Positions 1 through 64,000 of a stretch of 64,000 bases of DNA are shown here, piece by piece. The notes beneath the pieces are model-generated. The model made no database searches. It saw only the letters and a list, made by a program, of their open reading frames with translations, and was not told where the DNA came from. The position numbers were made by a program, and so were the translations under genes. Origin of the DNA: Tsukamurella asaccharolytica (GTDB lineage Bacteria; Actinomycetota; Actinomycetes; Mycobacteriales; Mycobacteriaceae). Location of the stretch: the NCBI RefSeq assembly GCF_007858435.1, contig NZ_VIGW01000007.1, forward strand, positions 62,001 to 126,000, written 5' to 3'. Every line of letters begins with the position of its first letter. Position 1 is the first letter of the stretch.

Positions 1-2
1 GG

Positions 3-599
3 GACGCTCTTCTGGCCGGTGCGTCGCTGGGCGTCCCGCTGCTGTGTCCGCTGCTCCTCGCAGTGCTCGCGTCCCGGCAGACCGACATCGAGCACCGCGG
101 CAACGGATGGCTCCTCGGAGCCGCGTCCGGGATCACCCCCGGGACGATGTGCCGCGCGAAGTTGGTCGCGGTCGGCACCGTCGTCGTGGCCGCGACAGTC
201 GGAGTCTCCCTCGGGATCCTGGCCTGCGGACGAATGGTCGTGGGCATCGACGCCTGCGCCCCACTCAGGCACTGGGTGGGATTCACCCTCTGCATGGCCG
301 TCGTCAACCTCGCGGTCCTCGCTGTGCATGTCCTGCTCGCAGCGCGGGTGGAGAACCAGCTCGTCGTCCTCGGGATCGGAGTCCTCGGTTGCGTGGTCGC
401 CGTCTTCTCCCAGGGCCTTCCGGCTGTCGCCGCGCACATGACTCCCTGGGGCTACTACTCGCTCGCGCGGGCAGCGGGCTACGAGGACGACGTGATCCGG
501 TCGCTGCCGATCGACTACTCGAGCATCGCAGCACTCGGCCTCGTCACCACCGTCGTGTTCGCCGTCGTCACCACCCGATACGACCGCCGGGAGGCATGA
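3..599 (+). CDS. ABC transporter permease, 3' part (start outside window)
   Basis: The frame is open from the first bases, so the start lies upstream; 198 residues are visible. About five hydrophobic stretches are seen, the last just before a short charged tail (RYDRREA), and there is no ATPase motif, as expected for a membrane permease subunit. Its stop is separated by one base from a second permease gene of similar type. Paired small permeases of this kind belong to ABC exporters of the lantibiotic/bacteriocin self-protection family, whose ATPase gene normally lies just upstream, here outside the window. The substrate cannot be told. Confidence 0.7.
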   Translation, partial: DALLAGASLGVPLLCPLLLAVLASRQTDIEHRGNGWLLGAASGITPGTMCRAKLVAVGTVVVAATVGVSLGILACGRMVVGIDACAPLRHWVGFTLCMAVVNLAVLAVHVLLAARVENQLVVLGIGVLGCVVAVFSQGLPAVAAHMTPWGYYSLARAAGYEDDVIRSLPIDYSSIAALGLVTTVVFAVVTTRYDRREA

Positions 600-600
600 G

Positions 601-1350
601 ATGAGCACCTTGTACGCGGAATCCGTCAAGCTGCGGCGTTCCCTGGCGTGGCCGATGGTCGTACTGCTCCCGGTTCTCCTGGTACTCGCCGGCGCTGCGC
701 CCCGGCTCGCCGGAGGGGAGCCGCCGCGAGACGGATGGCACACCGTCTGGCTGCAATCCGTGGGCTTCTACGGCCTCTTCCCGCTCGCGATCGGAATCGG
801 GATCCTGGCGTCGCTGGTGTGGCGGGTCGAGCATCAGGGCGGCAACTGGAACGCTCTCGTCACCGGTCCTTCGGGGGCTGCACGGATCGTCATCGCCAAG
901 GGCTCGGTGGTCGCCGGACTGGCCGCGATCATGCAAGTCGTCCTCCTCGCCGCCGTCATCGCCGTGGGTAAAGCCGCATTCGGTCTCCCTGGAATGCTCC
1001 CCGGGGAGTATTTCGTGGTGACCGGTCTCCTGATCGCAGCCACGGTGCCCGTCGCAGCGATCCAGTCCGCCGTGTCGATGCTCTCGCGATCCTTCGCCGC
1101 TCCCATCGCCGTCGCGTTGGTCGGCTCCGGGATCTCCACCGCGGGACTCATGACGGTCGGGAACGTCGCTGTCGTGTCTCCGTACGGAGTGGCGACCAGA
1201 GCCTCTCTACTCGGAACAGGATCGCTCGTCGACTCGGGTCGCCTCACGGCGACCGACGGAACCGTGATCCTCGCGGCAGCGACCGCTCTCACCGTCGCTA
1301 CCCTGGCGCTCACGAGCGCCGTCCTCCATCGCACGGATACCCGTGCCTGA
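601..1350 (+). CDS. ABC-2 type permease, lantibiotic-immunity-like
   Basis: This 249-residue protein has about six membrane segments. The part after segment 2 carries WRVEHQGGNWN followed by a short cytoplasmic stretch and another membrane helix; an E-x-x-x-x-W-N element at this place is typical of ABC-2 permeases of bacteriocin immunity exporters (MutE/EpiE type). The ATG lies one base after the stop of the preceding permease gene, so the two are surely co-transcribed and probably form a heterodimeric membrane part. Role inferred: export of a peptide or drug from the membrane. Substrate unknown. Confidence 0.7.
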   Translation: MSTLYAESVKLRRSLAWPMVVLLPVLLVLAGAAPRLAGGEPPRDGWHTVWLQSVGFYGLFPLAIGIGILASLVWRVEHQGGNWNALVTGPSGAARIVIAKGSVVAGLAAIMQVVLLAAVIAVGKAAFGLPGMLPGEYFVVTGLLIAATVPVAAIQSAVSMLSRSFAAPIAVALVGSGISTAGLMTVGNVAVVSPYGVATRASLLGTGSLVDSGRLTATDGTVILAAATALTVATLALTSAVLHRTDTRA

Positions 1351-1448
1351 ATCGTGCTGGCGACCTCCGAAGTCGGGTGACGGCCCGGCCCACCCAGTCT
1401 CCGCATCTGTCGACGTGGTGAGTACCGCCCACCGCCGAGACCCCGCCC

Positions 1449-2336
1449 TCAGGACCGGAGCGGCGCCTTCTGGCACGTCGGGCAGAAGTGGGAGCTGCGG
1501 TTCATGAACGACTCGCGGCGCATGATGGTGCCGCAGCGGCGGCAGGGTTCACCGTCGCGCCCGTAGGCGTCCAGCGACCGGGAGAAGTAACCCGACTGGC
1601 CGTTGACGTTCACGTACAGGGAGTCGAAGCTGGTGCCGCCCTGGTCGAGGGCCTGCCGCATCACGTCGGTGGCGTCATCGATGAGGCGGCCAAGAGCGGG
1701 CTTGGTCAGGGCGGACGCGCGACGGCGGCCGTGCACGCCGGAGCGCCAGAGGGCCTCGTCGGCGTAGATGTTGCCGATGCCGGAAACCACGGTCTGGTCG
1801 AGCAGCACCCGCTTGACCTCGGTGTCCTTGCGCTTCATCCGCGCGACCACCGCGTCGCGGTCGAACAGCGGATCCAGCGGGTCGCGCGCGATGTGCGCGA
1901 CGGACGCGGGCACGAGCGTGCCGGCGACCTCCTCCAGCGGGTCGACGGCCCAGCCGCCGAAGGTGCGCTGGTCGACGAACCGGAGCACGGCACCGTCGGA
2001 CAGCCCTGCCCGGATGCGCAGGTGCCGGTCGTCGCCGGGGCTCCGACCACTGACGGCACCGCCGTCGACGAGCATCTGCCCGCTCATGCCGAGGTGCACG
2101 ACGATCGCGGCATCGGCGGGGGCACCGCCCCGCGCGAGGGGCAGCCACAGGTACTTGCCGCGTCGCTGCGCGGATTCCACGTCGGCGCCGGTGATCTGGC
2201 CGATCAGATCGGCCTCGCCGGCGACGTGGCGCCGGGCGGCGCGCGGGTGCAGCACCTCGACGGAGGTGACGCCGCGGCCCACCAGGTGATCGGCCAGGCC
2301 GCGCCGGACCACCTCGACCTCGGGCAGCTCGGGCAT
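1449..2336 (-). CDS. mutM: formamidopyrimidine-DNA glycosylase (Fpg/MutM)
   Basis: This bifunctional base-excision repair enzyme removes 8-oxoguanine and formamidopyrimidines and nicks the abasic site. The 295-residue protein starts [14 protein letters not shown], giving the catalytic Pro2 and Glu3 after Met removal. Lys61 in RRGKYLW matches the conserved lysine near residue 57 of E. coli Fpg. The helix-two-turn-helix region ([15 protein letters not shown]) and a C-terminal CxxC...CxxC zinc finger (CRRC, CPTC) are intact. The frame stays open far upstream, but the MPEL start is fixed by the mature N-terminus; it overlaps the rnc stop (TGATG). Confidence 0.95.
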
Positions 2337-3112
2337 CAGGCCGACTCGGGGGCCTGCACGGTATCGGACTCGGCGGCCTCGACGACGGGCCCGGGGGCAC
2401 CGTCGTCCAGCGACTTCCAGGCGGCCGCGGCGGCCTTCTGCTCGGCCTCCTTCTTGGTGCGGCCCACTCCCTCGCCGAGGTCGCTGGAGTCCACCACCAC
2501 CACGGCGGTGAACTCCTTGTCGTGGTCCGGCCCCGTCGACGTGATGCGATACGCCGGCGCGCCGAGGTCCCGCTCCGCGGTGAGCTCCTGCAGCGAGGTC
2601 TTCCAGTCCAGGCCCGCACCCATGGACGACGAGGCCGTCAGCAGGGGCAGGAAGAGCCGCAGCACCACCTCGCGGGCGGTGTCGATGCCGTGTTCGACGT
2701 GCACGGCACCCAGCAGCGCCTCGGTACCGTCGGCGAGGATCGAATCCTTGTCGCGGCCGCCGGTGAGCTCCTCGCCGCGACCGAGGTACAGGTGCGCGCC
2801 GAGGCCGCCCTCCCCGAGCCCGCGAGCGACACGCGCGAGCGCGTGCATGTTGACCACGCTGGCGCGGATCTTCGCGAGCTCGCCCTCGGGCTTGTCCGGA
2901 TGGGTCGTGTAGAGCCACTCGGTCACGGAGATGCCGAGCACGCTGTCGCCGAGGAACTCGAGCCGCTCGTTGGTGGGCAACCCGCCGGCCTCGTAGGCGT
3001 AGGAGCGGTGCGTGAGCGCCAGGGTGAGCAGCTCGTCGTCGAGGCCGACGCCCAGGGCTTCCAAGAGCGGGGCGCGGTCCGTGGCGGGCGGCGCGGGGAG
3101 GCGCTTGCTCAC
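2336..3112 (-). CDS. rnc: ribonuclease III
   Basis: Double-strand-specific endoribonuclease for rRNA precursors and other structured RNAs. The 258-residue protein has the RNase III signature [12 protein letters not shown] at about residues 48-59, with the catalytic Glu and Asp, and the second acidic site in the DGTEALLGA segment. A dsRNA-binding domain follows ([13 protein letters not shown] onward), then a short acidic tail. The chosen start is GTG, whose first four bases overlap the stop of the upstream DUF177 gene (GTGA), the usual coupling in this block; mutM follows with a one-base overlap. Confidence 0.95.
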
Positions 3113-3687
3113 TTTCCGTCGGCCTCGCCCTCGGCGGCGAACTTCGCGAGTCCGGCCCAGCGGGGGTCGATCTGCTCGTGGTGGTGGTCGGCCGGAAGGT
3201 CCGCCACCTTCTCGCCGCAGCCCTGGCACAGGCCCTTGCAGTCGACGGAGCACGTCGGGTCGAGCGCCAGCTCCATGCCGACGGCGTCGATGATCGCCTG
3301 CTCGAGGTCGATCATGTCGTCCTCGATGCGGTACATCTCGTCGTCGTCGGTGGTGGCCGCGGTCTCGCTGTCCGGATAGGCGTACAGCTCCGTCAGGAAG
3401 ACGTTGAGCGCTCCCGACAGCGGGTCGAGGCAGCGGGCGCACTGGCCGGCGGTGTCGGCGCTCACGGTGCCGGTGACGAGGACGCCCTCGGACACCGCCT
3501 GCACCTGGAGGTCGAGGTCGACCTCCTCGCCGTTCTCGATGCCGATCAGATCGACGCCGATGCGCTCGGGTGCGGCCACGGTGCGGTGCACCTGCGCGGA
3601 GGTGCCCGGTCGGCGTCCGAAAGCGCGGACGTCGAGTACGTACGGCTTACCGGCCGGCTGGCGCACGGCGGCATGGGGTTCGTTCAC
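3109..3687 (-). CDS. DUF177 / YceD family protein
   Basis: This 192-residue protein has two cysteine clusters, CARC near the middle and CSVDC...CQGC toward the C-terminus, separated by an acidic stretch, the layout of YceD/DUF177 proteins linked to 23S rRNA/large-subunit maturation. In many bacteria the gene precedes rpmF; here it directly precedes rnc with a 4-base overlap, as for Rv2926c in M. tuberculosis, consistent with a role in rRNA processing. The molecular activity is not known. The alternation of Cys pairs suggests a bound metal, which is an inference. Confidence 0.85.
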
Positions 3688-3744
3688 AACAATCCTCGGG
3701 AACTCGTCAGGTCAAGCCAAACACCCGATTGTACGTCAAGCCGC

Positions 3745-4536
3745 CTACCGCGCGTCGACCCGCGACTCGGCGAACTCCTCGAGGTAGCCGTCCGTGGCGC
3801 CGTGGTCGCTGTAGTCGTGCACGCCCGCGGCGGTGCGCAGCTGCTGGCGGCCCCGGTTCACCGACCGCATGGTGGCCCCCAGCACCTCCTCGAACTGCGA
3901 GAGTTTGGTGTCGACGTAGACGTCGCACTCCCCCCGCAGGCGATCCGATTCGGCGTGCGCGGCGTCGATGATCCGATCCGACTCGCCCTTGGCGGCGGCC
4001 ACGACCTCGGTCTCGGAGACGAGGCGCTCCTGCTCCGTGATGCCCTCGGCCACGGAACGCTGGTACGCGGCGTTGCCGTCGGCGACGAGGCGCTCGGCCT
4101 CGGCGCGGGCGCGCCCTGTGACGGCCTCGTACTCGCGTTGCGCGCCGCGGCGGATCCGCTCGTCCTCGGCGCGGGCCTCGGCGACCAGGCCGGTGGCGTG
4201 CTGGTGGGCCTCCGCGACCATGCGGTCGGCCTGGGCCTTCGCGTCCGCAAGGAGGCGGTCGGCCTCGGCGCGGGAGCGGCTCAGGGTGGCGTCGGCCTCG
4301 GAGTTGGCCTGGGTCACCGTGGTGTCGTAGTGGGTGCGCGCCTCGCTGATCAGGCGATCTTTCTGATCGAGCACGTCCTGCGCGTCGTCGAGGTCGGCCG
4401 GGAAGGCGTCGCGGATGTCGTCGAGGAGCTCGAGCACATCACCGCGGGGCACGAGGCACCCGGCGGTCATGGGGACGCTGCGCGCCTCCTCCAGGATGGC
4501 GCCCAGCTCGTCCAGTGCTTCGAATACGCGGTACAT
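3745..4536 (-). CDS. sepIVA: SepIVA-like DivIVA-family coiled-coil protein
   Basis: This 263-residue protein opens with MYRVFEALDELGAILEEA and a short globular part, then runs into a long Ala/Glu/Arg-rich coiled coil (about residues 60-220) with heptad-like repeats (EADRLLADAKAQADRMVAEA). That pattern and the position just upstream of DUF177-rnc-mutM match mycobacterial Rv2927c/SepIVA, a septum-associated DivIVA-like factor involved in cell division. No membrane segment is present. It is separated from the DUF177 gene by 57 bases, so it is probably in the same transcription unit. The symbol is assigned by position and architecture. Confidence 0.8.
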   Translation of the reverse strand: MYRVFEALDELGAILEEARSVPMTAGCLVPRGDVLELLDDIRDAFPADLDDAQDVLDQKDRLISEARTHYDTTVTQANSEADATLSRSRAEADRLLADAKAQADRMVAEAHQHATGLVAEARAEDERIRRGAQREYEAVTGRARAEAERLVADGNAAYQRSVAEGITEQERLVSETEVVAAAKGESDRIIDAAHAESDRLRGECDVYVDTKLSQFEEVLGATMRSVNRGRQQLRTAAGVHDYSDHGATDGYLEEFAESRVDAR

Positions 4537-4667
4537 ACACCCATTGTGACGGGTGGGACCGGTGTTTCGCCGTAACGGCGCCGCCGCGTGTCGAGTCGGT
4601 CGTGAATTCAGCCGATTCCTGACCTACGAAGCCGGATCCGGCCTCGTACCGCAGAATTCGCCCGGTT

Positions 4668-5141
4668 TCACGACAGCTTGGCGCTCAGGGCGGTCTGCAC
4701 GTTGGGCGGGATCAGGGCGGAGACGTCGCCGCCCAGCTTCGCGACCTCCTTGACCAGCGAGCTCGACACGTACGAGTACTGCGGCGCGGTAGTGAGGAAC
4801 GCGGTCTCGACACCGGTGAGGTGCATGTTCATGCCGGCCATCGGCAGTTCGTAGTCGAAGTCCGTCGCATTGCGCAGGCCCTTGAGAATGCACCCGACAC
4901 CCTTCTCCTTCGCGTAATCCACGAGCAGGCCCGTCCACCGGTCGACGGTGACGCCGGGCAGATCCGCTACGTTCTCCTCGATCAGCGCGATCCGCTCGTC
5001 GATCGTGAACATGCCCTGCTTGCTGGGGTTCACGACGACGGTGATCACCAGCTCGTCGAAGATCCGCGCGGCGCGGCGGAAGATGTCCAGGTGACCGTTG
5101 GTCATGGGGTCGAACGATCCGGGGCAGCACGCCTTGCTCAT
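4668..5141 (-). CDS. coaD: phosphopantetheine adenylyltransferase
   Basis: Transfers AMP from ATP to 4'-phosphopantetheine to give dephospho-CoA, the penultimate step of coenzyme A synthesis. The 157-residue length is standard. The nucleotidyltransferase motif appears as TNGH (His17) after PGSFDPM, and the C-terminal substrate-binding motif as YVSSSLVKEVA. The ATG overlaps the rsmD stop by four bases (ATGA), so translation is coupled with the methyltransferase gene upstream, a common actinobacterial pairing. Confidence 0.95.
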   Translation of the reverse strand: MSKACCPGSFDPMTNGHLDIFRRAARIFDELVITVVVNPSKQGMFTIDERIALIEENVADLPGVTVDRWTGLLVDYAKEKGVGCILKGLRNATDFDYELPMAGMNMHLTGVETAFLTTAPQYSYVSSSLVKEVAKLGGDVSALIPPNVQTALSAKLS

Positions 5142-5698
5142 GCCCTGTCATCCTGCCAGACGGCGATCTCCACGCGCGTCTCCCCGTAGTCGCGCGTCAG
5201 GTCGAGCTCGAAGCCCTCGGGCCACGTAGCTGCGGGCGTCCGCGCCGAGCGCTCCACGACGACATGGGCGCCGGGCGCCAGCCAACCGGACGTCAGCGCG
5301 GCCAGGTCGCCGTCGACGGTCTCGGCCGGCAGGTCGTAGGGCGGGTCCAGGAAGACGAGGTCGTACGGCTCTGCAGGGACGTCGAGGAAGGTCCGCACGG
5401 ACCGACGGTGCGCCATCGCCCCCGGCAGCCCGACCGCACGCGCGTTTTGGTTGATCACCGCGACGGCCTTGGCGTCCGCATCCACGAGGACGGCGCGGGC
5501 GGCGCCGCGAGAGATCGCCTCAAGGCCGAGCGCCCCCGACCCCGCGTAGAGGTCGAGGACGGCCAGTTCGTCGAATCCGAGGCGCGATTGCAGCGCGCTG
5601 AACAGCGCCTCACGGACGCGATCCGAAGTGGGCCGAGTGCCGCGGGGCGGCACCGCGAGCCTGCGCCCGCGGGCCGCCCCCGCGATGATCCTGGTCAC
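5138..5698 (-). CDS. rsmD: 16S rRNA (guanine(966)-N(2))-methyltransferase
   Basis: This 186-residue SAM-dependent methyltransferase modifies G966 of 16S rRNA. It opens TRIIAGAARGRRL, typical of RsmD, and has the SAM-binding glycine-rich loop DLYAGSGALGLE (residues 49-60) and the catalytic FLDPPYD (about 116-122). The frame is open much further upstream, but that extension lies opposite the transporter gene and has no family similarity; the GTG at the TRIIAG sequence is the natural start. It overlaps coaD by four bases. Confidence 0.92.
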   Translation of the reverse strand: MTRIIAGAARGRRLAVPPRGTRPTSDRVREALFSALQSRLGFDELAVLDLYAGSGALGLEAISRGAARAVLVDADAKAVAVINQNARAVGLPGAMAHRRSVRTFLDVPAEPYDLVFLDPPYDLPAETVDGDLAALTSGWLAPGAHVVVERSARTPAATWPEGFELDLTRDYGETRVEIAVWQDDRA

Positions 5699-5721
5699 CG
5701 CACCACTGTAAACACGCCCTG

Positions 5722-7131
5722 TCAGCTGGCTGAAGCGAGTTCCGCCTCCTCCTTCCGGGCTAGGCGCGTGGCTTCCGTATCCGGACCCGGCACCTCGGTG
5801 CCGCGGAGCGAACAACCATTCGTCTCCCGCAGGAAGGGCAGCGCGATCAGGCCGACCACGCAGGCGGCCATCATGTACCAGGCGGGGGACAAGTCCCGAC
5901 CGCTCGCGTCGATCATGGCCTGGTTGACGTACGGGGCGGTGCCACCGAACGCCGCCGTGGCGACGTTGTAGGAGATGGCGAACCCGGCGAATCGCACCGG
6001 CGTGGGGAACATGGCGGGGAACGTCGCGGTGATCGTGGCGAGCTGCGGGATGTACAGCACTCCCAGCACGATGAGTGCCAGCATCGCCGGTACGGTCCCC
6101 TGCTTCATCAGTTGGAACAGTGGCCAGGCGAGTACGAGCAGGCCGATGAGCGAGATCCACCACATCGGTTTTCGCCCCGTGCGGTCGGACAGCGCGCCGA
6201 AGAACGGAATCAGAGCCGCCATGATCACCTGGGCGACCAGCAGCACCTTGGACCCGGTTTCGGGATCCATGCCGATGGCGCCGTGCAGATAGGTAGGCAT
6301 GTACGCGATCAGCGTGTAGTTCGAAACGTTGAGAGCGATGACGAGGCCGAACAGGATGAGGATGGGACGCCACTGCTCCCTGAGCAGCTGCTTGAGCCCG
6401 CCGACCGCCGAATCCTGGTTCTTCTTCTCGGCCTTGACCTCGACGAACACCGGGCTGTCGTGGATCTGGTTGCGGAGGTACCAACCGATGAGGCCCATCG
6501 GCAGCGCCATCAGGAACGGGATGCGCCAGCCGAAATCCTGCATCTGCTCCTCGGAGAGGAGGACCTGCAGGAGCAGCACGACCGCGGTGCCCCCTGCGAA
6601 GCCGCACATGGTGCCGAACTCGAGGAAGCTGCCGTATTTGCCCCGGTGACGATCCGGCGAGTACTCGGCCATGAAGGTCGCGGCACCGCCGTACTCGCCG
6701 CCCGTCGAGAAGCCCTGCACCATACGCAGAACGACCAGCAATGCGGCACCGACCCACGGCGCGACGTCATACGTCGGGAGGAACGCGATCAGGGTGGTCG
6801 ACCCGGCCATCAGGAGGATCGTGGCGGCGAGCACGGCCTTTCTGCCGATCTTGTCGCCGAGTGGGCCCCAGACGAATCCGCCGAGCGGCCGCAGGATGAA
6901 CGAGACCGCGAAACCGAGCAACGTGCCGATCGTGCCGTGATCGGGGAACAGGGCCTTCGCTATGTAGACGGCCGTCGAGGCGTAGACGCCGTAGTCGAAC
7001 CATTCGGTGAAGTTGCCCATCGCAGATGCGCCGATGGCTTTGTGCAGCGACTTCTTCCGCTGCTTCTCGGCCTCCTGGAGTTCCGCGCGCGAGAGCGGAG
7101 AACCTCCGGGCGTTGTTGAGTTATCAGGCAT
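5722..7131 (-). CDS. MHS-family MFS transporter (ProP/KgtP type)
   Basis: This 469-residue protein has about 12 membrane helices. After a charged cytosolic N-terminus comes GNFTEWFDYGVYAS, the helix-1 signature of the metabolite:H+ symporter (MHS) family, and GDKIGRKAV in the loop between helices 2 and 3 is the MFS motif A. ProP (proline/betaine) and KgtP (2-oxoglutarate) belong here. The sequence alone does not separate them, but the nearby ectoine genes make an osmolyte plausible. It ends 23 bases from the rsmD start and is divergent from phoD. Confidence 0.8.
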   Translation of the reverse strand: MPDNSTTPGGSPLSRAELQEAEKQRKKSLHKAIGASAMGNFTEWFDYGVYASTAVYIAKALFPDHGTIGTLLGFAVSFILRPLGGFVWGPLGDKIGRKAVLAATILLMAGSTTLIAFLPTYDVAPWVGAALLVVLRMVQGFSTGGEYGGAATFMAEYSPDRHRGKYGSFLEFGTMCGFAGGTAVVLLLQVLLSEEQMQDFGWRIPFLMALPMGLIGWYLRNQIHDSPVFVEVKAEKKNQDSAVGGLKQLLREQWRPILILFGLVIALNVSNYTLIAYMPTYLHGAIGMDPETGSKVLLVAQVIMAALIPFFGALSDRTGRKPMWWISLIGLLVLAWPLFQLMKQGTVPAMLALIVLGVLYIPQLATITATFPAMFPTPVRFAGFAISYNVATAAFGGTAPYVNQAMIDASGRDLSPAWYMMAACVVGLIALPFLRETNGCSLRGTEVPGPDTEATRLARKEEAELASAS

Positions 7132-7348
7132 GCAGATCAGCCCCTGGCGTTGGTCACCGTGCGGACCGGGCTTGCCTGCTACTAGACACTGCTGGGCCCA
7201 CCGGACGTGTGATTACCGCGCGTCCGACGTTAACACCAGTCAACGATCGATTCTCGGCGGATGGTTCACCTGGTGTCCACCGATCCGCGTCCTCGCTGGT
7301 AACCGGGTGTTCGCCGACCGGGAACCGGGTTGCGGCATCGTTTCGCCA

Positions 7349-8953
7349 ATGCCCCTCAGTGATTCGCAGTTCTCGCGCCGCTCGCTCCTCAAGGCCGGTA
7401 CCGCCGGCGCCCTTCTGATCCCGGCCGGCTCCCTGCTCTCGGCCTGCGGCACCGCGTCGGACGGCGCGGCTGCGTCCTCGTCACCCGGTGTCGTGCGAGG
7501 CCGCCCGTCGCTCACGCACGGCATCGCTACCGGCGATCCCCGCCCCGACGGTGCGCTGGTCTGGGCACGATCGGACGCGCCCGCCCGGATGATCGTCGAG
7601 ACCGCCTCGTCGGAGTCCTTCAACAACCCGCGCCGCTTCGAGGGGCCGCAGCTCGATCCGTCGTCCGACGGGGCCGGACGGTTCCGCGTCGCGGGGCTCG
7701 AGCCCGGCCAGACGGTGCACTATCGCGTGACCCTCGAGGGCGAGAACGGGGCGAAATCCGAGCCCGTGGCCGGCACGTTCCGGACGGCACCGTCGGCGAA
7801 CAGCAACGTGAGCTTCACCTGGTCGGGCGACGTGGTGGGGCAGGGCTGGGGCATCAACCGCGACGGCGGCATGGCGATCATGGGCGCCATCGCCGACGTG
7901 CGGCCCGACTTCTTCATCCACTCGGGCGATGCGATCTACGCCGACAACCCCGTGCCCGAAACACAGAAGCAGAACGACGGCAACACTTACCGCAACGTCA
8001 CGGCCGAGGCGAAGAACCAGGTCGCGCAGACGCTCGACCAGTTCCGCGGCAACTACGCCTACAATCTCACCGACGAGCACTACCGGCGGTTCGCCGCCAC
8101 TGTGCCGCAGCTGATCCAGTGGGACGACCACGAGGTGATCAACAACTGGTTCCCCGGTGAGAACCTGGCCGGCCAGAACCGCAAGGGCTACACCGAGACC
8201 GACGTGAACAAGCTGGCGGACCTCGCGTACCAGGCCTGGCGCGAGTGGCAGCCGGTGCAGCCGACCGAGGCCGCCGACGGGCGCCTCTACCGGAAGATCT
8301 CCTACGGCCCGCTGCTCGACGTCTTCGTGCTGGACATGCGCAGCTACAAGGACCCGAACCCCAACGCGTGGGCCACGTCCAACGACGCCGGGATCCTCGG
8401 TGACAAGCAGACCCAATGGCTCATCGACGGCCTGACCTCGTCGAAGGCGGTGTGGAAGGTGGTCGCGAACGACCTGCCGCTGAGCATCGTGGTCCCGGAC
8501 GCCTCCACCGACCCGAAGGACGGCGGCCCGAAGTCGATGGAGGCCGTCGCTCAGGGCGACAACGGTGCTCCCCTGGGCCGCGAGATCGCCTTCTCCCGCA
8601 TCTTCTCCCGCACCAAGGACGTGAAGAACGTCGTGTACCTGACCGCGGACGTGCACTACACGGCGGCGATCTCGTACCACCCGGACAAGGCCGCCTTCCA
8701 GGACTTCTCGCCGTTCTGGGAGTTCGTCTCGGGCCCGCTCAACGCCGGCGCCTTCCCCCAGAGCCCGCTCGACGGGACCTTCGGCGCGCAGTACGAGTTC
8801 GTGCACGCCCCCGACAAGGCGAATGTCTCCCCCGCCGAGGGCTTCCAGCATTTCGGCCACGTCACCATCGACGGCGGCAGTCGCACCCTCACCGTGCACC
8901 TCCGCGACGCGAAGGGCGCCCCGCTCTACACCAAGGAGCTGGCGCCCGCGTAA
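7349..8953 (+). CDS. phoD: alkaline phosphatase PhoD-like lipoprotein, Tat-exported
   Basis: This 534-residue phosphodiesterase/phosphatase would release phosphate from organic esters outside the membrane. Residues 9-16 (SRRSLLKA) form a twin-arginine signal and the hydrophobic stretch ends in a lipobox, LSAC with Cys33, so a Tat-exported lipoprotein is predicted. A PhoD N-terminal beta domain (about 45-140) precedes the metallophosphatase core with SGDAIYAD (about 191-199), WDDHEVINNW (about 257) and TADVHY (about 431), the Fe/Ca ligand motifs of PhoD. The ATG at 7349 was chosen because the frame upstream encodes no signal. The 217-base gap upstream shows no clear Pho box. Confidence 0.88.
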   Translation: MPLSDSQFSRRSLLKAGTAGALLIPAGSLLSACGTASDGAAASSSPGVVRGRPSLTHGIATGDPRPDGALVWARSDAPARMIVETASSESFNNPRRFEGPQLDPSSDGAGRFRVAGLEPGQTVHYRVTLEGENGAKSEPVAGTFRTAPSANSNVSFTWSGDVVGQGWGINRDGGMAIMGAIADVRPDFFIHSGDAIYADNPVPETQKQNDGNTYRNVTAEAKNQVAQTLDQFRGNYAYNLTDEHYRRFAATVPQLIQWDDHEVINNWFPGENLAGQNRKGYTETDVNKLADLAYQAWREWQPVQPTEAADGRLYRKISYGPLLDVFVLDMRSYKDPNPNAWATSNDAGILGDKQTQWLIDGLTSSKAVWKVVANDLPLSIVVPDASTDPKDGGPKSMEAVAQGDNGAPLGREIAFSRIFSRTKDVKNVVYLTADVHYTAAISYHPDKAAFQDFSPFWEFVSGPLNAGAFPQSPLDGTFGAQYEFVHAPDKANVSPAEGFQHFGHVTIDGGSRTLTVHLRDAKGAPLYTKELAPA

Positions 8954-10347
8954 TCCTGCGCGGCGGCAGCGGAATCCGCGCCCGGGTAGCGGAAGCGCTG
9001 GGCGGGGTGATCGGCGGCGAGCCGGTCACCCTGCCCGAACAACTTGTGACGCAACGTTCCCGGCACGTACTCGGAGGGGTACACGCCCCGTCGGCGCAGC
9101 TCGGGGACGATGAACTCGACGACGTCCTCGAAGGTGCCGGGGGTGATCGCGTAGGCGAGGTTGAAGCCGTCGACGTCGGTCTCCTCGACCCACTCCTGCA
9201 GCTCGTCGGCCACGCGCTCCGCCGAGCCGACGAGCACGGGGCCCATGCCGCCGATCCGGCCCCACTTGCCGATGTCCTCGACCGTCCAGTCCTTCCCGGA
9301 CGGGTCGGCCTGCTGGAAGTTGGCGACGGCAGAGATGATCGCGTTGGACTGCACATCGCCCACCGGATCGCTGGGGTCGTAGGCGCCGAGGTCCACGCCC
9401 ATCCACCCGGACATGAAGACCAGCGAGCCCTCGATGCTCGCGTAGCGGTGGTAGTCCTCGAGCTTCGCCTGCGCCTTCGCCTCCGTCTCGTCCGTGACGA
9501 TGGTGAGCAGCGTGTACACCTTGGCCGAATACGGATCACGGCCGTTGGCGACGAGGCCCTCGCGAATCGTGCGCACGACGTTCTTCAGGATCGCCTTGGT
9601 GGGCGCCGCGACGAAGATCGCCTCCGCGTTGCCCGTCGCGAAGGCCAGCCCGCGCGGCGACGCGCCGGCCTGGTAGATGACCGGCGAGCGCTGCGGCGAG
9701 GGCTCGCCCACGTGAATGCCGGGCACGTCGAAGTACTTGCCGTGGTGATTGATCGGATGAACCTTGGACGGGTCGGTGAACACGCCGGTCTCTCGGTCGC
9801 GGATCACCGCGTCGTCCTCCCACGACCCCTCCCACAGTTTGTAGAGCACCTCGAGGTACTCGTCGGCGTGGTCGTAGCGCTCGTCGTGCTGCAGCTGATC
9901 GAGCTGTCCCATGTTCTTGGCCGCCGACGGCAGGTACCCGGTCACCACGTTCCAGCCGATCCGGCCGTTCGTGAGGTGGTCGAGCGTGGTCAGGCGGCGG
10001 GCGAACGGAAAGGGGTGCTCGAAGCCGGTGCCGGCGGTGATGCCGATGCCGAGGTGCTCCGTCGCGCCCGCGATGGCCGAGGCCAGCAGGATCGGATCGG
10101 ACACGGGCACCTGCGCCGCGTGCTTGATCGCCGCGTCGCCGTTGCCGTTGTACGAGTCGTAGATGCCGAGCACGTCGGCGATGAAGATGCCGTCGAAGGT
10201 GCCGCGCTCCAACAGTTTCGCCAGGTCCGTCCAGTAGCCGAGCTCCTTGTAGCGGTGCGACTGGTCCTTCGGGTGCCGCCACAGCCCCGGGGACTGGTGG
10301 GCGACGCAGTTCATGTCGAAGGCGTTGAAACGGATCTGACGGCTCAT
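8926..10347 (-). CDS. FMN-dependent LLM-class monooxygenase (NtaA/SnaA/DszA family)
   Basis: This 473-residue luciferase-like monooxygenase uses reduced FMN supplied by a separate reductase. Features of the NtaA/SnaA/DszA subfamily are the N-terminal FNAFDMNCVAHQSPGLWRH, GRIGWNVVTGYL, QAGASPRGLAFA and the late SGWMGVDLG region. Family members act on nitrilotriacetate, pristinamycin II or dibenzothiophene sulfone; the substrate here cannot be read from sequence. No flavin reductase gene is adjacent. Its 3' end overlaps the 3' end of phoD by 28 bases on the opposite strand. Confidence 0.85.
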   Translation of the reverse strand: MSRQIRFNAFDMNCVAHQSPGLWRHPKDQSHRYKELGYWTDLAKLLERGTFDGIFIADVLGIYDSYNGNGDAAIKHAAQVPVSDPILLASAIAGATEHLGIGITAGTGFEHPFPFARRLTTLDHLTNGRIGWNVVTGYLPSAAKNMGQLDQLQHDERYDHADEYLEVLYKLWEGSWEDDAVIRDRETGVFTDPSKVHPINHHGKYFDVPGIHVGEPSPQRSPVIYQAGASPRGLAFATGNAEAIFVAAPTKAILKNVVRTIREGLVANGRDPYSAKVYTLLTIVTDETEAKAQAKLEDYHRYASIEGSLVFMSGWMGVDLGAYDPSDPVGDVQSNAIISAVANFQQADPSGKDWTVEDIGKWGRIGGMGPVLVGSAERVADELQEWVEETDVDGFNLAYAITPGTFEDVVEFIVPELRRRGVYPSEYVPGTLRHKLFGQGDRLAADHPAQRFRYPGADSAAAAQDYAGASSLV

Positions 10348-10447
10348 GGGGCCGACGCTAGGCGGCCCGCCAGCGCCCGCCCAGGCTTGCGCTCAGCGTG
10401 ACGCGAGAGCCTTCCCCCGTCGAGGCCCGCGCGGGCACGGCGGACCG

Positions 10448-10828
10448 TCAGGCCAAGTTCAGCTGCCAGGAAACACCGAACCTGTCCCCCACCCAGGCGA
10501 ACGCACTGGAGAAGCCGTAGTCGCCCAACGGCATGTACGTCCTTCCGCCGGCGCCGAGCACCGCGGTGAGGCGCTCCAGTTCCTCACGATCGTCGCAGTC
10601 CACGAAGAGGGAGGTGGACGGGGTGAAGTCGAAGTCGTGATCGACCGCGCTGTCGCTGATCAGCACGTGCTGGCTCTTGATCGCCAGTTCGGCGAGTTGG
10701 ATGCCCTGCTTCGGGTCCGCATGCGGAACGGAGCGGAGCACGGCCCCGTCGAACGCCGTGACGTACAGGTCGATCGCCTGCGCTGCGACGGCGCCCTGGA
10801 ACATGAGGAACGGACGAATCATGGTCAT
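10448..10828 (-). CDS. PhnB-like VOC family protein
   Basis: This 126-residue protein has the glyoxalase/bleomycin-resistance (VOC) fold in its PhnB/YjdN version: FLMFQGAVAAQAIDLYVTAF at the N-terminus, an ISDSAVDHDFDFTPSTSLFV strand region, and an ending GDRFGVSWQL (the 'D.fGv.W.i' closing strand). Such proteins are often misnamed demethylubiquinone methyltransferases; no methyltransferase motif is present. The catalytic role is unknown. It starts 40 bases from rbsK on the other strand, so both promoters must sit in that short divergent gap. A second in-frame ATG lies two codons downstream. Confidence 0.8.
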   Translation of the reverse strand: MTMIRPFLMFQGAVAAQAIDLYVTAFDGAVLRSVPHADPKQGIQLAELAIKSQHVLISDSAVDHDFDFTPSTSLFVDCDDREELERLTAVLGAGGRTYMPLGDYGFSSAFAWVGDRFGVSWQLNLA

Positions 10829-10868
10829 GGGCCGAGCCTACGTCCGGCGCGGGCCGTAAGGTGCGGGC

Positions 10869-11732
10869 ATGACGTCGGTGGTCGTGGTGGGCAGCGTGAA
10901 TCTGGACGCGGTCACGGTGTGCGAACGGTTCCCGCAGCCGGGCGAGACCGTGACCGGCGTGTCCGTCTCCTTCGGGCAGGGCGGCAAGGGGGCGAACCAG
11001 GCCCGGTCCGCGGCGCGCGCCGGGGCCTCGACGGTGTTCATCGGCGCGGTCGGCGAGGACGCCGCCGCCGACACGGTCCTCGACGCGTTGGCCGCAGCGG
11101 ACGTGGACGTCACCCGCGTCGCGCGGGTAGAAGACGGCACCGGGTTCGCGAACGTCACGGTGGACGCCTCGGGCGAGAACCACATCGTGGTGGTCCCGGG
11201 CGCGAACGCGGCGGTGCGTGTGGACGAGGCCGCCCGCCGCGCGATCGCCGACGCGGACGTCCTCCTGCTCCAGCTCGAGATCCCCCTGCCGGCCGTCATC
11301 GACTCCGCGCGCGCCGCGCGCGAGGCGGGCACCGTCGTGCTACTCAATCCCTCGCCCGTGCAGGCGCTGCCCGACGAGCTCGTCGACCTGCTCGACGCCG
11401 TCATCGTCAACCGGCACGAGGAGAAGGCGCTCGCAGAGGCGGTGGAGCGCGTGCCGCACGTCATCACCACCCTCGGGGGCGACGGTGCCCGCGCGACCGG
11501 GCCCGACGGCAGCGTCGACACCCCCGGATTCGCGGTCGCGGTGGTGGACACCACCGGCGCCGGCGACGCCTTCGCCGGGGCGCTCGCAGCCCACTGGGAC
11601 CTGCCCACGGCCGAGCGGTTGCGCCGCGCGAACGCGGCCGGAGCACTCACCGCCACCGCGTCCGGCGCGGCCGCCGCGCCGACGGCCGCCGAGGTCGATG
11701 ACTTCCTCGCCGCCCGGGGGATCTCCCCCTGA
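10869..11732 (+). CDS. rbsK: ribokinase (PfkB family)
   Basis: This 287-residue sugar kinase is expected to phosphorylate D-ribose to ribose 5-phosphate with ATP. The first PfkB signature is GGKGANQARSAARAG and the second is VDTTGAGDAF with the catalytic Asp232. The N-terminal VVVVGSVNLD strand is standard for ribokinases. No ribose transporter, rbsD or lacI-type regulator is next to it; a free-standing ribokinase may also serve nucleoside salvage. It is followed by the ectoine gene cluster after 178 bases. Confidence 0.87.
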   Translation: MTSVVVVGSVNLDAVTVCERFPQPGETVTGVSVSFGQGGKGANQARSAARAGASTVFIGAVGEDAAADTVLDALAAADVDVTRVARVEDGTGFANVTVDASGENHIVVVPGANAAVRVDEAARRAIADADVLLLQLEIPLPAVIDSARAAREAGTVVLLNPSPVQALPDELVDLLDAVIVNRHEEKALAEAVERVPHVITTLGGDGARATGPDGSVDTPGFAVAVVDTTGAGDAFAGALAAHWDLPTAERLRRANAAGALTATASGAAAAPTAAEVDDFLAARGISP

Positions 11733-11801
11733 CGATGGCCGACCACGATGTCCTCGGCGGACGACCCGGACGTCCTGGGAACGGGAGCACCTCTGCCGAT
11801 A

Positions 11802-11817
11802 TGTGATCCATCTCACA
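11802..11817. promoter_or_regulatory. CRP/GlxR-type operator upstream of ectABC
   Basis: The sequence TGTGA-TCCATC-TCACA is a perfect match to the cAMP-receptor site TGTGA-N6-TCACA, which is also the core of mycobacterial CRP and corynebacterial GlxR sites. It lies between rbsK and ectA, centred about 101 bases upstream of the predicted ectA transcription start. The match is seen directly; control of ectoine genes by a CRP-family protein is an inference. Confidence 0.6.
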
Positions 11818-11873
11818 TTGACCCGTCTCGCTGGGGTTACCCCCGCGTTCCGACGACCGATCAGCGGACGCGG

Positions 11874-11902
11874 GTGACTTCCACAATGCCGGTTGTTAGC
11901 GT
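11874..11902 (+). promoter_or_regulatory. predicted ectABC promoter, leaderless message
   Basis: GTGACT at 11874-11879 and TAGCGT at 11897-11902 are 17 bases apart, a good actinobacterial SigA-like pair (TANNNT -10). Transcription would begin 7-9 bases downstream, at or within two bases of the ATG at 11911, giving a leaderless ectA mRNA. No Shine-Dalgarno sequence precedes that ATG, which agrees. Confidence 0.5.
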
Positions 11903-11910
11903 CGAAAGCG

Positions 11911-12441
11911 ATGAGTCCACCTCACCGGAGCGATCCCACCACCCCTGCGAGAACGGGGGTCACCACCCGACGGCCGTCGATCGACGACGGAATCCGATTG
12001 TGGGAGATCGCCCGGGACACCGAGGTTCTCGATCTCAACTCCGCGTACGCGTACACCCTGTGGTGCCGTGACTTCGCGGCATCGTCGATCGTCGCCGAAC
12101 ACGATGGCGCGATCGCCGGTTTCGTCACGGGTTACCGCCGTCCCGACCGCCCGGACACCCTGTTCGTGTGGCAGGTGGCGGTGGACGCCGCCCATCGCGG
12201 CCACGGCATAGCCTCGCGTATGCTCATCGACCTGTTGGACCATCTTGCAGTGCAGGGCGTTTCACGCCTGGAGACCACGATCACCGCATCCAACACGGCG
12301 TCCCAGGAGCTCTTCGGCTCCGTGGCGAAGAAGCGCCGTTCCACCCTCACGGTGCGCGACCTGTTCGCCTCGCACCACATCTCCCCCATCGAATCCGACC
12401 CCCACGAGCCCGAGCAGCTGTACATCATCGACCCCGCCTGA
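11911..12441 (+). CDS. ectA: L-2,4-diaminobutyrate N4-acetyltransferase
   Basis: Second step of ectoine synthesis: acetyl-CoA-dependent acetylation of diaminobutyrate. The 176-residue GNAT protein carries the acetyl-CoA motif VAVDAAHRGHGIASRML and the EctA-typical LDLNSAYAYTLWCRDFA near the N-terminus and TITASNTASQELF later. The ATG at 11911 was preferred to an in-frame TTG 18 bases earlier because the predicted promoter starts transcription at the ATG. ectB follows after 36 bases with its own strong ribosome site. Confidence 0.93.
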   Translation: MSPPHRSDPTTPARTGVTTRRPSIDDGIRLWEIARDTEVLDLNSAYAYTLWCRDFAASSIVAEHDGAIAGFVTGYRRPDRPDTLFVWQVAVDAAHRGHGIASRMLIDLLDHLAVQGVSRLETTITASNTASQELFGSVAKKRRSTLTVRDLFASHHISPIESDPHEPEQLYIIDPA

Positions 12442-12477
12442 TCGCGGGGCCACTGCCGGCCCACTAGGAGGATCACC

Positions 12478-13770
12478 ATGTCCACCCTGACCGACGAGAA
12501 CACCAGCACTACCGATTTCGAGCAGCCCTCGATCTTCAGCACCCGCGAGTCGGAGGTTCGTAGCTACTCGCGCGGTTGGCCTGCCGTCTTCGATCGGGCC
12601 GAGGGCTCATGGCTCATCGACCGCGACGGCAACCGTTACCTGGACTTCTTCGCCGGCGCCGGAGCCCTCAACTACGGGCACAACCACCCCAAGCTGAAGC
12701 AGGCTCTGGTGGAGTACATCTCCGAGGGGCACATCACGCACTCGCTCGACATGTCGACCGTGGCGAAGGGCGAGTTCCTGCAGACCTTCGAGGACAAGAT
12801 CCTCAAGCCCCGCGGTCTCGACTACAAGGTCCAGTTCCCCGGCCCCACCGGTACCAACACCGTGGAGGCGGCGCTGAAGCTGGCCCGCAAGGTCAAGGGC
12901 CGCGAGTCGATCATCAACTTCACCAACGCCTTCCACGGCATGACGCTGGGCGCGCTCTCGGTGACCGGCAACTCGATGAAGCGCGGCGGCGCCGGCATCC
13001 CGCTGGTGCACGCCACGCCGATGCCCTTCGACAACTACTTCGACGGCGTCGCACCGGATTTCCAGTGGTTCGAGGCGGTGCTCGCCGACTCCGGGTCGGG
13101 GCTGAACAAGCCCGCCGGCGTCATCGTCGAGACCGTCCAGGGCGAGGGTGGCGTCAACGTCGCGCGCCCGGAGTGGCTGCGCGCGCTCGCCGAGCTGTGC
13201 GAGCGGCACGACATGCTGCTCATCGTCGACGACGTCCAGATGGGTTGCGGCCGTACGGGTCCGTTCTTCTCCTTCGAGGTCGCCGGCATCACCCCGGACA
13301 TCGTGACCCTCTCCAAGTCGATCGGCGGCTACGGCCTCCCCATGGCGCTCACGCTGATGAAGCCCGAGCTCGACGTGTGGGGCCCCGGCGAGCACAACGG
13401 CACTTTCCGGGGTAACAACCCCGCGTTCGTGACCGCCAAGCACGCGATCGACGAGTTCTGGTCGGACGACGTCCTCGAGAAGGAGACGATCCGCAAGGGC
13501 GAGCACATCGCCAAGCGCTTCGACGAGCTGTGCGCTGAGTTCCCGGAGCAGCTGAGTCACCGCGGCCGCGGCCTGGTGCGGGGGCTGGTCTTCGCCGACG
13601 CCGACAAGGCGGGCGAGGTGTGCGCCGCCGCCTACCAGCAGGGCCTCCTCGCGGAGACCTCCGGCCCGTCGGACGAGGTGGTCAAGCTCCTGCCGGCGCT
13701 CACCATCACCGACGCCGAGCTCGACCAGGGACTGGACATCCTCGCCGCCGCCACACGAAAGGTGCTCTGA
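12478..13770 (+). CDS. ectB: diaminobutyrate--2-oxoglutarate aminotransferase
   Basis: First step of ectoine synthesis: converts aspartate semialdehyde to L-2,4-diaminobutyrate using glutamate as amino donor, with PLP. The 430-residue class-III aminotransferase has DDVQMGCGRTGPFFSFE (residues 251-267) and the PLP lysine Lys280 in LSKSIGGYGLP, both EctB-typical. An AGGAGG ribosome site lies 7 bases before the ATG. Its stop is three bases from the ectC ATG. No aspartokinase gene follows the cluster. Confidence 0.96.
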   Translation: MSTLTDENTSTTDFEQPSIFSTRESEVRSYSRGWPAVFDRAEGSWLIDRDGNRYLDFFAGAGALNYGHNHPKLKQALVEYISEGHITHSLDMSTVAKGEFLQTFEDKILKPRGLDYKVQFPGPTGTNTVEAALKLARKVKGRESIINFTNAFHGMTLGALSVTGNSMKRGGAGIPLVHATPMPFDNYFDGVAPDFQWFEAVLADSGSGLNKPAGVIVETVQGEGGVNVARPEWLRALAELCERHDMLLIVDDVQMGCGRTGPFFSFEVAGITPDIVTLSKSIGGYGLPMALTLMKPELDVWGPGEHNGTFRGNNPAFVTAKHAIDEFWSDDVLEKETIRKGEHIAKRFDELCAEFPEQLSHRGRGLVRGLVFADADKAGEVCAAAYQQGLLAETSGPSDEVVKLLPALTITDAELDQGLDILAAATRKVL

Positions 13771-13773
13771 AGC

Positions 13774-14163
13774 ATGATCGTCCGTACCACCGACGAAATC
13801 ACCGGCACCGAGCGCGACGTCGCCGCCGGGAATTGGCGCAGCAAGCGCATCGTGCTCGGCGGCGACAGGGTCGGATTCTCCTTCCATGAGACCGTGATCG
13901 AGCCCGGCACCGTCAACGAGTTCCACTACGCCAACCACGTGGAGGCGGTGTGGCTCGTCGAGGGCGAGGGCACCCTGCTCGACCGGGAGACCGGCGTCGA
14001 GTACCCGCTCGCCCCCGGCACGATGTACCTGCTCGACGGCCACGAGCGGCACACCGTGACGACGAGGACCCGCATGCGGATGCTGTGCGTCTTCAACCCG
14101 CCGGTCGTGGGCACCGAGGTGCACGACGAGAACGGCGTCTACCCGCTGGTCACCGTCGACTGA
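13774..14163 (+). CDS. ectC: L-ectoine synthase
   Basis: Cyclises N4-acetyl-diaminobutyrate to ectoine, an osmotic and heat protectant. The 129-residue cupin-fold protein starts [16 protein letters not shown] and contains [27 protein letters not shown] and [11 protein letters not shown], with the metal-binding Glu, Tyr and His positions of EctC. The length is normal. No ectD (ectoine 5-hydroxylase) gene follows; the next gene is an unrelated lyase 47 bases on, so the product of this cluster is ectoine unless ectD lies elsewhere. Confidence 0.96.
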
Positions 14164-14210
14164 CACGCCGAATCCGAGCGCCGAGTGAGCAGATGGGCCA
14201 GACTGGAAGC

Positions 14211-14963
14211 ATGACCTCGCTCGCCGATCTCGCCGTCACACTCAAGTCCCTGCATCGCAAGGGGGATCCCGTCGTCCTACCCACCACCTGGGACGCGTGG
14301 TCCGCGAACACCGCCGTCGACGCCGGCTTCGCCGCGATCACCGTCGGCTCCCATCCGATGGCCGATTCGATCGGTAAGCCCGACGGCGAGGGGATGTCCT
14401 TCGACGAGGCGACGACCCGCGTCGCGCAGATCACGGCAGCCGTCGACGTTCCCGTGTCGGTCGACATCGAGTCCGGCTACGGGCTGTCCGCCGAGCGGAT
14501 CATCGAGGGTCTCCTGGGCGCCGGCGCGGTGGGACTGAACATCGAGGACACCGTCCACTCCGAGGGCGGCCGGTTCCGCGACGCGCAGGAACACGCCGAC
14601 CTGGTCGCGGCCCTGCGCGCGGCGTCCGACGCCGCAGGGGTGCATGTGGTGATCAACGCGCGCACCGACATCTTCAAGAACCAGGTGGGTGAGGCGGAGG
14701 ACCGGGTCGACCGGGCCATCGAACGGATGCAGTTGTGCGCCGACGCGGGTGCCGATTCGCTCTACCCGGTCGCCTTCCACGACGCGGCCACGCTCCGTCG
14801 CCTCGCGGACGCCCTGCCGCTCCCCGTCAACGCGATCGCGAATCCCGCGACCGACGATCTGGCCGCGCTCGCCGCCGCCGGCGCGGGCCGGATCAGCTTC
14901 GGCCCGATCTGGCAGAAGGTGCTCACCGAGCGGTCGGACGAACTGCTCGCCCGCTGGCGCTGA
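14211..14963 (+). CDS. isocitrate lyase/PEP mutase family protein
   Basis: This 250-residue TIM-barrel enzyme belongs to the PEP mutase/isocitrate lyase superfamily. Visible motifs are PTTWDAWSA, DIESGYG (metal/phosphate binding) and NARTDIF. The KKCGH catalytic loop of isocitrate lyase is absent, so it is not the glyoxylate-cycle enzyme; oxaloacetate-decarboxylase- or phosphonopyruvate-hydrolase-like activity on a 2-oxo acid is possible. The ATG at 14211 is chosen; another ATG lies 18 bases upstream in frame. It follows ectC in the same direction but may be separately transcribed. Confidence 0.8.
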   Translation: MTSLADLAVTLKSLHRKGDPVVLPTTWDAWSANTAVDAGFAAITVGSHPMADSIGKPDGEGMSFDEATTRVAQITAAVDVPVSVDIESGYGLSAERIIEGLLGAGAVGLNIEDTVHSEGGRFRDAQEHADLVAALRAASDAAGVHVVINARTDIFKNQVGEAEDRVDRAIERMQLCADAGADSLYPVAFHDAATLRRLADALPLPVNAIANPATDDLAALAAAGAGRISFGPIWQKVLTERSDELLARWR

Positions 14964-15017
14964 TCGTCACTTCGCGCGGTCGAAACCTGTCGGAGGGTCG
15001 TTCTAGTCTCTGGCGGT

Positions 15018-15740
15018 ATGACCACGACAGTCGATTTCACGGTACGCGGGCGACACGAGGTTGCGGTTCCGGCGGAACGCGCGACCATCCACATCATCAT
15101 CCGGCACATCGGCCCCGAGAAGAGGGAGATCTTCGAGGCCACCGCCGCCGACACGGAGCAGCTGACCACGGAACTGCGGTACCTTCACCACCCCGAAACG
15201 GGGCCCGTGACCGACTGGACCGCGTCGGACCTCGAGCTCGGCGCGCATGCGCGCTGGACGAAGGACGGTGAGCGGCTCGACGACGAGCACTACGCGAGAA
15301 TCCGGATCGCCGCCGAGTTCTCCGACTTCGAGGAGCTCAACCGGTTCACCGGAGCGGTCGCGGCGCTCGACGGCGGTGCGATCGACCACACTCACTGGAG
15401 CATCACGGACGCGAGCCGAGACGCCGCAGAGCAGGAGGTCCGGGCCGGCGCCGCACGCGACGCTCGTGACCGGGCCCAGGTGTACGCCGACGCACTCGGG
15501 CTCGGCTCCGTCCGCGCCGTGTCCGTCGCCGAGCCCGGACTGCTGCAGGCAGCGTCGCCGAGGTCACCCCTCGGAGCGCCACACGGCGCTCCGGACGGCG
15601 ATGCGGCTGCCTTCGCTCCCGACCCGGATTCCTCGGTTACCGGGGCACCTCCGCCCCGCCCCTCCATCGCGCAGACGCCCGAGGACATCACGGTCGCGGC
15701 CTCGGTCGAGGCGCGATTCGTCGCGGACCCGAGCGATTGA
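15018..15740 (+). CDS. SIMPL domain (DUF541) protein
   Basis: This 240-residue protein fits the SIMPL/DUF541 family: VRGRHEVAVPAERATIHI at the N-terminus, two similar beta-alpha halves, and DRAQVYADALGLGSVRAVSVAEPG near residue 160. The last 60 residues are low-complexity, rich in Pro, Ala and Ser. No signal peptide or membrane helix is seen, so it appears cytosolic, unlike many family members. The function of SIMPL proteins is poorly known. It converges on an MFS gene; the 29-base gap contains GCCGGC repeated as a 6-bp inverted repeat. Confidence 0.75.
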   Translation: MTTTVDFTVRGRHEVAVPAERATIHIIIRHIGPEKREIFEATAADTEQLTTELRYLHHPETGPVTDWTASDLELGAHARWTKDGERLDDEHYARIRIAAEFSDFEELNRFTGAVAALDGGAIDHTHWSITDASRDAAEQEVRAGAARDARDRAQVYADALGLGSVRAVSVAEPGLLQAASPRSPLGAPHGAPDGDAAAFAPDPDSSVTGAPPPRPSIAQTPEDITVAASVEARFVADPSD

Positions 15741-15769
15741 GCCGGCCTGATCGATAGCCGGCGCCGTCG

Positions 15770-17140
15770 CTAGACCTCGTCGGCGGAACGGCCCGTGCTC
15801 CGGTGACCGAGGGCGGCCACCGTGATCATCAGGGCGAGCATCGCCGCCGCGACCACCGCGAACACCCACACGCTGCCACGCTCGTCCAGAATCGGAAGCA
15901 GAACGAACGGAAGAAACGCCGTCACCAGCTTCGACAGCGAGTACGCAGCGCCGGCGGCGGTCCCGCGGATCGCCGTGGGATAGGAGTCCGCCAGGTACAC
16001 GTGGTAGGCGTTGGAGAACAGGTTCGACGCGAGGGTGTAGAGGAATCCGGCGAGCACGATCTGCACGGGGCTCGTGGCGAAACCGAACCACAGGCCGAAG
16101 GCCGCCATCAGGCCGGCCGAGCCGATCACGAGGTAGCGGCGCTCGATCCGCTCGACGATCGGGACCGCGAGCGCCGCGCCGAGCGGATAGCCGATGTAGG
16201 AGAGCGCCACGAACAGCAGGGAGGTCTGGACCGAGTAGCCCTTGGCCAGGAGGACCAGCGGCGCGATGGTGCCGAAGCCGTAGTAGCCGAACACCTCCAG
16301 GGCCGAGACGATCCACAGCATCACGGTGCGTCGGCGGTACGGCGGACGGAAGAGCGCGCGGATCGTGATGGACCGGGATGGCATCGGCCGGAACGCCGCA
16401 TCGGGTTCCACCAACGTCTTCCGCTTCGCGACCGCCTGCGCCTCCATCCTGGAGGCGATGGCGTCCGCCTCGTCGTAGCGCCCCTGCGCCTCGAGCCAGC
16501 GCGGCGACTCCGGTAGGCCCCGGCGCACGAGCCAGACGAGCAGCGAACCGAGGGCCCCGAAGACGAACAACACACGCCAGCCCTGCACCTCTCCCCAGCC
16601 GAGATCGAAGACCTGCGGCGTGAGCCAGCGTGCGGCGAAGCCGACGACCGGGACGCCGAGGAAGGACACGACGTATGCGAGCGAGATGTACTTCCCACGC
16701 ACGTTCTTCGGCAGGATGTCCGAGAGGTAGGAGTCGGCGAGGGCGAATTCGCCGCCGATACCGATCCCGGCGAGGAACCGCGTGAGCACCAGGAACGCGG
16801 CGTTCGGGCTGAACGCGCCCGCGAGCGACATGGCCGAGTAGAGCGCCAGGTTGATCATGAACGCGGCGCGCCTGCCGTAGCGGTCCGCAATGCGGCCCAT
16901 GAACAGTGCGCCGATGAACTGACCGATGAACGCGGACGCCAACAGGAGCTTGAGCTCGTCGGGTCCCAGCGCGAAGTCCCGCTTCAGCACTGTCGCGATG
17001 GTCGCGGCGAGGAAGTTCTCGTACTGGTCGAAGAACAGGCCCAGCCCGATCACGCCCACCGCGGCGAAGTGCGACCGGGTCATCGGCAACCGGTCGAGCC
17101 GCGCCGCGATCGACGGCGCCTGCGAGGTCTCGATAGTCAT
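15770..17140 (-). CDS. MFS transporter, sugar/organic-acid porter type
   Basis: This 456-residue 12-helix MFS protein has RIADRYGRRAAF (motif A) after helix 2, FLAGIGIGGEFALADSYLSD around helix 4-5, and PESPRWLEAQGR at the start of the central loop, a pattern of the sugar-porter/SV2-like and aromatic-acid H+ symporter groups. The substrate is unknown and no catabolic gene is adjacent. The upstream leader is unusually AT-rich and its -10 box lies inside a small palindrome. It is divergent from the CorA gene. Confidence 0.78.
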   Translation of the reverse strand: MTIETSQAPSIAARLDRLPMTRSHFAAVGVIGLGLFFDQYENFLAATIATVLKRDFALGPDELKLLLASAFIGQFIGALFMGRIADRYGRRAAFMINLALYSAMSLAGAFSPNAAFLVLTRFLAGIGIGGEFALADSYLSDILPKNVRGKYISLAYVVSFLGVPVVGFAARWLTPQVFDLGWGEVQGWRVLFVFGALGSLLVWLVRRGLPESPRWLEAQGRYDEADAIASRMEAQAVAKRKTLVEPDAAFRPMPSRSITIRALFRPPYRRRTVMLWIVSALEVFGYYGFGTIAPLVLLAKGYSVQTSLLFVALSYIGYPLGAALAVPIVERIERRYLVIGSAGLMAAFGLWFGFATSPVQIVLAGFLYTLASNLFSNAYHVYLADSYPTAIRGTAAGAAYSLSKLVTAFLPFVLLPILDERGSVWVFAVVAAAMLALMITVAALGHRSTGRSADEV

Positions 17141-17143
17141 CTA

Positions 17144-17156
17144 AAGTAATATACTT
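17144..17156 (-). promoter_or_regulatory. palindrome over the -10 region of the MFS gene
   Basis: AAGTA-ATA-TACTT is an inverted repeat with 5-bp arms and a 3-base spacer. On the minus strand it contains TATATT, a good -10 box placed 7 bases before the ATG at 17140, so the message would be leaderless and a protein bound here would block transcription. No regulator gene is adjacent. The arms are short, so this remains tentative. Confidence 0.35.
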
Positions 17157-17254
17157 CGATAAACGAATACAGTGGCTATCCGGGCGGTGACCAGCGAGCG
17201 AATGGGTGGTGCGAGACCTCGCGCCAGCGCCCGCCATGGAGTTGAATCACAGGA

Positions 17255-18271
17255 GTGATCGTCGATTGCGCCCACTATCTGGATGGTGCCCGGCAGGCCG
17301 AGGAGACCCTCGCACCGCTGGATGCCGCACGCCTGTGCACCGAGAACGGTTTCGTCTGGCTAGGACTGTTCGAGCCGACGCCCGAGGAGATGGAATCCGT
17401 CCGTGAGGCCTTCGACCTGCACGAACTCGCCGTGGAGGACGCTCAGGACTACCACCTACGGCCCAAGGTCGAGGATTTCGACGCGTCCGTGAAGCTGGTC
17501 ATCCTGAGGACCGCTCGGTACGACGACGCCCGCGAGGAGGTCGACTTCGGCGAGATCAGCGTCTTCGTCGCGAAGAACTTCGTCATCACCGTGCGGCAGG
17601 GCGTCGCGAGCGAACTGCACCAGGCCCGGACCCGGCTCGAGCAGAAGCCCGAGCTCCTCGAGCTCGGCACCGACGCCGTCCTGTGGGCGATCCTCGACCA
17701 GGTGGTGGACGGCTACGAGCCCGTCGTCGCCGGCCTCGAGCACGACATAGAACAGATCGAGGGGACGGTCTTCTCCGGTGCCGTCGCCCCCACCGAGCGG
17801 ATCTACCTCCTGCGCCGGGAGGTGACGAACTTCTACCGCGCCGCGCACCCGCTGCTCGCGGTGGTGACCTCCGTGGGTAAGAGCCTCGGCGAGGAGCGCC
17901 TCGCCCCCTACCTGCGCGACGTCTACGACCGCCTCCAACTGGTCAACGAGGAGGTCTCCGCGCAGCGCGACCTGCTCGGCACCATCCTGCAGGCGAACAT
18001 CGCGGTGGTCTCGGTACAGCAGGCGCACTCGGCCGCACGGCAGAGCAGCACCATCGAACGGCTCACCGTGCTGTCCACCATCTTCCTGCCGCTGACCTTC
18101 GTCACCGGCTTCTTCGGGCAGAACTTCAGCTGGCTCGTCGACAACATCGGGGGCCCCTGGAAGTTCCTGATCTTCGGCGTGTGCGGACTGTTCGTGCCGC
18201 TCATCGCGCTGCGCCTGTGGCTGCGCCGCAAGGAATCGATGCCCGCGAATCCGCTGGGCGCCGCCGACTGA
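17255..18271 (+). CDS. corA: CorA-family divalent metal ion channel
   Basis: This 338-residue protein has a large cytosolic N-terminal domain with predicted helices (about 1-275) and two C-terminal membrane helices, the CorA plan for Mg2+/Co2+ uptake. The selectivity loop between the helices, normally YGMNF, reads GFFGQNF; the Asn is kept and this GQN version is known in actinobacterial CorA-like proteins. A positively charged tail (LWLRRKESMP) follows helix 2. GTG at 17255 is used; the AGGAG directly before it leaves little spacing, so a start a few codons downstream is possible. Confidence 0.85.
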   Translation: MIVDCAHYLDGARQAEETLAPLDAARLCTENGFVWLGLFEPTPEEMESVREAFDLHELAVEDAQDYHLRPKVEDFDASVKLVILRTARYDDAREEVDFGEISVFVAKNFVITVRQGVASELHQARTRLEQKPELLELGTDAVLWAILDQVVDGYEPVVAGLEHDIEQIEGTVFSGAVAPTERIYLLRREVTNFYRAAHPLLAVVTSVGKSLGEERLAPYLRDVYDRLQLVNEEVSAQRDLLGTILQANIAVVSVQQAHSAARQSSTIERLTVLSTIFLPLTFVTGFFGQNFSWLVDNIGGPWKFLIFGVCGLFVPLIALRLWLRRKESMPANPLGAAD

Positions 18272-18294
18272 CCCGGGCGACGTAGCCTGGGCAC

Positions 18295-19161
18295 GTGCGC
18301 ACTGCGATGCCTGCCTGGGAGCCCGCGGAAGCGACCGCGCCGGACCTCGATTACGCCGATCGGCTCGATCGCGCCCGCGCCCTGCTCCGCGGCCGCCGCA
18401 TCGTCGCGCTCACCGGCGCGGGTGTCTCCACCGCGTCGGGCATTCCCGACTACCGCAGCCCGGGGGCGCCCCGTCGGACACCGATGACGCTTCAGCAGTT
18501 CCTGAGCTCCGCCGAGTTCCGGCGGCGGTACTGGGCGCGCAACCATCTGGGCTGGCGGCACATGGACGCCGCTCTCCCCAACGCCGCGCACCGCACGCTG
18601 GCGGCCCTGCCCGGCGTGGCCGGGGTGATCACGCAGAACGTCGACCTGCTGCATCTGAAGGCCGGCACGCGGGGCGTGATCGATCTGCACGGCAACTACG
18701 CCCAGGTGCGGTGCCTGAGCTGCGAGAACCGCATCAGCCGCCATCGGCTGCACACGCACCTCGAGCCGCTCAACGCCGGCTTCGTCGCCCGGATCGCGGG
18801 CCGCGGCGCGCTCGAAGTGGCACCGGACGCCGACGTCGTGGTCGAGGACACCACCGACTTCACCATGGTCGACTGCGGCGAGTGCGGCGGCATCCTCAAG
18901 CCCGACATCGTCTACTTCGGGGAGTCCGTGCCCAAACCGCGCGTGGAACGCGCGTTCTCCGTGGTCGACGGCGCCGAGGCCCTCCTGGTGCTGGGCAGCT
19001 CGCTGACCGTGATGTCGGGCCTGCGGTTCGTGCGCCACGCGCACAAGCAGGGCAAGCCCGTCGTCATCGTCAACCGCGGGCGCACGCGGGGCGACGGGCT
19101 GGCCGACGTCACCGTCGACGTGGACGTGGCGACGGCGCTGCGCCACCTCGCCGCGCCCTGA
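18295..19161 (+). CDS. Sir2-family NAD-dependent protein deacylase
   Basis: This 288-residue sirtuin has the NAD-binding ALTGAGVSTASGIPDYRSPG, the catalytic region TQNVDLLHLKAG...DLHGNY with the active-site His, and two zinc Cys pairs (CLSC, CGEC) flanking a 50-residue insert. ILKPDIVYFGESVP and VLGSSLTVMSGL complete the Rossmann domain. It would remove acyl groups from lysines using NAD+. It follows corA by 23 bases in the same direction. Start GTG at 18295. Assigning it to the deacetylase or the amide-hydrolase subgroup is not possible by eye. Confidence 0.9.
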   Translation: MRTAMPAWEPAEATAPDLDYADRLDRARALLRGRRIVALTGAGVSTASGIPDYRSPGAPRRTPMTLQQFLSSAEFRRRYWARNHLGWRHMDAALPNAAHRTLAALPGVAGVITQNVDLLHLKAGTRGVIDLHGNYAQVRCLSCENRISRHRLHTHLEPLNAGFVARIAGRGALEVAPDADVVVEDTTDFTMVDCGECGGILKPDIVYFGESVPKPRVERAFSVVDGAEALLVLGSSLTVMSGLRFVRHAHKQGKPVVIVNRGRTRGDGLADVTVDVDVATALRHLAAP

Positions 19162-19196
19162 GCCGGCGCCGACTTCTGGACCACCGCCGCGGCGCC

Positions 19197-19332
19197 GGGG
19201 GCCTGCTGCGCAACGAGAACGCCGCGCTCCCCCTCGACGCGGGCGCGGGCACCGTAGCCGTGATCGGCGAGCTCGCCCGCACCCCGCGCTACCAGGGCGG
19301 CGGCTCCAGCCACATCAACGCCCCGTCGTCGT
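19197..19332 (+). pseudogene. fragment of a glycoside hydrolase family 3 (beta-glucosidase) gene
   Basis: In the frame starting at 19200 the + strand reads GLLRNENAALPLDAG, then TVAVIGELARTPRYQGGGSS and HINAPS. This is the start of the second (C-terminal) domain of GH3 beta-glucosidases, where family members have LLKNE-x-x-LPL followed by VAVIGEFAxxPRYQGGGSSHxNP. About 44 residues are recognisable. The upstream catalytic barrel is missing, because sir2 ends just before, and the similarity stops abruptly at 19332, about 44 bases before the stop of the opposing diiron gene. It is a remnant of a deleted gene. The similarity is by eye from known GH3 sequences. Confidence 0.6.
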
Positions 19333-19375
19333 GTCCGGTCCAGCCGCGCCCGGGCCGCCGCACCCGTGAATCCGG

Positions 19376-20383
19376 TCAGCCGGCGGAGTAGGCGGGCTCG
19401 CTGCGGAAGCGGGAGACGCGGCCGTCGATGCCGAGGACGCGCCACAGCATGCGCGAGACCGGGTTCATCAGCTTCGTCTTCTCCGCCAGGAGCCGGACGT
19501 CGCCGAAGACCTCGCGCTTCATCGCCTGGGATTCGGGCGAGCGCCAGTACATCTGTTTCCACACCTCGCGGGGGATGTCGAAGCGCTTGCGGAACTGCCG
19601 CGGAGGCACCGCGATCGCGGTGAGCAGCGACCGCATCACGATCGGCAGCGCCAGCGAGAGCAGGAACCGCGGGAAGGCGCCGCGCGTGGGGATGCGGTGC
19701 TCCAGCAACTGGTGGGCGAAGGAGATGTGCCGTGCCTCCTCCGCCACGTGCAGCTGCATGACTGCGGTCATCGTGGGGTGCTGCTCGATACCGGACCGCA
19801 GGAACTGCTTCTGCACGTGGTCGATCGGCTCCTCGCCGCCGAGGACGCCCATGTAGAAGATCATCGGGAAGGTGGTGGCCGCCAACGGGATGATCGGCGA
19901 CAGGCGACGGAACCACAGCGGGCCGCCGGGGACGTCCATCCCGATCCGGTTGACAAACTCCTGGAACATCAGCGTGTGCTGACACTCCTCCTTCGCCTCG
20001 TGGGTGGCGTAGCGGAACTCCGGCGAGTTGTTCGGCTGCAGGGCCGTGTACTGCATGATGCCGCGGATCAGCACGGACTCGAACTGCAGCCCCACCTTGG
20101 CCACGTTGGCCTGGCGCCACATCCCCATCTCGATCTGCTTGGCGCGCGGCTGCGACTGGTACCAGTCCGTCCGGCCGATCGGGTCGAAACGGGCGTCGAG
20201 GATCCAGCGCGGATCGTCCGGGACCACGGCCAGCTCGGGCGAGTCCCAATCGATGTCGACGTAAGGGTCGAAGTTGCGCTCGACGGAGGCCTCGGAGAGG
20301 TCCTGCAGGGTCTGCTCGTACTCGGCCTGCCCGGGAAACGAGCGGCCTCGGGTACGACCCATGTGGGTGATGTGCAATGCCAT
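19376..20383 (-). CDS. AurF-like non-haem diiron oxygenase
   Basis: This 335-residue protein shows the carboxylate-bridged diiron pattern of the AurF family (p-aminobenzoate N-oxygenase): Glu102 in QFES, EECQH (Glu132/133, His136), and AEEARH (Glu215/216, His219) with His212 before it. Two hydrophobic stretches (about 162-182 and 238-255) may contact the membrane. AurF-like proteins oxidise amines or other organic substrates; the substrate here is unknown. GGAGGAG lies 8 bases before the ATG. It is divergent from an SRPBCC protein gene across a 169-base gap. Confidence 0.78.
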   Translation of the reverse strand: MALHITHMGRTRGRSFPGQAEYEQTLQDLSEASVERNFDPYVDIDWDSPELAVVPDDPRWILDARFDPIGRTDWYQSQPRAKQIEMGMWRQANVAKVGLQFESVLIRGIMQYTALQPNNSPEFRYATHEAKEECQHTLMFQEFVNRIGMDVPGGPLWFRRLSPIIPLAATTFPMIFYMGVLGGEEPIDHVQKQFLRSGIEQHPTMTAVMQLHVAEEARHISFAHQLLEHRIPTRGAFPRFLLSLALPIVMRSLLTAIAVPPRQFRKRFDIPREVWKQMYWRSPESQAMKREVFGDVRLLAEKTKLMNPVSRMLWRVLGIDGRVSRFRSEPAYSAG

Positions 20384-20552
20384 GACGGACTCCTCCTGCA
20401 GGCTGACACAGTTCTACTGAAAATGTATCACGTGGATGGACATTTCTCCCTGATCTGTATGAATGCGCTGGTCAACGATGTAGTGTCGCCGGTGGCTCCG
20501 TGACATCGGGCCCATTCGTACGTCGTCCCTGATCGTCGAGACCGGAGGCCGC

Positions 20553-20999
20553 ATGACCACCATCCACCACACCGCGAGCGCGTCGGTACCGCTGAGCACC
20601 GTCTTCGCCCACGTCGCGGACTACCGGACCGTGCCGAAGTGGTTCTTCGGGATCAGCCGGTTCGTCCCGCAGGGCGAGCAGGACTACGGCCTCGGCGCCA
20701 CGTACGACGCCGCGGTCAAGATCGGCCCCAAGGAGATCGGCTCAGTCGTGCGCGTCACCGAGTTCGAGGAGGACCGCCTCATCACGCTGACCTCGATCGC
20801 GGGCTTCACGACAGCGTCACGCTGGACGTTCACCGCGCTGGACGACGCGACCACCGAGCTCGCCGTGGAGTTCACCTACGAGCTGCCCGGCGGCCTGGCC
20901 GGCAGGGCCCTCGGCATGATCATCGAGCCCTTCGCCATACAGGCCGTCAAAGCCTCGGAGTCCGCCCTCCGCCGCGACCTCGAGGCCGCGCGGGCCTGA
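20553..20999 (+). CDS. SRPBCC (START-like, polyketide cyclase fold) protein
   Basis: This 148-residue protein has the helix-grip pattern of the SRPBCC superfamily: TTIHHTASASVPLSTVFAHVADYRTVPKWF at the N-terminus (split here: strand, then the ADYRTVPKWF helix), a WTFTALDDATTELAVEFTYELPGG strand pair, and a long C-terminal amphipathic helix. Such proteins bind hydrophobic ligands; no catalytic residues can be named. It has GGAGGCCGC before the ATG. The divergent neighbour is the diiron protein gene, which suggests a shared regulatory region. Confidence 0.72.
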   Translation: MTTIHHTASASVPLSTVFAHVADYRTVPKWFFGISRFVPQGEQDYGLGATYDAAVKIGPKEIGSVVRVTEFEEDRLITLTSIAGFTTASRWTFTALDDATTELAVEFTYELPGGLAGRALGMIIEPFAIQAVKASESALRRDLEAARA

Positions 21000-21020
21000 C
21001 GCCGCGCTCCGTCCTCGGGG

Positions 21021-22157
21021 TTAGCGGACGGGTACCAGGTCGTCCGCGTGGACGACGGGGCGGCGCAGGCCCTCCGGGAGGTCCGTCGTGTCGCGGCCGA
21101 GCATCGTCTCCAGCTCGGTGTGGTCGTAGGCGGCCACACCGCGCGCCCGGACGGTGCCGCGCAGATCGCGCAGGTTCACGACGTCGCCGCCGGAGAAGGT
21201 GCCGCTCACGCGGGTGACCCCGGCCGGGAGCAGGGAGCGCCGGCGGTCCACGACCGCAGCGACGGCACCGTCGTCCAGCGTCAGGTCGCCGTGCACGTCG
21301 GCCGCGTGCCGCACCCAGAACCGCCGGGCGGACAGGCGCACGGCCCGCGGCCGGAAGACGGTCCCCACATCGGCGCTGTCGAGCGCCCTGTCGGCGAGCG
21401 CCGCCGCGGTGAGCAGGACCGGCACCCCGGCGTCGGCCGCCAGCCGCGCCGCCGAGAGCTTCGACGCCATGCCGCCCGTGCCGAGCGCGCCGCCGGAACC
21501 CGCCACGACTCCGTCGAGGTCCTCCGGCCCGTCGACCGCCGCGATGAGCGCGGCATCGCCCTTGCGGGGGTCACCGTCGTAGAGGCCGTCGACGTCCGAG
21601 AGCAGGACCAGCGCGTCGGCGCCGGTGAGGTGCGCGACGAGAGCGGCGAGCCGGTCGTTGTCGCCGAAGCGGACCTCGTTGGAGGCCACCACGTCGTTCT
21701 CGTTGATGATCGGGACGGCACCCAGCGTGCGCAGCCGGTCCAGCGTGCGCTGCGCGTTCGCGGCGTGCACCCGCAGGCCGATGTCGTGCGCGGTCAGCAG
21801 CACCAGCGAGACGATGCGGTCGTAGCGCCGGAACGACGCCCCCCAAGCGTTGGCGAGCTGCAACTGCCCCACGGACGCGACGGCCTGCTTGGTGGCCAGG
21901 TCCGTCGGGCGGCGCTTGAGGCCCAGCGGCGCCATGCCGGCGCCGATCGCTCCCGAGGAGACCACGATGACCTCGGTACCCCGATCCAGCCGGGCGACGA
22001 TGGCGTCGGTCAGGGCGTCGAGCCGGTCCGACGCGAGCCCGTGCTCCAGATCGGTCAGCGCGGAGCTGCCGATCTTCACGACGACTTTGCGGGCACCCGC
22101 GACCGCGGCGCGCATATCGCCGGCGAGGAGATCGCCGGTCGCGGGTGCTGCCGTCAT
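21021..22157 (-). CDS. proB: glutamate 5-kinase
   Basis: First step of proline synthesis: ATP-dependent phosphorylation of glutamate. The 378-residue protein has an amino-acid-kinase domain ([37 protein letters not shown]-type segment [13 protein letters not shown]) and a C-terminal PUA domain (about 285-365), the long form found in E. coli and actinobacteria, usually sensitive to proline feedback. The ATG overlaps the obg stop by four bases. proA is not in the window. Confidence 0.95.
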
Positions 22158-23614
22158 TCGTCGTCCTCGTCGTCACTCGCGAGGCCGCGCCGCACGTCGT
22201 GCTGACGGCGGCGCTCGGCCGCGCCGACCCGCTCGTTCTGCTCCAGACGGATGTCCGTGCCGCGGCCGGTGACCGGCACGTCGTCGATGGTGCCCAGCGA
22301 GGGCTCCCAGTTGAAGCACACGTCGCCGATCGTGACCGGGGCTCCGGGCTCCGCGCCGAGCTTGATCAGTTCCTTCTCGACGCCGAGCCGGTTGAGGCGG
22401 TCGGCCAGGTAGCCCACGGCCTCGTCGTTGTCGAACGGCGTCTGCTTGATCCACCGCTCCGGCCGGGGACCGCGCACGACGAAGCCGCCCGGCTGATCGG
22501 GGTCGGAGATGACCTCGAAGCCGGACTCGTCGATGGCGATCGGCCGGATGACGGGGCGGCGCGCCACGGGGGTCCCCCGCTCGGCGCGGTACTTCTGCAC
22601 CAGGTCCGCGAGCGCGAAGGTGAGCTCGCGCAGACCGGTGTGGGCGACCGCGGAGATCACGAAGACGGGCCAGCCGCGCGACTCGAACTCGGGGCGCACC
22701 ATCTCGGCGAGCTCTGCAGCGTCGGGCACGTCGGCCTTGTTGAGCACGACGATGCGGGGGCGCTCGGAGAGCTCTCCGAGGCCGGTGTCGGCGGCCAGCG
22801 CGGGCTGATAGGCGGCCAGTTCGGCCTCCAGCGCGTCGACGTCGCTCACCGGGTCACGGCCCGGCTCGAGGGTCGCGCAGTCCACGACGTGCGCGAGCAC
22901 TGCGCAGCGCTCGAGGTGACGCAGGAAGTCCAGGCCCAGACCGCGGCCCGTCGACGCTCCGGGGATGAGCCCGGGCACGTCGGCGACGGTGAAGGTGGTC
23001 TCCCCCGCCGAGACGACGCCGAGGTTCGGCGCGAGCGTCGTGAACGGGTAGTCGGCGATCTTCGGCTTCGCGGCCGAGAGCACGGAGACGAGCGACGACT
23101 TGCCCGCGGACGGGAAGCCCACGAGGCCCACGTCGGCCACGGACTTGAGCTCGAGCACCAGGTCGCGGGCCTGGCCGTCCTCGCCGAGGAGGGCGAAACC
23201 GGGGGCCTTGCGCGCCTTGGAGACGAGGGCCGCGTTACCGCGGCCGCCGCGGCCGCCCTGGGCCGCGTCGAAGCGGGTCCCGGCGCCCACGAGGTCGGCG
23301 AGCATCTTGCCGTCGGTGTCGAGCACGACGGTGCCGTCCGGCACCTTGAGCACCATGTCCTGGCCGGACTTGCCTTCGCGGTTGCCGCCCTCGCCGGGCT
23401 TGCCGTTGGTGGCCTTGAGGTGGGGGCGGAAGTGGAAGTCGAGCAGGGTGTGCACCTGCGGATCGACCTCGAGGATCACGGAACCGCCGCGCCCGCCGTT
23501 GCCGCCGTCGGGGCCGCCGAGCGGCTTGAACTTCTCCCGGTGGATCGAGGCGCAGCCGTGGCCACCGTTACCGGCCGTGACATGCACCGTCACCCGGTCG
23601 ACGAACCTGGACAT
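22154..23614 (-). CDS. obg: Obg/CgtA GTPase
   Basis: This 486-residue essential GTPase is tied to 50S assembly and the stringent response. Domains in order: glycine-rich Obg fold (1-158, with [14 protein letters not shown]), G domain (from about 160) with [10 protein letters not shown], the switch region and [13 protein letters not shown] for guanine specificity, and an OCT domain (about 345-430) typical of gram-positive Obg. It is co-transcribed with proB. A hairpin terminator lies between it and rpmA upstream, so obg-proB probably has its own promoter in the 127-base gap. Confidence 0.96.
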
Positions 23615-23663
23615 GGGGACCTCTTTCTCCCTGTGTGCCCGGCGCCGATCAGGGCGCAGGGCG

Positions 23664-23716
23664 GAAAAGCCGAAGGCGGGCGGGTCTCAGATTCGTAGAG
23701 ACCGCGCCCGCCTTCG
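23664..23716 (-). terminator. terminator of the rplU-rpmA unit
   Basis: On the minus strand an 18-bp stem with one bulged base (arms at 23671-23688 and 23698-23716) closes a 9-base loop and is followed by CTTTTC, a short U run. It lies 25 bases past the rpmA stop and before obg. Confidence 0.75.
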
Positions 23717-23741
23717 AGAACTCGTGTGTGTTGCTGCGGGA

Positions 23742-24005
23742 CTACGCCTCCACAGCGACCGGCACGATGTTGACCGTCTTGCGGCCACGCTTCGTACCGA
23801 ACTCCACCGCACCCGCCGCGAGGGCGAAGAGGGTGTCGTCGCCGCCACGGCCGACGCCCACGCCGGGGTGGAAGTGGGTGCCGCGCTGGCGGACCAGGAT
23901 CTCGCCGGCGCTGACCGTCTGGCCACCGAACCGCTTCACGCCCAGTCGCTGGGCGTTGGAATCACGACCGTTGCGCGAGCTGGACGCGCCCTTCTTGTGT
24001 GCCAT
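23742..24005 (-). CDS. rpmA: 50S ribosomal protein L27
   Basis: This 87-residue protein starts [16 protein letters not shown] and continues [20 protein letters not shown], the L27 signature. The N-terminal tail that reaches the peptidyl transferase centre is present without the cleavable extension seen in Firmicutes. It follows rplU by 44 bases, the normal L21-L27 pairing. Confidence 0.97.
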
Positions 24006-24049
24006 CTGGCTACTCCTGTACTAAAGGTGTTCGTTGTCTGGTTCGCCGG

Positions 24050-24361
24050 TCAGGCGATCGCGGTCACCTTGACGACCGTCAGCTTCTGCCGGTGACCCTG
24101 ACGCTTGTGGTAGCCGGTCTTGTTCTTGAACTTGTGGATCCGGATCTTCGGGCCCTTGACCTGATCCACGACCTCGCCGGTCACGGAGATCTTCTCCAGC
24201 GCCGCGGCGTCGGTGGTGAGGTTGGCGCCATCGACGACCAGAGCGACGGGCAGCGTGACGCTGCTACCGACCTCACCGTCGATCTTCTCGACCTTCACCA
24301 GGTCGCCGACGGCGACCTTGTACTGCTTGCCGCCGGTCTTGACGATCGCATACGTGGCCAT
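24050..24361 (-). CDS. rplU: 50S ribosomal protein L21
   Basis: This 103-residue protein starts [27 protein letters not shown] (first half only quoted in two parts: [12 protein letters not shown] is the L21 signature) and ends with the basic [15 protein letters not shown] segment that binds 23S rRNA. It is first in the rplU-rpmA unit. AAGAAGAGG lies in the leader before the ATG. Confidence 0.97.
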
Positions 24362-24467
24362 CTTCGGACTTACCTCTTCTTACACTTCTCGTAGTTCAGC
24401 GCGCGCCAGGTGCGCGGCTCGTATCACGCGGGTACTCCGGAACACGCACGCACGAGCGCGCCGCCGG

Positions 24468-24496
24468 AAAAGCGACCTTCCCAGGTTACGGGAAGG
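24468..24496 (-). terminator. rne terminator
   Basis: CCTTCCC-GTAACCT-GGGAAGG on the minus strand makes a 7-bp perfect stem (24476-24496) followed by TCGCTTTTCC. It lies 13 bases past the rne stop. Confidence 0.75.
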
Positions 24497-24508
24497 CCGG
24501 CGACACGG

Positions 24509-27500
24509 TCAAACCGGCTGGTCCGCCTTGTCGGCACCGTCACTCACGGATCCGCCCGCGGCGGGACCCGCGGGGCGGGCGGCGGCCCGTCGGCGGGCCC
24601 GCTTGCGTGCGGGCTCCGCCACCGAGGCCCCGCCACCGTCGCCCACGGAGTCCGTGGCCGATGGCGCGTCGGGCGCGGGGGCCGCGAGGTCGACGACGAT
24701 CGTCTGCGGCGCTGCGGACGTGGTGGTGGGCGCCTTGCGCGCCACCCGCCGCCGTCGCGACGCGGTACCCGCGGGCTTCTCGGCCTGGGTCGCCTCGACC
24801 GCGGGCGCCTCAGCCGCGGGCGCCTCAGCCGCGGGCGCATCGGCGATGGTCTCGACGACCTGCTCGACGGCGGCCCGCTCGACGGTCGCGCCCTCGGTCG
24901 CCGCCTCGGCGCCGTTCTCCCCGCCGGCCGTGGGGCCCTGAGGGTGCTCATCGTCGTGGTGCGAGGCCATCGCCCGGAACATCGGGTGCTCACCCTTGTG
25001 CGCGGCGGGCTCCTTGGCGGGCGCCGCCGCCGGGGCCTGCGCAGCACCGTCGGACTTGGCGCGCTTGCGCTTCTTGCGGCCCGAGCCGTCCGACTTCTCG
25101 CCGGAACGACCCGTGTCCTCACTGCCGCCCGACGACTCGACAGGCGCGTCGTGGACGATGACGCCGCGGCCCGCGCAGGCCTGGCACGGCGTGGAGAAGG
25201 CCTCGACGAGGCCGGTGCCGATCCGCTTGCGGGTCATCTGGACCAGGCCGAGCGAGGTCACCTCGGACACCTGGTGGCGGGTGCGGTCGCGGCCGAGCGC
25301 CTCGGTGAGGCGGCGCAGCACGAGATCGCGGTTGGACTCGAGCACCATGTCGATGAAGTCGACGACGATCATGCCGCCGATGTCGCGCAGCCGCATCTGG
25401 CGCACGATCTCCTCGGCCGCCTCGAGGTTGTTCCGGGTGACGGTCTCCTCGAGGTTGCCGCCGGCTCCGGTGAACTTGCCGGTGTTGACGTCGACGACCG
25501 TCATGGCCTCGGTCCGGTCGATGACCAGGGTGCCGCCGGAGGGCAGCCAGACCTTGCGGTCCATCGCCTTCGCGAGCTGCTCGTCGATGCGATAGGCGGC
25601 GAAGACGTCCGGTGCATCGGCGTGGGCCTTGTCGAACTTCTCCACGCGGGGCAGCAGGTCGGGCGCGACGGTGGAGACGTACTTCTCGACCGTGCCCCAG
25701 GCCCGGCCGCCCTCGATGACGAGCTTGCTGAAGTCTTCGTTGAAGAGATCGCGCACGACCTTGACCAGGAGGTCGGGCTCCTCGTAGAGCGCCTTGACGC
25801 CCTTCTGCGACGAGGCCTCCTCGATCTCGGCCCACTGGGCCTGCAGGCGCGCCACGTCGCCCGCGAGCTCCTCGGCGCTGACGCCCTCGGAGGCCGTGCG
25901 GATGATGACCCCGGCGTCGGCGGGGACGATCTCCTTGAGGATCTCCTTGAGGCGCTTGCGTTCGGTGTCGGGCAGCTTGCGCGAGATGCCGGCCGAGCCG
26001 CCGCCGGGCACGTAGACCAGGAAGCGGCCCGCGAGCGAGATCTGCGTGGTCAGCCGGGCGCCCTTGTGGCCGACCGGGTCCTTCGACACCTGCACCAGCA
26101 CCTGATCGCCGGGCTTGAGCGCCTGCTCGATCTTGCGGGCGTTGCCGTCCAGACCGGCGGCGTCCCAGTTGACCTCGCCCGCGTACAGCACGCCGTTGCG
26201 GCCGCGGCCGATGTCGACGAAGGCCGCCTCCATCGAGGGCAGCACGTTCTGCACGCGGCCCAGGTAGATGTTGCCGACCATCGACGCCGAGCTCGACGAC
26301 GTGACGAAGTGCTCCACCAGCACGCCGTCCTCGAGGACCGCGACCTGCGTGTAGTCCTGCGGATGGGGCACGGTGTGGCCGTCCTGGCCCTCCGACGGGC
26401 CGACGCCGGTGCGCTCGCGCACCACCATCACGCGGTCGACGGCCTCGCGGCGGGCGAGGAACTCCGACTCGGTGAGGATCGGCGGGCGGCGACGCACGGT
26501 GTCGCGACCGTCGCGGCGGCGCTGGCGCTTGGCCTCCAGGCGGGTCGAACCACTGATGCCGCGCACCTCGTCACGGCGCGTCCGCTGCCGCGGCTCGCGC
26601 TCGTGCACCACGGTGTTCGGCGGGTCGTCGGACGGGGTGGCCTCGGCCCCGTCCTCCCCGGTGCCGCGACGACGGCGACGGCGGCGGCGACGGCGGGAGC
26701 CGCCGTCGGTGACGTCCTCGACGTCGTCCCCGTCCGCATCGTCGGAGGAGGCCTCGTCGGCCTTGTCCCCGTCGGTCTTCTCGCCGTCCGCACGCGGGGC
26801 GGACGAGTCGGCCTCGCCGGACGTATCGCCCTCGGTCGGCTCCTGGCCGTCCTGCTCGTCGGCGGTCTCGCCGCGGCCGCGGCCACGGCCACGACGTCCG
26901 CGGCGACGGCGCCGGTTGCCGCCCGCCTCGTCGTCGCCGTTCTGGTCGGTCGACGGTGCCGCGTCGGCCACCTCCGTCGCGGACTCGACCGCCTCATCGG
27001 CCGGGGCGGCGGGCGCCGCAGCGTCCTCGGGAGCCGGGCCGGACTGCCGGGCCGGGCCGGTTTCGGGGGCCGGCTCGGAGTCCTTCTTCGCGGCGCGCGC
27101 CTTGCGCGGCGCCTGCTCGACCTGCTCGGGCTGGAGGAACAGCGGCACGTTCGCGTCGAAGTTCGACGGCCCCTGCTCCACGACCGGCTCGGCGACGGGA
27201 ACCGCCGAGAACAGCGACGGGGCGCTCTCCGGGGCCGGCTGCTCCACCGCGGCGGGCTCCTCGGCTGGGGTGGGCTGCTCCGCGGACGGCGCCTCGGCCG
27301 CTGCCGCGGCGGCGCGCTCGGACACGGGCGCCTCGGCGTCCGTCGACCCGGCGCTCGCCTCCGCGAGGCGATCCCGCACACGCTCAGCGGCGCTGCGGTC
27401 GATGCTCGAGTGCGCGCTGCGTGCGACGAAACCCAGCTCGCTCAGGTGCGCGAGCACCTCCCTGCTGGTCAGCCCCAGCAGACGCGCCAGCGCGTGCACC

Positions 27501-27568
27501 CGCAGCTTCTGCGGGAACTCGTCCCGAGCTTCGTTGTTCTGTTCTTCCGGCGACGTGTTGTCGGCCAC
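24509..27568 (-). CDS. rne: ribonuclease E/G family endoribonuclease
   Basis: Central mRNA-decay and rRNA-processing nuclease of 1019 residues. Order: an IF2-N-like helical module (about 20-60, LRVHALARLLGLTSREVLAHL), a long acidic/basic low-complexity region to about residue 330 with Arg clusters, the S1 domain (NIYLGRVQNVLPSMEAAF, about 430), the catalytic DNase I-like part with DFIDMVLESNRD (about 734), and the zinc-link motif CQACAGRG (about 793), then an Ala/Pro/Glu-rich C-terminus. This N-terminal extended plan is the actinobacterial one. GTG start, with AGGAG 8 bases upstream. Confidence 0.95.
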   Translation of the reverse strand: MADNTSPEEQNNEARDEFPQKLRVHALARLLGLTSREVLAHLSELGFVARSAHSSIDRSAAERVRDRLAEASAGSTDAEAPVSERAAAAAAEAPSAEQPTPAEEPAAVEQPAPESAPSLFSAVPVAEPVVEQGPSNFDANVPLFLQPEQVEQAPRKARAAKKDSEPAPETGPARQSGPAPEDAAAPAAPADEAVESATEVADAAPSTDQNGDDEAGGNRRRRRGRRGRGRGRGETADEQDGQEPTEGDTSGEADSSAPRADGEKTDGDKADEASSDDADGDDVEDVTDGGSRRRRRRRRRRGTGEDGAEATPSDDPPNTVVHEREPRQRTRRDEVRGISGSTRLEAKRQRRRDGRDTVRRRPPILTESEFLARREAVDRVMVVRERTGVGPSEGQDGHTVPHPQDYTQVAVLEDGVLVEHFVTSSSSASMVGNIYLGRVQNVLPSMEAAFVDIGRGRNGVLYAGEVNWDAAGLDGNARKIEQALKPGDQVLVQVSKDPVGHKGARLTTQISLAGRFLVYVPGGGSAGISRKLPDTERKRLKEILKEIVPADAGVIIRTASEGVSAEELAGDVARLQAQWAEIEEASSQKGVKALYEEPDLLVKVVRDLFNEDFSKLVIEGGRAWGTVEKYVSTVAPDLLPRVEKFDKAHADAPDVFAAYRIDEQLAKAMDRKVWLPSGGTLVIDRTEAMTVVDVNTGKFTGAGGNLEETVTRNNLEAAEEIVRQMRLRDIGGMIVVDFIDMVLESNRDLVLRRLTEALGRDRTRHQVSEVTSLGLVQMTRKRIGTGLVEAFSTPCQACAGRGVIVHDAPVESSGGSEDTGRSGEKSDGSGRKKRKRAKSDGAAQAPAAAPAKEPAAHKGEHPMFRAMASHHDDEHPQGPTAGGENGAEAATEGATVERAAVEQVVETIADAPAAEAPAAEAPAVEATQAEKPAGTASRRRRVARKAPTTTSAAPQTIVVDLAAPAPDAPSATDSVGDGGGASVAEPARKRARRRAAARPAGPAAGGSVSDGADKADQPV

Positions 27569-27810
27569 TTACTGTCTCCTACCGACCCCCGGGCGCGATC
27601 ACTGCTGGTCGCGGCCACGCGGGGGCGTGTCATGTGGTGCGGGCGAAGGAGTTCTCCTACCGCCCCACGTTTGTCAAGGTCTGCACGTGTCTCGTGCGTG
27701 GCGCACGCTGGCTCGACGTTCTGCGAGCCAGCCGGGCCGGTCGGCGCTGCACGGTTGCGCGCGCCGACGTGCGTCCGGAGTCAGTATCCCACACGCCCCG
27801 GGCAGTACGG
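27569..27810 (-). promoter_or_regulatory. rne promoter/leader region with stem-loops
   Basis: The 320-base gap between rne and ndk contains no gene. On the minus strand it holds a perfect -35 hexamer TTGACA at 27672-27677 without a convincing -10, and a perfect 9-bp hairpin (GCTGGCTCG at 27707-27715 with CGAGCCAGC at 27724-27732). A second GC-rich element (CGTGCG...CGCACG) adjoins it. A structured leader before rne fits the known autoregulation of RNase E in other bacteria, but that is an inference here. The rest of the gap (27811-27855) is the ndk terminator. Confidence 0.4.
27707..27732. other. 9-bp perfect inverted repeat in rne leader
   Basis: GCTGGCTCG and CGAGCCAGC flank an 8-base loop, 139 bases upstream of the rne GTG. 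No U run follows on either strand, so it is not a simple terminator; it may be a protein operator or an RNA structure. Confidence 0.5.
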
Positions 27811-27855
27811 AAAAGTATCGGGCCCGCGCCGCGCGATGTCGCGCGGGCGGGCCCG
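27811..27855 (-). terminator. ndk terminator
   Basis: A long GC-rich hairpin (27819-27855, arms CGGGCCCGC-CCGCGCGA and its near-perfect complement) is followed on the minus strand by ATACTTTTCC. It lies 34 bases past the ndk stop. Confidence 0.75.
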
Positions 27856-27888
27856 TGGGATCAGGGATGCGGAACAGGTTTCCGCAGG

Positions 27889-28302
27889 TCAGGCAATGCC
27901 CGGGAACCAGAGGGCGATCTCGCGCGCGGCGGACTCGGGCGAATCGGAGCCGTGCACCAGGTTCTCCTGGGTCTCGAGGCCGAAGTCGCCGCGGATGGTG
28001 CCCGGCACGGCCTTCTCGACCGGGTCGGTGCCGCCCGCGAGCTGGCGGAACGCGGCGATCGCGCGCGGCCCCTCCAGAACGGCGGCCACGACGGGCCCGG
28101 AGGTGATGAATTCGAGCAGGGAGCCGAAGAAGGGCTTCTCCTTGTGCTCGGCGTAGTGGCCCTCGGCCACCTCGGTCGAGACGTGCTTGAGCTCGAGGGC
28201 CGCGATGGTGAGGCCCTTCCGCTCGATGCGCGCCAGAATCTCCCCGGAGAGGCCGCGCCGCACGCCGTCGGGCTTGATCAGAATCAGAGTCCGCTCAGTC
28301 AC
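27889..28302 (-). CDS. ndk: nucleoside diphosphate kinase
   Basis: This 137-residue enzyme transfers the gamma phosphate between nucleoside triphosphates and diphosphates through phospho-His117, in the [12 protein letters not shown] signature. [17 protein letters not shown] at the N-terminus is standard. The start is GTG. It sits 19 bases after the DUF4233 gene and closes the folC-DUF4233-ndk series with its own terminator. Confidence 0.97.
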
Positions 28303-28321
28303 GACCTCAGCCTAACGGGCC

Positions 28322-28735
28322 TCATTCGGCGATCGGTTCCTGCCCCGGCAGCCGGCCCTCCGCCATGCGCTGCTTCACGTCGCGCTCGATGTAGGCGATG
28401 TACACCCAGACGATGGCGAAGACGACGCCCACGGCGCCGATCCCCCAGTGCACGACGAAGCCCGCGATGACGGCGACCTGCAGCGCGAGGAAGGCGGGAA
28501 TGGCCCACGGCTTCTTCACGACCATGCACCCGCCGAACATGAGCGCCGCGAGGATGAGCACGTACGCGATCTTCAGACCGGAGAGCCCGGGCGAGAGCCG
28601 GACCACCACGGGGAGGGCCAGCAGGACGACGATCATCTCGAGGATCAGGGTGCCGGAGAGGATGCCCCGGAAGCTCTTCCACGGATCCTTGGGGGGCGGG
28701 GTGAACCTGGGGTTGGATGCGGGGGTTCCCGTCAC
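28322..28735 (-). CDS. DUF4233 membrane protein
   Basis: This 137-residue protein has a proline-rich cytosolic start (SNPRFTPPPKDPWKSFRG) and four predicted membrane helices, ending in a short basic/acidic tail (YIERDVKQRMAEG). It corresponds by position to Rv2446c between folC and ndk, a conserved actinobacterial gene of unknown function. The GTG start overlaps the folC stop by four bases, so the two are translationally coupled; a link to folate chemistry is suggested only by that position. Confidence 0.85.
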   Translation of the reverse strand: MTGTPASNPRFTPPPKDPWKSFRGILSGTLILEMIVVLLALPVVVRLSPGLSGLKIAYVLILAALMFGGCMVVKKPWAIPAFLALQVAVIAGFVVHWGIGAVGVVFAIVWVYIAYIERDVKQRMAEGRLPGQEPIAE

Positions 28736-30150
28736 TGGGGTTCCTTTCCGAACAGCGAGCGCGCGACACCGGCGGTGACCACGGAACCGGTGATGAGGAC
28801 GCCCACGCCGGAGGCGGGGCCGTCCTCGTCGTCGGATTCCTGGTCGGCGAGCGCGACGGCGGTCTCGACCGCGTCGACCATGGTGGGCGAGGTGACCACG
28901 CGGTCCTCGCCGAAGATCTCCTCGGCGATCGCCGCGAGCCGCTCGACCTCCAGCGCGCGGGGCGAGCCGTTGTGGGTGACGACGACGGTGTCGAGCGCGG
29001 GCTCGAGCGCCGTCAGCACGCCGACGGCGTCCTTGTCCGCGAGCACGGAGACGACGCCGATCAAGGTGCGGAAGCCGAACTCGGTCTCGATGGTGCGCGC
29101 CAGCGCCTGCGCGCCGTGCGGGTTGTGCGCCGCGTCGAGGAGCACCGTCGGGGCGCTGCGCACGCGCTCCAGCCGGCCGGGCGAGGCGGAGTTCGCGAAA
29201 CCCTCGCGCACCGTGTCGAGGTCGAGCTGCTGGTCGGCGCCGGCGCCGAAGAAGGCCTCGACGGCGGCGAGGGCCACGGCGGCGTTGTTGGCCTGGTGCT
29301 CGCCGTGCAGCGGCAGGAAGACGTCGTCGTAGACCCCGCCGAGGCCCTGCAGGGTGAGCTGCTGACCGCCGACCGCGACGCGACGCTCCACCACCGCGAA
29401 CTCGGAGCCCTCGCGCGCGACCGCGGCGTCGGTCTCGACCGCCTTGCGCAGCAGAACGTCCATCGCCGCGGGCTCCTGCTTGCCCACGATCATCACGGTG
29501 TCCTTGGGGATCAGCCGCTCGGGCGCGCGCTTGACGATGCCGGCCTTCTCTCCTGCGATCGACGCGAGGTCGGGGCCGAGGAGCTCGACGTGGTCGAGGC
29601 CGATCGGGGTGATCACGGCGACCTCCGCCGTCACCACGTTCGTGGCGTCCCAGGTGCCACCGAGCCCGACCTCCACGACGGCCACGTCGACGGGGGCCTC
29701 GGCGAAGGCCGCGAAGGCCATGGCGGTGAGCACCTCGAACTTGCTCATCCGCGGCCCGTCGGCGGCCTCGGACTGCGCATCGACGAGTTCGATGAAGGGC
29801 TCGAGCTCCCGGTAGGTCTCCACGTACTGCCGCGCGGTGAGCGGCGCGCCGTCGATGGCGATGCGCTCGGTGGCGAGCTGCAGGTGCGGGCTGGTGATCC
29901 GGCCGGTGCGGCGCGAGAAGGCCAGCAGCAGTGCGTCGATCATCCGCGCCGTCGACGACTTGCCGTTGGTTCCGGCGACCTGGATCGACGGGTACGCGTC
30001 CTGCGGTGAGCCGAGCAGTTGCATCAGAGCGGCGATGCGCGTGAGCGAGGGCTCGATCTTCGTCTCCGGCCAGCGCTGGTCCAGTTCCGCCTCGACCTGC
30101 GCCAGTTCGGCGAGATCGTCGGGGTCGGCGGCGAAGGCGGGAACCGTCAC
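28732..30150 (-). CDS. folC: dihydrofolate synthase/folylpolyglutamate synthase
   Basis: This 472-residue Mur-ligase-like enzyme adds glutamate to dihydropteroate and then further glutamates to folates. ATP-binding motif [13 protein letters not shown] near residue 55, KAGIVK and [14 protein letters not shown] later are FolC hallmarks. The GTG start at 30150 overlaps the valS stop by four bases; an upstream extension of the frame would lie opposite real valS codons and is rejected. Confidence 0.95.
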
Positions 30151-32834
30151 GCCGCTCCCCCGCCGAGCTGCGCGATCCGGGCGGTGAGGCGCTCGACCTC
30201 TTCCTGCGCGACGGCCCGCCGCCCGCGGATCTTGTCGACGACCGCGTCGGGCGCCTTCGCAAGAAAGGCGTCGTTGCCCAGCTTGGCGGTGGTCCCGTCG
30301 AGCTCCTTCTGCGCCGCCTTGAGATCCTTCTCCAGCCGTGCCCGCTCGGCCCCCAGGTCGACGGTGCCGGACGTGTCCAACTCGACGGTGACGGTGCCGC
30401 CCACGAGGCGGACCTCCAGCGACGCGGTGGCGGCGAAGCCGTCCTCCGGCGGAGTGAGCCGGCACAGGTTTGCTGCGGCGGCGGCGAGCGAGGTGAGGCC
30501 CGCCTCGTCGAGCCCGCTGAGCCGGGCGGCGACCCGCTGCCCGGGCTTGAGCAGCTGGTCGCTGCGGAAGCGGCGGATCTCGGTGACCAGGCGCTGCAGG
30601 TCGGCGAAGCGGCGGGCGGACTCGACGCCATCGGCGGGGATCTCCGCCGGGGCCCGCTCCGGCGACGGCCAGTCGGCGATCACCAGGGACGTTCCGCCCG
30701 TGAGCGCCTTCCACAGCACCTCGGTGACGAAGGGCATCGTCGGGTGCAGCATGCGCAGGACGACGTCGAGGGCCTTGCCAAGCACCAGGCGGGTGTTCTC
30801 CGCGACCGCGGCGTCGTCGCCCTGCAGCTGCAGCTTGGCGACCTCGAGGTACCAGTCGCACAGCTCGTCCCACGCGAAGTGGTACAGCGCCTCGCAGGCC
30901 TTACCGAGCTCGTTGTCGTCGAACGCGGCGTCGGCCTCCGCCTGCACGGCGGCGACGCGGTCGAGGATCCAGCGGTCGGCGTCGGTCAGGTCGGCGCGAT
31001 CCGGCAGCTCCCCGACGCGGGCGTCGTTCATCAGGGCCAGCTTGGTGGCGTTGAACAACTTGGTGGCGAACTTCCTGCTGCTCGCGGCCGCGTCCGCGCC
31101 CACGTTGAGGTCGGCGCCGGGGATGGTGCCGCGCGCGAGGGTGAAGCGCAGTGCGTCGGCGCCGTACTCGTCGACCCAGTCGAGGGGGTCGATGCCGTTG
31201 CCCTTCGACTTGCTCATCTTGCGGCCGAACTCGTCGCGCACCAGGCCGTGCAGCAGCACCTCGTGGAAGGGCACCTTGCCGGGGGCGGTCGGCTCCTCGC
31301 CGACGAAGGTGCCGAACATCATCATCCGGGCGACCCAGAAGAAGATGATGTCGTAGCCGGTGACCAGCGTCGAGGTGGGATAGAACTTCGCCAGATCCGC
31401 CGTCTCCTCGGGCCAGCCCATGGTCGAGAAGGGGAAGAGTCCGGAGCTGAACCAGGTGTCCAGGACGTCGGGATCCTGCTCGTAGCCGGCGGGCGGCACG
31501 TCGTCGGGGCCGCAGCAGACGACATCCCGGTTCCCCTCAGCGTCGGCGGGGCCGTACCAGACGGGGATGCGGTGGCCCCACCACAGCTGGCGGGAGATGT
31601 TCCAGTCGTGCATCTCGTCGACCCAGTCGAAGAACCTGGGCGCGAGCGACTCGGGGACGATGGCCGTGTCACCGTTGCGCACGGCGTCGCCCGCGGCCGT
31701 GGCCAGCCGGTCGACCTTGACCCACCACTGCATCGACAGGCGCGGCTCGATCGGCTCGCCGGAGCGCTCGCTGTGGCCGACGCTGTGCCGGTACGGCCGC
31801 ACCTCTTTGACGATCCGGCCCTGCTCGGCGAGGGCGTCGCGGATCGCCCTGCGGGCGACGAAGCGGTCGAGACCGTCGAACTGCGTTCCGGTGCCGGCGA
31901 TGTGGCCGGTCTCGTCCATGATCGTGGGCATCGGCAGGTCGTGCCGCTGGCCGAGCGCGAAGTCGTTCGGGTCGTGCGCGGGGGTGATCTTCACGGCGCC
32001 AGAGCCGAACTCGGGGTCGACGTAGTCGTCGGCCACGACCGGGATTCGGCGATCCAGGAACGGATGCTCAAGCGTGGTCCCGACGAGGGCGCGGTAGCGC
32101 TCGTCGTCGGGGTGGACGGCGATCGCGGTGTCGCCGAGCATCGTCTCCAGCCGGGTGGTGGCACAGACGATGTGCGGCTCGTCGTCGTTCAGAGATCCGT
32201 AGCGGAAGGAGACGAGCTCGCCGTCGACCTCCTTGTGGTCGACCTCGAGATCGGAGATGCCGGTCTGCAGCACGGGCGACCAGTTGACCAGGCGCTCGGC
32301 GCGGTAGATCAGGCCCGCGTCGAAGAGCTGCTTGAAGATGGTCTGCACCGCGCGGGAGAGGCCCTCGTCCATGGTGAAGCGCTCGCGGGACCAGTCGACG
32401 CCCACGCCGATGCGGCGCATCTGGCCGGTGATGTTGCCGTGGCTGGCCTCCTTGAAGGCCCAGGCGCGCTCGAGGAAGGCCTCGCGGCCGATCTCGCGGC
32501 GGCTGGTGCCCTCGGCGGCGAGCTGCTTCTCGACGAGCGACTGGGTGGCGATGCCGGCGTGGTCGGTGCCCGGCAGCCACAGCACCTCGTAGCCCTGCAT
32601 CCGCTTGCGGCGGCACAGCGCGTCCGTGATGGTCTGGTCGAGCGCGTGACCGAGATGCAGGCTGCCCGTGACGTTCGGGGGCGGCAGGACCACGGAGAAT
32701 GCCGGCTTGGGCGAGGTGTTGTCGGCCGTGAAGTACCCCGCGTCGACCCAGCCGCGGTAGATGTCCGCCTCTACCGCACCGGGCTCCCAGGCGGCGGGAA
32801 GTCGGTCTGCGGCGTTCTGCGGATCAGTAGTCAC
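30147..32834 (-). CDS. valS: valyl-tRNA synthetase
   Basis: This 895-residue class-I synthetase charges tRNA-Val. The HIGH motif appears as [12 protein letters not shown] (about residues 54-65) and KMSKS in [12 protein letters not shown] (about 536). The CP1 editing domain ([17 protein letters not shown]) is complete, and the C-terminal coiled-coil arm ([16 protein letters not shown]) is present. GTG start. It heads the valS-folC-DUF4233-ndk unit, each overlapping or near-touching the next. Confidence 0.97.
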
Positions 32835-32930
32835 CCCACGATTCTAGTCAGCGCACGCGAGCGGTTTCCGCGGGGCGTTTGCCGGTCCGCGTCGTCCCGG
32901 AGAACGGGTGGCGCACCGTCGAACGGATAC

Positions 32931-32967
32931 GACTGCGCCCCCGACCGGTTCGGTCGGGGGCGCAGTC
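32931..32967 (-). terminator. clpX terminator hairpin
   Basis: A perfect 16-bp stem (GACTGCGCCCCCGACC and its complement) closes a 5-base loop 12 bases past the clpX stop. No T run follows on the minus strand, so it is a strong hairpin of the I-shaped, U-less type common in actinobacteria. Confidence 0.7.
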
Positions 32968-32978
32968 AAATCGTGGGT

Positions 32979-34253
32979 CTACGCGCTCTTCTCCTGGCGC
33001 GCGTGGGAGCGCTTGCGGGGCACGATGGTCGGCAGCACGTTGTCGCGCACCGTCTCGCCCGTGACGACGACCTTCGCCACGTCGTCGCGCGACGGGATGT
33101 CGAACATCACGGGGTTGAGGACCTCTTCCATGATGGCGCGCAGGCCGCGGGCACCGGTGCCGCGGTGGATCGCCTGATCGGCGATGGCGCCGAGGGCGTC
33201 CTCATCGAACTCGAGCTCCACGCCGTCCATCTCGAAGAGGCGCTGGTACTGCTTGACGAGCGCGTTCTTGGGCTCCGAGAGGATCGAGACCAGCGACTCC
33301 TTGTCGAGGTTCGAGACGGAGGCGATGACGGGCAGGCGGCCGATGAACTCGGGGATCAAGCCGAACTTGATGAGGTCCTCGGGCAGCACGTCGGCGAAGT
33401 GGTCGACGGTGTCGACCTCCGCCTTGGTGCGCACCTCGTTGCCGAAGCCGAGGCCGCGCTTGCCGATCCGGTCGCCCACGACCTTCTCCAGCCCCGCGAA
33501 CGCGCCGGCCACGATGAACAGCACGTTCGTCGTGTCGATCTGGATGAACTCCTGGTGCGGGTGCTTGCGTCCGCCTTGGGGCGGCACCGACGCCTGCGTG
33601 CCCTCGAGGATCTTCAGCAGCGCCTGCTGCACGCCCTCGCCCGACACGTCGCGCGTAATCGACGGGTTCTCGCTCTTGCGGGCGATCTTGTCGACCTCGT
33701 CGATGTAGATGATGCCGGTCTCGGCGCGCTTGACGTCGTAGTCGGCGGCCTGGATCAGCTTGAGGAGGATGTTCTCCACGTCCTCGCCGACGTAGCCCGC
33801 CTCCGTGAGCGCGGTGGCGTCGGCGATGGCGAAGGGCACGTTGAGCATCTTCGCCAGCGTCTGCGCAAGGTAGGTCTTACCGCAGCCGGTGGGTCCGAGC
33901 ATGAGGATGTTGGACTTCGCCAGCTCCACGTTCTCGCCGCGGGCGTCCTTGCGCTCGCCGGCCTGGATGCGCTTGTAATGGTTGTACACGGCCACGGCGA
34001 GGTTCCGCTTCGCGGAGTCCTGGCCGATGACGTAGTTGTCGAGGAAATCGCGGATCTCGACGGGCTTGGGCAGCTCGTCCAGCTTCACGTCGCTGGTCTC
34101 GGCGAGTTCCTCTTCGATGATCTCGTTGCAGAGGTCGATGCACTCATCGCAGATGTACACGCCGGGGCCCGCGATCAGCTTCTTGACCTGCTTCTGGCTC
34201 TTTCCGCAGAAGGAGCACTTCAACAGGTCTGCGCCGTCCCCTATCCGTGCCAT
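32979..34253 (-). CDS. clpX: Clp protease ATPase subunit ClpX
   Basis: This 424-residue AAA+ unfoldase feeds substrates to ClpP. The N-terminal zinc-binding domain has Cys13, Cys16, Cys35 and Cys38 (CSFC, CDEC); Walker A is GPTGCGKT (about 118-125); Walker B in [14 protein letters not shown]; the ClpP-contact loop region IGF-like segment and sensor 2 ([10 protein letters not shown]) follow. It lies 182 bases downstream of clpP2, and a hairpin in that gap suggests partly separate expression. Confidence 0.97.
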
Positions 34254-34376
34254 GCCGTGCCTACTTCCCTTGCCGATGACTCGCCCGCCGCGTTGCTCAG
34301 CAGGTGACGTCTATTGTCGACGGTACCCGCGAACTTCCGTCCCGGCGACCGATATGAACAGCTTGCTAGAGGTGGC

Positions 34377-34423
34377 ACCGGGGGTCGCGGAACCCGCTCA
34401 CGCGGCGTGTCGCGACCCCCGGT
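34377..34423 (-). terminator. hairpin between clpP2 and clpX
   Basis: ACCGGGGGTCGCG (34377-34389) pairs perfectly with CGCGACCCCCGGT (34411-34423) around a 21-base loop that has its own small GCGG/CCGC stem. It begins 13 bases past the clpP2 stop. It is a terminator or attenuator separating clpP1P2 from clpX. Confidence 0.65.
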
Positions 34424-34435
34424 TTCCTGCTGCGA

Positions 34436-35104
34436 TTACTTCGCGGACGCCTTGCGGTACGGGAACACCGTGTCGACGATGCCGTACTCCTTGGCCTGGT
34501 CGGCCGTGAGGATGTTGTCGCGGTCCGTGTCCTTGCGGATCTGCTCGACGGTCTGGCCGGTGTGGCTCGCCAGGATCTCGTCGAGGCGGTTGCGGGCGCG
34601 CTCCATCTCGGCGGCCTGGATCTCCAGGTCGGAGACCTGGCCGCGCATCGACCCGCCTGTGCGGGGCTGGTGGATGAGCACCGTCGAGTTGGGCAGCGCG
34701 GCGCGCTTGCCCGGGGTGCCGCCCGCCAGCAGGATCGCCGCGGCCGAGGCAGCGGTGCCCAGCACCACGGTCGCCACATCGCAGTGCACGTACTGCATCG
34801 TGTCGTAGATGCCGAGCGCGTCGTAGAGGCTGCCGCCGGGCGAGTTGATGTAGATCGTGATGTCGCGGTCCGGGTCCTGCGACTCGAGCACCAGGATCTG
34901 AGCCATCACATCGTTCGCCGAGACCTCGTCGATCTGGTTCTTGAGGAAGATGATGCGCTCGTCGAAGAGCTTCGAGTACGGGTTCGTGACCCGCTCGTTG
35001 CCGTTGGCCGCGCGCTCGATGAACGACGGGACGTCGTAGCGGTTGGTCGCGGGGACGTGCAGGCCCTGGGCCGACATCGTGGTGGGGTAGTAACCCTCGG
35101 TCAT
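34436..35104 (-). CDS. clpP2: ATP-dependent Clp protease proteolytic subunit 2
   Basis: This 222-residue serine peptidase has the catalytic Ser120 in LGTAASAAAI, His145 in VLIHQP and an Asp near residue 196 (KDTDRD). The N-terminus has a propeptide-like extension (about 25 residues) before RYDVPSFIERAA. Actinobacteria assemble mixed ClpP1P2 rings, and this gene follows clpP1 by 16 bases. It matches the ClpP2 type (shorter than ClpP1 at the handle, [17 protein letters not shown]). Confidence 0.96.
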   Translation of the reverse strand: MTEGYYPTTMSAQGLHVPATNRYDVPSFIERAANGNERVTNPYSKLFDERIIFLKNQIDEVSANDVMAQILVLESQDPDRDITIYINSPGGSLYDALGIYDTMQYVHCDVATVVLGTAASAAAILLAGGTPGKRAALPNSTVLIHQPRTGGSMRGQVSDLEIQAAEMERARNRLDEILASHTGQTVEQIRKDTDRDNILTADQAKEYGIVDTVFPYRKASAK

Positions 35105-35120
35105 TTCAAGTGTCCTCTCG

Positions 35121-35714
35121 CTACTTGACGGAGCTCGCGCGGCTGACGACGTGATCGACGAAACCGTAGTCCCGGGCCTCCTCGGCCGTGAACCACTTGT
35201 CGCGGTCTGCGTCCAACTCGATCCGCTCGATCGACTGGCCGGTGAACTGGGCGTTGAGCCGGTTCATCTCCACCTTGGTCTTGCGGAACAGCTCGGCCTG
35301 GATGGCGATGTCGGCCGCGGTGCCACCGATGCCGGCGGACGGCTGGTGCATCATGATGCGCGCGTGCGGCAGGGCGTAGCGCTTGCCCCTGGCGCCTGCG
35401 GCGAGCAGGAACTCACCCATCGAGGCGGCCATGCCCATCGCGTAGGTCGCGACGTCGCACTCGACGAACTCCATCGTGTCGAAGATCGCCATACCGGCGG
35501 AGATGCTGCCGCCGGGCGAGTTGATGTAGAGGTTGATGTCCTTGGTCGGATCCTCCGCCGACAGCAGCAGCATCTGCGCGCAGAGCTGGTTGGCGATGTC
35601 GTCGTTCACCTCGCTGCCGAGGAAGATGATCCGCGACTCCAGGAGGCGGCTGTACACCGAATCGTTCAGGTTCAGGCCGGCCATTCCGGCCCGCATGGTG
35701 GGGTTGGAGGTCAT
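35121..35714 (-). CDS. clpP1: ATP-dependent Clp protease proteolytic subunit 1
   Basis: This 197-residue ClpP subunit has the catalytic Ser98 in GMAASMGEF and His123 in MMHQPSAG. I chose the ATG at 35714 because GGGAG lies about 9 bases before it and the product then has the family length; an ATG 36 bases upstream in frame is the alternative. With clpP2 it forms the mixed peptidase ring served by ClpX. No ClgR-type box was found in the 95 bases upstream. Confidence 0.95.
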
Positions 35715-35809
35715 CCGCTGCTCCCTGCCTTTCTTTGCTGTCATCGACACTAACGAACGGGCAGGGCGGGTACGTCCCCCGGCACGCCCGGCTCCGCTGA
35801 GGGCAGAAA

Positions 35810-35838
35810 CGCCCCGCAGCCGGTCAGGCTGCGGGGCG
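35810..35838 (-). terminator. tig terminator
   Basis: A perfect 12-bp stem (CGCCCCGCAGCC with GGCTGCGGGGCG, 5-base loop) is followed on the minus strand by TTTCTG. It starts 13 bases past the tig stop. Confidence 0.8.
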
Positions 35839-35850
35839 CTCCGCGGGGTG

Positions 35851-37263
35851 CTACTTCTTGTCGGCCTCGGCGGTGATCTCCTCCGCCTCGGTGACCACGT
35901 CCTCCTCGGCCGCGGCCTCCTCGGCGAGCTCCTCGCCGGCGTCCTCGCGGTCGAACAGCGCCTTGGTGTCGACGGTGTTGCCGTCGGCGTCCTTGACCGT
36001 CACCTCGAGCACGACGTCCGCGAGGCCCTTACCGCGACGGACCTCCTGGAAGAGGGCGGGCAGCTGGCCGGCCTGCTGGATCTGCTGGATGAACTCCTGC
36101 GGCTGCATGCCGTAGCGCTGCGACTGGAACAGGATGTGCTCCTGCAGCTCCTGCTGGTCGACCTGCACGTCCTGCGCGTCGGCGATCGCGTCGAGCAGCA
36201 GCTGCACCTTGACCTGCTTCTCGGCCGACTCGCGCGCCTGGGTCTCGAACTCCTCGCGGGTGGTGCCCTGCGCCTTGAGGGCGGTCTCGAGGAGCTCCTC
36301 GTTGTGGCCCACCTGGTGCAGCACGTCGTGCACGTTGGCGTCGGTCTGCTCCTTGACGACGGCCTCGGGCAGCGGCACCTCGACGGTCTCGAGCAGCTTG
36401 TCGAGCACGGCGTCACGGATGTCGGCGGCCTGGCCGAGCTTCTTGTTCTGCTCGACCCGCTCGCGCAGGTCGGCGCGCAGCTCGTCGACGGTGTCGAACT
36501 CGCTCGCGAGCTGGGCGAACTCGTCGTCCAGCTCGGGCAGCTCGCGCTCCTTCACCGAGTCGACGACCACGGTGACGTCGGCCTCCTGGCCCGCGAACTC
36601 GCCGGCCACGAGGGTGGTGGCGAACTGCTTGGACTCGCCGGACTTCAGGCCGACGATGGCCTCGTCCAGCCCGTCGATGAGGTTGCCCGAGCCGACCTCG
36701 TGCGAGAGGCCGGTGGTTTTGGCGTCCTCGACGTCCTTGCCGTCGACGGTGGCCGACAGGTCGATGGTGACGAAGTCGCCGGTCTCGACGGCGCGGTCCA
36801 CACCCTTGAGGGTGCCGAAGCGGGCGCGCAGGCCCTCGATCTGCTCGTCGATGTCGGCGTCGGTGACCTCGAGCGACGGGACCTCGACCGCGATGGCCGA
36901 GTAGTCGGGCAGCGTGATCTCGGGACGGACGTCGACCTCCGCGGTGAACGAGAAGGTCTCGCCGTACTCCAGCTTCTCGATGTCGATCTCGGGCTGGCCC
37001 AGGGCCTTGACGTCGGCTTCCAGGACGGCCTGGCTGTACTTGCCGGGCAGCGCGTCGTTGATCACCTGCGAGAGCACGGCGTCGCGGCCGACGCGCGCCT
37101 CGATCAGCTTCGCGGGGGCCTTGCCCTTACGGAAGCCGGGGATGTTGACCTGCTGCGCGAGCGTCTCGTAGGCGCGATCGAAATCCGGCGCGAGCTCGTC
37201 GAAAGGAACCTCGACGCTCAGGCGGACGCGAGTCGGGCTCAGCTGCTCGACGGTGCTCTTCAC
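35851..37263 (-). CDS. tig: trigger factor
   Basis: Ribosome-bound chaperone and prolyl isomerase of 470 residues. The ribosome-docking signature is [16 protein letters not shown] (the GFRK loop), followed by the FKBP-like domain (about 160-240) and the helical C-terminal chaperone arms. The tail is very acidic ([19 protein letters not shown]), common in actinobacteria. GTG start with GAGGAG 6 bases upstream. It lies upstream of clpP1P2 as in Mycobacterium but is cut off from it by a terminator. Confidence 0.96.
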
Positions 37264-37450
37264 TCGTTCTCCTCGGGTTGGTATCAGCGGGAAGGCCGCG
37301 TGATGTGCGGTTTCCTGCGGGCAGCACGGGGCCCCGTCGGGCCCACGGCACTCGGGCCAGCGTACGCGACGGCGCCCGGCCAACGACAGCCCGGGCGGGG
37401 CGCCGACACGGTGGGCGCACGGGGCGCCGCGATCGTCCTAGTCTGACGTC

Positions 37451-37972
37451 ATGGAACTCACGTTGCGCGCCCTGGAGCGCACGGATCTCCCGTTCGTGCA
37501 CGGCCTGTTCAACGACAGGGCGGTGATGTCGTACTGGTTCGAGGAACCCTTCGACGCGCTGGCCGAGCTCGAGAACATCTACGAGCGGCACATCCACGAC
37601 GAGCGCGAGCGGCGTTTCATCATCGAGGACGACGGGCTGCCGGTCGGACTGGTCGAGCTCGTCGAGATCAACGTGATCCACCGGAATTGCGAGTTCCAGA
37701 TCATCGTCGCTCCGTCGGCGCAGGGCAGGGGGTACGCAGTGCCCGCCACCCGCAGGGCGCTCGACTACGCGTTCCGGATCCTCAACCTGCACAAGGTGTA
37801 CCTCTCCGTCGACGTGGCCAACGAGAAGGCGGCGCACGTCTACGAGAAGCTCGGGTTCACCGAGGAGGGGCTGCTGCGCGAGCAGTACTTCTCGAACGGC
37901 GGCTACCGCGACGCGCGGCTCATGGGGATGTTCCAGCGCGACTTCCTCGCCACGGACCCGCCGACCGCCTGA
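37451..37972 (+). CDS. speG: SpeG-like spermidine/polyamine N-acetyltransferase
   Basis: This 173-residue GNAT protein shows the SpeG pattern: LRALERTDLPFVHGL, MSYWFEEPFDALAELENIY, HIHDERERRF, GLVELVEINVIHRNCEFQII, then the acetyl-CoA loop SAQGRGYA and LNLHKVYLSVDVANEKAAHVYEK. SpeG acetylates spermidine and spermine. The acidic allosteric polyamine-site segment (HDERERRF) is kept. It stands alone, divergent from tig across 187 bases. Other polyamine- or arginine-related genes occur about 20 kb away at the right end. Confidence 0.85.
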   Translation: MELTLRALERTDLPFVHGLFNDRAVMSYWFEEPFDALAELENIYERHIHDERERRFIIEDDGLPVGLVELVEINVIHRNCEFQIIVAPSAQGRGYAVPATRRALDYAFRILNLHKVYLSVDVANEKAAHVYEKLGFTEEGLLREQYFSNGGYRDARLMGMFQRDFLATDPPTA

Positions 37973-38074
37973 TCACAACCGCACCGTCCAGTGTGATGTC
38001 CCTCCCATCGGGGTCCGAATATGACTCGGTGCGGCCGCACGGCGAAGCGAGCTTCCTGTCGGTAACCATGGGGA

Positions 38075-38830
38075 ATGACCACCTCGACGGAGCAAGAGCA
38101 CACGAAGCAACAGCCCCGCCCGGTCGTCTCCCGGGACGCCGCCATCGGGCCCGATGCACGGCTGTCCTGGCTTCTCGCCGGCATGGCGGGCATGGTCGGC
38201 GCGGTCGCCTTCCTGCACTCGGCGGGATACTTCGTCACCTTCATGACGGGCAACACCGAGCGCGCTGTCCTCACGTGGTTCAAGGCGTCCGACGCGCAGC
38301 AGGTGGCCGGGGCGGGCGCGCTCGCCGCGATGGCACTGATCTTCGCCTTCGTGACCGGTGTCGTCACGGCGTCGATCTGCCGCCGCTACTTCTGGCAGAA
38401 CCACGCGCACGGGCCCACCGTTCTCACCACCGCCGGACTGCTGGTCGCGTCGGCGACGGACTTCGTCCTCGACGGCTTCGAAGGGCCGGAGGTGCGGTTC
38501 GTACCCATCCTCATCATCACGTTCTCGCTGGGGGCCCTGAACACCTCGTTCACGAAGAACGGCGAGGTCTCGGTCCCTCTCTCCTACGTCACGGGCACGC
38601 TGGTCAAGCTCGGTCAGGGCATCGAGCGGCACGCGACGGGCAACGGCACCGTCTTCGACTGGCTCGGCTACGCCCTGGTGTACGCGGGGTTCGTCCTCGG
38701 GGCGGCCGTCGGCGGCATCATCGGCTCCTTCGTCACTGGCCCGCAGGTGATCCTGGCCGCGGGCCTGCTCTGCGGCGCGATCACGCTCGTGACGTTCCTG
38801 CACTCGGACCGTCGGAAGCTGCTCGGCTGA
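38075..38830 (+). CDS. YoaK family (DUF1275) membrane protein
   Basis: This 251-residue protein has about six membrane helices after a soluble start. The DUF1275 pattern is VGAVAFLHSAGYFVTFMTGN in helix 1-2 and FTKNGEVSVPLSYVTGTLVKLG in the middle, with the Thr-Gly-Asn and Thr-Gly-Thr elements. Function is unknown for this family. It lies between speG and an MHS transporter on the same strand. Confidence 0.82.
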   Translation: MTTSTEQEHTKQQPRPVVSRDAAIGPDARLSWLLAGMAGMVGAVAFLHSAGYFVTFMTGNTERAVLTWFKASDAQQVAGAGALAAMALIFAFVTGVVTASICRRYFWQNHAHGPTVLTTAGLLVASATDFVLDGFEGPEVRFVPILIITFSLGALNTSFTKNGEVSVPLSYVTGTLVKLGQGIERHATGNGTVFDWLGYALVYAGFVLGAAVGGIIGSFVTGPQVILAAGLLCGAITLVTFLHSDRRKLLG

Positions 38831-38909
38831 CCGACGATCGCCGGAGCGAGACCGGGCCGCCACGGACCGCCGCGCACTGACCGGATTGGGTTCAGCGCGA
38901 TCGCAACCG

Positions 38910-40265
38910 ATGACAGCTCGCTCGTCCGCCGATATCTTCCGGCCGGTGAGTACCACCACCGCCGACGGGGCCCCCGCCCCGTCGGCCCCCGACAGTTCCC
39001 AGCTGCGGCGCGTGATCGCCGCGTCCCTGCTGGGCACCACTGTCGAGTGGTACGACTTCTTCCTCTACTCGACCGCGGCGTCCATGGTCTTCAACAGGCT
39101 CTTCTTCCCGGACACCAGCTCCTTCGTGGGCACGATGCTCAGCTTCGTGACCTTCGCGGTCGGCTTCGTGATGCGGCCCGTCGGCGGTCTCGTTTTCGGC
39201 CACATCGGCGATCGGATCGGCCGGCGGCAGACGCTCGCGCTGACGATGTTGCTGATGGGCGTGGCGACAGCACTCATGGGCGCGCTCCCCACCGCCGAGC
39301 AGGTCGGCATCCTGGCCCCGATCCTGTTGCTGGTTCTGCGGATCGTGCAGGGCTTCGCACTGGGCGGCGAGTGGGCGGGCGCCGTCCTGCTCGCCATCGA
39401 GCACGCTCCCGAGGGGCGCAAGGGCCGTTACGGCGCAGTCCCACAGGTCGGACTGGCGCTGGGGCTGGGGCTCGGAACGGCGGTCTTCGCCCTCCTGCAG
39501 ACGGTTTTCGACGAAGAGCAGTTCCTCCAGTTCGGGTGGCGCATCGCCTTCGGGGTGTCGATCGTGCTGGTGGTGATCGGCGTCCTCGTGCGGCTGGCGG
39601 TCGACGAGACCCCGGCCTTCGTCGCGGCGAGGGCCACTCTGGACACGACCCGCACTCCCCTACGGCAGTTGCTCGGCGATCCGATTCTGCGCCGCAACAC
39701 GATCGCGGGGTGCCTCGCCCGGTGGGCGGAGGGCAGCGCGTTCAACACGTGGGGCGTCTTCACCATCACCTACGCCACCGCGACGCTCGCGATGAACAGG
39801 GTGGACGTCCTCGTCGCGGTGACCGTGGCCGCACTGGTCATGGCCGCGGTGATCCCGTTCGCGGGCGTCCTCGCGGATCGGTTCGGTCCCGGGCGCGTGT
39901 ACGGGACGGGGGTGCTGCTCTACGGACTTGCGGTGTTCCCCGTCTTCGCGCTCTTCGGCACCGCGTCGATACTGTGGTTCACCGTCGGGCTCGTCATCGT
40001 CTTCGGCCTGATCCACGGCGTCTTCTACGCCGCGCAGGGCACGTTCTTCGCGAGCATGTTCCCCACCGAGGTCCGGTACACGGGCCTGTCCGTCGTCTAC
40101 CAGTTCTCGGGGATCTACGCCTCGGGGCTGACGCCGCTCATCCTGACCGCCCTGATCCACAACGCCGACGGTGCGCCGTGGACCGCGGCGGGCTACCTGG
40201 TGGCGACCGCGCTGATCTCGTTCGCCGCGACCGTGTGGATCCGGCGCGTCACCCGGTTGCCCTGA
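38910..40265 (+). CDS. MHS-family MFS transporter
   Basis: This 451-residue, 12-helix transporter has GTTVEWYDFFLYSTAAS at helix 1 and GDRIGRRQTLAL after helix 2, the MHS (ProP/ShiA) signatures, and VLRIVQGFALGGEWAGAV in helix 4. ShiA-like proteins carry shikimate or other aromatic acids. The real substrate is unknown. Starts are uncertain: ATG 38910 is used, with GTG 38946 a plausible alternative since the family begins near LRRVIAASLLGTTVEW. Confidence 0.8.
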   Translation: MTARSSADIFRPVSTTTADGAPAPSAPDSSQLRRVIAASLLGTTVEWYDFFLYSTAASMVFNRLFFPDTSSFVGTMLSFVTFAVGFVMRPVGGLVFGHIGDRIGRRQTLALTMLLMGVATALMGALPTAEQVGILAPILLLVLRIVQGFALGGEWAGAVLLAIEHAPEGRKGRYGAVPQVGLALGLGLGTAVFALLQTVFDEEQFLQFGWRIAFGVSIVLVVIGVLVRLAVDETPAFVAARATLDTTRTPLRQLLGDPILRRNTIAGCLARWAEGSAFNTWGVFTITYATATLAMNRVDVLVAVTVAALVMAAVIPFAGVLADRFGPGRVYGTGVLLYGLAVFPVFALFGTASILWFTVGLVIVFGLIHGVFYAAQGTFFASMFPTEVRYTGLSVVYQFSGIYASGLTPLILTALIHNADGAPWTAAGYLVATALISFAATVWIRRVTRLP

Positions 40266-40300
40266 TCGGTCAACGGTGCACGGCTCCGCCCCGTCTCTGA

Positions 40301-40330
40301 TTGGAACACAGGAGCGCCCTGTGATACAGT
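40301..40330 (+). promoter_or_regulatory. promoter-like pair in a convergent gap
   Basis: TTGGAA (40301-40306) and TACAGT (40325-40330) are 18 bases apart in the gap between two convergent genes, where no coding gene on the + strand follows. It would drive the small RNA candidate next to it. Confidence 0.4.
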
Positions 40331-40335
40331 TTCGA

Positions 40336-40409
40336 ACAAGTTCGTGAGCGTGGCTGTAAACCGCTCAGTGAAACAGAGGCCGGGGCGCGTTACAGGTGCC
40401 ACCGGCCTC
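40336..40409 (+). ncRNA. candidate small RNA
   Basis: Starting about 7 bases after the promoter-like pair, this stretch of about 75 bases has two hairpins: TGAGCG/CGCTCA (40345-40367, 11-base loop) and GAGGCCGG/CCGGCCTC (40376-40409), the second serving as a possible terminator without a U run. No open frame of note is inside. The gap lies between the 3' ends of an MHS transporter and a GNAT gene, so promoters for coding genes are not expected here. No known RNA family was recognised. Confidence 0.35.
40376..40409. terminator. hairpin in the MHS/GNAT convergent gap
   Basis: GAGGCCGG and CCGGCCTC form an 8-bp stem, with GGC/GCC pairing continuing inside the loop. It can end transcription from either side. 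Confidence 0.5.
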
Positions 40410-40459
40410 GCCCATATCTGGAGCACATCGCTTGCTCACGCGCCGTGCACGGGGCGAGG

Positions 40460-40996
40460 TCACCCAAGGTCGGGTCTGACCATCCGCGACTCGTGGCACG
40501 ACCACTCCTCGTCGATCTGCACGGCACCGTCGAGCTCGAACCGGTGCTTGCGATAGAAGGCGAGCGCCCTGGCATTACCCGTCGCCAGCCACAGGTACGC
40601 CCCGTGCTCCCCGATCACCTCGTCCATCAGCGCCGCCGCAACGCCGGCGCCGTGATGCTCGGGGAGAACGTTGAGGGACCAGAGCTGCGTCTTCGACGGT
40701 GCGCCGACGTCGCGCGCGGGCCCACCCGTCGCGAAACCGATGATCCTCCCCGTCGCCGGGTGCACGGCGCACCGAGTACGGATGCCTTCGGCCTCCTGGC
40801 GATCCAGGCCGGCGACGATCCGTCGCCACCGATCCGTCCCGGCCGGCACGGTGAGGGCGTCGAGCTTCGCTCTGTCCACCAGGCCCGGGTACGTCACCCT
40901 CCAGACGTGGACGTGGACCTGCGCCAGCGCGACGGCGTCGCCGTCCTCTGGCCGCCGGATCAGGTATCCGGTTGCCGTGTCTCTGCTCACCGCCAT
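40460..40996 (-). CDS. GNAT family N-acetyltransferase
   Basis: This 178-residue protein has a full GNAT fold: IRRPEDGDAVALAQVHVHVWRVTY at the N-terminus (read as IRRPEDGDAVALAQ then VHVHVWRVTY), LWSLNVLPEHHGAGVAAALMD as the acetyl-CoA motif A, and LWLATGNARALAFYRKHRFELDG as motif B. Substrate unknown; similar proteins act on amino groups of small molecules or protein N-termini. ATG 40996 is preferred to one 27 bases upstream because the domain begins there. It is transcribed away from tRNA-Pro. Confidence 0.85.
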   Translation of the reverse strand: MAVSRDTATGYLIRRPEDGDAVALAQVHVHVWRVTYPGLVDRAKLDALTVPAGTDRWRRIVAGLDRQEAEGIRTRCAVHPATGRIIGFATGGPARDVGAPSKTQLWSLNVLPEHHGAGVAAALMDEVIGEHGAYLWLATGNARALAFYRKHRFELDGAVQIDEEWSCHESRMVRPDLG

Positions 40997-41151
40997 GCCG
41001 TGAACAGTAGTTCCGACTCCCACCGTGCTGCCCGCCCCGAGGCGATGGTGGCCGCCGGCCGAGCCTGACGGGAGCCGGAGGGCTCACCTCGACGCGGGCG
41101 CGGTTCGCATCCTCGCCACGGGTACTCTTTACCTGGTCGCACACGCGATCA

Positions 41152-41225
41152 CGGGATGTGGCGCAGCTTGGTAGCGCATTCGCTTTGGGAGCGAAGGGTC
41201 GCAGGTTCGAATCCTGTCATCCCGA
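41152..41225 (+). tRNA. tRNA-Pro (anticodon UGG)
   Basis: The full cloverleaf folds by eye: acceptor CGGGATG with CATCCCG, D stem GCGC/GCGC, anticodon stem TTCGC/GCGAA with loop TTTGGGA (anticodon TGG), T stem GCAGG/CCTGT with loop TTCGAAT, discriminator A. CCA is not encoded. Length 74 bases. Confidence 0.96.
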
Positions 41226-41322
41226 CTGAGTCTGCACGGTGAAGCACGGACGCTCCATCCCGAGACCGGGACGACTAACGGAATCCACCGGATCCCAATG
41301 GACGCAACGGTTCCGAGAGCGA

Positions 41323-41661
41323 CTAGGCGGCGTGTGATGGTGGCGCGTCGAGGTCGTCGCAGAAGTAGAACGCCGCGCGGGGGAAGGTCGGAGATTCGGG
41401 CGGTGGCAACTGCTCCGACAACAGCCGGGACAGCGTCACCGAGTGATGAAACGGAAGGTCCGCAGGATCCGGCAAGGTGACGCTTCCGCCGGTCACGGGA
41501 TGCCACGTGTCGTCGCCGACAGCGCGGCAGCGCATGCTCGCGCGCCCCGAGCGGTCACACTCGGTGACCACTTCGACGACACCGCTGACGCGGACGCCGT
41601 CCTCAGTGGGTAGCGATCTCTCGGTGTCGACGGTGGCGGTGAGTCGATGCAGAGCTCTCAT
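41323..41661 (-). CDS. hypothetical protein beside hsp20
   Basis: This 112-residue protein is not recognised. It is soluble, without signal peptide or membrane helix, and rich in charged residues, Pro and Ser; a run of Pro (EQLPPPESPTFPRAAF) precedes a C-terminal FYFCDDLDAPPSH. It lies 140 bases downstream of hsp20 on the same strand and could be read from the same heat-inducible promoter. The alternative is a free-standing orphan gene. The ATG is preceded by GGAAAG. Confidence 0.5.
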   Translation of the reverse strand: MRALHRLTATVDTERSLPTEDGVRVSGVVEVVTECDRSGRASMRCRAVGDDTWHPVTGGSVTLPDPADLPFHHSVTLSRLLSEQLPPPESPTFPRAAFYFCDDLDAPPSHAA

Positions 41662-41801
41662 GATTGGCTTTCCTCATGAACCCAAGGGCCGGCCTCAGGT
41701 GGGGTCGAGCTCGGGACCCCGACCAGCCCGTCACGGGCCCCGAGCAGAACGTGGCGGCGCGGACCAGCGCAATGGCGCGTGGTCCGCACCGCCGTTCCTG
41801 T

Positions 41802-42293
41802 CTATTCGACGACCGCGCGCCCTGGTTCCCCGGTCACGCCCCCGGGCTCAACGGCGAGTTGCTCGCACGGCGACTCATCGGCTCCGTGCTCGACGACGAT
41901 CTGGCGCGGCTTGGCCCGTTCAGCGATCGGGATGGTCACCGTAAGGACGCCGTTGTCGTAGCGCGCTGCGATGCCCGCGGTGTCGATGCTCTCGCCAAGA
42001 GTGAGCTGCCGACGGTAGACGCCGGAGAACCGCTCACTGGTCAGCCATCGAACGCCGGCATCAGACATCGTGGTCCGACGGCCGGTCAGGGTGAGGACGC
42101 CGTTCTCGACGTTCACCTCAATCGAACCGGGGTCCGCGCCCGGCAGATCGGCAGTGAGGACGTAGTGATCATCCACCTGGTAGAGATCCATCGGCATGAA
42201 CCGCGGCGACCGCGCCGATCCCGTTTGTCGACCGGCGGCGAGAAGCCCCTGAGCCAGGTCGTCGAAGTCAGAAAAAGGATCAAACCGAAGCAC
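41802..42293 (-). CDS. hsp20: Hsp20 small heat-shock protein
   Basis: This 163-residue chaperone has the alpha-crystallin domain (about 45-140): MDLYQVDDHYVLTADLPG, NGVLTLTGRR, RRQLTLGESID and the closing YDNGVLTVTIPIAE, where the V-x-I-style element sits near IPI. It holds unfolding proteins in large oligomers. The GTG at 42293 (LRFDPFSDFDDL) is chosen because GGGAGG lies 8 bases upstream; the longer frame would read through the ribosome site. A CIRCE element 74 bases upstream points to HrcA control. Confidence 0.92.
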   Translation of the reverse strand: MLRFDPFSDFDDLAQGLLAAGRQTGSARSPRFMPMDLYQVDDHYVLTADLPGADPGSIEVNVENGVLTLTGRRTTMSDAGVRWLTSERFSGVYRRQLTLGESIDTAGIAARYDNGVLTVTIPIAERAKPRQIVVEHGADESPCEQLAVEPGGVTGEPGRAVVE

Positions 42294-42366
42294 AGCAAAC
42301 ACCTCCCGTAGTACCAGGCTGCCCGCCACCCTGACGGGCAACTCAATCAACTGTGCACTTCCATAT

Positions 42367-42393
42367 TTAGCACTCTCCGACCCCGAGTGCTAG
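42367..42393. promoter_or_regulatory. CIRCE element (HrcA operator) upstream of hsp20
   Basis: TTAGCACTC-N9-GAGTGCTAG matches the consensus TTAGCACTC-N9-GAGTGCTAA at 17 of 18 arm positions, with exact spacing. It is 74 bases upstream of the hsp20 GTG. HrcA repressor binding here would give heat induction. Confidence 0.9.
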
Positions 42394-42444
42394 AAGAACT
42401 ATGTGATCTGGATCATATTGTGACGGGGTTTTGGAGTGCTGCAC

Positions 42445-43629
42445 TCACTGGTCGCGCGGGCGCCGAGGCTGCAGGAGTCCGCGAACGGCGATCCCCGCGA
42501 CCAGCGCCCAGAAGGCGGCGCCGACGCCCGCCACCGTCGTCCCCGAGGCTGCGACGATGAACGTCACCGCGGCGGGGACGCGGGCGGATTCGTCCGCCAT
42601 CGCGCCGGCGCACGCGGCGGCGAAAGCACCGACGAGGGCAACGCCCGCGACGGCCTGGATCACCCCCTCGGGCGCGGCCAGCACCACGGCGGTCAGGCCC
42701 GTGCTCAGCACGCCCAGAACGAGATTCGCGGCACCCGACGAGACTCCGGCGATCCATCGCCGAGAGGTGTCCTCCCCCGCATCGGGTCCCGCGGCGAGCG
42801 CCGCGCTGATCGCGGCGAGGTTGATCGCGTGCCCGCCGAAGGGTGCACCGACGACGCTGCCGACGCCCGTCATCGCGAGCGAGGGCCGCCACGGCACCGA
42901 GTACCCGTAGCTCGCGAGCACCGCGACCCCGGGGATGTTCTGCGAGGCCATCGTCACGATGTACAGCGGCAGCACCACCCCGGTGAGCGCCTGCAGGGTG
43001 ATCGACGGGGTGGTCCACTCGACGTGCGGGACCAGCTCCGCCGCCGCGGGGACGGCGTCGTCGCGCACGAGGGCCACCGCGATCACGGCGAGCGCCGTCA
43101 CGAAGGCCAGCGGCACCGCCCACCGCGGGCGGAGCTTGAGCAGCACCAGCCACACCACCAGCACGGGTGCCACCGCCCACGGATGCTTCCCGAGCGCCGT
43201 GACCGGCGCGATGCACAGCGGCAGCAGCACACCGGCGAGCATGGCCTGGGCGATCGGGGTCGGGATCTTCTGCACCCAGCGCGCGAGGGTCGGCCAGAGT
43301 CCGGTGAGCACGAACAGCACGCCGCACACGACGAACGCGCCGACGGCGGCGGGCCAGCCGCCCGCGACGGCGCCGGTCGTGGCGAGCAGCGCCGCGCCGG
43401 GCGTCGACCAGGCGCTGATGATCGGCATCCGGTACCGCCACGACAGCAGCGCGGACGCCGCACCCATCGTGACCGTGACGGCCAGGAGGCCCGACGCCGC
43501 CTGCCCCGGGCTCGCGCCCATCGCCCGCAACCCGGCGAGCACGACCGCGAAGGCGGAGGTGTACCCCACCAGGGCGGTGACGACGCCGGCGCCGACCGGA
43601 ACCATCGTTCCGTTCTCAGAACGTTCCAT
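42445..43629 (-). CDS. benE: BenE-family benzoate/H+ symporter-like permease
   Basis: This 394-residue protein has about 12 membrane helices. It fits BenE: AFAVVLAGLRAMGASPGQAASGL, SWRYRMPIISAWSTPGAALL, VTMASQNIPGVAVLASYGY and VVGAPFGGHAINLAAISAAL (each a family-typical stretch). The benzoate assignment is by family; no aromatic catabolic genes are adjacent. It is divergent from an XRE-cupin regulator across 22 bases; the operator-like half-sites overlap its first codons, so the true start may be the in-frame ATG at 43605 (MVPVGAGVV). Confidence 0.85.
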   Translation of the reverse strand: MERSENGTMVPVGAGVVTALVGYTSAFAVVLAGLRAMGASPGQAASGLLAVTVTMGAASALLSWRYRMPIISAWSTPGAALLATTGAVAGGWPAAVGAFVVCGVLFVLTGLWPTLARWVQKIPTPIAQAMLAGVLLPLCIAPVTALGKHPWAVAPVLVVWLVLLKLRPRWAVPLAFVTALAVIAVALVRDDAVPAAAELVPHVEWTTPSITLQALTGVVLPLYIVTMASQNIPGVAVLASYGYSVPWRPSLAMTGVGSVVGAPFGGHAINLAAISAALAAGPDAGEDTSRRWIAGVSSGAANLVLGVLSTGLTAVVLAAPEGVIQAVAGVALVGAFAAACAGAMADESARVPAAVTFIVAASGTTVAGVGAAFWALVAGIAVRGLLQPRRPRDQ

Positions 43630-43639
43630 GAACAGAACG
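43606..43639. promoter_or_regulatory. GTTC/GAAC operator array between benE and XRE-cupin genes
   Basis: In 34 bases there are three GTTC and three GAAC half-sites. Two form palindromes: CGTTCT-C-AGAACG (43611-43623) and GTTC-CAT-GAAC (43623-43633). The array covers the annotated benE ATG and ends 13 bases before the regulator ATG, so the XRE-cupin protein likely controls both genes from it. Confidence 0.6.
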
Positions 43640-43651
43640 TAGCATGGGGCC

Positions 43652-44164
43652 ATGCCCTCCCCTGACATCGGCGCCCGACTCCGCGAGCTGCGCAGCGAGC
43701 GCGGACTCAGCCTGTCCGAGCTCGCCCGCCGCGCCGGCGTGGGCAAGGGCTCGCTCTCGGAGATCGAGGCGGGCGGGCGCAACCCGACGGTCGAGACGCT
43801 CTACGCGCTCTGCGGGCCGCTCGACGTGCCGCTCACGGCCCTGGTCGGCGAGTCTCCGGGCGCACACAGCGTGGCCGACGGGGGCATGCGCACCGTCCTC
43901 CTGTCCGTCCGCCACCTACCGCACGTCACAGTCGAGGTCTTCCGGCTCGAGTTCCCCGCCGGTTCCGATCACGTCTCCCCCGGGCACGGCCCGGCCGTCC
44001 GGGAGCACCTCACGGTGGTCGACGGTGCCCTGACTGTCGGCCCAGTAGGGGCCGAATCGACGGTGCACCAGGGTGATACACGCTCGTGGACCAGCGATGG
44101 CCCGCACCGGTTCGCCACCGTCGGCGGCGCCGAAGCGGTCGTGGTGATCACCACCCCGCGCTAG
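43652..44164 (+). CDS. XRE-family regulator with cupin domain
   Basis: This 170-residue protein has an N-terminal helix-turn-helix (about 6-60: LRELRSERGLSLSELARRAG, VGKGSLSEIEAGGRNPTVET) and a C-terminal small-molecule-binding cupin (about 90-165: FPAGSDHVSPGHGPAVREHL, TVVDGALTVGP). It is divergent from benE and likely represses it in response to an aromatic or organic acid. Its last four bases overlap the end of the lipoprotein gene on the other strand. Confidence 0.87.
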   Translation: MPSPDIGARLRELRSERGLSLSELARRAGVGKGSLSEIEAGGRNPTVETLYALCGPLDVPLTALVGESPGAHSVADGGMRTVLLSVRHLPHVTVEVFRLEFPAGSDHVSPGHGPAVREHLTVVDGALTVGPVGAESTVHQGDTRSWTSDGPHRFATVGGAEAVVVITTPR

Positions 44165-44754
44165 AAGGTCTCCGCGCCCCGCGAGCTGACCACCATGCCG
44201 TGCCCGGTCGTGCGGTTCGTGAACGCGGTGCCGTACTCGTTGGCGACGATGAACCAGCCGCGCGCCGTGTACGTCGCGTAATCGAGCGTCACCGGGTCGA
44301 TCGCGCCGAGGTTGCCCAGCACGTAGGAGAGCTCGCCGTCCCTGGTGACGTTGACGCCGTTGGCCTCGTCACCGGACTCCGTCCGGGGGCGGGGCTGGTC
44401 GAAGACGAGTTGGCAGCCCGCGCTGATCTCACTGATCTGGCACCGGGCCCGGCCACTCCGGGTCTGGATGAAGGTGAAGCCGTTCCCGTTGTCGGGCAGG
44501 GCGATCGCCGTGGCCGCCGCACCGGACGCCGGTGCGCTACTGGACGCCGGTGCCGTCGTCGTCGCGGTGCTCGTCGTGGTCGCGGTGCTCGTCGTGGTCA
44601 CCGGCGCGGGCGTGGCGGGCGCGGGAGTCGCGATACCCGGGCCGGCGCCGCCGCGGATCACCGTGACGCCGGCGCCGTTCCCCGACACCGTGGCCGAGCA
44701 TCCCGCGAGGAGCGCGCAGCCACACACCACCGCCGGCACGTACCGTGCGCGCAT
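44161..44754 (-). CDS. putative lipoprotein
   Basis: This 197-residue protein has a type-II signal: MRARYVPAVV, a hydrophobic stretch and lipobox LAGC with Cys19. A Thr/Ala/Pro-rich linker (about 40-85, repeats TTTSTATTTSTAT) follows, then a globular part with two Cys (ARCQISEISAGCQLVF) and ANGVNVTRDGELSYVLGNLG. It resembles secreted mycobacterial proteins of unknown role. Anchored outside the membrane by inference. Confidence 0.75.
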   Translation of the reverse strand: MRARYVPAVVCGCALLAGCSATVSGNGAGVTVIRGGAGPGIATPAPATPAPVTTTSTATTTSTATTTAPASSSAPASGAAATAIALPDNGNGFTFIQTRSGRARCQISEISAGCQLVFDQPRPRTESGDEANGVNVTRDGELSYVLGNLGAIDPVTLDYATYTARGWFIVANEYGTAFTNRTTGHGMVVSSRGAETF

Positions 44755-44881
44755 CCGGGCCTCCGCTTCGTCGTCACTTCTGCCACAACAGTAGACTTCA
44801 ATCCCTCTCGACGCACGCATGGTCGCTCCCCGGGCGCGAGCCCCACCGCACCGTCCTCGTGGCGGCGGACCGTCGCGAGGT

Positions 44882-45649
44882 TCACCGCAGCAACCCCAGC
44901 AGCGGCCGTCCGTCGGGTCCGACGTGCACGTGCACCCGCGCGCCGAAATGCTCGCCGATGAGGTCCGCAGTGAGGACCTCCCGCGGAGCGCCGGCAGCGG
45001 CGACCCGCCCGTCGGCCAGGAGCACCAGACGATCCGCGTACTGCCCCGCCAGGGTGAGGTCGTGGATCGTGGTTACCACCGTGAGACCGTCGGCGCGGCG
45101 CAGCTCGTCGATCAGGTCCATGACCTGCTGCTGGTGCCCGATATCGAGGGCCGTCGTCGGCTCGTCGAGCAGGAGGAGCGGCGCCTGCTGGGCCAGAGCC
45201 CGGGCGAGCACCGCACGTTGTCGCTCGCCGCCGGACAAGTGCGTGATGTCGCGCGCGGCGAACTCCTCGAGCCCCAGGCGGCCGAGCACGTCCCGCACGA
45301 TCCGGCGGTCCGTGCCGCTCTCGCGACCGAGGTACGGGATGTAGGGCGACCGGCCGAGCAGCGCGTACTCGAAGACCGTCATCCCCTCCGGCAGGAGCGG
45401 CGACTGCGGCGCGTAGGCCATCGACCGTGCGCGCTCGCGGGGCGAGCGCCGCCGCGGGTCGGCACCGTCGATCGCGATCGCTCCCCCGCTCCGCACCAGT
45501 CCCAGGACGGCCCGCAGCAGCGTCGACTTCCCGGCTCCGTTCGGCCCGACGATCGCCGTCCAGGTGCCCGACGGTGCCGCCAGCGTCACGTTGTGCAGCA
45601 CCCGCCGGCCGTCGAGCGACACCTCCACACCGGAGAGCTCCACCCTCAT
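44882..45649 (-). CDS. ABC transporter ATPase, metal-chelate importer
   Basis: This 255-residue ATPase of the FecE/BtuD family has Walker A GPNGAGKST (35-43), Q-loop APQSPLLPEGMTV, signature LSGGERQRAVLARALAQQ and Walker B LLLLDEPTTALD with H-loop TTIHDLTLAGQYAD. It powers uptake with the permease and binding protein encoded upstream; all three overlap by four bases. The substrate is an iron-siderophore, haem or cobalamin; sequence does not decide. Confidence 0.9.
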   Translation of the reverse strand: MRVELSGVEVSLDGRRVLHNVTLAAPSGTWTAIVGPNGAGKSTLLRAVLGLVRSGGAIAIDGADPRRRSPRERARSMAYAPQSPLLPEGMTVFEYALLGRSPYIPYLGRESGTDRRIVRDVLGRLGLEEFAARDITHLSGGERQRAVLARALAQQAPLLLLDEPTTALDIGHQQQVMDLIDELRRADGLTVVTTIHDLTLAGQYADRLVLLADGRVAAAGAPREVLTADLIGEHFGARVHVHVGPDGRPLLGLLR

Positions 45650-46710
45650 ACGCCGCCCCGGCCGCGCATCGATCGCAACACGAGAACGAAGAAGGGCCCG
45701 CCCACGAACGCCGTGACCACGCCGAGCGGCAGCTCGCCCGGCGCGACGGCGGTGCGGGCGAGCACGTCGGCGAGCACCAGGAAAGCGGCGCCCGCCAGCA
45801 GGGACAGCGGCAGTACCGCGCGATACGACACCCCGGCCAGCCGCCGCACCACGTGCGGCACCACGATGCCCACGAACCCGATGAGCCCGCCGACCGCGAC
45901 CGCGACGGCGGTGGCCAGCGACGCCGCGGCCAACACCAGGATCCGGACCCGGCGGGCGGAGACGCCGAGCGCCGTGGCCTCTTCGTCACCGACGCCGAGA
46001 ACGTCGAGCAATCGGCCGTGCAGCAGGAGCACCACCACCGAGACCGCGGCGTAGGGCAGCACCGTCCACAACCGCGGACCATCGGCGGCCGCGACACCGC
46101 CCAACACCCACGAGTAGATCCGCTGCAGTTCCTGCGCGTCGCGCTGCATGAGGAAGGTCTGCACGGCGCCGAGGAACGCCGAGACCGCCACGCCCGCGAG
46201 GAGCAGCGTGGCCGTGCCGTGTCCGCCGGCGACGCTGCCGAGCCCGTACGCCAGCGCGACACCCGCGAGCGCGCCGACGAACGCGGCGACCGGCACCGTC
46301 GCCGCGGCGTCGCCCGGGAGCAGCACGATGGTCGCGGTCGCGCCGACTCCGGCGCCCGCGGCGGCGCCGAGGAGGTACGGGTCGGCCAGCGGATTGCGGA
46401 ACACGCCCTGGTAGCCCGCGCCGGCGACCGCGAGCAGGCCGCCCACCAGCGCGGCGGCCAGCACCCGGGGTAGCCGGATCTGCAGCAGCACGTTCACCTG
46501 CAGCGGCGTGAGCCCCGAATCGACGTGGATGCCCGGCAGTCGATCGAGCAGCTCCAGCAGTATCGCGCGCCCGGGGAGGTCGGCCGCGCCCACCAGCAAC
46601 CCGGCGGTCATCGCGCCCAGTACAGCGACGACGGCGAGGAGCATCGGCACCGGCCGCAGTCCGCTCGCGTGCTGCGCCGGCCGCACCCTCTCGATGACGG
46701 GGGCGCTCAC
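45646..46710 (-). CDS. FecCD-family ABC permease, metal-chelate importer
   Basis: This 354-residue permease has about 10 membrane helices. FecCD/BtuC hallmarks are RLPRVLAAALVGGLLAVAGA, YQGVFRNPLADPYLLGAAAG, SWVLGG and LIGFVGIVVPHVVRRLAG, the last being the ATPase-contact loop region. The GTG start (VSAPVIERV) overlaps the binding protein stop by four bases. One permease gene only, so a homodimer is expected, as in BtuCD. Confidence 0.9.
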   Translation of the reverse strand: MSAPVIERVRPAQHASGLRPVPMLLAVVAVLGAMTAGLLVGAADLPGRAILLELLDRLPGIHVDSGLTPLQVNVLLQIRLPRVLAAALVGGLLAVAGAGYQGVFRNPLADPYLLGAAAGAGVGATATIVLLPGDAAATVPVAAFVGALAGVALAYGLGSVAGGHGTATLLLAGVAVSAFLGAVQTFLMQRDAQELQRIYSWVLGGVAAADGPRLWTVLPYAAVSVVVLLLHGRLLDVLGVGDEEATALGVSARRVRILVLAAASLATAVAVAVGGLIGFVGIVVPHVVRRLAGVSYRAVLPLSLLAGAAFLVLADVLARTAVAPGELPLGVVTAFVGGPFFVLVLRSMRGRGGV

Positions 46711-47636
46711 CCGCCCGCCGGCACCTTCTGCGCCGCCACGGCGACGGCGGCACCGACCGCGCGGTAGAAGTCCGGGAGCCGGGGGCCCCAGCGCGACGTG
46801 ACATCGGCGGGCAACTCGACGACGGTGCCGTCCCGGACGGCCCGGAGATCGCGCCACCCCGGGCGTTCGGCCACCACGCCCGCACTCTGGCCGCAGCACT
46901 GCGCATCCGCGAGGAAGACGAGCGCGGGATCCGCCTGCAGCAGGGCCTCGCGGGAGAGCTGGGGGTACCCGGATCCCGACCGATCCGCGGCGTCGGCGAC
47001 GTTCTGCAAACCGAAGGCGCCGTACACCGTGCCGATGAACGTCGAGGACGTCACCGTGAACAGCTGCGGATCGAGCTCGTGGAAGTAGGTGAGCGGCACA
47101 GCGGGACGCGGGGTGGTGCGGACGACCTCGTCGATCGCGGATCGCATCCGGTCGACGACCACCTTCGCCTGGTCCGCCCGCCCCGTGGCGGTGCCGAGGT
47201 CGGTGATCTGGCCGTAGACCTCGTCGAGGTTCTTCGCCGCGGGTTCCACGAGCACCGGGATCCGCACCTTCTGCAGGGCCGCGACGATGCCGCCCTGATC
47301 GTTCGAGACGATCACCAGATCCGGTGCGTAGCCGATGATCGCCTCGGCGTTCGGCGTGAAGCCCGACAACGCGGTCCGCGGCGCCTGCGCCGGGTACGTC
47401 GACTGGTCGTCGACGGCGACCACCTGCCCTCCGGCGCCGATCGCGAAGAGGGTCTCCGTGTGCGTGGGCGCGAGCGAGACGATCCGCTGCGGCGCCGCGG
47501 GGATCGTGACCGCGCCGTTCGCGGCGTCGATGGTGACCGTTCTCCCCTGGGGTTCCGCCTGCTGGGCCGCACCGCAGCCCGCGGCGAGCAGGGCGATCGT
47601 CAGCAGTGCGAGCGGTCCTCGGATCCGGGCGCGCAT
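46707..47636 (-). CDS. ABC substrate-binding lipoprotein (BtuF/FecB-like)
   Basis: This 309-residue periplasmic-binding protein fold is anchored by a lipid: LLTIALLAAGC with Cys21. The class-III binding-protein plan is seen: PQRIVSLAPTHTETLFAIGAG, GYAPDLVIVSNDQ, FHELDPQLFTVTSSTFIG, RPGWRDLRAVRDGTVVELP. The pattern is closest to BtuF and haem/siderophore binders. GAGGAGG lies 5 bases before the ATG. No cobalamin riboswitch was found in the 54 bases to the next gene. Confidence 0.88.
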   Translation of the reverse strand: MRARIRGPLALLTIALLAAGCGAAQQAEPQGRTVTIDAANGAVTIPAAPQRIVSLAPTHTETLFAIGAGGQVVAVDDQSTYPAQAPRTALSGFTPNAEAIIGYAPDLVIVSNDQGGIVAALQKVRIPVLVEPAAKNLDEVYGQITDLGTATGRADQAKVVVDRMRSAIDEVVRTTPRPAVPLTYFHELDPQLFTVTSSTFIGTVYGAFGLQNVADAADRSGSGYPQLSREALLQADPALVFLADAQCCGQSAGVVAERPGWRDLRAVRDGTVVELPADVTSRWGPRLPDFYRAVGAAVAVAAQKVPAGG

Positions 47637-47690
47637 CGTTCCTCCTCCGGTTCGTCGGCTCAGTCTCCCAGAGTGGGTATCGTCGCGATC

Positions 47691-48329
47691 GTGAACCTGC
47701 TGCTGCTCTCGCTCAACGCCGGAGCCCTCCCCGGCTTCCTCCGCCGGCACACCGGCCGGGATCCGGGCGCGCTACGGCTCGGCTACATCGACGATGCCGC
47801 AGCACCGCACGCCGACCAGCCGTTCGCCTCGTTCGAGTGGAACCAGCTCACCGATCTCGGCTTCCGGCTGACCCGGATGACCCTCGCGACGTACACGGCC
47901 GCGGGCGATTTCGATTCCGACCTGAACACCGTCGACGCCGTCTACGTCGCCGGCGGCCACACCTTCGTCCTTCTCGGCGCCCTGCAGGGCAACGGCACCG
48001 GCGAGGTGCTCAAGACCCGGGTCCGTGCGGGCCTCCCCTACATCGGGCTCAGCGCCGGCTCCGTGGTGGCCGGGCCGAACGTCGAGCCGGTCGCGCCGCT
48101 CGACGATCCCGCCGACGCCCCCGGTGTCACCGACTACACCGGGCTGGGCCTGGTCGACACCGTCGTCGTCCCGCACGCCGACGGCGCCCTCCCGCCCTAT
48201 CCACGGGCGCTGATCGACGACGTGGTCCGCACCTACGGCGACCGGTTTCCACTGACGCGCGTCAACGACGATCAGGCGCTCCTCGTGGAGAACGGCGTCT
48301 CGACGCTGATCCCCTCGACCATCAGCTGA
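47691..48329 (+). CDS. peptidase E-like (S51) protein
   Basis: This 212-residue protein has the class-I glutamine-amidotransferase-like fold of peptidase S51: VDAVYVAGGHTFVLLGAL, then GLPYIGLSAGSVVAGPNV with the nucleophile Ser in GLSAGS, and VVVPHADGA further on with a His. Peptidase E cleaves Asp-X dipeptides; cyanophycinase is another member. GTG 47691 is used; another GTG is 18 bases upstream. It stands alone between two importer operons. Confidence 0.8.
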   Translation: MNLLLLSLNAGALPGFLRRHTGRDPGALRLGYIDDAAAPHADQPFASFEWNQLTDLGFRLTRMTLATYTAAGDFDSDLNTVDAVYVAGGHTFVLLGALQGNGTGEVLKTRVRAGLPYIGLSAGSVVAGPNVEPVAPLDDPADAPGVTDYTGLGLVDTVVVPHADGALPPYPRALIDDVVRTYGDRFPLTRVNDDQALLVENGVSTLIPSTIS

Positions 48330-48338
48330 CCGCTGCCG

Positions 48339-49400
48339 TCACTTCTCCGGTGTGATCGCGTACGGCTTCACGGCCTCGTTGAATCGATCGTCGAAGAAGT
48401 CGGCGATGGTGACCTTGCCCTGGAGCTGTCCGGCTGCGTCGAAGGCATCCGCGAGTTCCTGCTCCGAAGCCACGACCGCATCGGTGATCTCGATCGCCGG
48501 ACGCAGACTCCGGTCCTGCGCGGCGCGCGCCGCCCGCGGGTCGATCTTGATGGCCTCGCCGTACCGGGCGGCCCACTCCACGGGGTTCTGCTTCGCCCAT
48601 TGGCTCGCCTTGGCGATGCGCACCACCAGCTCCCGGAGCGCGGTGTTCCGCCGCGCATCGGCGAGCGCTTCGTTCGAGGCGATGCCGAAGCCGAAGCCGT
48701 TGACCACTCCCTCGCCGGTGGCGATCGTCTTCACCGTCGGATCGAGTTGGATCAGCGCGGTGTAGGGGTCCCAGATCGCCCAGGCATCGACGGAGCCGTT
48801 CACGAAGGCGGACTGGGCGTCCGCGGGCTGCAGGAAGACGGGTTCCACGTCCTGCCCCAGCTTCAGCCCGGCCTTCTCGAGCTGCCGGAGCAGGTTCCCG
48901 TGCGCCGAGCTCCCCTTGGCCACGGCGACCTTCTTGCCGCGGAGGTCGGCGACCGACGCGGGCGCGTTCGCGCCGCGGGCCACGATGACGTCACCGCTGG
49001 CCGGATTCGTGTAGGCGGACACGAAGCGCACCTTCGCGTTCGATGCCGCCCCGAAGATCGGCGGGGTGTTCCCCGTGACGGCGAAGTCGATCTTCCCGGC
49101 CGTCGCGGCCTCGACCTGCGGAGGCCCGGACGTGAACGTGGAGAACTCGATCTTGAACGGGAGGTCCGTGAGCTGTCCCGCGGCGGTCAACAGGGATTCG
49201 GTGCCGCCCCTCTGGTCGCCCACCTTCAGCGTCAGATCCTTGATCTCCGCCAGGTCGACGGTGCCGCTGCTCACCTTCTGGTTCGACTCGTCGCGGCTCA
49301 CGCACGCGCCCAGGGAACCGGTGAGCATGACGATCGTCGCGATGCTCGCCACGACGGAACGAATCCGGCGACGCCGGGATCCGGGAGTGCTGTTCATCAC
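48339..49400 (-). CDS. ssuA: ABC sulfonate/nitrate-type substrate-binding lipoprotein
   Basis: This 353-residue protein has a basic start, hydrophobic stretch and lipobox LGAC with Cys33. The SsuA/TauA pattern is present: LTLKVGDQRGGTESLLTAAG, TSGPPQVEAATAGKIDFAVT, GKKVAVAKGSSAHGNLLRQLEKAGL, VNGSVDAWAIWDPYTALIQ. It should bind an aliphatic sulfonate or similar anion. Third gene of ssuC-ssuB-ssuA on the minus strand. No SsuD monooxygenase gene is adjacent. Confidence 0.85.
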   Translation of the reverse strand: MMNSTPGSRRRRIRSVVASIATIVMLTGSLGACVSRDESNQKVSSGTVDLAEIKDLTLKVGDQRGGTESLLTAAGQLTDLPFKIEFSTFTSGPPQVEAATAGKIDFAVTGNTPPIFGAASNAKVRFVSAYTNPASGDVIVARGANAPASVADLRGKKVAVAKGSSAHGNLLRQLEKAGLKLGQDVEPVFLQPADAQSAFVNGSVDAWAIWDPYTALIQLDPTVKTIATGEGVVNGFGFGIASNEALADARRNTALRELVVRIAKASQWAKQNPVEWAARYGEAIKIDPRAARAAQDRSLRPAIEITDAVVASEQELADAFDAAGQLQGKVTIADFFDDRFNEAVKPYAITPEK

Positions 49401-49452
49401 GGGGCCTTCCGTTGGTGGCCGGAGATCCGACCCGAGTAGAGGGAGTGCGCGG

Positions 49453-50205
49453 TCATTGCTCGCCCAGGGCGGCCAGGAGCCGGGTGCGGTGCTCGATCAG
49501 GGCACCATCCCTGGCACGTTGCCTCGGGTTCTCCACCACGATCTCGGTAGTGATCGTGCCGTCGGCGAGAACCACCACGCGGTCGGCCAGCGCCAGCGCC
49601 TCGTCCACGTCGTGGGTCACGACCACCACCCCGAATCCGTGCCGCTGCCACAGCGTTATCAGGAGGTCGTGCATGCTCGCGCGGGTCAGCGCGTCGAGCG
49701 CCCCGAAGGGCTCGTCGAGGAGCAGCAGCTCCGGCTCCGCGACCAGCGCGCGAGCCAGGGAGACGCGCTGCGCCTGTCCGCCCGACAACTGCGCCGGCCA
49801 GGCATCCCGCTTGTCGGCGAGGCCGACCTCGGCGAGGGTCTCGTCCGCACTCGCCAGCACACGCGACTTCCGTAGCCGAGCGCGGGTCAGCCCGAAGGCG
49901 ACGTTCTCCCGCACCGTCCGCCACGGAAACAGCCGGGGCTCCTGAAAGGCGACGGCGGGGGCTCCCGCGGTCCGGACGGTGCCCGACGACGGCTCCGTGA
50001 GTCCGGCGAAGAGTCGCAGGAGAGTCGACTTACCGCATCCGCTGCGCCCGATGATCGCCACTACTTCACCGGCGCCGACGCGCAGGTGGGTCCCGCGGAG
50101 GACGACGTTATCGCCGTACGCGACGGTGACGTCGACGACCTCGGCGGCGGGCGCCGCGTCCTCCGAGGTCCGCACCTCCGCGCGCGCCTTCTCTGCTGTA
50201 GTCAT
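49453..50205 (-). CDS. ssuB: ABC sulfonate/nitrate-type ATPase
   Basis: This 250-residue ATPase of the SsuB/TauB/NrtD family has Walker A GRSGCGKSTLLR, Q-loop VAFQEPRLFPWRTV, signature LSGGQAQRVSLARAL and Walker B LLLLDEPFGALD with THDVDEAL. It follows ssuC by 9 bases and is followed by ssuA after 52 bases, so it energises the same importer. Confidence 0.9.
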   Translation of the reverse strand: MTTAEKARAEVRTSEDAAPAAEVVDVTVAYGDNVVLRGTHLRVGAGEVVAIIGRSGCGKSTLLRLFAGLTEPSSGTVRTAGAPAVAFQEPRLFPWRTVRENVAFGLTRARLRKSRVLASADETLAEVGLADKRDAWPAQLSGGQAQRVSLARALVAEPELLLLDEPFGALDALTRASMHDLLITLWQRHGFGVVVVTHDVDEALALADRVVVLADGTITTEIVVENPRQRARDGALIEHRTRLLAALGEQ

Positions 50206-50214
50206 GGTCGACTC

Positions 50215-51048
50215 CTAACGGGCCTGATAGCGGGTGGTGTAGCGCTCGAGGGCGCGGACGATCGCATCCGTGACGATCCCCAGCACCGCGTAGACGATGA
50301 GTCCGAAGAAGACGACGTCGGTGCGCAGGAACTCACGAGCGTTGTTGATCAGGTAGCCGAGCCCCGAGGTCGCGGCGATCTGCTCGGCGACGATCAGGCT
50401 CAGCCAGGCGATCGCGAAGGACTGGCGGAGACCGACCAGTATCTGCGGCGTCGCCCCGGGGATGATCAGTTCCTTGATCGTCTGGATCCGGCTGAATCCG
50501 AGCACTGAGGCGTTCTCGACCAGCTTCGGATCGATCTGCCGAATCGCGGCGGAGGTGTTGAGATACAACGGGAACACGGCGCCGAGCGTGACCAACAGGA
50601 TCTTCGGCGACTCCCCGATCCCGAACCACAGGATGAACAGCGGGATCAGACCGAACAGCGGCAGGGCCCGAATCGCCTGCATGTTGGGGTCGATCACCGC
50701 ATCCGCGATCCTGCTCAGTCCCACCACGAGCCCGAGGCCGACTCCGATGACGATGCCGAGCGTGAGACCGACGGCGACCCGCTGCGCAGAGGCGACGATC
50801 GCATCCCCCAGCTCACCGCTGGTCACCGTCCCCCACCCGGCTTCGGCGATGAGCGACGGCGCGGGCAGTTTGTCCTGGGGGATCAACCCGAGCGCGCTCC
50901 CCACCTGCCACAGGATCAGGACGGCGAACGGGGAGGCGATCCGCACCGCGGTCAGCGCCCGCCGCCTCCGCTCCGCACGGCGCACGCCTGTCGGCGGGAT
51001 CCGAGGGCCTGCCACGCCGTGGTCGCGCGTCGTCGACGATCTGCTCAT
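50215..51048 (-). CDS. ssuC: ABC sulfonate/nitrate-type permease
   Basis: This 277-residue permease has about six membrane helices. The family features are VGLTLGIVIGVGLGLVVGLS, RALPLFGLIPLFILWFGIG and the EAA-like loop ENASVLGFSRIQTIKELIIP with GATPQILVGLRQSFAIAW. ATG 51048 is chosen at MSRSSTTRDHG; a longer frame adds 28 unlikely residues. First gene of the operon. Confidence 0.9.
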   Translation of the reverse strand: MSRSSTTRDHGVAGPRIPPTGVRRAERRRRALTAVRIASPFAVLILWQVGSALGLIPQDKLPAPSLIAEAGWGTVTSGELGDAIVASAQRVAVGLTLGIVIGVGLGLVVGLSRIADAVIDPNMQAIRALPLFGLIPLFILWFGIGESPKILLVTLGAVFPLYLNTSAAIRQIDPKLVENASVLGFSRIQTIKELIIPGATPQILVGLRQSFAIAWLSLIVAEQIAATSGLGYLINNAREFLRTDVVFFGLIVYAVLGIVTDAIVRALERYTTRYQAR

Positions 51049-51155
51049 AAGGCCACAATCCTGGCGTCGGACTGCGCCCGACGGAATCATTGTGCGCAGG
51101 GTGACGGGAACCCGTCGTCGGCGATGCGGCACCCGATGAGCGCTACGATCGACGG

Positions 51156-52286
51156 ATGACCGGGACGCTCTCCGATGTCTTGCCCTCGGTCTGCACCGCC
51201 TTCGGGATCGAGGGAGAGAATCCGCTGGGCCTCACGGTCGAGCGCGACGTGGTCCTGCTGCTCATCGACGGACTCGGTGCGGAACTCCTTCGCCGCCACG
51301 CTGCCGACGCGCCGACGCTCGCGGCCCACGTGCGGTCGACGCTCACCGCGGGTTTCCCCGCGACGACGGCCAGCAGCCTGTCGAGCCTCGCCCTGGGCGC
51401 ACCATGCGCGGCGCACGGCATCGTCGGCTACAGCTTCGGGGTGCCCGACGAACACGGCCGGCGCCTGTTCAACGCGCTCCGATGGACCATCGACGGGGCC
51501 AGCGGGCCCGACGCCCGGCAATCGCACCCGCCGCGGGAACTGCAGCGCCGGCGCAGCCGCCTCGAAGACCTCGCGGACGCGGGCGCCGAGATCCACTACG
51601 TGGTGCCCGCGTACCAGGAGACGTCGGGCCTGACCCGGGCCTCGTTCCGCGCCGCCGGCGTCCTGCACCCCGCATCGGACCTCGATGCTGTGCGCGAGGG
51701 CGTGCTCGCCGTCGCCCGGCACGACTCCGCGACCCGACGGTTCGCCTACGCCTACACGGGCCTGCTGGACGCGGCCGGGCACGTGCACGGCCCCGGCTCG
51801 CAGGAGTGGCTGGGCGTGCTGCGCGCCGTCGACGCGATGTTCGCGGATCTGCTGGCGGACCTACCCGACACCTGCACCGTGCTCACGACCGGCGACCACG
51901 GGATGATCCAGGCCGAATCCCTGGTGAACCTCGACGTGGTGCCCGCGCTGCACCGCGGCGTCCGGATCATCGGCGGCGAGGCGCGGGTGCGGCACGTCTA
52001 CCTCGCGCGCGGGCACCGCGTCGACGATGTCCTGGCGCGGTGGTCGGAGACGCTCGGCACGCACGCCCACGTCGTGAGCCGGGAGCAGGCGCTCGACGAA
52101 CACTGGTTCGGCCCCACACCTCCGAACCCGGTCGTCGCGCATCGCATCGGCCACGTGCTCGCGGTCGCTCGGGGCGGCTCGGTGCTCGTGACGCCGAGCC
52201 AGGAACCGATGGAGTCGCGGATGCTCGGCCATCACGGAGCGTGGACCGTCGACGAGCAGGCGGTCCCGCTCATCACCGCCGGCTGA
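51156..52286 (+). CDS. type I phosphodiesterase/nucleotide pyrophosphatase family protein
   Basis: This 376-residue protein belongs to the alkaline-phosphatase superfamily: VVLLLIDGLGAELL (first metal Asp), FPATTASSLSSLALG (Thr nucleophile), YTGLLDAAGHVHGPGS (Asp/His metals) and TTGDHGMIQ (Asp-His). No signal peptide is seen, so it appears cytosolic. Substrate unknown: nucleotide-sugar or diester. It is divergent from ssuC and alone in its direction until the acyltransferase gene. Confidence 0.85.
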   Translation: MTGTLSDVLPSVCTAFGIEGENPLGLTVERDVVLLLIDGLGAELLRRHAADAPTLAAHVRSTLTAGFPATTASSLSSLALGAPCAAHGIVGYSFGVPDEHGRRLFNALRWTIDGASGPDARQSHPPRELQRRRSRLEDLADAGAEIHYVVPAYQETSGLTRASFRAAGVLHPASDLDAVREGVLAVARHDSATRRFAYAYTGLLDAAGHVHGPGSQEWLGVLRAVDAMFADLLADLPDTCTVLTTGDHGMIQAESLVNLDVVPALHRGVRIIGGEARVRHVYLARGHRVDDVLARWSETLGTHAHVVSREQALDEHWFGPTPPNPVVAHRIGHVLAVARGGSVLVTPSQEPMESRMLGHHGAWTVDEQAVPLITAG

Positions 52287-52416
52287 CTCCCGGCGCCGCG
52301 GCCGGACACGGCCGAGTGCGTGCCTTGTCCGATTTTTGCAGCGGTGCCGCGTAGGATATCGAACGAACACGACGACAGCCCGGGGTGAAGACGCTCAGCC
52401 CTTGCCCGATTCCAGG

Positions 52417-53595
52417 GTGGTGCCCACGATCGAAAAGACGAAGACGCCGCAGGCGGCCGAGCCCGACACGGCGCGGGCGAAGCCGACACGCGAGCACACC
52501 GCCGACCTCACCCGCGTCCTGCTGTTCGTCGGCGTCGTCATCGCGCACTGCGTCACCACGATCAACTACACCCCGGACGTGATCCGGCAGACCGGGCTGG
52601 TCTCCGCGGCACTGCACCTCACGCGGTACGGCTTCGTCGCGGTCACGCTGTTCGTCCTGGTCCTGAGCATGCGCGGGCGCACGATGACGGCCCGCGAGTT
52701 CTGGCGCAAGCGCTTCGGGCTCATCGTCGTCCCGTACCTCGTGTGGACGCTCGCGTACTCGATCACCGACCACCTGCTCCTCGAGGACGAACCGTCCCCG
52801 TCGCTCGGGAGGTGGCTCGGCGACCTGGTGCGCACCACCTTCACCGGCGACGCCAAGTACCAGCTGTACTTCCTACTGATCTCGATGCAGATCTACCTGC
52901 TCTTCCCCGCGCTGCAGAAGCTCGCGCACCGGTTCGAACGCCACCCGTGGACGGTGCTGCTCACCGCGGGCGCGATCCAGCTCGGATTCTTCGCGTTCTA
53001 CCAGTACGCGCCCCGCCCGTCCGGGCAGCCGTGGGACACGCTGTTCAACCACATGTGGAAGTTGCTTCCCATGTACGTGCTGTTCGTGGCGATGGGCATG
53101 CTGGCGGCGCAGCACTACGAGAAGGTGGGCCCGTGGCTCCGGGCGCACGCGCTGCCCCTGGTCGCGGCCTGCCTCGCGGCGGGCGCCTTCAGCCTCGTCT
53201 TCTACCTGCGCGATACCGAGCCCGGCGTCGTGTCCGAGGCCGCGACGTCGGCGTGGAACCCTCTGTACCTCCCCTGGTACGTCGCGGCGACGCTGCTGAT
53301 CTGGCTGGCCGCGATGGTGTGGGACGAATTGCGAGCCTCGGGCCGGGCGGTGGGCGAGCGCCTCGTCTCGTACGCGACGGTCCGCGCGTTCGGCGTGTTC
53401 GCGGTGCATCCACTCATGTTGGACATTCTCGGCAAGGCCGGCTTCTTCGAATTGCTGAGCACCTGGTTCCCAGCGTCGGCGCTGCTCCGCACCGCGACGC
53501 TGGTGGTGGTCGTTTTCGCCATGTCGCTGCTCTTCGTGGACCTCGTGCTGCGCACCCCGGTCAGTAGGTGGATCGTGGCCCGCGACCGCGCCTGA
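52417..53595 (+). CDS. acyltransferase family 3 membrane protein
   Basis: This 392-residue protein has about ten membrane helices and fits the OafA/YiaH acyltransferase-3 family: DLTRVLLFVGVVIAHC with the conserved His, RKRFGLIVVPYLVWTL with the helix-4 Arg-Arg/Phe-pattern, and AVHPLMLDIL in the last part. It would move an acetyl or acyl group to a cell-wall sugar or other exported molecule. Start uncertain: GTG 52417 or 52420 gives a 35-residue charged N-terminus; an in-frame TTG upstream has no ribosome site. Confidence 0.78.
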   Translation: MVPTIEKTKTPQAAEPDTARAKPTREHTADLTRVLLFVGVVIAHCVTTINYTPDVIRQTGLVSAALHLTRYGFVAVTLFVLVLSMRGRTMTAREFWRKRFGLIVVPYLVWTLAYSITDHLLLEDEPSPSLGRWLGDLVRTTFTGDAKYQLYFLLISMQIYLLFPALQKLAHRFERHPWTVLLTAGAIQLGFFAFYQYAPRPSGQPWDTLFNHMWKLLPMYVLFVAMGMLAAQHYEKVGPWLRAHALPLVAACLAAGAFSLVFYLRDTEPGVVSEAATSAWNPLYLPWYVAATLLIWLAAMVWDELRASGRAVGERLVSYATVRAFGVFAVHPLMLDILGKAGFFELLSTWFPASALLRTATLVVVVFAMSLLFVDLVLRTPVSRWIVARDRA

Positions 53596-53607
53596 GCTGC
53601 TCCCGCG

Positions 53608-54876
53608 TCATTGCCAGGTCGACGGTGCCGGCTGCGGCTTCTGCAGCCAGAGCGTGTCCGTGGGGACCCCCGGGGCACCGGTCTGCCAGCGACGGATCGC
53701 CTCGCCGCGGAGCACCTGGTCGAAGTGCTCGTTGCGCATCCGCTGGTCCACGTAGAGCAGCGTCTGCACGCCGGCGAGGAAGGGCACCGTCAGGACCTGG
53801 CCGATCGCGGCGCCGACGCCGATGATGGCGAGCCCCGCCACCGTCGTGCCCGCGAGGTTGTCGATTCCGTCGGCACCGGCGACGAACAAGCTGCCGACGC
53901 CGAACGGGATGGCGGCGCTGGACGAGACGACACCGGTCATGAGGTGGGTGAGCAGCAGGATGCCGAGGACGCGCCAGAAGCCCTGCTTCTGCAGCTTGTA
54001 GCCGCGTTTGAGCGCGGCAACCGGGCCGACCCGCTCGAGGACGACGGCTGGGTAGGCCAGCGATACCGTCGGCAGGAGCGCCAGGCACCCGATCAGCAGG
54101 ACCACGATCAGCACGAATGCGACCAGGACGGCGAGGATGGGGCCGGCATCGCCTACCGCCACCGCGATGGTGACGACGAGGCCGACGACCAGGGCCGCGG
54201 GCACGAGGAAGATGAGGAACTGCAGCAGACTCAGGCCGATCAGCGGCAGGAGCCGGGGGCCGATCGCCCGCACCGCCTCGCTCACACCGGTCCGCTCACC
54301 CATCACCGCCCGCGCGACCGCGACCGTCAGGACGCCGGCGAGGAACAGCGTGGCGATACCCTCGAGGAATCCGACGCCGTAGCTGACCCCCGTTCCGTCG
54401 CCGAGATAGACGAGGAACTCGCCGAACTCGCCGTACGGATCCACGGGGACGCGCGTCGCCGGGACCTGTGCGAGGAAACTGATGAGCTGTGCGATCACCA
54501 CGGAGACCGCGGTCAGTCCGACCATGACGCCGGGATTGGTCCGGATCGCGGCAATGGCCCCGGAGTAGATGGTGCCCAAGTCGAGCGGGCGCAGCGGGAC
54601 GATCCCGACCTTCACGTCCGGCGCGGGCGCACCCCACCCGGGCTGCCCGTACCCCGGCTGTGTATACCCCGGCTGCGGGTAGCTCGCGTAGCCCGGCTGT
54701 GCGTGGCCGGACGGCTGCGCCCACGGGTCGCCGGTGGGGTACTGCGGCAGCCCGGAGGGCTGCTGCCCGTACTGGGGATCCCCCTCCTGCGGGCCGCCGT
54801 ACGCGGGACCCGCCCACTGGCCCTCAGGGCCGTGGTTCGGCTGATCGCCGGTCCCGTCGGAGCTCACAACACTCAT
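53608..54876 (-). CDS. proline/glycine-rich multi-pass membrane protein
   Basis: This 422-residue protein has a cytosolic, Pro/Gly/Tyr/Gln-rich N-terminus of about 110 residues with tandem PGY-like repeats (QPGYASYPQPGYTQPGYGQPG), then about six long hydrophobic segments containing repeated Gly-Val-Ala stretches. The membrane part resembles GPDPase-type membrane domain proteins (DUF975-like). A role in membrane or secretion machinery cannot be assigned. The ATG at MSVVSSDG fits the hydrophilic start. It is convergent with the acyltransferase gene, 12 bases apart. Confidence 0.7.
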   Translation of the reverse strand: MSVVSSDGTGDQPNHGPEGQWAGPAYGGPQEGDPQYGQQPSGLPQYPTGDPWAQPSGHAQPGYASYPQPGYTQPGYGQPGWGAPAPDVKVGIVPLRPLDLGTIYSGAIAAIRTNPGVMVGLTAVSVVIAQLISFLAQVPATRVPVDPYGEFGEFLVYLGDGTGVSYGVGFLEGIATLFLAGVLTVAVARAVMGERTGVSEAVRAIGPRLLPLIGLSLLQFLIFLVPAALVVGLVVTIAVAVGDAGPILAVLVAFVLIVVLLIGCLALLPTVSLAYPAVVLERVGPVAALKRGYKLQKQGFWRVLGILLLTHLMTGVVSSSAAIPFGVGSLFVAGADGIDNLAGTTVAGLAIIGVGAAIGQVLTVPFLAGVQTLLYVDQRMRNEHFDQVLRGEAIRRWQTGAPGVPTDTLWLQKPQPAPSTWQ

Positions 54877-55057
54877 CCTGCATCGCGCATGCAGTCTTAT
54901 CAAATGCACGTCGACGTTTGTCCGCAGGGTGAGATCCGACCTCGTTCGCGACGAGCGAGTGTTCCGAGCGGCGCGACGGAACGGGCCATCGGCCGGGCAG
55001 GATTCCGCGCCCGGCGCCGCATGCCGTAACATGTCTCGGGCGCCGCATGTGGCGCAC

Positions 55058-55128
55058 GCGGGCGTAGCTCAATGGTAGAGCCCTAGTCTTCCAAACTAGC
55101 TACGCGGGTTCGATTCCCGTCGCCCGCT
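55058..55128 (+). tRNA. tRNA-Gly (anticodon UCC)
   Basis: Cloverleaf by eye: acceptor GCGGGCG with CGCCCGC, D stem GCTC/GAGC, anticodon stem CTAGT/ACTAG with loop CTTCCAA (anticodon TCC), T stem GCGGG/CCCGT with loop TTCGATT, discriminator T. CCA not encoded. Length 71 bases. Confidence 0.96.
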
Positions 55129-55136
55129 CTCGCAGG

Positions 55137-55172
55137 TCAGGGTCGGTCTTCTTCCAAGGAGACCGGCCCTGA
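55137..55172 (+). terminator. tRNA-Gly terminator
   Basis: TCAGGGTCGGTCT and AGACCGGCCCTGA form a 13-bp stem with one G-U pair and a 10-base loop, 9 bases past the tRNA, then TTCG. Confidence 0.6.
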
Positions 55173-55339
55173 TTCGTACATCCTCCCAGGCGCCGCCGGC
55201 CTTGAGACGCTCCCCGGCTTGCGCGGCCCGATGCATCTTCAGGGCGTCCACCACCGTCGCCGGCATGATCCTGTCGCGTCCACGCGGCGATAGTGCCGCA
55301 CCTCAATTCGGGCACGCGACCCTCGAAGTCGGTTGCCAA

Positions 55340-55498
55340 TTACCTCCGCGGCGGAACAACCTGACGATCCTGCGGCCCGGAGCCCCGACCGTTCTGCCCT
55401 CGCCGTGCAATCGCCACCACGACGACCACCACGGCGACGATCAGCGCAAGCATGCCGAGAATCATGATCCACGCCCAAGGCGAGTGAGTGATACCCAT
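55340..55498 (-). CDS. small single-pass membrane protein (52 aa)
   Basis: This 52-residue frame starts MGITHSPWAWIM, has one membrane helix (about residues 9-31, IVAVVVVVVAIA) and ends in an Arg/Gly/Gln-rich basic tail, so the N-terminus would be outside. GGTGG lies 6 bases before the ATG. It is not recognised, and single-helix proteins of this form are widespread in actinobacteria. It could be a chance frame, but the helix plus positive-inside tail favours a real gene. Confidence 0.45.
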   Translation of the reverse strand: MGITHSPWAWIMILGMLALIVAVVVVVVAIARRGQNGRGSGPQDRQVVPPRR

Positions 55499-55612
55499 GG
55501 AGCCACCTTCGCACGACCGCGATGTGGTCGTAGTCCTTTCCGCGCGTAGCTGCTGTTCAACGAATCGAAATCGCCGAGAACCGACCCGAAGGCAGCGGCA
55601 GAGACTTCGGCG

Positions 55613-55640
55613 TTGACCTGCGGGGCCGGCGAGTTACATA
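55613..55640 (+). promoter_or_regulatory. predicted promoter of the enoyl-CoA hydratase gene
   Basis: TTGACC (55613-55618) and TACATA (55635-55640) are 16 bases apart, and the ATG is 10 bases beyond the -10 box, so the message would have almost no leader. Confidence 0.45.
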
Positions 55641-55650
55641 GGGTCTTCTC

Positions 55651-56451
55651 ATGACCGAAGCACTCCTGATCGAGCGTGACGGCCCCGTCGTCACCTGGAC
55701 CCTGAACGACCCCGCCGCGCGGAACCCCGTCTCCGACGAGACGATGATCGAGGCCATCGAGCGCGCGGTGAACGAGGTGAACCACGACGACGAGGTGCGG
55801 GTGGCGATCCTCACGGGCGCCGGGTCGGCGTTCAGCTCGGGCGGCAACGTCAAACACATGCGCGACAAGGAGGGCATGTTCGGCGGTACCGCCGCGCAGC
55901 AGCGGCAGGGCTACCGGCACGGTATCCAGCGCATCCCACGCGCGCTGTACCACTGCGAGGTCCCGACGGTGGCGGCGGTGAACGGCCCGGCGATCGGCGC
56001 AGGATGCGACCTTGCCATGATGTGCGACCTGCGGGTCGCGTCCACGAAGGCGGTCTTCGCCGAGAGCTTCGTCAAGGTAGGGCTCATCCCGGGGGACGGC
56101 GGCGCGTGGCTGCTGCCGCGGATCGTCGGGATGGCCCGGGCGACGGAGATGGCGCTCACGGGCGAGGCCGTCGACGCGGCGACCGCCCTCGACTGGGGCA
56201 TGGTGTCCAGTGTCGTCGAGCCCGATGAACTGCTCGTCGCGGCCCGCGCGCTCGCGGACCGCGTGGCGGCGAATCCCCCACAGGCGCTGCGAATGACGAA
56301 GCGCCTGTTGCGGGAGGGCCAGCACCAGAGTCTCGAGGCGCTGCTCGAACTCTCCGCCGCGATGCAGACCATCGCGCACTCCACGGCCGATCATCACGAG
56401 GCGGTCGCCGCGATGCTCGACAAGCGCCCGCCCCGGTTCACGGGGAACTGA
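55651..56451 (+). CDS. enoyl-CoA hydratase/isomerase family protein
   Basis: This 266-residue crotonase-fold enzyme acts on acyl-CoA thioesters. The oxyanion-hole segment GAGSAFSSGGNVKHM and NGPAIGAGCDLAMMCDLRVAS are clear, and the second catalytic-acid region (ESFVKVGLIPGDGGAWLLPR) contains the second glycine-rich turn but an Asp where typical hydratases have Glu, so an isomerase or other crotonase reaction is possible. Next to it is the KsdD-like flavoprotein gene, suggesting lipid or steroid side-chain breakdown. Confidence 0.85.
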   Translation: MTEALLIERDGPVVTWTLNDPAARNPVSDETMIEAIERAVNEVNHDDEVRVAILTGAGSAFSSGGNVKHMRDKEGMFGGTAAQQRQGYRHGIQRIPRALYHCEVPTVAAVNGPAIGAGCDLAMMCDLRVASTKAVFAESFVKVGLIPGDGGAWLLPRIVGMARATEMALTGEAVDAATALDWGMVSSVVEPDELLVAARALADRVAANPPQALRMTKRLLREGQHQSLEALLELSAAMQTIAHSTADHHEAVAAMLDKRPPRFTGN

Positions 56452-56479
56452 TCCCCCGCGGAACGCCGCCCGAGCCCGA

Positions 56480-56493
56480 TAGAACACGTTATA
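56480..56493. promoter_or_regulatory. KstR-type operator over the -10 box of the flavoprotein gene
   Basis: TAGAACACGTTATA matches the published KstR consensus TNNAACNNGTTNNA at every fixed position. TATAGT (56490-56495) overlaps it and is a good -10 box 7 bases from the ATG at 56503, so transcription would be leaderless and blocked by a bound repressor. The motif is short, so chance matches in this size of window must be considered. Confidence 0.5.
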
Positions 56494-56502
56494 GTTCGGC
56501 GC

Positions 56503-58122
56503 ATGATGCAGGAGTGGGACGCGACGGCCGACGTGGTAGTGGTCGGCTACGGCGGCGCGGGGGTAGCAGCCGCACTGGCCGCCCGTGAGTCCGGCGCCGA
56601 GGTGCTCGCACTCGACCGTTACCTCGGCGGCGGCGCGACGAACCTCTCCGGCGGGATCGTCTACGCGGGCGGTAGAACCCGGATTCAGCGCGCCGCCGGC
56701 GTCGAGGACGACGTCGAGAACATGTTCTCCTATCTGCGCCTCGAGGTGGGCGACGCCGTGTCGGAGGAGACGCTGCGACAGTTCTGCGAGCAGTCCCCCG
56801 CCATGGTCGACTGGCTGATGGACCACGGCGTGCCGTTCGACCCGTCACTCTGCCCGTTCAAGACGTCCTACCCCACCGACGATTACTACCTGTACTTCTC
56901 GGGCAGCGAGAACTCCGGCGGCTTTCGCGACGGTGCGGCACCTCGCCAGCGGGGCCACCGCGCCCACGGGCCGGGCGTCTCAGGCAAGAAGCTGTACGGC
57001 CCGCTCGCGGCGTCGGCGGCCGCCCGCGGCATCCGTGTGCGCACCGGCACGAGGGCGACCGGGCTCGTTGTGGAGGACGGCCGGGTCGTGGGCGTCGAGG
57101 CGGTCACGATCGAGCACGCGCCGGCCGCCGTCCGCCGACGGTTCGCCGTGCTCACCCGGATCTCGGCGAAGCCGGGTGTCTACCACCAGGGCCTGCGCGC
57201 GACGATGCAGCGGCTCCTGGACCGGATCGAGCGTCGCCACGGCCGGCCGATCCGGATCCGCGCCCGCTCGGGCGTCGTCCTGAGTACCGGCGGCTTCATC
57301 GCCAACGGCGCGATGGTGCGCGAGCACGCACCGGGCTACCCCTGGGAGGAGGGCCTCCCGCTGGGCACCGCGGGCGACGACGGCAGCGGCATCGCACTGG
57401 GCCGCTCGGTGGGCGGCGCGACGGACCGGATGGACTCGCTGTCGAACTGGCGGTTCATCGCCCCGCCCAGCGCCTACCTCGGCGCGCTCGCGGTCGACGC
57501 GGACGGGCGGCGGATGGTCGACGAGTCCCGCTACGGCGCCGCGCTGGGCGCCGCCATCGCCGAGGCGCCCGGGCACCGCGCCTGGCTGCTGGTCGACGCC
57601 GACCTCGCGGCGCGGGCCCGCGGGCAGCTGGGCGAGCAGACGGTGTGGTTCCAGCGGCTCCAGCTCGAGCGGCTGCTCCGCATCGGCAGCGTCTCCGCAC
57701 CCACCGTCGAGGAGGCCGCGCGGCGCGCCGGCGTCGACCCCTCCGGGCTGCGGCAGACCGTCGATGCGCACAACGACGCGATCGCGCAGGGCCGGCCGGA
57801 TCCGCTCGGCAAGCCCGACGACCTGCGCACGCCCGCCCTGAAGGCACCGTTCACCCTGCTCGACATCTCGTTCACGAACCGGATGACCTATCCCATGCCG
57901 ATGCTCACCCTGGGCGGCCTCGTCGTCGACGAGCGTTCCGGCGCGGTGCGCACCGGGGCGGGCGAGGTGGTCGCCGGGCTGTTCGCCGCCGGCCGCACCG
58001 CCGTCGGTATCTGCTCGAACTCGTACGTCAGCGGACTCTCCCTCGCCGACTGCATCTTCTCCGGCCGGCGCGCCGGATCGCACGCAGCCGTGGCGCAGTC
58101 CAGCGTGCGCGACGAGGCCTAG
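56503..58122 (+). CDS. FAD-dependent oxidoreductase, KsdD/fumarate-reductase-like
   Basis: This 539-residue flavoprotein of the FAD_binding_2 family opens with the dinucleotide fold VVVVGYGGAGVAAALAARES and LDRYLGGGATNLSGG. The C-terminal FAD clamp is GLFAAGRTAVGICSNSYVSG. 3-Ketosteroid-delta-1-dehydrogenases and related dehydrogenases share this plan. Neither the catalytic Tyr set nor the steroid specificity can be confirmed by eye. A KstR-like operator lies at its promoter and an enoyl-CoA hydratase gene precedes it by 51 bases, which favours a steroid or fatty-acid role. Confidence 0.8.
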   Translation: MMQEWDATADVVVVGYGGAGVAAALAARESGAEVLALDRYLGGGATNLSGGIVYAGGRTRIQRAAGVEDDVENMFSYLRLEVGDAVSEETLRQFCEQSPAMVDWLMDHGVPFDPSLCPFKTSYPTDDYYLYFSGSENSGGFRDGAAPRQRGHRAHGPGVSGKKLYGPLAASAAARGIRVRTGTRATGLVVEDGRVVGVEAVTIEHAPAAVRRRFAVLTRISAKPGVYHQGLRATMQRLLDRIERRHGRPIRIRARSGVVLSTGGFIANGAMVREHAPGYPWEEGLPLGTAGDDGSGIALGRSVGGATDRMDSLSNWRFIAPPSAYLGALAVDADGRRMVDESRYGAALGAAIAEAPGHRAWLLVDADLAARARGQLGEQTVWFQRLQLERLLRIGSVSAPTVEEAARRAGVDPSGLRQTVDAHNDAIAQGRPDPLGKPDDLRTPALKAPFTLLDISFTNRMTYPMPMLTLGGLVVDERSGAVRTGAGEVVAGLFAAGRTAVGICSNSYVSGLSLADCIFSGRRAGSHAAVAQSSVRDEA

Positions 58123-58718
58123 CGACGCTCCCCGGCGGGCAGGGCCGGGGCCATCACCCAGAGAACCCGGGCACCGTCCGGTCCGGCCGCGAAGACGTGG
58201 GGCCGTACCGGGTCGAAGGTCATGGCGTCGCCGACGCCCAGCTCGACGCTCGGCTGCGGAGGGAAGGCGAGACGCAGCGTGCCGTGCTGCACCAGCACGA
58301 ACGACACCTCCGCGGGCAGAGCGTAGGCATCGTCGCCGCTGCCTCCGCCCGGCGCGATGTGGCTGAGCAGCACCTGGACCCGCCGCTCCCCCGACGGCGT
58401 GAGCAGGAACTCGGAGAGACCCTCGCCGCCGAACCGGACCGACGGGTAGGCGTCTGCGCGGACGACCGAGCTCGCCGCGCCACCGTTGAAGAGGGAACCG
58501 ACGGGCACGTCCAGCGCGTCGCACCAGCTCACCAACACCGCCATCGACGGTGCCGCCAGGCCCCGCTCCACCTTCGAGAGATAGCCCTTGGTGACGCCGA
58601 TGCGCTCAGCGACGTCCGCGAGCGTCAGGCGTCGAGCACTGCGCGCCGCCTTCAGCGCCGCTCCGACCTGATCCGGCACAGGCAGGTCCGCTCCCACTCC
58701 CGATGCAGCTACATCCAA
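58119..58718 (-). CDS. XRE-family regulator with cupin domain (arginine/amine locus)
   Basis: This 199-residue protein has a helix-turn-helix (VGAALKAARSARRLTLADVA, RIGVTKGYLSKVERGLAAPS) and a C-terminal cupin (about 115-190: VQVLLSHIAPGGG, EVSFVLVQHGTLRLAFPPQ). It is divergent from the ureohydrolase operon and shares a 7-bp palindrome upstream. TTG 58718 has AAAGGA about 9 bases before it; GTG 58697 is the alternative. It probably senses a pathway intermediate and controls the operon. Confidence 0.8.
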   Translation of the reverse strand: MDVAASGVGADLPVPDQVGAALKAARSARRLTLADVAERIGVTKGYLSKVERGLAAPSMAVLVSWCDALDVPVGSLFNGGAASSVVRADAYPSVRFGGEGLSEFLLTPSGERRVQVLLSHIAPGGGSGDDAYALPAEVSFVLVQHGTLRLAFPPQPSVELGVGDAMTFDPVRPHVFAAGPDGARVLWVMAPALPAGERR

Positions 58719-58723
58719 CAGAT

Positions 58724-58740
58724 GTTTCCTTTCAGGAAAC
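58724..58740. promoter_or_regulatory. perfect operator palindrome of the XRE-cupin regulator
   Basis: GTTTCCT-TTC-AGGAAAC is a perfect 7-bp inverted repeat, overlapping the regulator's ribosome site and lying 5 bases upstream of the -35 box of the divergent operon. A position between the two divergent promoters is expected for its operator. Confidence 0.7.
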
Positions 58741-58745
58741 TCAAG

Positions 58746-58774
58746 TTGACAAGTCGGTCGATGTCCCACACTAT
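58746..58774 (+). promoter_or_regulatory. promoter of the ureohydrolase operon
   Basis: A perfect TTGACA (58746-58751) is 17 bases from CACTAT (58769-58774). The start would be about 58781, some 37 bases before the GTG. TGTGA-TCCGCC-CCACA at 58774-58789, one mismatch from a CRP/GlxR site, overlaps the start point. Confidence 0.6.
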
Positions 58775-58817
58775 GTGATCCGCCCCACAGACGCAGCTCC
58801 TGCGAGAGGATCCCTTC

Positions 58818-59798
58818 GTGTCCGACGAAATCCAGCGCCCCGCTCAGCCTCGCGGCCCGGTGGATGCGAGCCTCGTGCCCCGCTACTGCGGGCCGGCGAC
58901 CTTCGCCCGCCTGCCCCGCCTCGACGAGGTCGACGGCGCCGCCGTCGCGGTCCTCGGGATCCCCTTCGACACCGGGGTCAGCTACCGTCCCGGCGCGCGG
59001 TTCGGGCCCGGCCACATCCGGGCGTCGTCGAAGCTGCTGCGCCCCTACAACCCCGCCCTCGACGTCTCGCCGTTCGCCGTGCACCAGGTCGCCGATGCGG
59101 GCGACCTCGCGGTCAACCCGTTCGACATCGAGGAGGCGCTCGGCACCGTGCAGGCTGAGGTGTCCCGACTGCGTTCGAGCGGGTCGAAGGTGCTCACCCT
59201 CGGCGGCGATCACACGCTCGCGCTGCCCATCCTGCGCGCCGTCGCCGCCGATCGCGGTCCCGTCGCCGTGCTGCACTTCGACGCGCACCTCGACACCTGG
59301 GACACCTACTTCGGCGCCCCGTACACGCACGGCACCCCGTTCCGGCGGGCCAGCGAGGAAGGGCTGATCGACCTCGAGCGCTCGATGCACATCGGCATCC
59401 GCGGCCCGCTCTACGGCGAGCAGGATCTCGCCGCCGACGGCGTGCTCGGCTTCCAGGTGATCCGGTCCGACGACTACGAGAACGACGGGCTCGCGAGCGT
59501 GATCGAGCGCATGCGCCGTCGCCTCGCCGGGCCCGACGGTGCCGGCGGCCCCGTCTACGTCTCCGTCGACATCGACGTACTCGACCCGGCCCACGCGCCC
59601 GGCACCGGCACCCCCGAGGCCGGCGGCATGACCAGCCGCGAGCTCCTCAACACCATCCGCGCCCTGGTCGGCACGGACGTGGTGGGCGCCGACGTCGTCG
59701 AGGTCGCACCGCCCTACGACCACGCCGAGCTGACCGGCATCGCGGCGGCCCACGTGGCCTACGAGTTGCTCTCGGTGCTCGCGGTGAACGCCCGGTGA
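58818..59798 (+). CDS. ureohydrolase (agmatinase/guanidinobutyrase family)
   Basis: This 326-residue Mn-dependent enzyme splits urea from a guanidino compound. The binuclear metal ligands are all present: His132 (GGDHTL), Asp155, His157 and Asp159 (HFDAHLDTW), Asp251 and Asp253 ([10 protein letters not shown]). THGTPFRRA is typical of agmatinase and guanidinobutyrase rather than arginase. Given the DavA/DavB-like genes downstream, 4-guanidinobutyrate is the most likely substrate, giving GABA and urea. Start GTG with GAGAGGA 8 bases upstream; its last four bases overlap the permease start. Confidence 0.9.
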
Positions 59799-61234
59799 GC
59801 GGCACGTTCAGCGAGCGCCTGCTCGCCCGCAAGCCCGTCGACCGCATCCTGGCGGACAGCGCCGCCCCGCACGATGGGCCGCAGCTCAAGCGGTCGATGG
59901 GTCTCGGGCATCTCACCGCGCTGTCGATCGGCGCCTCCCTCGGCACCGGCATCTTCGTCATCCTGGGCGAGGCGACGCCGGACGCCGGGCCCGCGGTGAT
60001 CGTCGCGTTCATCCTCGCAGCGGTGACCGCGCTGTTCTCCGCGCTCTCGTACGCGGAGATGGCGGGCACCATCCCCGTCTCGGGCAGCTCCTACTCCTAC
60101 GCCTACGCCACGATCGGTGAGCTCTTCGCGTGGGTCTGCGGATGGTGCCTGCTGCTCGAATACGGCGTCTCCGTGGCGGCGGTCGCCGTCGGGTGGGGGC
60201 AGTACATCAACGAGCTGCTGCGCACCCTGTTCGACGTCGAGTTGCCGACCGCGATCACCGCGCCGCCGGGCGACGGCGGCGTCGTCAACATCCCCGCGAT
60301 GGTGATCGTCGCGCTCGCCTGCCTGGTGCTGGTGGGCGGGGCCACGGAGAGCGCGCGGCTCAACACCGCGATGGTGATCCTCAAGGTCTTCGTGCTGGTC
60401 TTCTTCTGCGTCATCGCGTTCACTGCGTTCGACGCGGGCAACCTCGAGCCCTTCATGCCCTTCGGCATCGGCGGGGTCACCGCCGCGGCCGCGATGGTGT
60501 TCTTCTCCTACATCGGTTTCGACGCCGCCTCCACGGCGGGCAACGAGGCGAAGAACCCCACCCGCGATCTGCCGCGCGCGATCATCCTCTCGCTCGGCAT
60601 CATCACTGTGCTCTACTGTCTCGTCGCGCTCGCCGCAGTGGGCGCGATGCCCTGGCAGGAGTTCGGCGGCACCGAGGCCTCGCTCGCGAAGGTCCTGACC
60701 GACGTCACGCAGAGCACCTGGCCGTCCGTGGTCCTGTCGATCGGCGCGGTCATCGCGATCGCCAGCGTGGTGCTCGCCGTCCTGTACGGCCAGACCCGCA
60801 TCCTGTACACGATGGGGAGCGACGGCCTCGTGCCTCGCGTCTTCGCCAAGGTCAACCCGCGCACGTTCGTCCCGGTCCGCAACATCCTCATCGTCGGCAC
60901 TCTGGTTGCGCTGCTCGCGGGTCTCGTCCCGCTCGGCGAGCTGGCGAACGCCACCTCGATCGGCTCGCTGTTCGCGTTCGCGCTGGTCAACATCGGCGTG
61001 ATCGTGCTCCGCTACACACGTCCCGAACTGCCCCGCACGTTCAAGACCCCGCTGTTCCCGCTCGTCCCCGTCCTCGGCGTCGTGTTCTGCGTCCTGCTGA
61101 TGTTCCAGATGAAGGCGCCCACGTGGATCGCCTTCGGGCTGTGGACCCTCGTCGGCCTCGCCGTGTACTTCGCCTACGGCTACCGGAACTCGCGGCTCCG
61201 CGGCGAGAAGGACCTCCCGAAGGCGGCGCTATGA
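59795..61234 (+). CDS. APC-family cationic amino-acid permease
   Basis: This 479-residue transporter has about 12-13 helices. The CAT-type APC pattern is [40 protein letters not shown] and [20 protein letters not shown], followed by [15 protein letters not shown] members take up arginine, lysine or related amines, which suits the operon. The GTG start overlaps the ureohydrolase stop and its own stop overlaps the amidase ATG (ATGA). Confidence 0.87.
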
Positions 61235-62022
61235 CGGTCACCGTCGGGATGTACCAGGGGCCGGCGGGACTCGGTCCGACGCCGGACGTCGCGCGGAACC
61301 TGGCGGCGATCGACGACGCCGCCGCCCGCGCCGCGGCCGAGGGCGCGCGGGTGCTGGTCACGCCCGAGTTGTCGGTCACCGGGTACGACATCGGCGCGGC
61401 CGCGACGGAACTCGCCCGCCCGCGCGGCGGGGAGTACCACGAGGCGATCGCCGGCATCGCGCGCCGCAACGGCGTGACCGTCGTGGCCGGGTACCCGGAG
61501 CGAGACGGGGGCCGGGTCTTCAACGCCGCCACCGTGATCGCGCCCGACGGGGCCGAGCTCGCGCACTACCGCAAGTCCCACCTGTTCGGCGACCTCGACC
61601 GCGTCGTCTTCACCCCGGGCGGCGAGCTGCCCGTGACCTTCCCCCTCGGAGACCTGACCTGCGGACTGCTCATCTGCTACGACGTGGAGTTCCCCGAGGC
61701 CGTCCGCGCCCACGCGGACGCCGGCACCGACCTGCTCCTGATCCCGACCGGCCTCATGGAGCCCTTCGGCCGGATAGCCGAGCTGGTCGTGCCGGTGCGG
61801 GCCTTCGAGAGCCAGCTGTACATCGCCTACACCAACCACTGCGGCCGCGAGACCTCGCTCGAGTACTGCGGCCTGAGCACCGCGGCCGCGCCCGACGGCG
61901 AGGTCGTGGCCCGCGCCGGGCGCGCGGAGGAGCTACTCACCTTCACCGCCGACCCCGAGGCGCTGCGGGAGGCCCGCATCGCCAACACCTACCTGCGCGA
62001 CCGGCGCACCGACCTGTACTGA
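61231..62022 (+). CDS. carbon-nitrogen hydrolase, DavA-like omega-amidase
   Basis: This 263-residue nitrilase-superfamily enzyme has the triad Glu46 (TPELSVTGYD), Lys115 (YRKSHLFGDLDR) and Cys149 (LLICYDVEFPE). The stretches HLFGDLDRVVFTPGG and NHCGRETSLEYCGLS are close to 5-aminovaleramide amidase DavA of Pseudomonas. In this operon the natural substrate would be 4-guanidinobutyramide (from arginine) or 5-aminovaleramide (from lysine), hydrolysed to the acid plus ammonia. Confidence 0.87.
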   Translation: MTVTVGMYQGPAGLGPTPDVARNLAAIDDAAARAAAEGARVLVTPELSVTGYDIGAAATELARPRGGEYHEAIAGIARRNGVTVVAGYPERDGGRVFNAATVIAPDGAELAHYRKSHLFGDLDRVVFTPGGELPVTFPLGDLTCGLLICYDVEFPEAVRAHADAGTDLLLIPTGLMEPFGRIAELVVPVRAFESQLYIAYTNHCGRETSLEYCGLSTAAAPDGEVVARAGRAEELLTFTADPEALREARIANTYLRDRRTDLY

Positions 62023-62045
62023 GCCCCGCCACCCCAGGAGCCCGC

Positions 62046-63746
62046 ATGACACAACCCGCCATGCCCGCCCACGGCCCGTCCGGATCGGATGCGCCCCTGA
62101 CCATGTTCGGCCCGGACTTCCCGTTCGCCTACGACGACTGGGTCACCCACCCCGACGGCCTCGGCAGCGTCCCCGAGGCCGCGCTCGGCACCGAGGTCGC
62201 CGTGATCGGCGCGGGCCTCGCCGGACTCACCACCGCGTACGAGCTGGCCCGGATCGGGCTGAAACCCGTGGTGTACGAGGCCGACCGGATCGGCGGGCGG
62301 ATGCGCAGCGAACGTTTCGAGGGCTACGACGACGACCTCGTCGCGGAAATGGGCGCCATGCGATTCCCGCCCTCGTCGACGACCCTGCAGCACTACCTGG
62401 ACCTCGCGGGGCTGCGCACCGAGCCCTTCCCCAACCCCCTCGCCGAGGCGACGCCCAGCACCGTCATCGACCTCAAGGGCCGCAGCCACTACGCCCGCAC
62501 CGCCGCCGACCTTCCGCCCGAGTTCGCCGAGGTCGCCCGCGCGTGGGACGCCAGCCTCGCCGATTACGCCGATGCCGCTGAGCTGCAGGACGCGATCCGC
62601 GCCCGCGATGCGGGGCGCATCCGGGCCGTGTGGTCGAAGCTCGTCGAGGAGCTCGATGACCAGACCTTCTACGGCTTCCTCACCGCATCGAAGCACTTCC
62701 GCTCCTTCGCGCACCGGGAACTGTTCGGACAGGTCGGATTCGGCACCGGCGGCTGGGACACCGACTACCCCAACTCGATGCTCGAGATCCTGCGCGTGAC
62801 CTGCACCGCCGCGGACGACGAGCACCGCAGCATCGTCGGGGGCGCGGACCTGCTGCCGAAGCACCTGTGGGAGAGCCCGTTCGACGGTGCGCGGTCGGTG
62901 CGCGAGCTCAACGGCGGCACGCACCGGCCCGCGGTCACCGCGATCCGGCGCACGGCGGGCCCGGGCGGTGCGCCGCGGTACACGCTCGTCGATGCCGGCG
63001 GCGAGACCCGCACGTACCCGGCGGCGATCTTCACCGGGCAGGCATGGATGCTGCTCAACACCATCGACTGCGACGACGACCTGCTGCCGATCGACCACTG
63101 GACCGCGATCGAGCGCACCCACTACATGGGCAGCTCGAAGGTGTTCGCGCTGGTCGATCGTCCCTTCTGGCGCGATGTCGATCCCGCGACGGGGCGCGAC
63201 ACGATGTCGATGACCCTGACCGACCGGATGAGCCGCGGCACCTACCTTCTCGACCACGGCCCCGACCGTCCCGGCGTCATCTGCCTGTCCTACACCTGGT
63301 CCGACGACTCCCTCAAAGTGCTGCCGCTGGACGTGAACGCACGGCTCGACCTCATGCTCAAGTCGCTCGGCGGGGTCTACCCCGGCGTCGACATCCGCAG
63401 CCACATCATCGCCACGCCCAAGACCGTCTCCTGGGAGACGGAGCGGTACTTCATGGGCGCCTTCAAGGCGAACCTGCCGGGGCACTACCGGTACCAGGAG
63501 CGGCTGTACACGCACTTCATGCAGGAGTCGTTCGACCCGCGGCACCGCGGCTTCTTTCTGGCCGGGGACGACATCTCATGGACCGCGGGGTGGGCCGAGG
63601 GCGCGCTGCAGACCGCGCTCAACGCCGTCTGGGGCGTCGTGCACCACCTCGGCGGACGCGCACCGTCGACCAATCCCGGACCGGGCGACGTCTTCGCCGA
63701 CATCGCCCCGGTCCGGCTCGGCGACGAGCGCGGTACGCGCGCCTGA
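62046..63746 (+). CDS. flavin-dependent L-amino-acid 2-monooxygenase (DavB/arginine monooxygenase-like)
   Basis: This 566-residue FAD enzyme of the amine-oxidase family has GAGLAG (55-60) and aligns with Pseudomonas lysine 2-monooxygenase DavB along its length: FGPDFPFAYDDWVTHPDGLG (21-40), FGQVGFGTGGWDTDYPNSML, DRMSRGTYLLDHG, GDDISWTAGWAEGALQTALN and the closing NPGPGDVF. It decarboxylates and oxidises the amino acid to its amide with O2. Substrate arginine is favoured by the ureohydrolase in the operon; lysine is the alternative. AGGAG 8 bases before the ATG. Confidence 0.88.
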   Translation: MTQPAMPAHGPSGSDAPLTMFGPDFPFAYDDWVTHPDGLGSVPEAALGTEVAVIGAGLAGLTTAYELARIGLKPVVYEADRIGGRMRSERFEGYDDDLVAEMGAMRFPPSSTTLQHYLDLAGLRTEPFPNPLAEATPSTVIDLKGRSHYARTAADLPPEFAEVARAWDASLADYADAAELQDAIRARDAGRIRAVWSKLVEELDDQTFYGFLTASKHFRSFAHRELFGQVGFGTGGWDTDYPNSMLEILRVTCTAADDEHRSIVGGADLLPKHLWESPFDGARSVRELNGGTHRPAVTAIRRTAGPGGAPRYTLVDAGGETRTYPAAIFTGQAWMLLNTIDCDDDLLPIDHWTAIERTHYMGSSKVFALVDRPFWRDVDPATGRDTMSMTLTDRMSRGTYLLDHGPDRPGVICLSYTWSDDSLKVLPLDVNARLDLMLKSLGGVYPGVDIRSHIIATPKTVSWETERYFMGAFKANLPGHYRYQERLYTHFMQESFDPRHRGFFLAGDDISWTAGWAEGALQTALNAVWGVVHHLGGRAPSTNPGPGDVFADIAPVRLGDERGTRA

Positions 63747-63748
63747 CG

Positions 63749-64000
63749 TCAGTGGCGGCGCAGCGCCGTCACCAGGCCCCCGTCCCCGGGGATCATGGTG
63801 ACGTTGCGGTGCCGCGGCTGCTCCGCGGGAGCGTCGGTCAGCGCGAGATCGACGCGCAGCAGGATCTGCGTCACCACCGCGCGCAGCTCCGCCATCGCCA
63901 GCCCCGCGCCGAGGCAGCGGCGGGTGCCACCCCCGAAGGGCATCAGCTTCTGCGGCGAGGGCTTGACGCCGAGGAAGCGCTCGGGATCGAAGGCGTACGG
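63749..64000 (-). CDS. cytochrome P450, C-terminal part (continues past window)
   Basis: About 83 residues of a P450 are visible: FDPERFLGVKPSPQ (start of the meander), then the haem-binding loop FGGGTRRCLGAGLA with the ligand Cys. The gene begins beyond the right end. It is convergent with the monooxygenase gene, two bases apart, and need not belong to that pathway. Confidence 0.9.
   Translation of the reverse strand, partial: PYAFDPERFLGVKPSPQKLMPFGGGTRRCLGAGLAMAELRAVVTQILLRVDLALTDAPAEQPRHRNVTMIPGDGGLVTALRRH

Follow-up and report, generated by a model that had tools for sequence, protein, structure and literature searches.

Five genes of Tsukamurella asaccharolytica, lying in the last part of the window (the whole 64,000-nt stretch of DNA analysed), very probably form a regulated catabolic set for the arginine oxygenase (arginine 2-monooxygenase) pathway, judging from sequence comparisons and genome context. 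The permease would import arginine, the FAD monooxygenase would convert L-arginine and O2 to 4-guanidinobutyramide, CO2 and water, the amidase would hydrolyze the amide to 4-guanidinobutyrate with release of ammonia, and the ureohydrolase would split this acid into GABA and urea. A GABA transaminase, a neighbouring succinate-semialdehyde-dehydrogenase-like (SSADH-like) gene and a urease encoded elsewhere in the genome would finish the process. The same series from arginine to GABA and urea was put forward in an earlier note on this DNA and is supported by the clade and pocket signature of the monooxygenase, its gene partners and genome co-occurrence. The note also held that the route is known in some actinobacteria, and two papers do describe it, together with the enzymes of its first two steps, from Streptomyces (PMC5082578, PMC10322714); no paper treating Tsukamurella, arginine and guanidinobutyrate together was found in the open PMC literature. 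The route is thus already known, and the gene set described here is unusually complete for it.

Organization and control of the locus

The open reading frames named in the earlier note, a divergent XRE/cupin-like regulator followed by ureohydrolase, permease, amidase and flavoenzyme, are all five where it placed them:

58119..58697, minus strand: HTH regulator of the XRE family, with a putative cupin-like domain at the C-terminus (Pfam HTH; start GTG 58697 or TTG 58718)
58735..58751, plus strand: candidate operator with -35 element, a non-coding box (GGAAACTCAAGTTGACA) conserved between the divergently transcribed genes
58818..59798, plus strand: ureohydrolase (arginase family), proposed 4-guanidinobutyrase (Pfam Arginase, motifs, Arg at the GbuA R72 position)
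59795..61234, plus strand: APC-superfamily CAT-type permease, proposed arginine uptake (AA_permease_2; solved relatives)
61231..62022, plus strand: nitrilase-superfamily amidase, proposed 4-guanidinobutyramide hydrolase (CN_hydrolase; E46-K115-C149)
62046..63746, plus strand: FAD L-amino acid 2-monooxygenase, proposed arginine type (Amino_oxidase; T237 A254 H258 T417 G515)

Two 4-base overlaps, also described previously, fall at the ureohydrolase/permease and permease/amidase junctions, the amidase and flavoenzyme genes are 23 bp apart, and third-codon-position GC is 0.88-0.97 across the five frames. The five-gene order is identical in all eight Tsukamurella loci inspected (the window, L039, L040, L074 and L147-L150) and all 16 Tsukamurella genomes searched contain the monooxygenase (in one, a fragment at the end of a contig), a constancy that argues against a chance cluster. 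The genes upstream vary between these loci: L147 lacks both an FAD-dehydrogenase and an enoyl-CoA hydratase, and the FAD-dehydrogenase is also missing from L040, L148 and L149. Both were therefore rejected as members of the system. Since, in addition, the P450 gene downstream of the flavoenzyme (annotated in L074) lies on the opposite strand, the previously proposed borders, 58119 and 63746, hold.

The XRE/cupin-like protein would control the operon from the shared divergent promoter region, a role suggested by its position and by a box kept across two families. HTH_31 and HTH_3 score above their Pfam cut-offs, and Cupin_2 matches weakly (21.8 bits, below its cut-off of 27.2). Relatives of the regulator occur near the ureohydrolase in other families too. 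The box overlaps a perfect 7-bp inverted repeat at 58724-58740, and its pattern, GRAAACNCRAGTTGACA, which was derived from the very sequences it matches, is exact in five genus loci and four loci of another family (f16) and is kept only partly in L040, L148, L149 and L051. TTGACA is conserved within the region, with no -10 assignable to it; a sigma-70 promoter scan of 58600-58900 found none. The perfect inverted repeat was discarded as the operator, being only partly kept, with relatives retaining its right half together with TTGACA.

The monooxygenase and its gene partners

The flavoenzyme matches PF01593 (167.1 bits), and its closest solved relative is L-AAO/MOG 3WE0 (680.3 bits, E 2.5e-203), whereas the match to the tryptophan enzyme 4IV9 is much weaker (206.8 bits). 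R102, W235, D238, Y416, W418, F473 and W516 (3WE0 native numbering throughout), given as substrate-binding residues in PMC5832979, are identical in the window enzyme. In a tree of 62 of 166 rows, thinned at 86% identity, a 13-row clade containing 3WE0, the Pseudomonas lysine enzyme, received 100/100 support, and the window enzyme lies outside it. Its pocket, T237/A254/H258/T417/G515 (first signature), differs from that of the 3WE0 clade (second signature: S at 237; C, L or F at 254; Q at 258; A or S at 417; A at 515), so that T237, H258 and G515 stand in place of the lysine-type marks S237, Q258 and A515. Position 254, which tunes the monooxygenase/oxidase ratio in 3WE0, is Ala in the window and Cys in 3WE0. 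The first signature occurs in 134 rows and the second in 28 (27 loci and 3WE0), L070, a fragmentary monooxygenase beside a ureohydrolase, being left out of pocket and tree counts. The earlier note had proposed comparing tree and pocket residues, with placement in a lysine- or tryptophan-specific clade as the outcome that would count against an arginine enzyme; the window enzyme is excluded from the one and distant from the other, and its pocket signature is different. The label DavB-like survives as to family and fails as to clade, the enzyme falling outside that of DavB/3WE0. The residue signature may separate arginine-type from lysine-type enzymes; only the gene partners link the first signature to arginine. 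A transaminase neighbour was rejected as a lysine-type mark, because such a gene lies in reach in 3 of the 28 second-signature rows and also in 6 of the 134 with the first signature (transaminase and aldehyde dehydrogenase neighbour labels were checked by family search).

A ureohydrolase, the kind of partner that a guanidino product would need, stands in the window operon itself and is in reach in 25 of the 134 first-signature loci (the window and 24 others, across two phyla) compared with 0 of 28 second-signature rows (Fisher p 0.008, kinship ignored); the other 109 first-signature loci have none in reach. The pairing is seen in other families as well, in L043, L135 and L143, in five f16 loci (L051, L053, L054, L056 and L057) that have the ureohydrolase on the opposite strand, and in the named Kocuria, Auritidibacter, Nesterenkonia, Kineococcus, Geminicoccus, Palleronia and Ancylobacter. 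These named loci come from the 80 best-ranked of 524 confirmed relatives and are not a random sample, because the relatives were ranked by likeness to L143. The ureohydrolase partners of the alphaproteobacterial Geminicoccus and Palleronia are 70% identical to guanidinobutyrase GbuA. In two overlapping whole-genome samples (oxygenase at >= 63% identity, ureohydrolase at E <= 1e-90), every genome with a close oxygenase also had a ureohydrolase (57/57 and 20/20), as against 68/337 and 50/278 of the other genomes. The ureohydrolase is much more widespread than the oxygenase (125 vs 57 of 394 genomes), and G247, a genome with a lysine-type enzyme, carries one elsewhere.

Clade, pocket signature and gene partners together point to arginine as the substrate of the monooxygenase. 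The competing view is a lysine (or ornithine) oxygenase route, yielding 5-aminovalerate (or GABA from ornithine), with the ureohydrolase serving, for example, agmatine. It draws on the best solved relative, for which PMC5832979 gives monooxygenase kcat/Km values of 24 for arginine, 74 for lysine and 200 for ornithine, and on a ureohydrolase score above the agmatinase cut-off. Since the 3WE0 enzyme turns over arginine as well, specificity in the family is graded. 3WE0 and DavB/DavA share with the window the flavoenzyme family, the amidase fold, D238 and the cage residues, but differ in their separate clade, their residues at 237/254/258/417/515 and the lack of a ureohydrolase in reach. As none of the 27 lysine-type loci has a ureohydrolase in reach, no speA-type decarboxylase scored over cut-off and the oxygenase and ureohydrolase co-occur so consistently, we consider the lysine or ornithine route improbable.

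Ureohydrolase, amidase and permease

The ureohydrolase (PF00491, 313.3 bits) contains GGDH, DAHxD and SxDxDxxDP, motifs listed for the ureohydrolase superfamily (PMC4737276). It is 44.7% identical to GbuA, falls in a group of actinobacterial relatives separate from GbuA (SH-aLRT 94) and, from its sequence, is not a GbuA orthologue. It scores above the NCBIfam agmatinase cut-off (TIGR01230, 225.5 vs 174.3) and below that of NF002564 (294.5 vs 302). The former model is broad enough to cover guanidino-acid hydrolases too. Arg at the GbuA R72 position, a possible carboxylate contact, is found in 25 of 26 FMO-linked ureohydrolases, that of the window included (the exception is L221; a 41% second copy in L056 was left aside). 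Because L221 lacks R72 and the polyketide-type locus L139 retains it, this residue is weak evidence and was downgraded as proof of a carboxylate substrate; the L139 enzyme may be macrolide-acting, like DstH (PMC4737276). The enzyme has Tyr at the GbuA Met161 position, as in GpuA, and since A. niger GBase likewise has Tyr there (PMC10833137), Met161/Tyr157 is indecisive for separating guanidinobutyrase from guanidinopropionase.

Of 20 loci fetched for this ureohydrolase subfamily, nine have an adjoining ThDP enzyme, and five of those nine belong to one genus. For three that were scanned, the 5-guanidino-2-oxopentanoate decarboxylase model was best (two) or second best (one), below cut-off; with a best score of 481.5 against the curated 500 they are putative 2-ketoarginine decarboxylases. 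A search of the organism's own genome for the speA family gave no arginine decarboxylase above cut-off (best 66.3 bits). The earlier note had also weighed a ureohydrolase acting only on agmatine, which is unlikely because of the co-occurrence, the 2-ketoarginine-decarboxylase-like neighbours and this lack of a speA-type match over cut-off.

The amidase has the Glu-Lys-Cys triad (E46, K115, C149; PF00795, 160.5 bits), consistent with its proposed step. Among its nearest solved relatives is 3HKX, which we take to be NitN, from Nesterenkonia; among the best 80 of 524 relatives, 3HKX matches the amidase near the monooxygenase at 82% in Nesterenkonia L210 and 75% in L213. The Nesterenkonia aliphatic amidase acts on short-chain amides (PMC3968332), and 3HKX, known as an aliphatic amidase, may have a part in arginine use. 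The last two steps might also be exchanged, the ureohydrolase acting first on 4-guanidinobutyramide and the amidase then on 4-aminobutyramide, as the ureohydrolase is the first gene of the operon and its subfamily has varied partners, L139 among them. However, subfamily members near 2-ketoarginine-decarboxylase-like and aldehyde-dehydrogenase genes would encounter the free acid, GbuA-like enzymes hold the equivalent place in Geminicoccus and Palleronia, and the Arg at the R72 position points weakly the same way; such an exchange is very improbable, and amide hydrolysis before urea release is preferred.

The nearest solved relatives of the permease are the amino acid transporter 5oqt/6f34 and transporters of cationic amino acids. 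The organism's own genome encodes a GABA transaminase above cut-off, followed by the SSADH-like gene (525.8, below its cut-off of 646.35), and a urease above cut-off. It holds a single arginase-family gene, and a search of it for arginine deiminase gave no match.

Related routes and significance

In azalomycin-type Streptomyces, an arginine monooxygenase and a 4-guanidinobutyramide hydrolase carry out the same first two reactions, and the acid passes to a CoA ligase and then a PKS (PMC5082578 and PMC10322714). Monooxygenases of family f33, which we infer to be Streptomyces from context and the named L225 and L229, are, at 66-70%, some of the nearest found beyond the genus, and they have an adjoining amidase. 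Unlike the window, f33 clade-I loci have a ureohydrolase in reach in 0 of 16 inspected. An Lrp/AsnC-like gene, so labelled from weak model hits, occurs in 13 of these 16. A PucR neighbour label was given by eye only, with no hit in the family search. A biosynthetic role, providing 4-guanidinobutyrate or GABA to make a natural product, has in its favour that polyketide starters derived from arginine are supplied by members of the same enzyme family (PMC10322714) and that PKS or AMP-ligase genes are in reach in 8 of 134 first-signature loci, in relatives at 42-61% identity. Such a role is extremely improbable for the window locus: neither it nor the seven other genus loci inspected has a PKS or AMP-ligase match, the operon has its own permease and regulator, and it is kept throughout the 16 genus genomes. 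The arginine transaminase/dehydrogenase route of P. aeruginosa converges with the proposed catabolic pathway at the conversion of 4-guanidinobutyrate to GABA and urea by GbuA, but its front end is a transaminase or oxidase, a 2-ketoarginine decarboxylase and an aldehyde dehydrogenase rather than an oxygenase and an amidase (PMC2242806).

Outside the window, L140 and L220 encode an Asn238 monooxygenase (N238/Q258 pocket), a hydrolase of the M20 carbamoylase family and a permease for neutral amino acids, which suggests a citrulline oxygenase route; no paper on a citrulline 2-monooxygenase was found in the open PMC literature. Flavin 2-monooxygenases might, tentatively, be a specificity platform in which pocket and third enzyme co-vary. 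The arginine form, as in the window, could then be D238/H258/G515 with a ureohydrolase, the lysine form perhaps D238/Q258/A515 without one, and the citrulline form conceivably that of L140 and L220; the ureohydrolase might likewise be an end module common to oxygenase and transaminase-type front ends. The citrulline route, if true, would be previously undescribed.

The locus brings together all parts of an oxygen-dependent arginine route, along with a candidate residue signature and named loci in two phyla for testing. The route looks common in actinobacteria and is hidden in genome records because its genes carry generic labels, in one genus record 'agmatinase', 'amino acid permease', 'carbon-nitrogen hydrolase family protein' and 'NAD(P)/FAD-dependent oxidoreductase'. 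Enzymes of this kind can also be used to make building blocks of the GABA or aminovalerate type and starter units for polyketides.

Layout of the proposed arginine oxygenase locus

Open reading frames in the window bore out the position, order and orientation that the earlier note gave for five genes proposed to take arginine through 4-guanidinobutyramide and 4-guanidinobutyrate to GABA and urea, including the 4-bp overlaps at the ureohydrolase/permease and permease/amidase junctions; amidase and flavoenzyme are spaced by 23 bp. Of the claimed XRE-cupin regulator, the helix-turn-helix part was recovered by profile search and the cupin part gave a weak match only; the other genes were assigned to the arginase, APC permease, carbon-nitrogen hydrolase and flavin amine oxidase families. 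The closest named record, Tsukamurella tyrosinosolvens NCTC13231, has the same gene order and a 94.7% identical monooxygenase. The monooxygenase was present in all 16 genus genomes searched, and the five-gene order was kept in all eight genus loci inspected. Two upstream genes are not constant neighbours:

Window 55651-56451, + strand: enoyl-CoA hydratase family gene
Window 56503-58122, + strand: FAD-binding dehydrogenase of the PRK07121 type, over cut-off

The T. tyrosinosolvens copy (L074; NZ_LR134452.1, 385,671 bp) is on a record named plasmid 10, with surroundings like those in other genus genomes, metA included; the record may be a piece of chromosome.

Monooxygenase types and their gene partners

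The best solved relative of the window monooxygenase was the Pseudomonas sp. AIU 813 L-amino acid oxidase/monooxygenase 3WE0 (E 2.5e-203), followed by Trp 2-monooxygenase 4IV9 (E 6.2e-60). According to PMC5832979, Asp238 of 3WE0 binds the side-chain charge, the alpha end is held by Arg102 and Tyr416, Gln258 works via water, Ala515, Trp516 and Phe473 line the cage, and Cys254, behind Trp516, tunes oxidase versus monooxygenase activity. Pocket residues (3WE0 numbering) were aligned in 166 rows, namely 164 loci, window included, and two solved chains; the fragmentary L070 was dropped. The first set, the proposed arginine type, holds the window enzyme among 134 rows with Thr237 and Gly515 and mostly Ala254, His258 and Thr417 (one row ends before 515). 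The second, lysine-type set (27 loci and 3WE0; 28 rows) has Ser237, Gln258 and Ala515, with Cys, Leu or Phe at 254 and Ala or Ser at 417. Fourteen columns separate the sets at no less than 90% within each, and four rows (4IV9, L071, L072, L073) belong to neither. In a tree of 62 representatives, in which the root was not fixed and the first set was not resolved as a single clade, the second set formed one 13-row clade with 100/100 support and 3WE0 inside. This tree comparison, proposed in the earlier note, places the window monooxygenase outside the lysine clade. Arginine-type and lysine-type enzymes occur together in two genomes (L042 and L066 in G158; L057 and L069 in G106), as expected if the sets differ in substrate.

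A ureohydrolase lay in the fetched stretch for 25 of 134 first-set versus none of 28 second-set rows (Fisher p 0.008, uncorrected for kinship, with varying flanks and many rows close relatives). The 25 consist of eight genus loci, five f16 family loci with the ureohydrolase on the other strand adjoining the regulator (L051, L053, L054, L056, L057), three loci from further families (L043, L135, L143), L139, a locus of polyketide type, and eight loci with names, taken from the best-ranked 80 among the 524 relatives that the scan confirmed: Kocuria palustris, Auritidibacter ignavus, two Nesterenkonia, Kineococcus vitellinus, Geminicoccus flavidas, Palleronia pontilimi and Ancylobacter lacus. PKS or AMP-ligase genes were in reach in eight first-set rows, which fits the arginine-derived polyketide starters known from PMC5082578 and PMC10322714. 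Second-set locus L067 carries consecutive amidase, transaminase and aldehyde dehydrogenase genes, as a lysine route requires. A transaminase neighbour was rejected as a discriminator, being in reach in 3/28 second-set and 6/134 first-set rows.

Whole genomes were compared by counting ureohydrolases at E <= 1e-90 and oxygenases at 63% identity or more. The ureohydrolase was found in 57/57 oxygenase genomes versus 68/337 others in a class sample (394 genomes), and in 20/20 versus 50/278 in an order sample (298 genomes); the p-values are overstated, given shared genomes between the two samples and kinship within them. Genomes with only more distant oxygenases had it in 3/8 (class) and 2/7 (order) cases, which include G247, whose oxygenase is of the lysine type.

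An intergenic box accompanies the regulator:

Window 58735-58751: box GGAAACTCAAGTTGACA, between regulator and ureohydrolase

The pattern GRAAACNCRAGTTGACA was exact in five genus and four f16 loci and only partly kept in three other genus loci and L051; 10 of 265 loci list the box, two of these being copies of the window's own. The window has a single occurrence, where 0.03 would be expected if up to two mismatches are allowed, a count that is no independent test since the pattern was derived from the same sequences. Its weight lies in persistence across two families differing in gene order.

Ureohydrolase substrate and the rest of the route

Since the window ureohydrolase has near-equal identities to guanidinobutyrase GbuA (44.7%), guanidinopropionase GpuA (45.3%) and proclavaminate amidinohydrolase (43.3%), its substrate cannot be named by homology alone. 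Two comparisons say more about it. In the first, the ureohydrolases linked to the oxygenase in Geminicoccus and Palleronia belong to a different subfamily and are 70% identical to GbuA; judged by sequence, a relative of a known guanidinobutyrase there fills the place of the window enzyme. According to PMC9772407, Arg72 of GbuA may contact the carboxylate. Of 26 oxygenase-linked ureohydrolases read at this position, 25 have Arg, the window enzyme being one of them. However, the L139 enzyme also keeps it and, by analogy with DstH (PMC4737276), may act on a finished macrolide. In L221 (Ancylobacter lacus, 5884 onward, near amidase and monooxygenase) the residue is Gly, hinting at a different substrate or step order.

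For the second comparison, twenty loci were fetched in which the window's ureohydrolase subfamily lies away from any oxygenase. A thiamine-diphosphate (ThDP) enzyme adjoins the ureohydrolase in nine, five of them from genus g39. For three ThDP enzymes scanned, the 5-guanidino-2-oxopentanoate decarboxylase model was best in two (481.5 and 348.0 bits) and second best in the third (293.4 bits), all below its cut-off of 500. The L256 aldehyde dehydrogenase, which comes after, is over the aminobutyraldehyde dehydrogenase cut-off.

L256 6517-13457: ureohydrolase (window subfamily), ThDP decarboxylase-like gene, transporters, aldehyde dehydrogenase
L251 6795-10888: ureohydrolase (window subfamily), ThDP decarboxylase-like gene, transporters
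L263 6495-8093 and around: same content as L251

By gene content, the ThDP-linked loci resemble the other arginine route ending in 4-guanidinobutyrate, and these three are probably arginine transaminase-type clusters in actinobacteria. L043, L143 and L216 hold monooxygenase, ureohydrolase and ThDP decarboxylase-like genes in one locus, perhaps combining both arginine front ends.

The window's own genome has a GABA transaminase over cut-off, then an SSADH-like gene (525.8 bits, below the cut-off of 646.35), and a urease alpha subunit over cut-off. The window ureohydrolase is its sole arginase-family gene; within this genome arginine deiminase gave no match and speA nothing over cut-off. The nearest solved relatives of the permease are amino acid transporter 5oqt/6f34 and cationic amino acid transporters, a likeness compatible with arginine transport, though no proof. 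The amidase carries Glu46, Lys115 and Cys149. Two Nesterenkonia amidases resemble 3HKX, the NitN amidase of Nesterenkonia:

L210 10667-11404, - strand: amidase near arginine-type monooxygenase, 82% identical to 3HKX
L213 10727-11449, - strand: amidase near arginine-type monooxygenase, 75% identical to 3HKX

Because of these identities, 4-guanidinobutyramide may be the natural substrate of the structurally studied 3HKX.

Asn238 loci and the place of the route

Asn at 238 was seen in 2/166 rows, L220 (Arthrobacter sp. efr-133-R2A-120) and L140 (genome G631), accompanied by changes at 241, 258, 474 and 475.

L220 5251-10659, + strand: permease, M20 hydrolase, amidase, monooxygenase
L140 4950-10177, monooxygenase set as +: permease, M20 hydrolase, amidase, monooxygenase

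Gene by gene the two strings are 60-77% identical. The top model for the L220 permease was L-asparagine permease (648.8, below the cut-off of 773). The other 163 loci gave no permease match over 200 bits and no full-length M20 match, with two partial (L173, L212). Both M20 proteins exceed the hydantoinase/carbamoylase cut-off (278.0 and 293.4 versus 204); they also exceed that of the allantoate amidohydrolase subfamily (434.4 and 445.4 versus 424), which makes allantoate chemistry a rival label. Since Asn would suit a neutral ureido side chain and a putative carbamoyl hydrolase stands in place of the ureohydrolase, these two loci, few as they are, point to a candidate citrulline oxygenase pathway, in which citrulline would pass through 4-ureidobutyramide and 4-ureidobutyrate to GABA. 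Activity of the D238N mutant of 3WE0 was undetectable (PMC5832979), and a substrate of their own is therefore plausible for Asn238 enzymes. One search of open PMC papers turned up no citrulline 2-monooxygenase.

The arginine oxygenase route is old biochemistry, and a 1966 title that suits it is among the references of PMC2242806. The enzymes of its first two steps have been described in producers of azalomycin (PMC5082578), and each fold in the locus is standard. What the window contributes is the complete set, compact and regulated; as by-products, the comparison yielded a pocket signature that falls into two sets, a shared end enzyme and the loci with Asn238.
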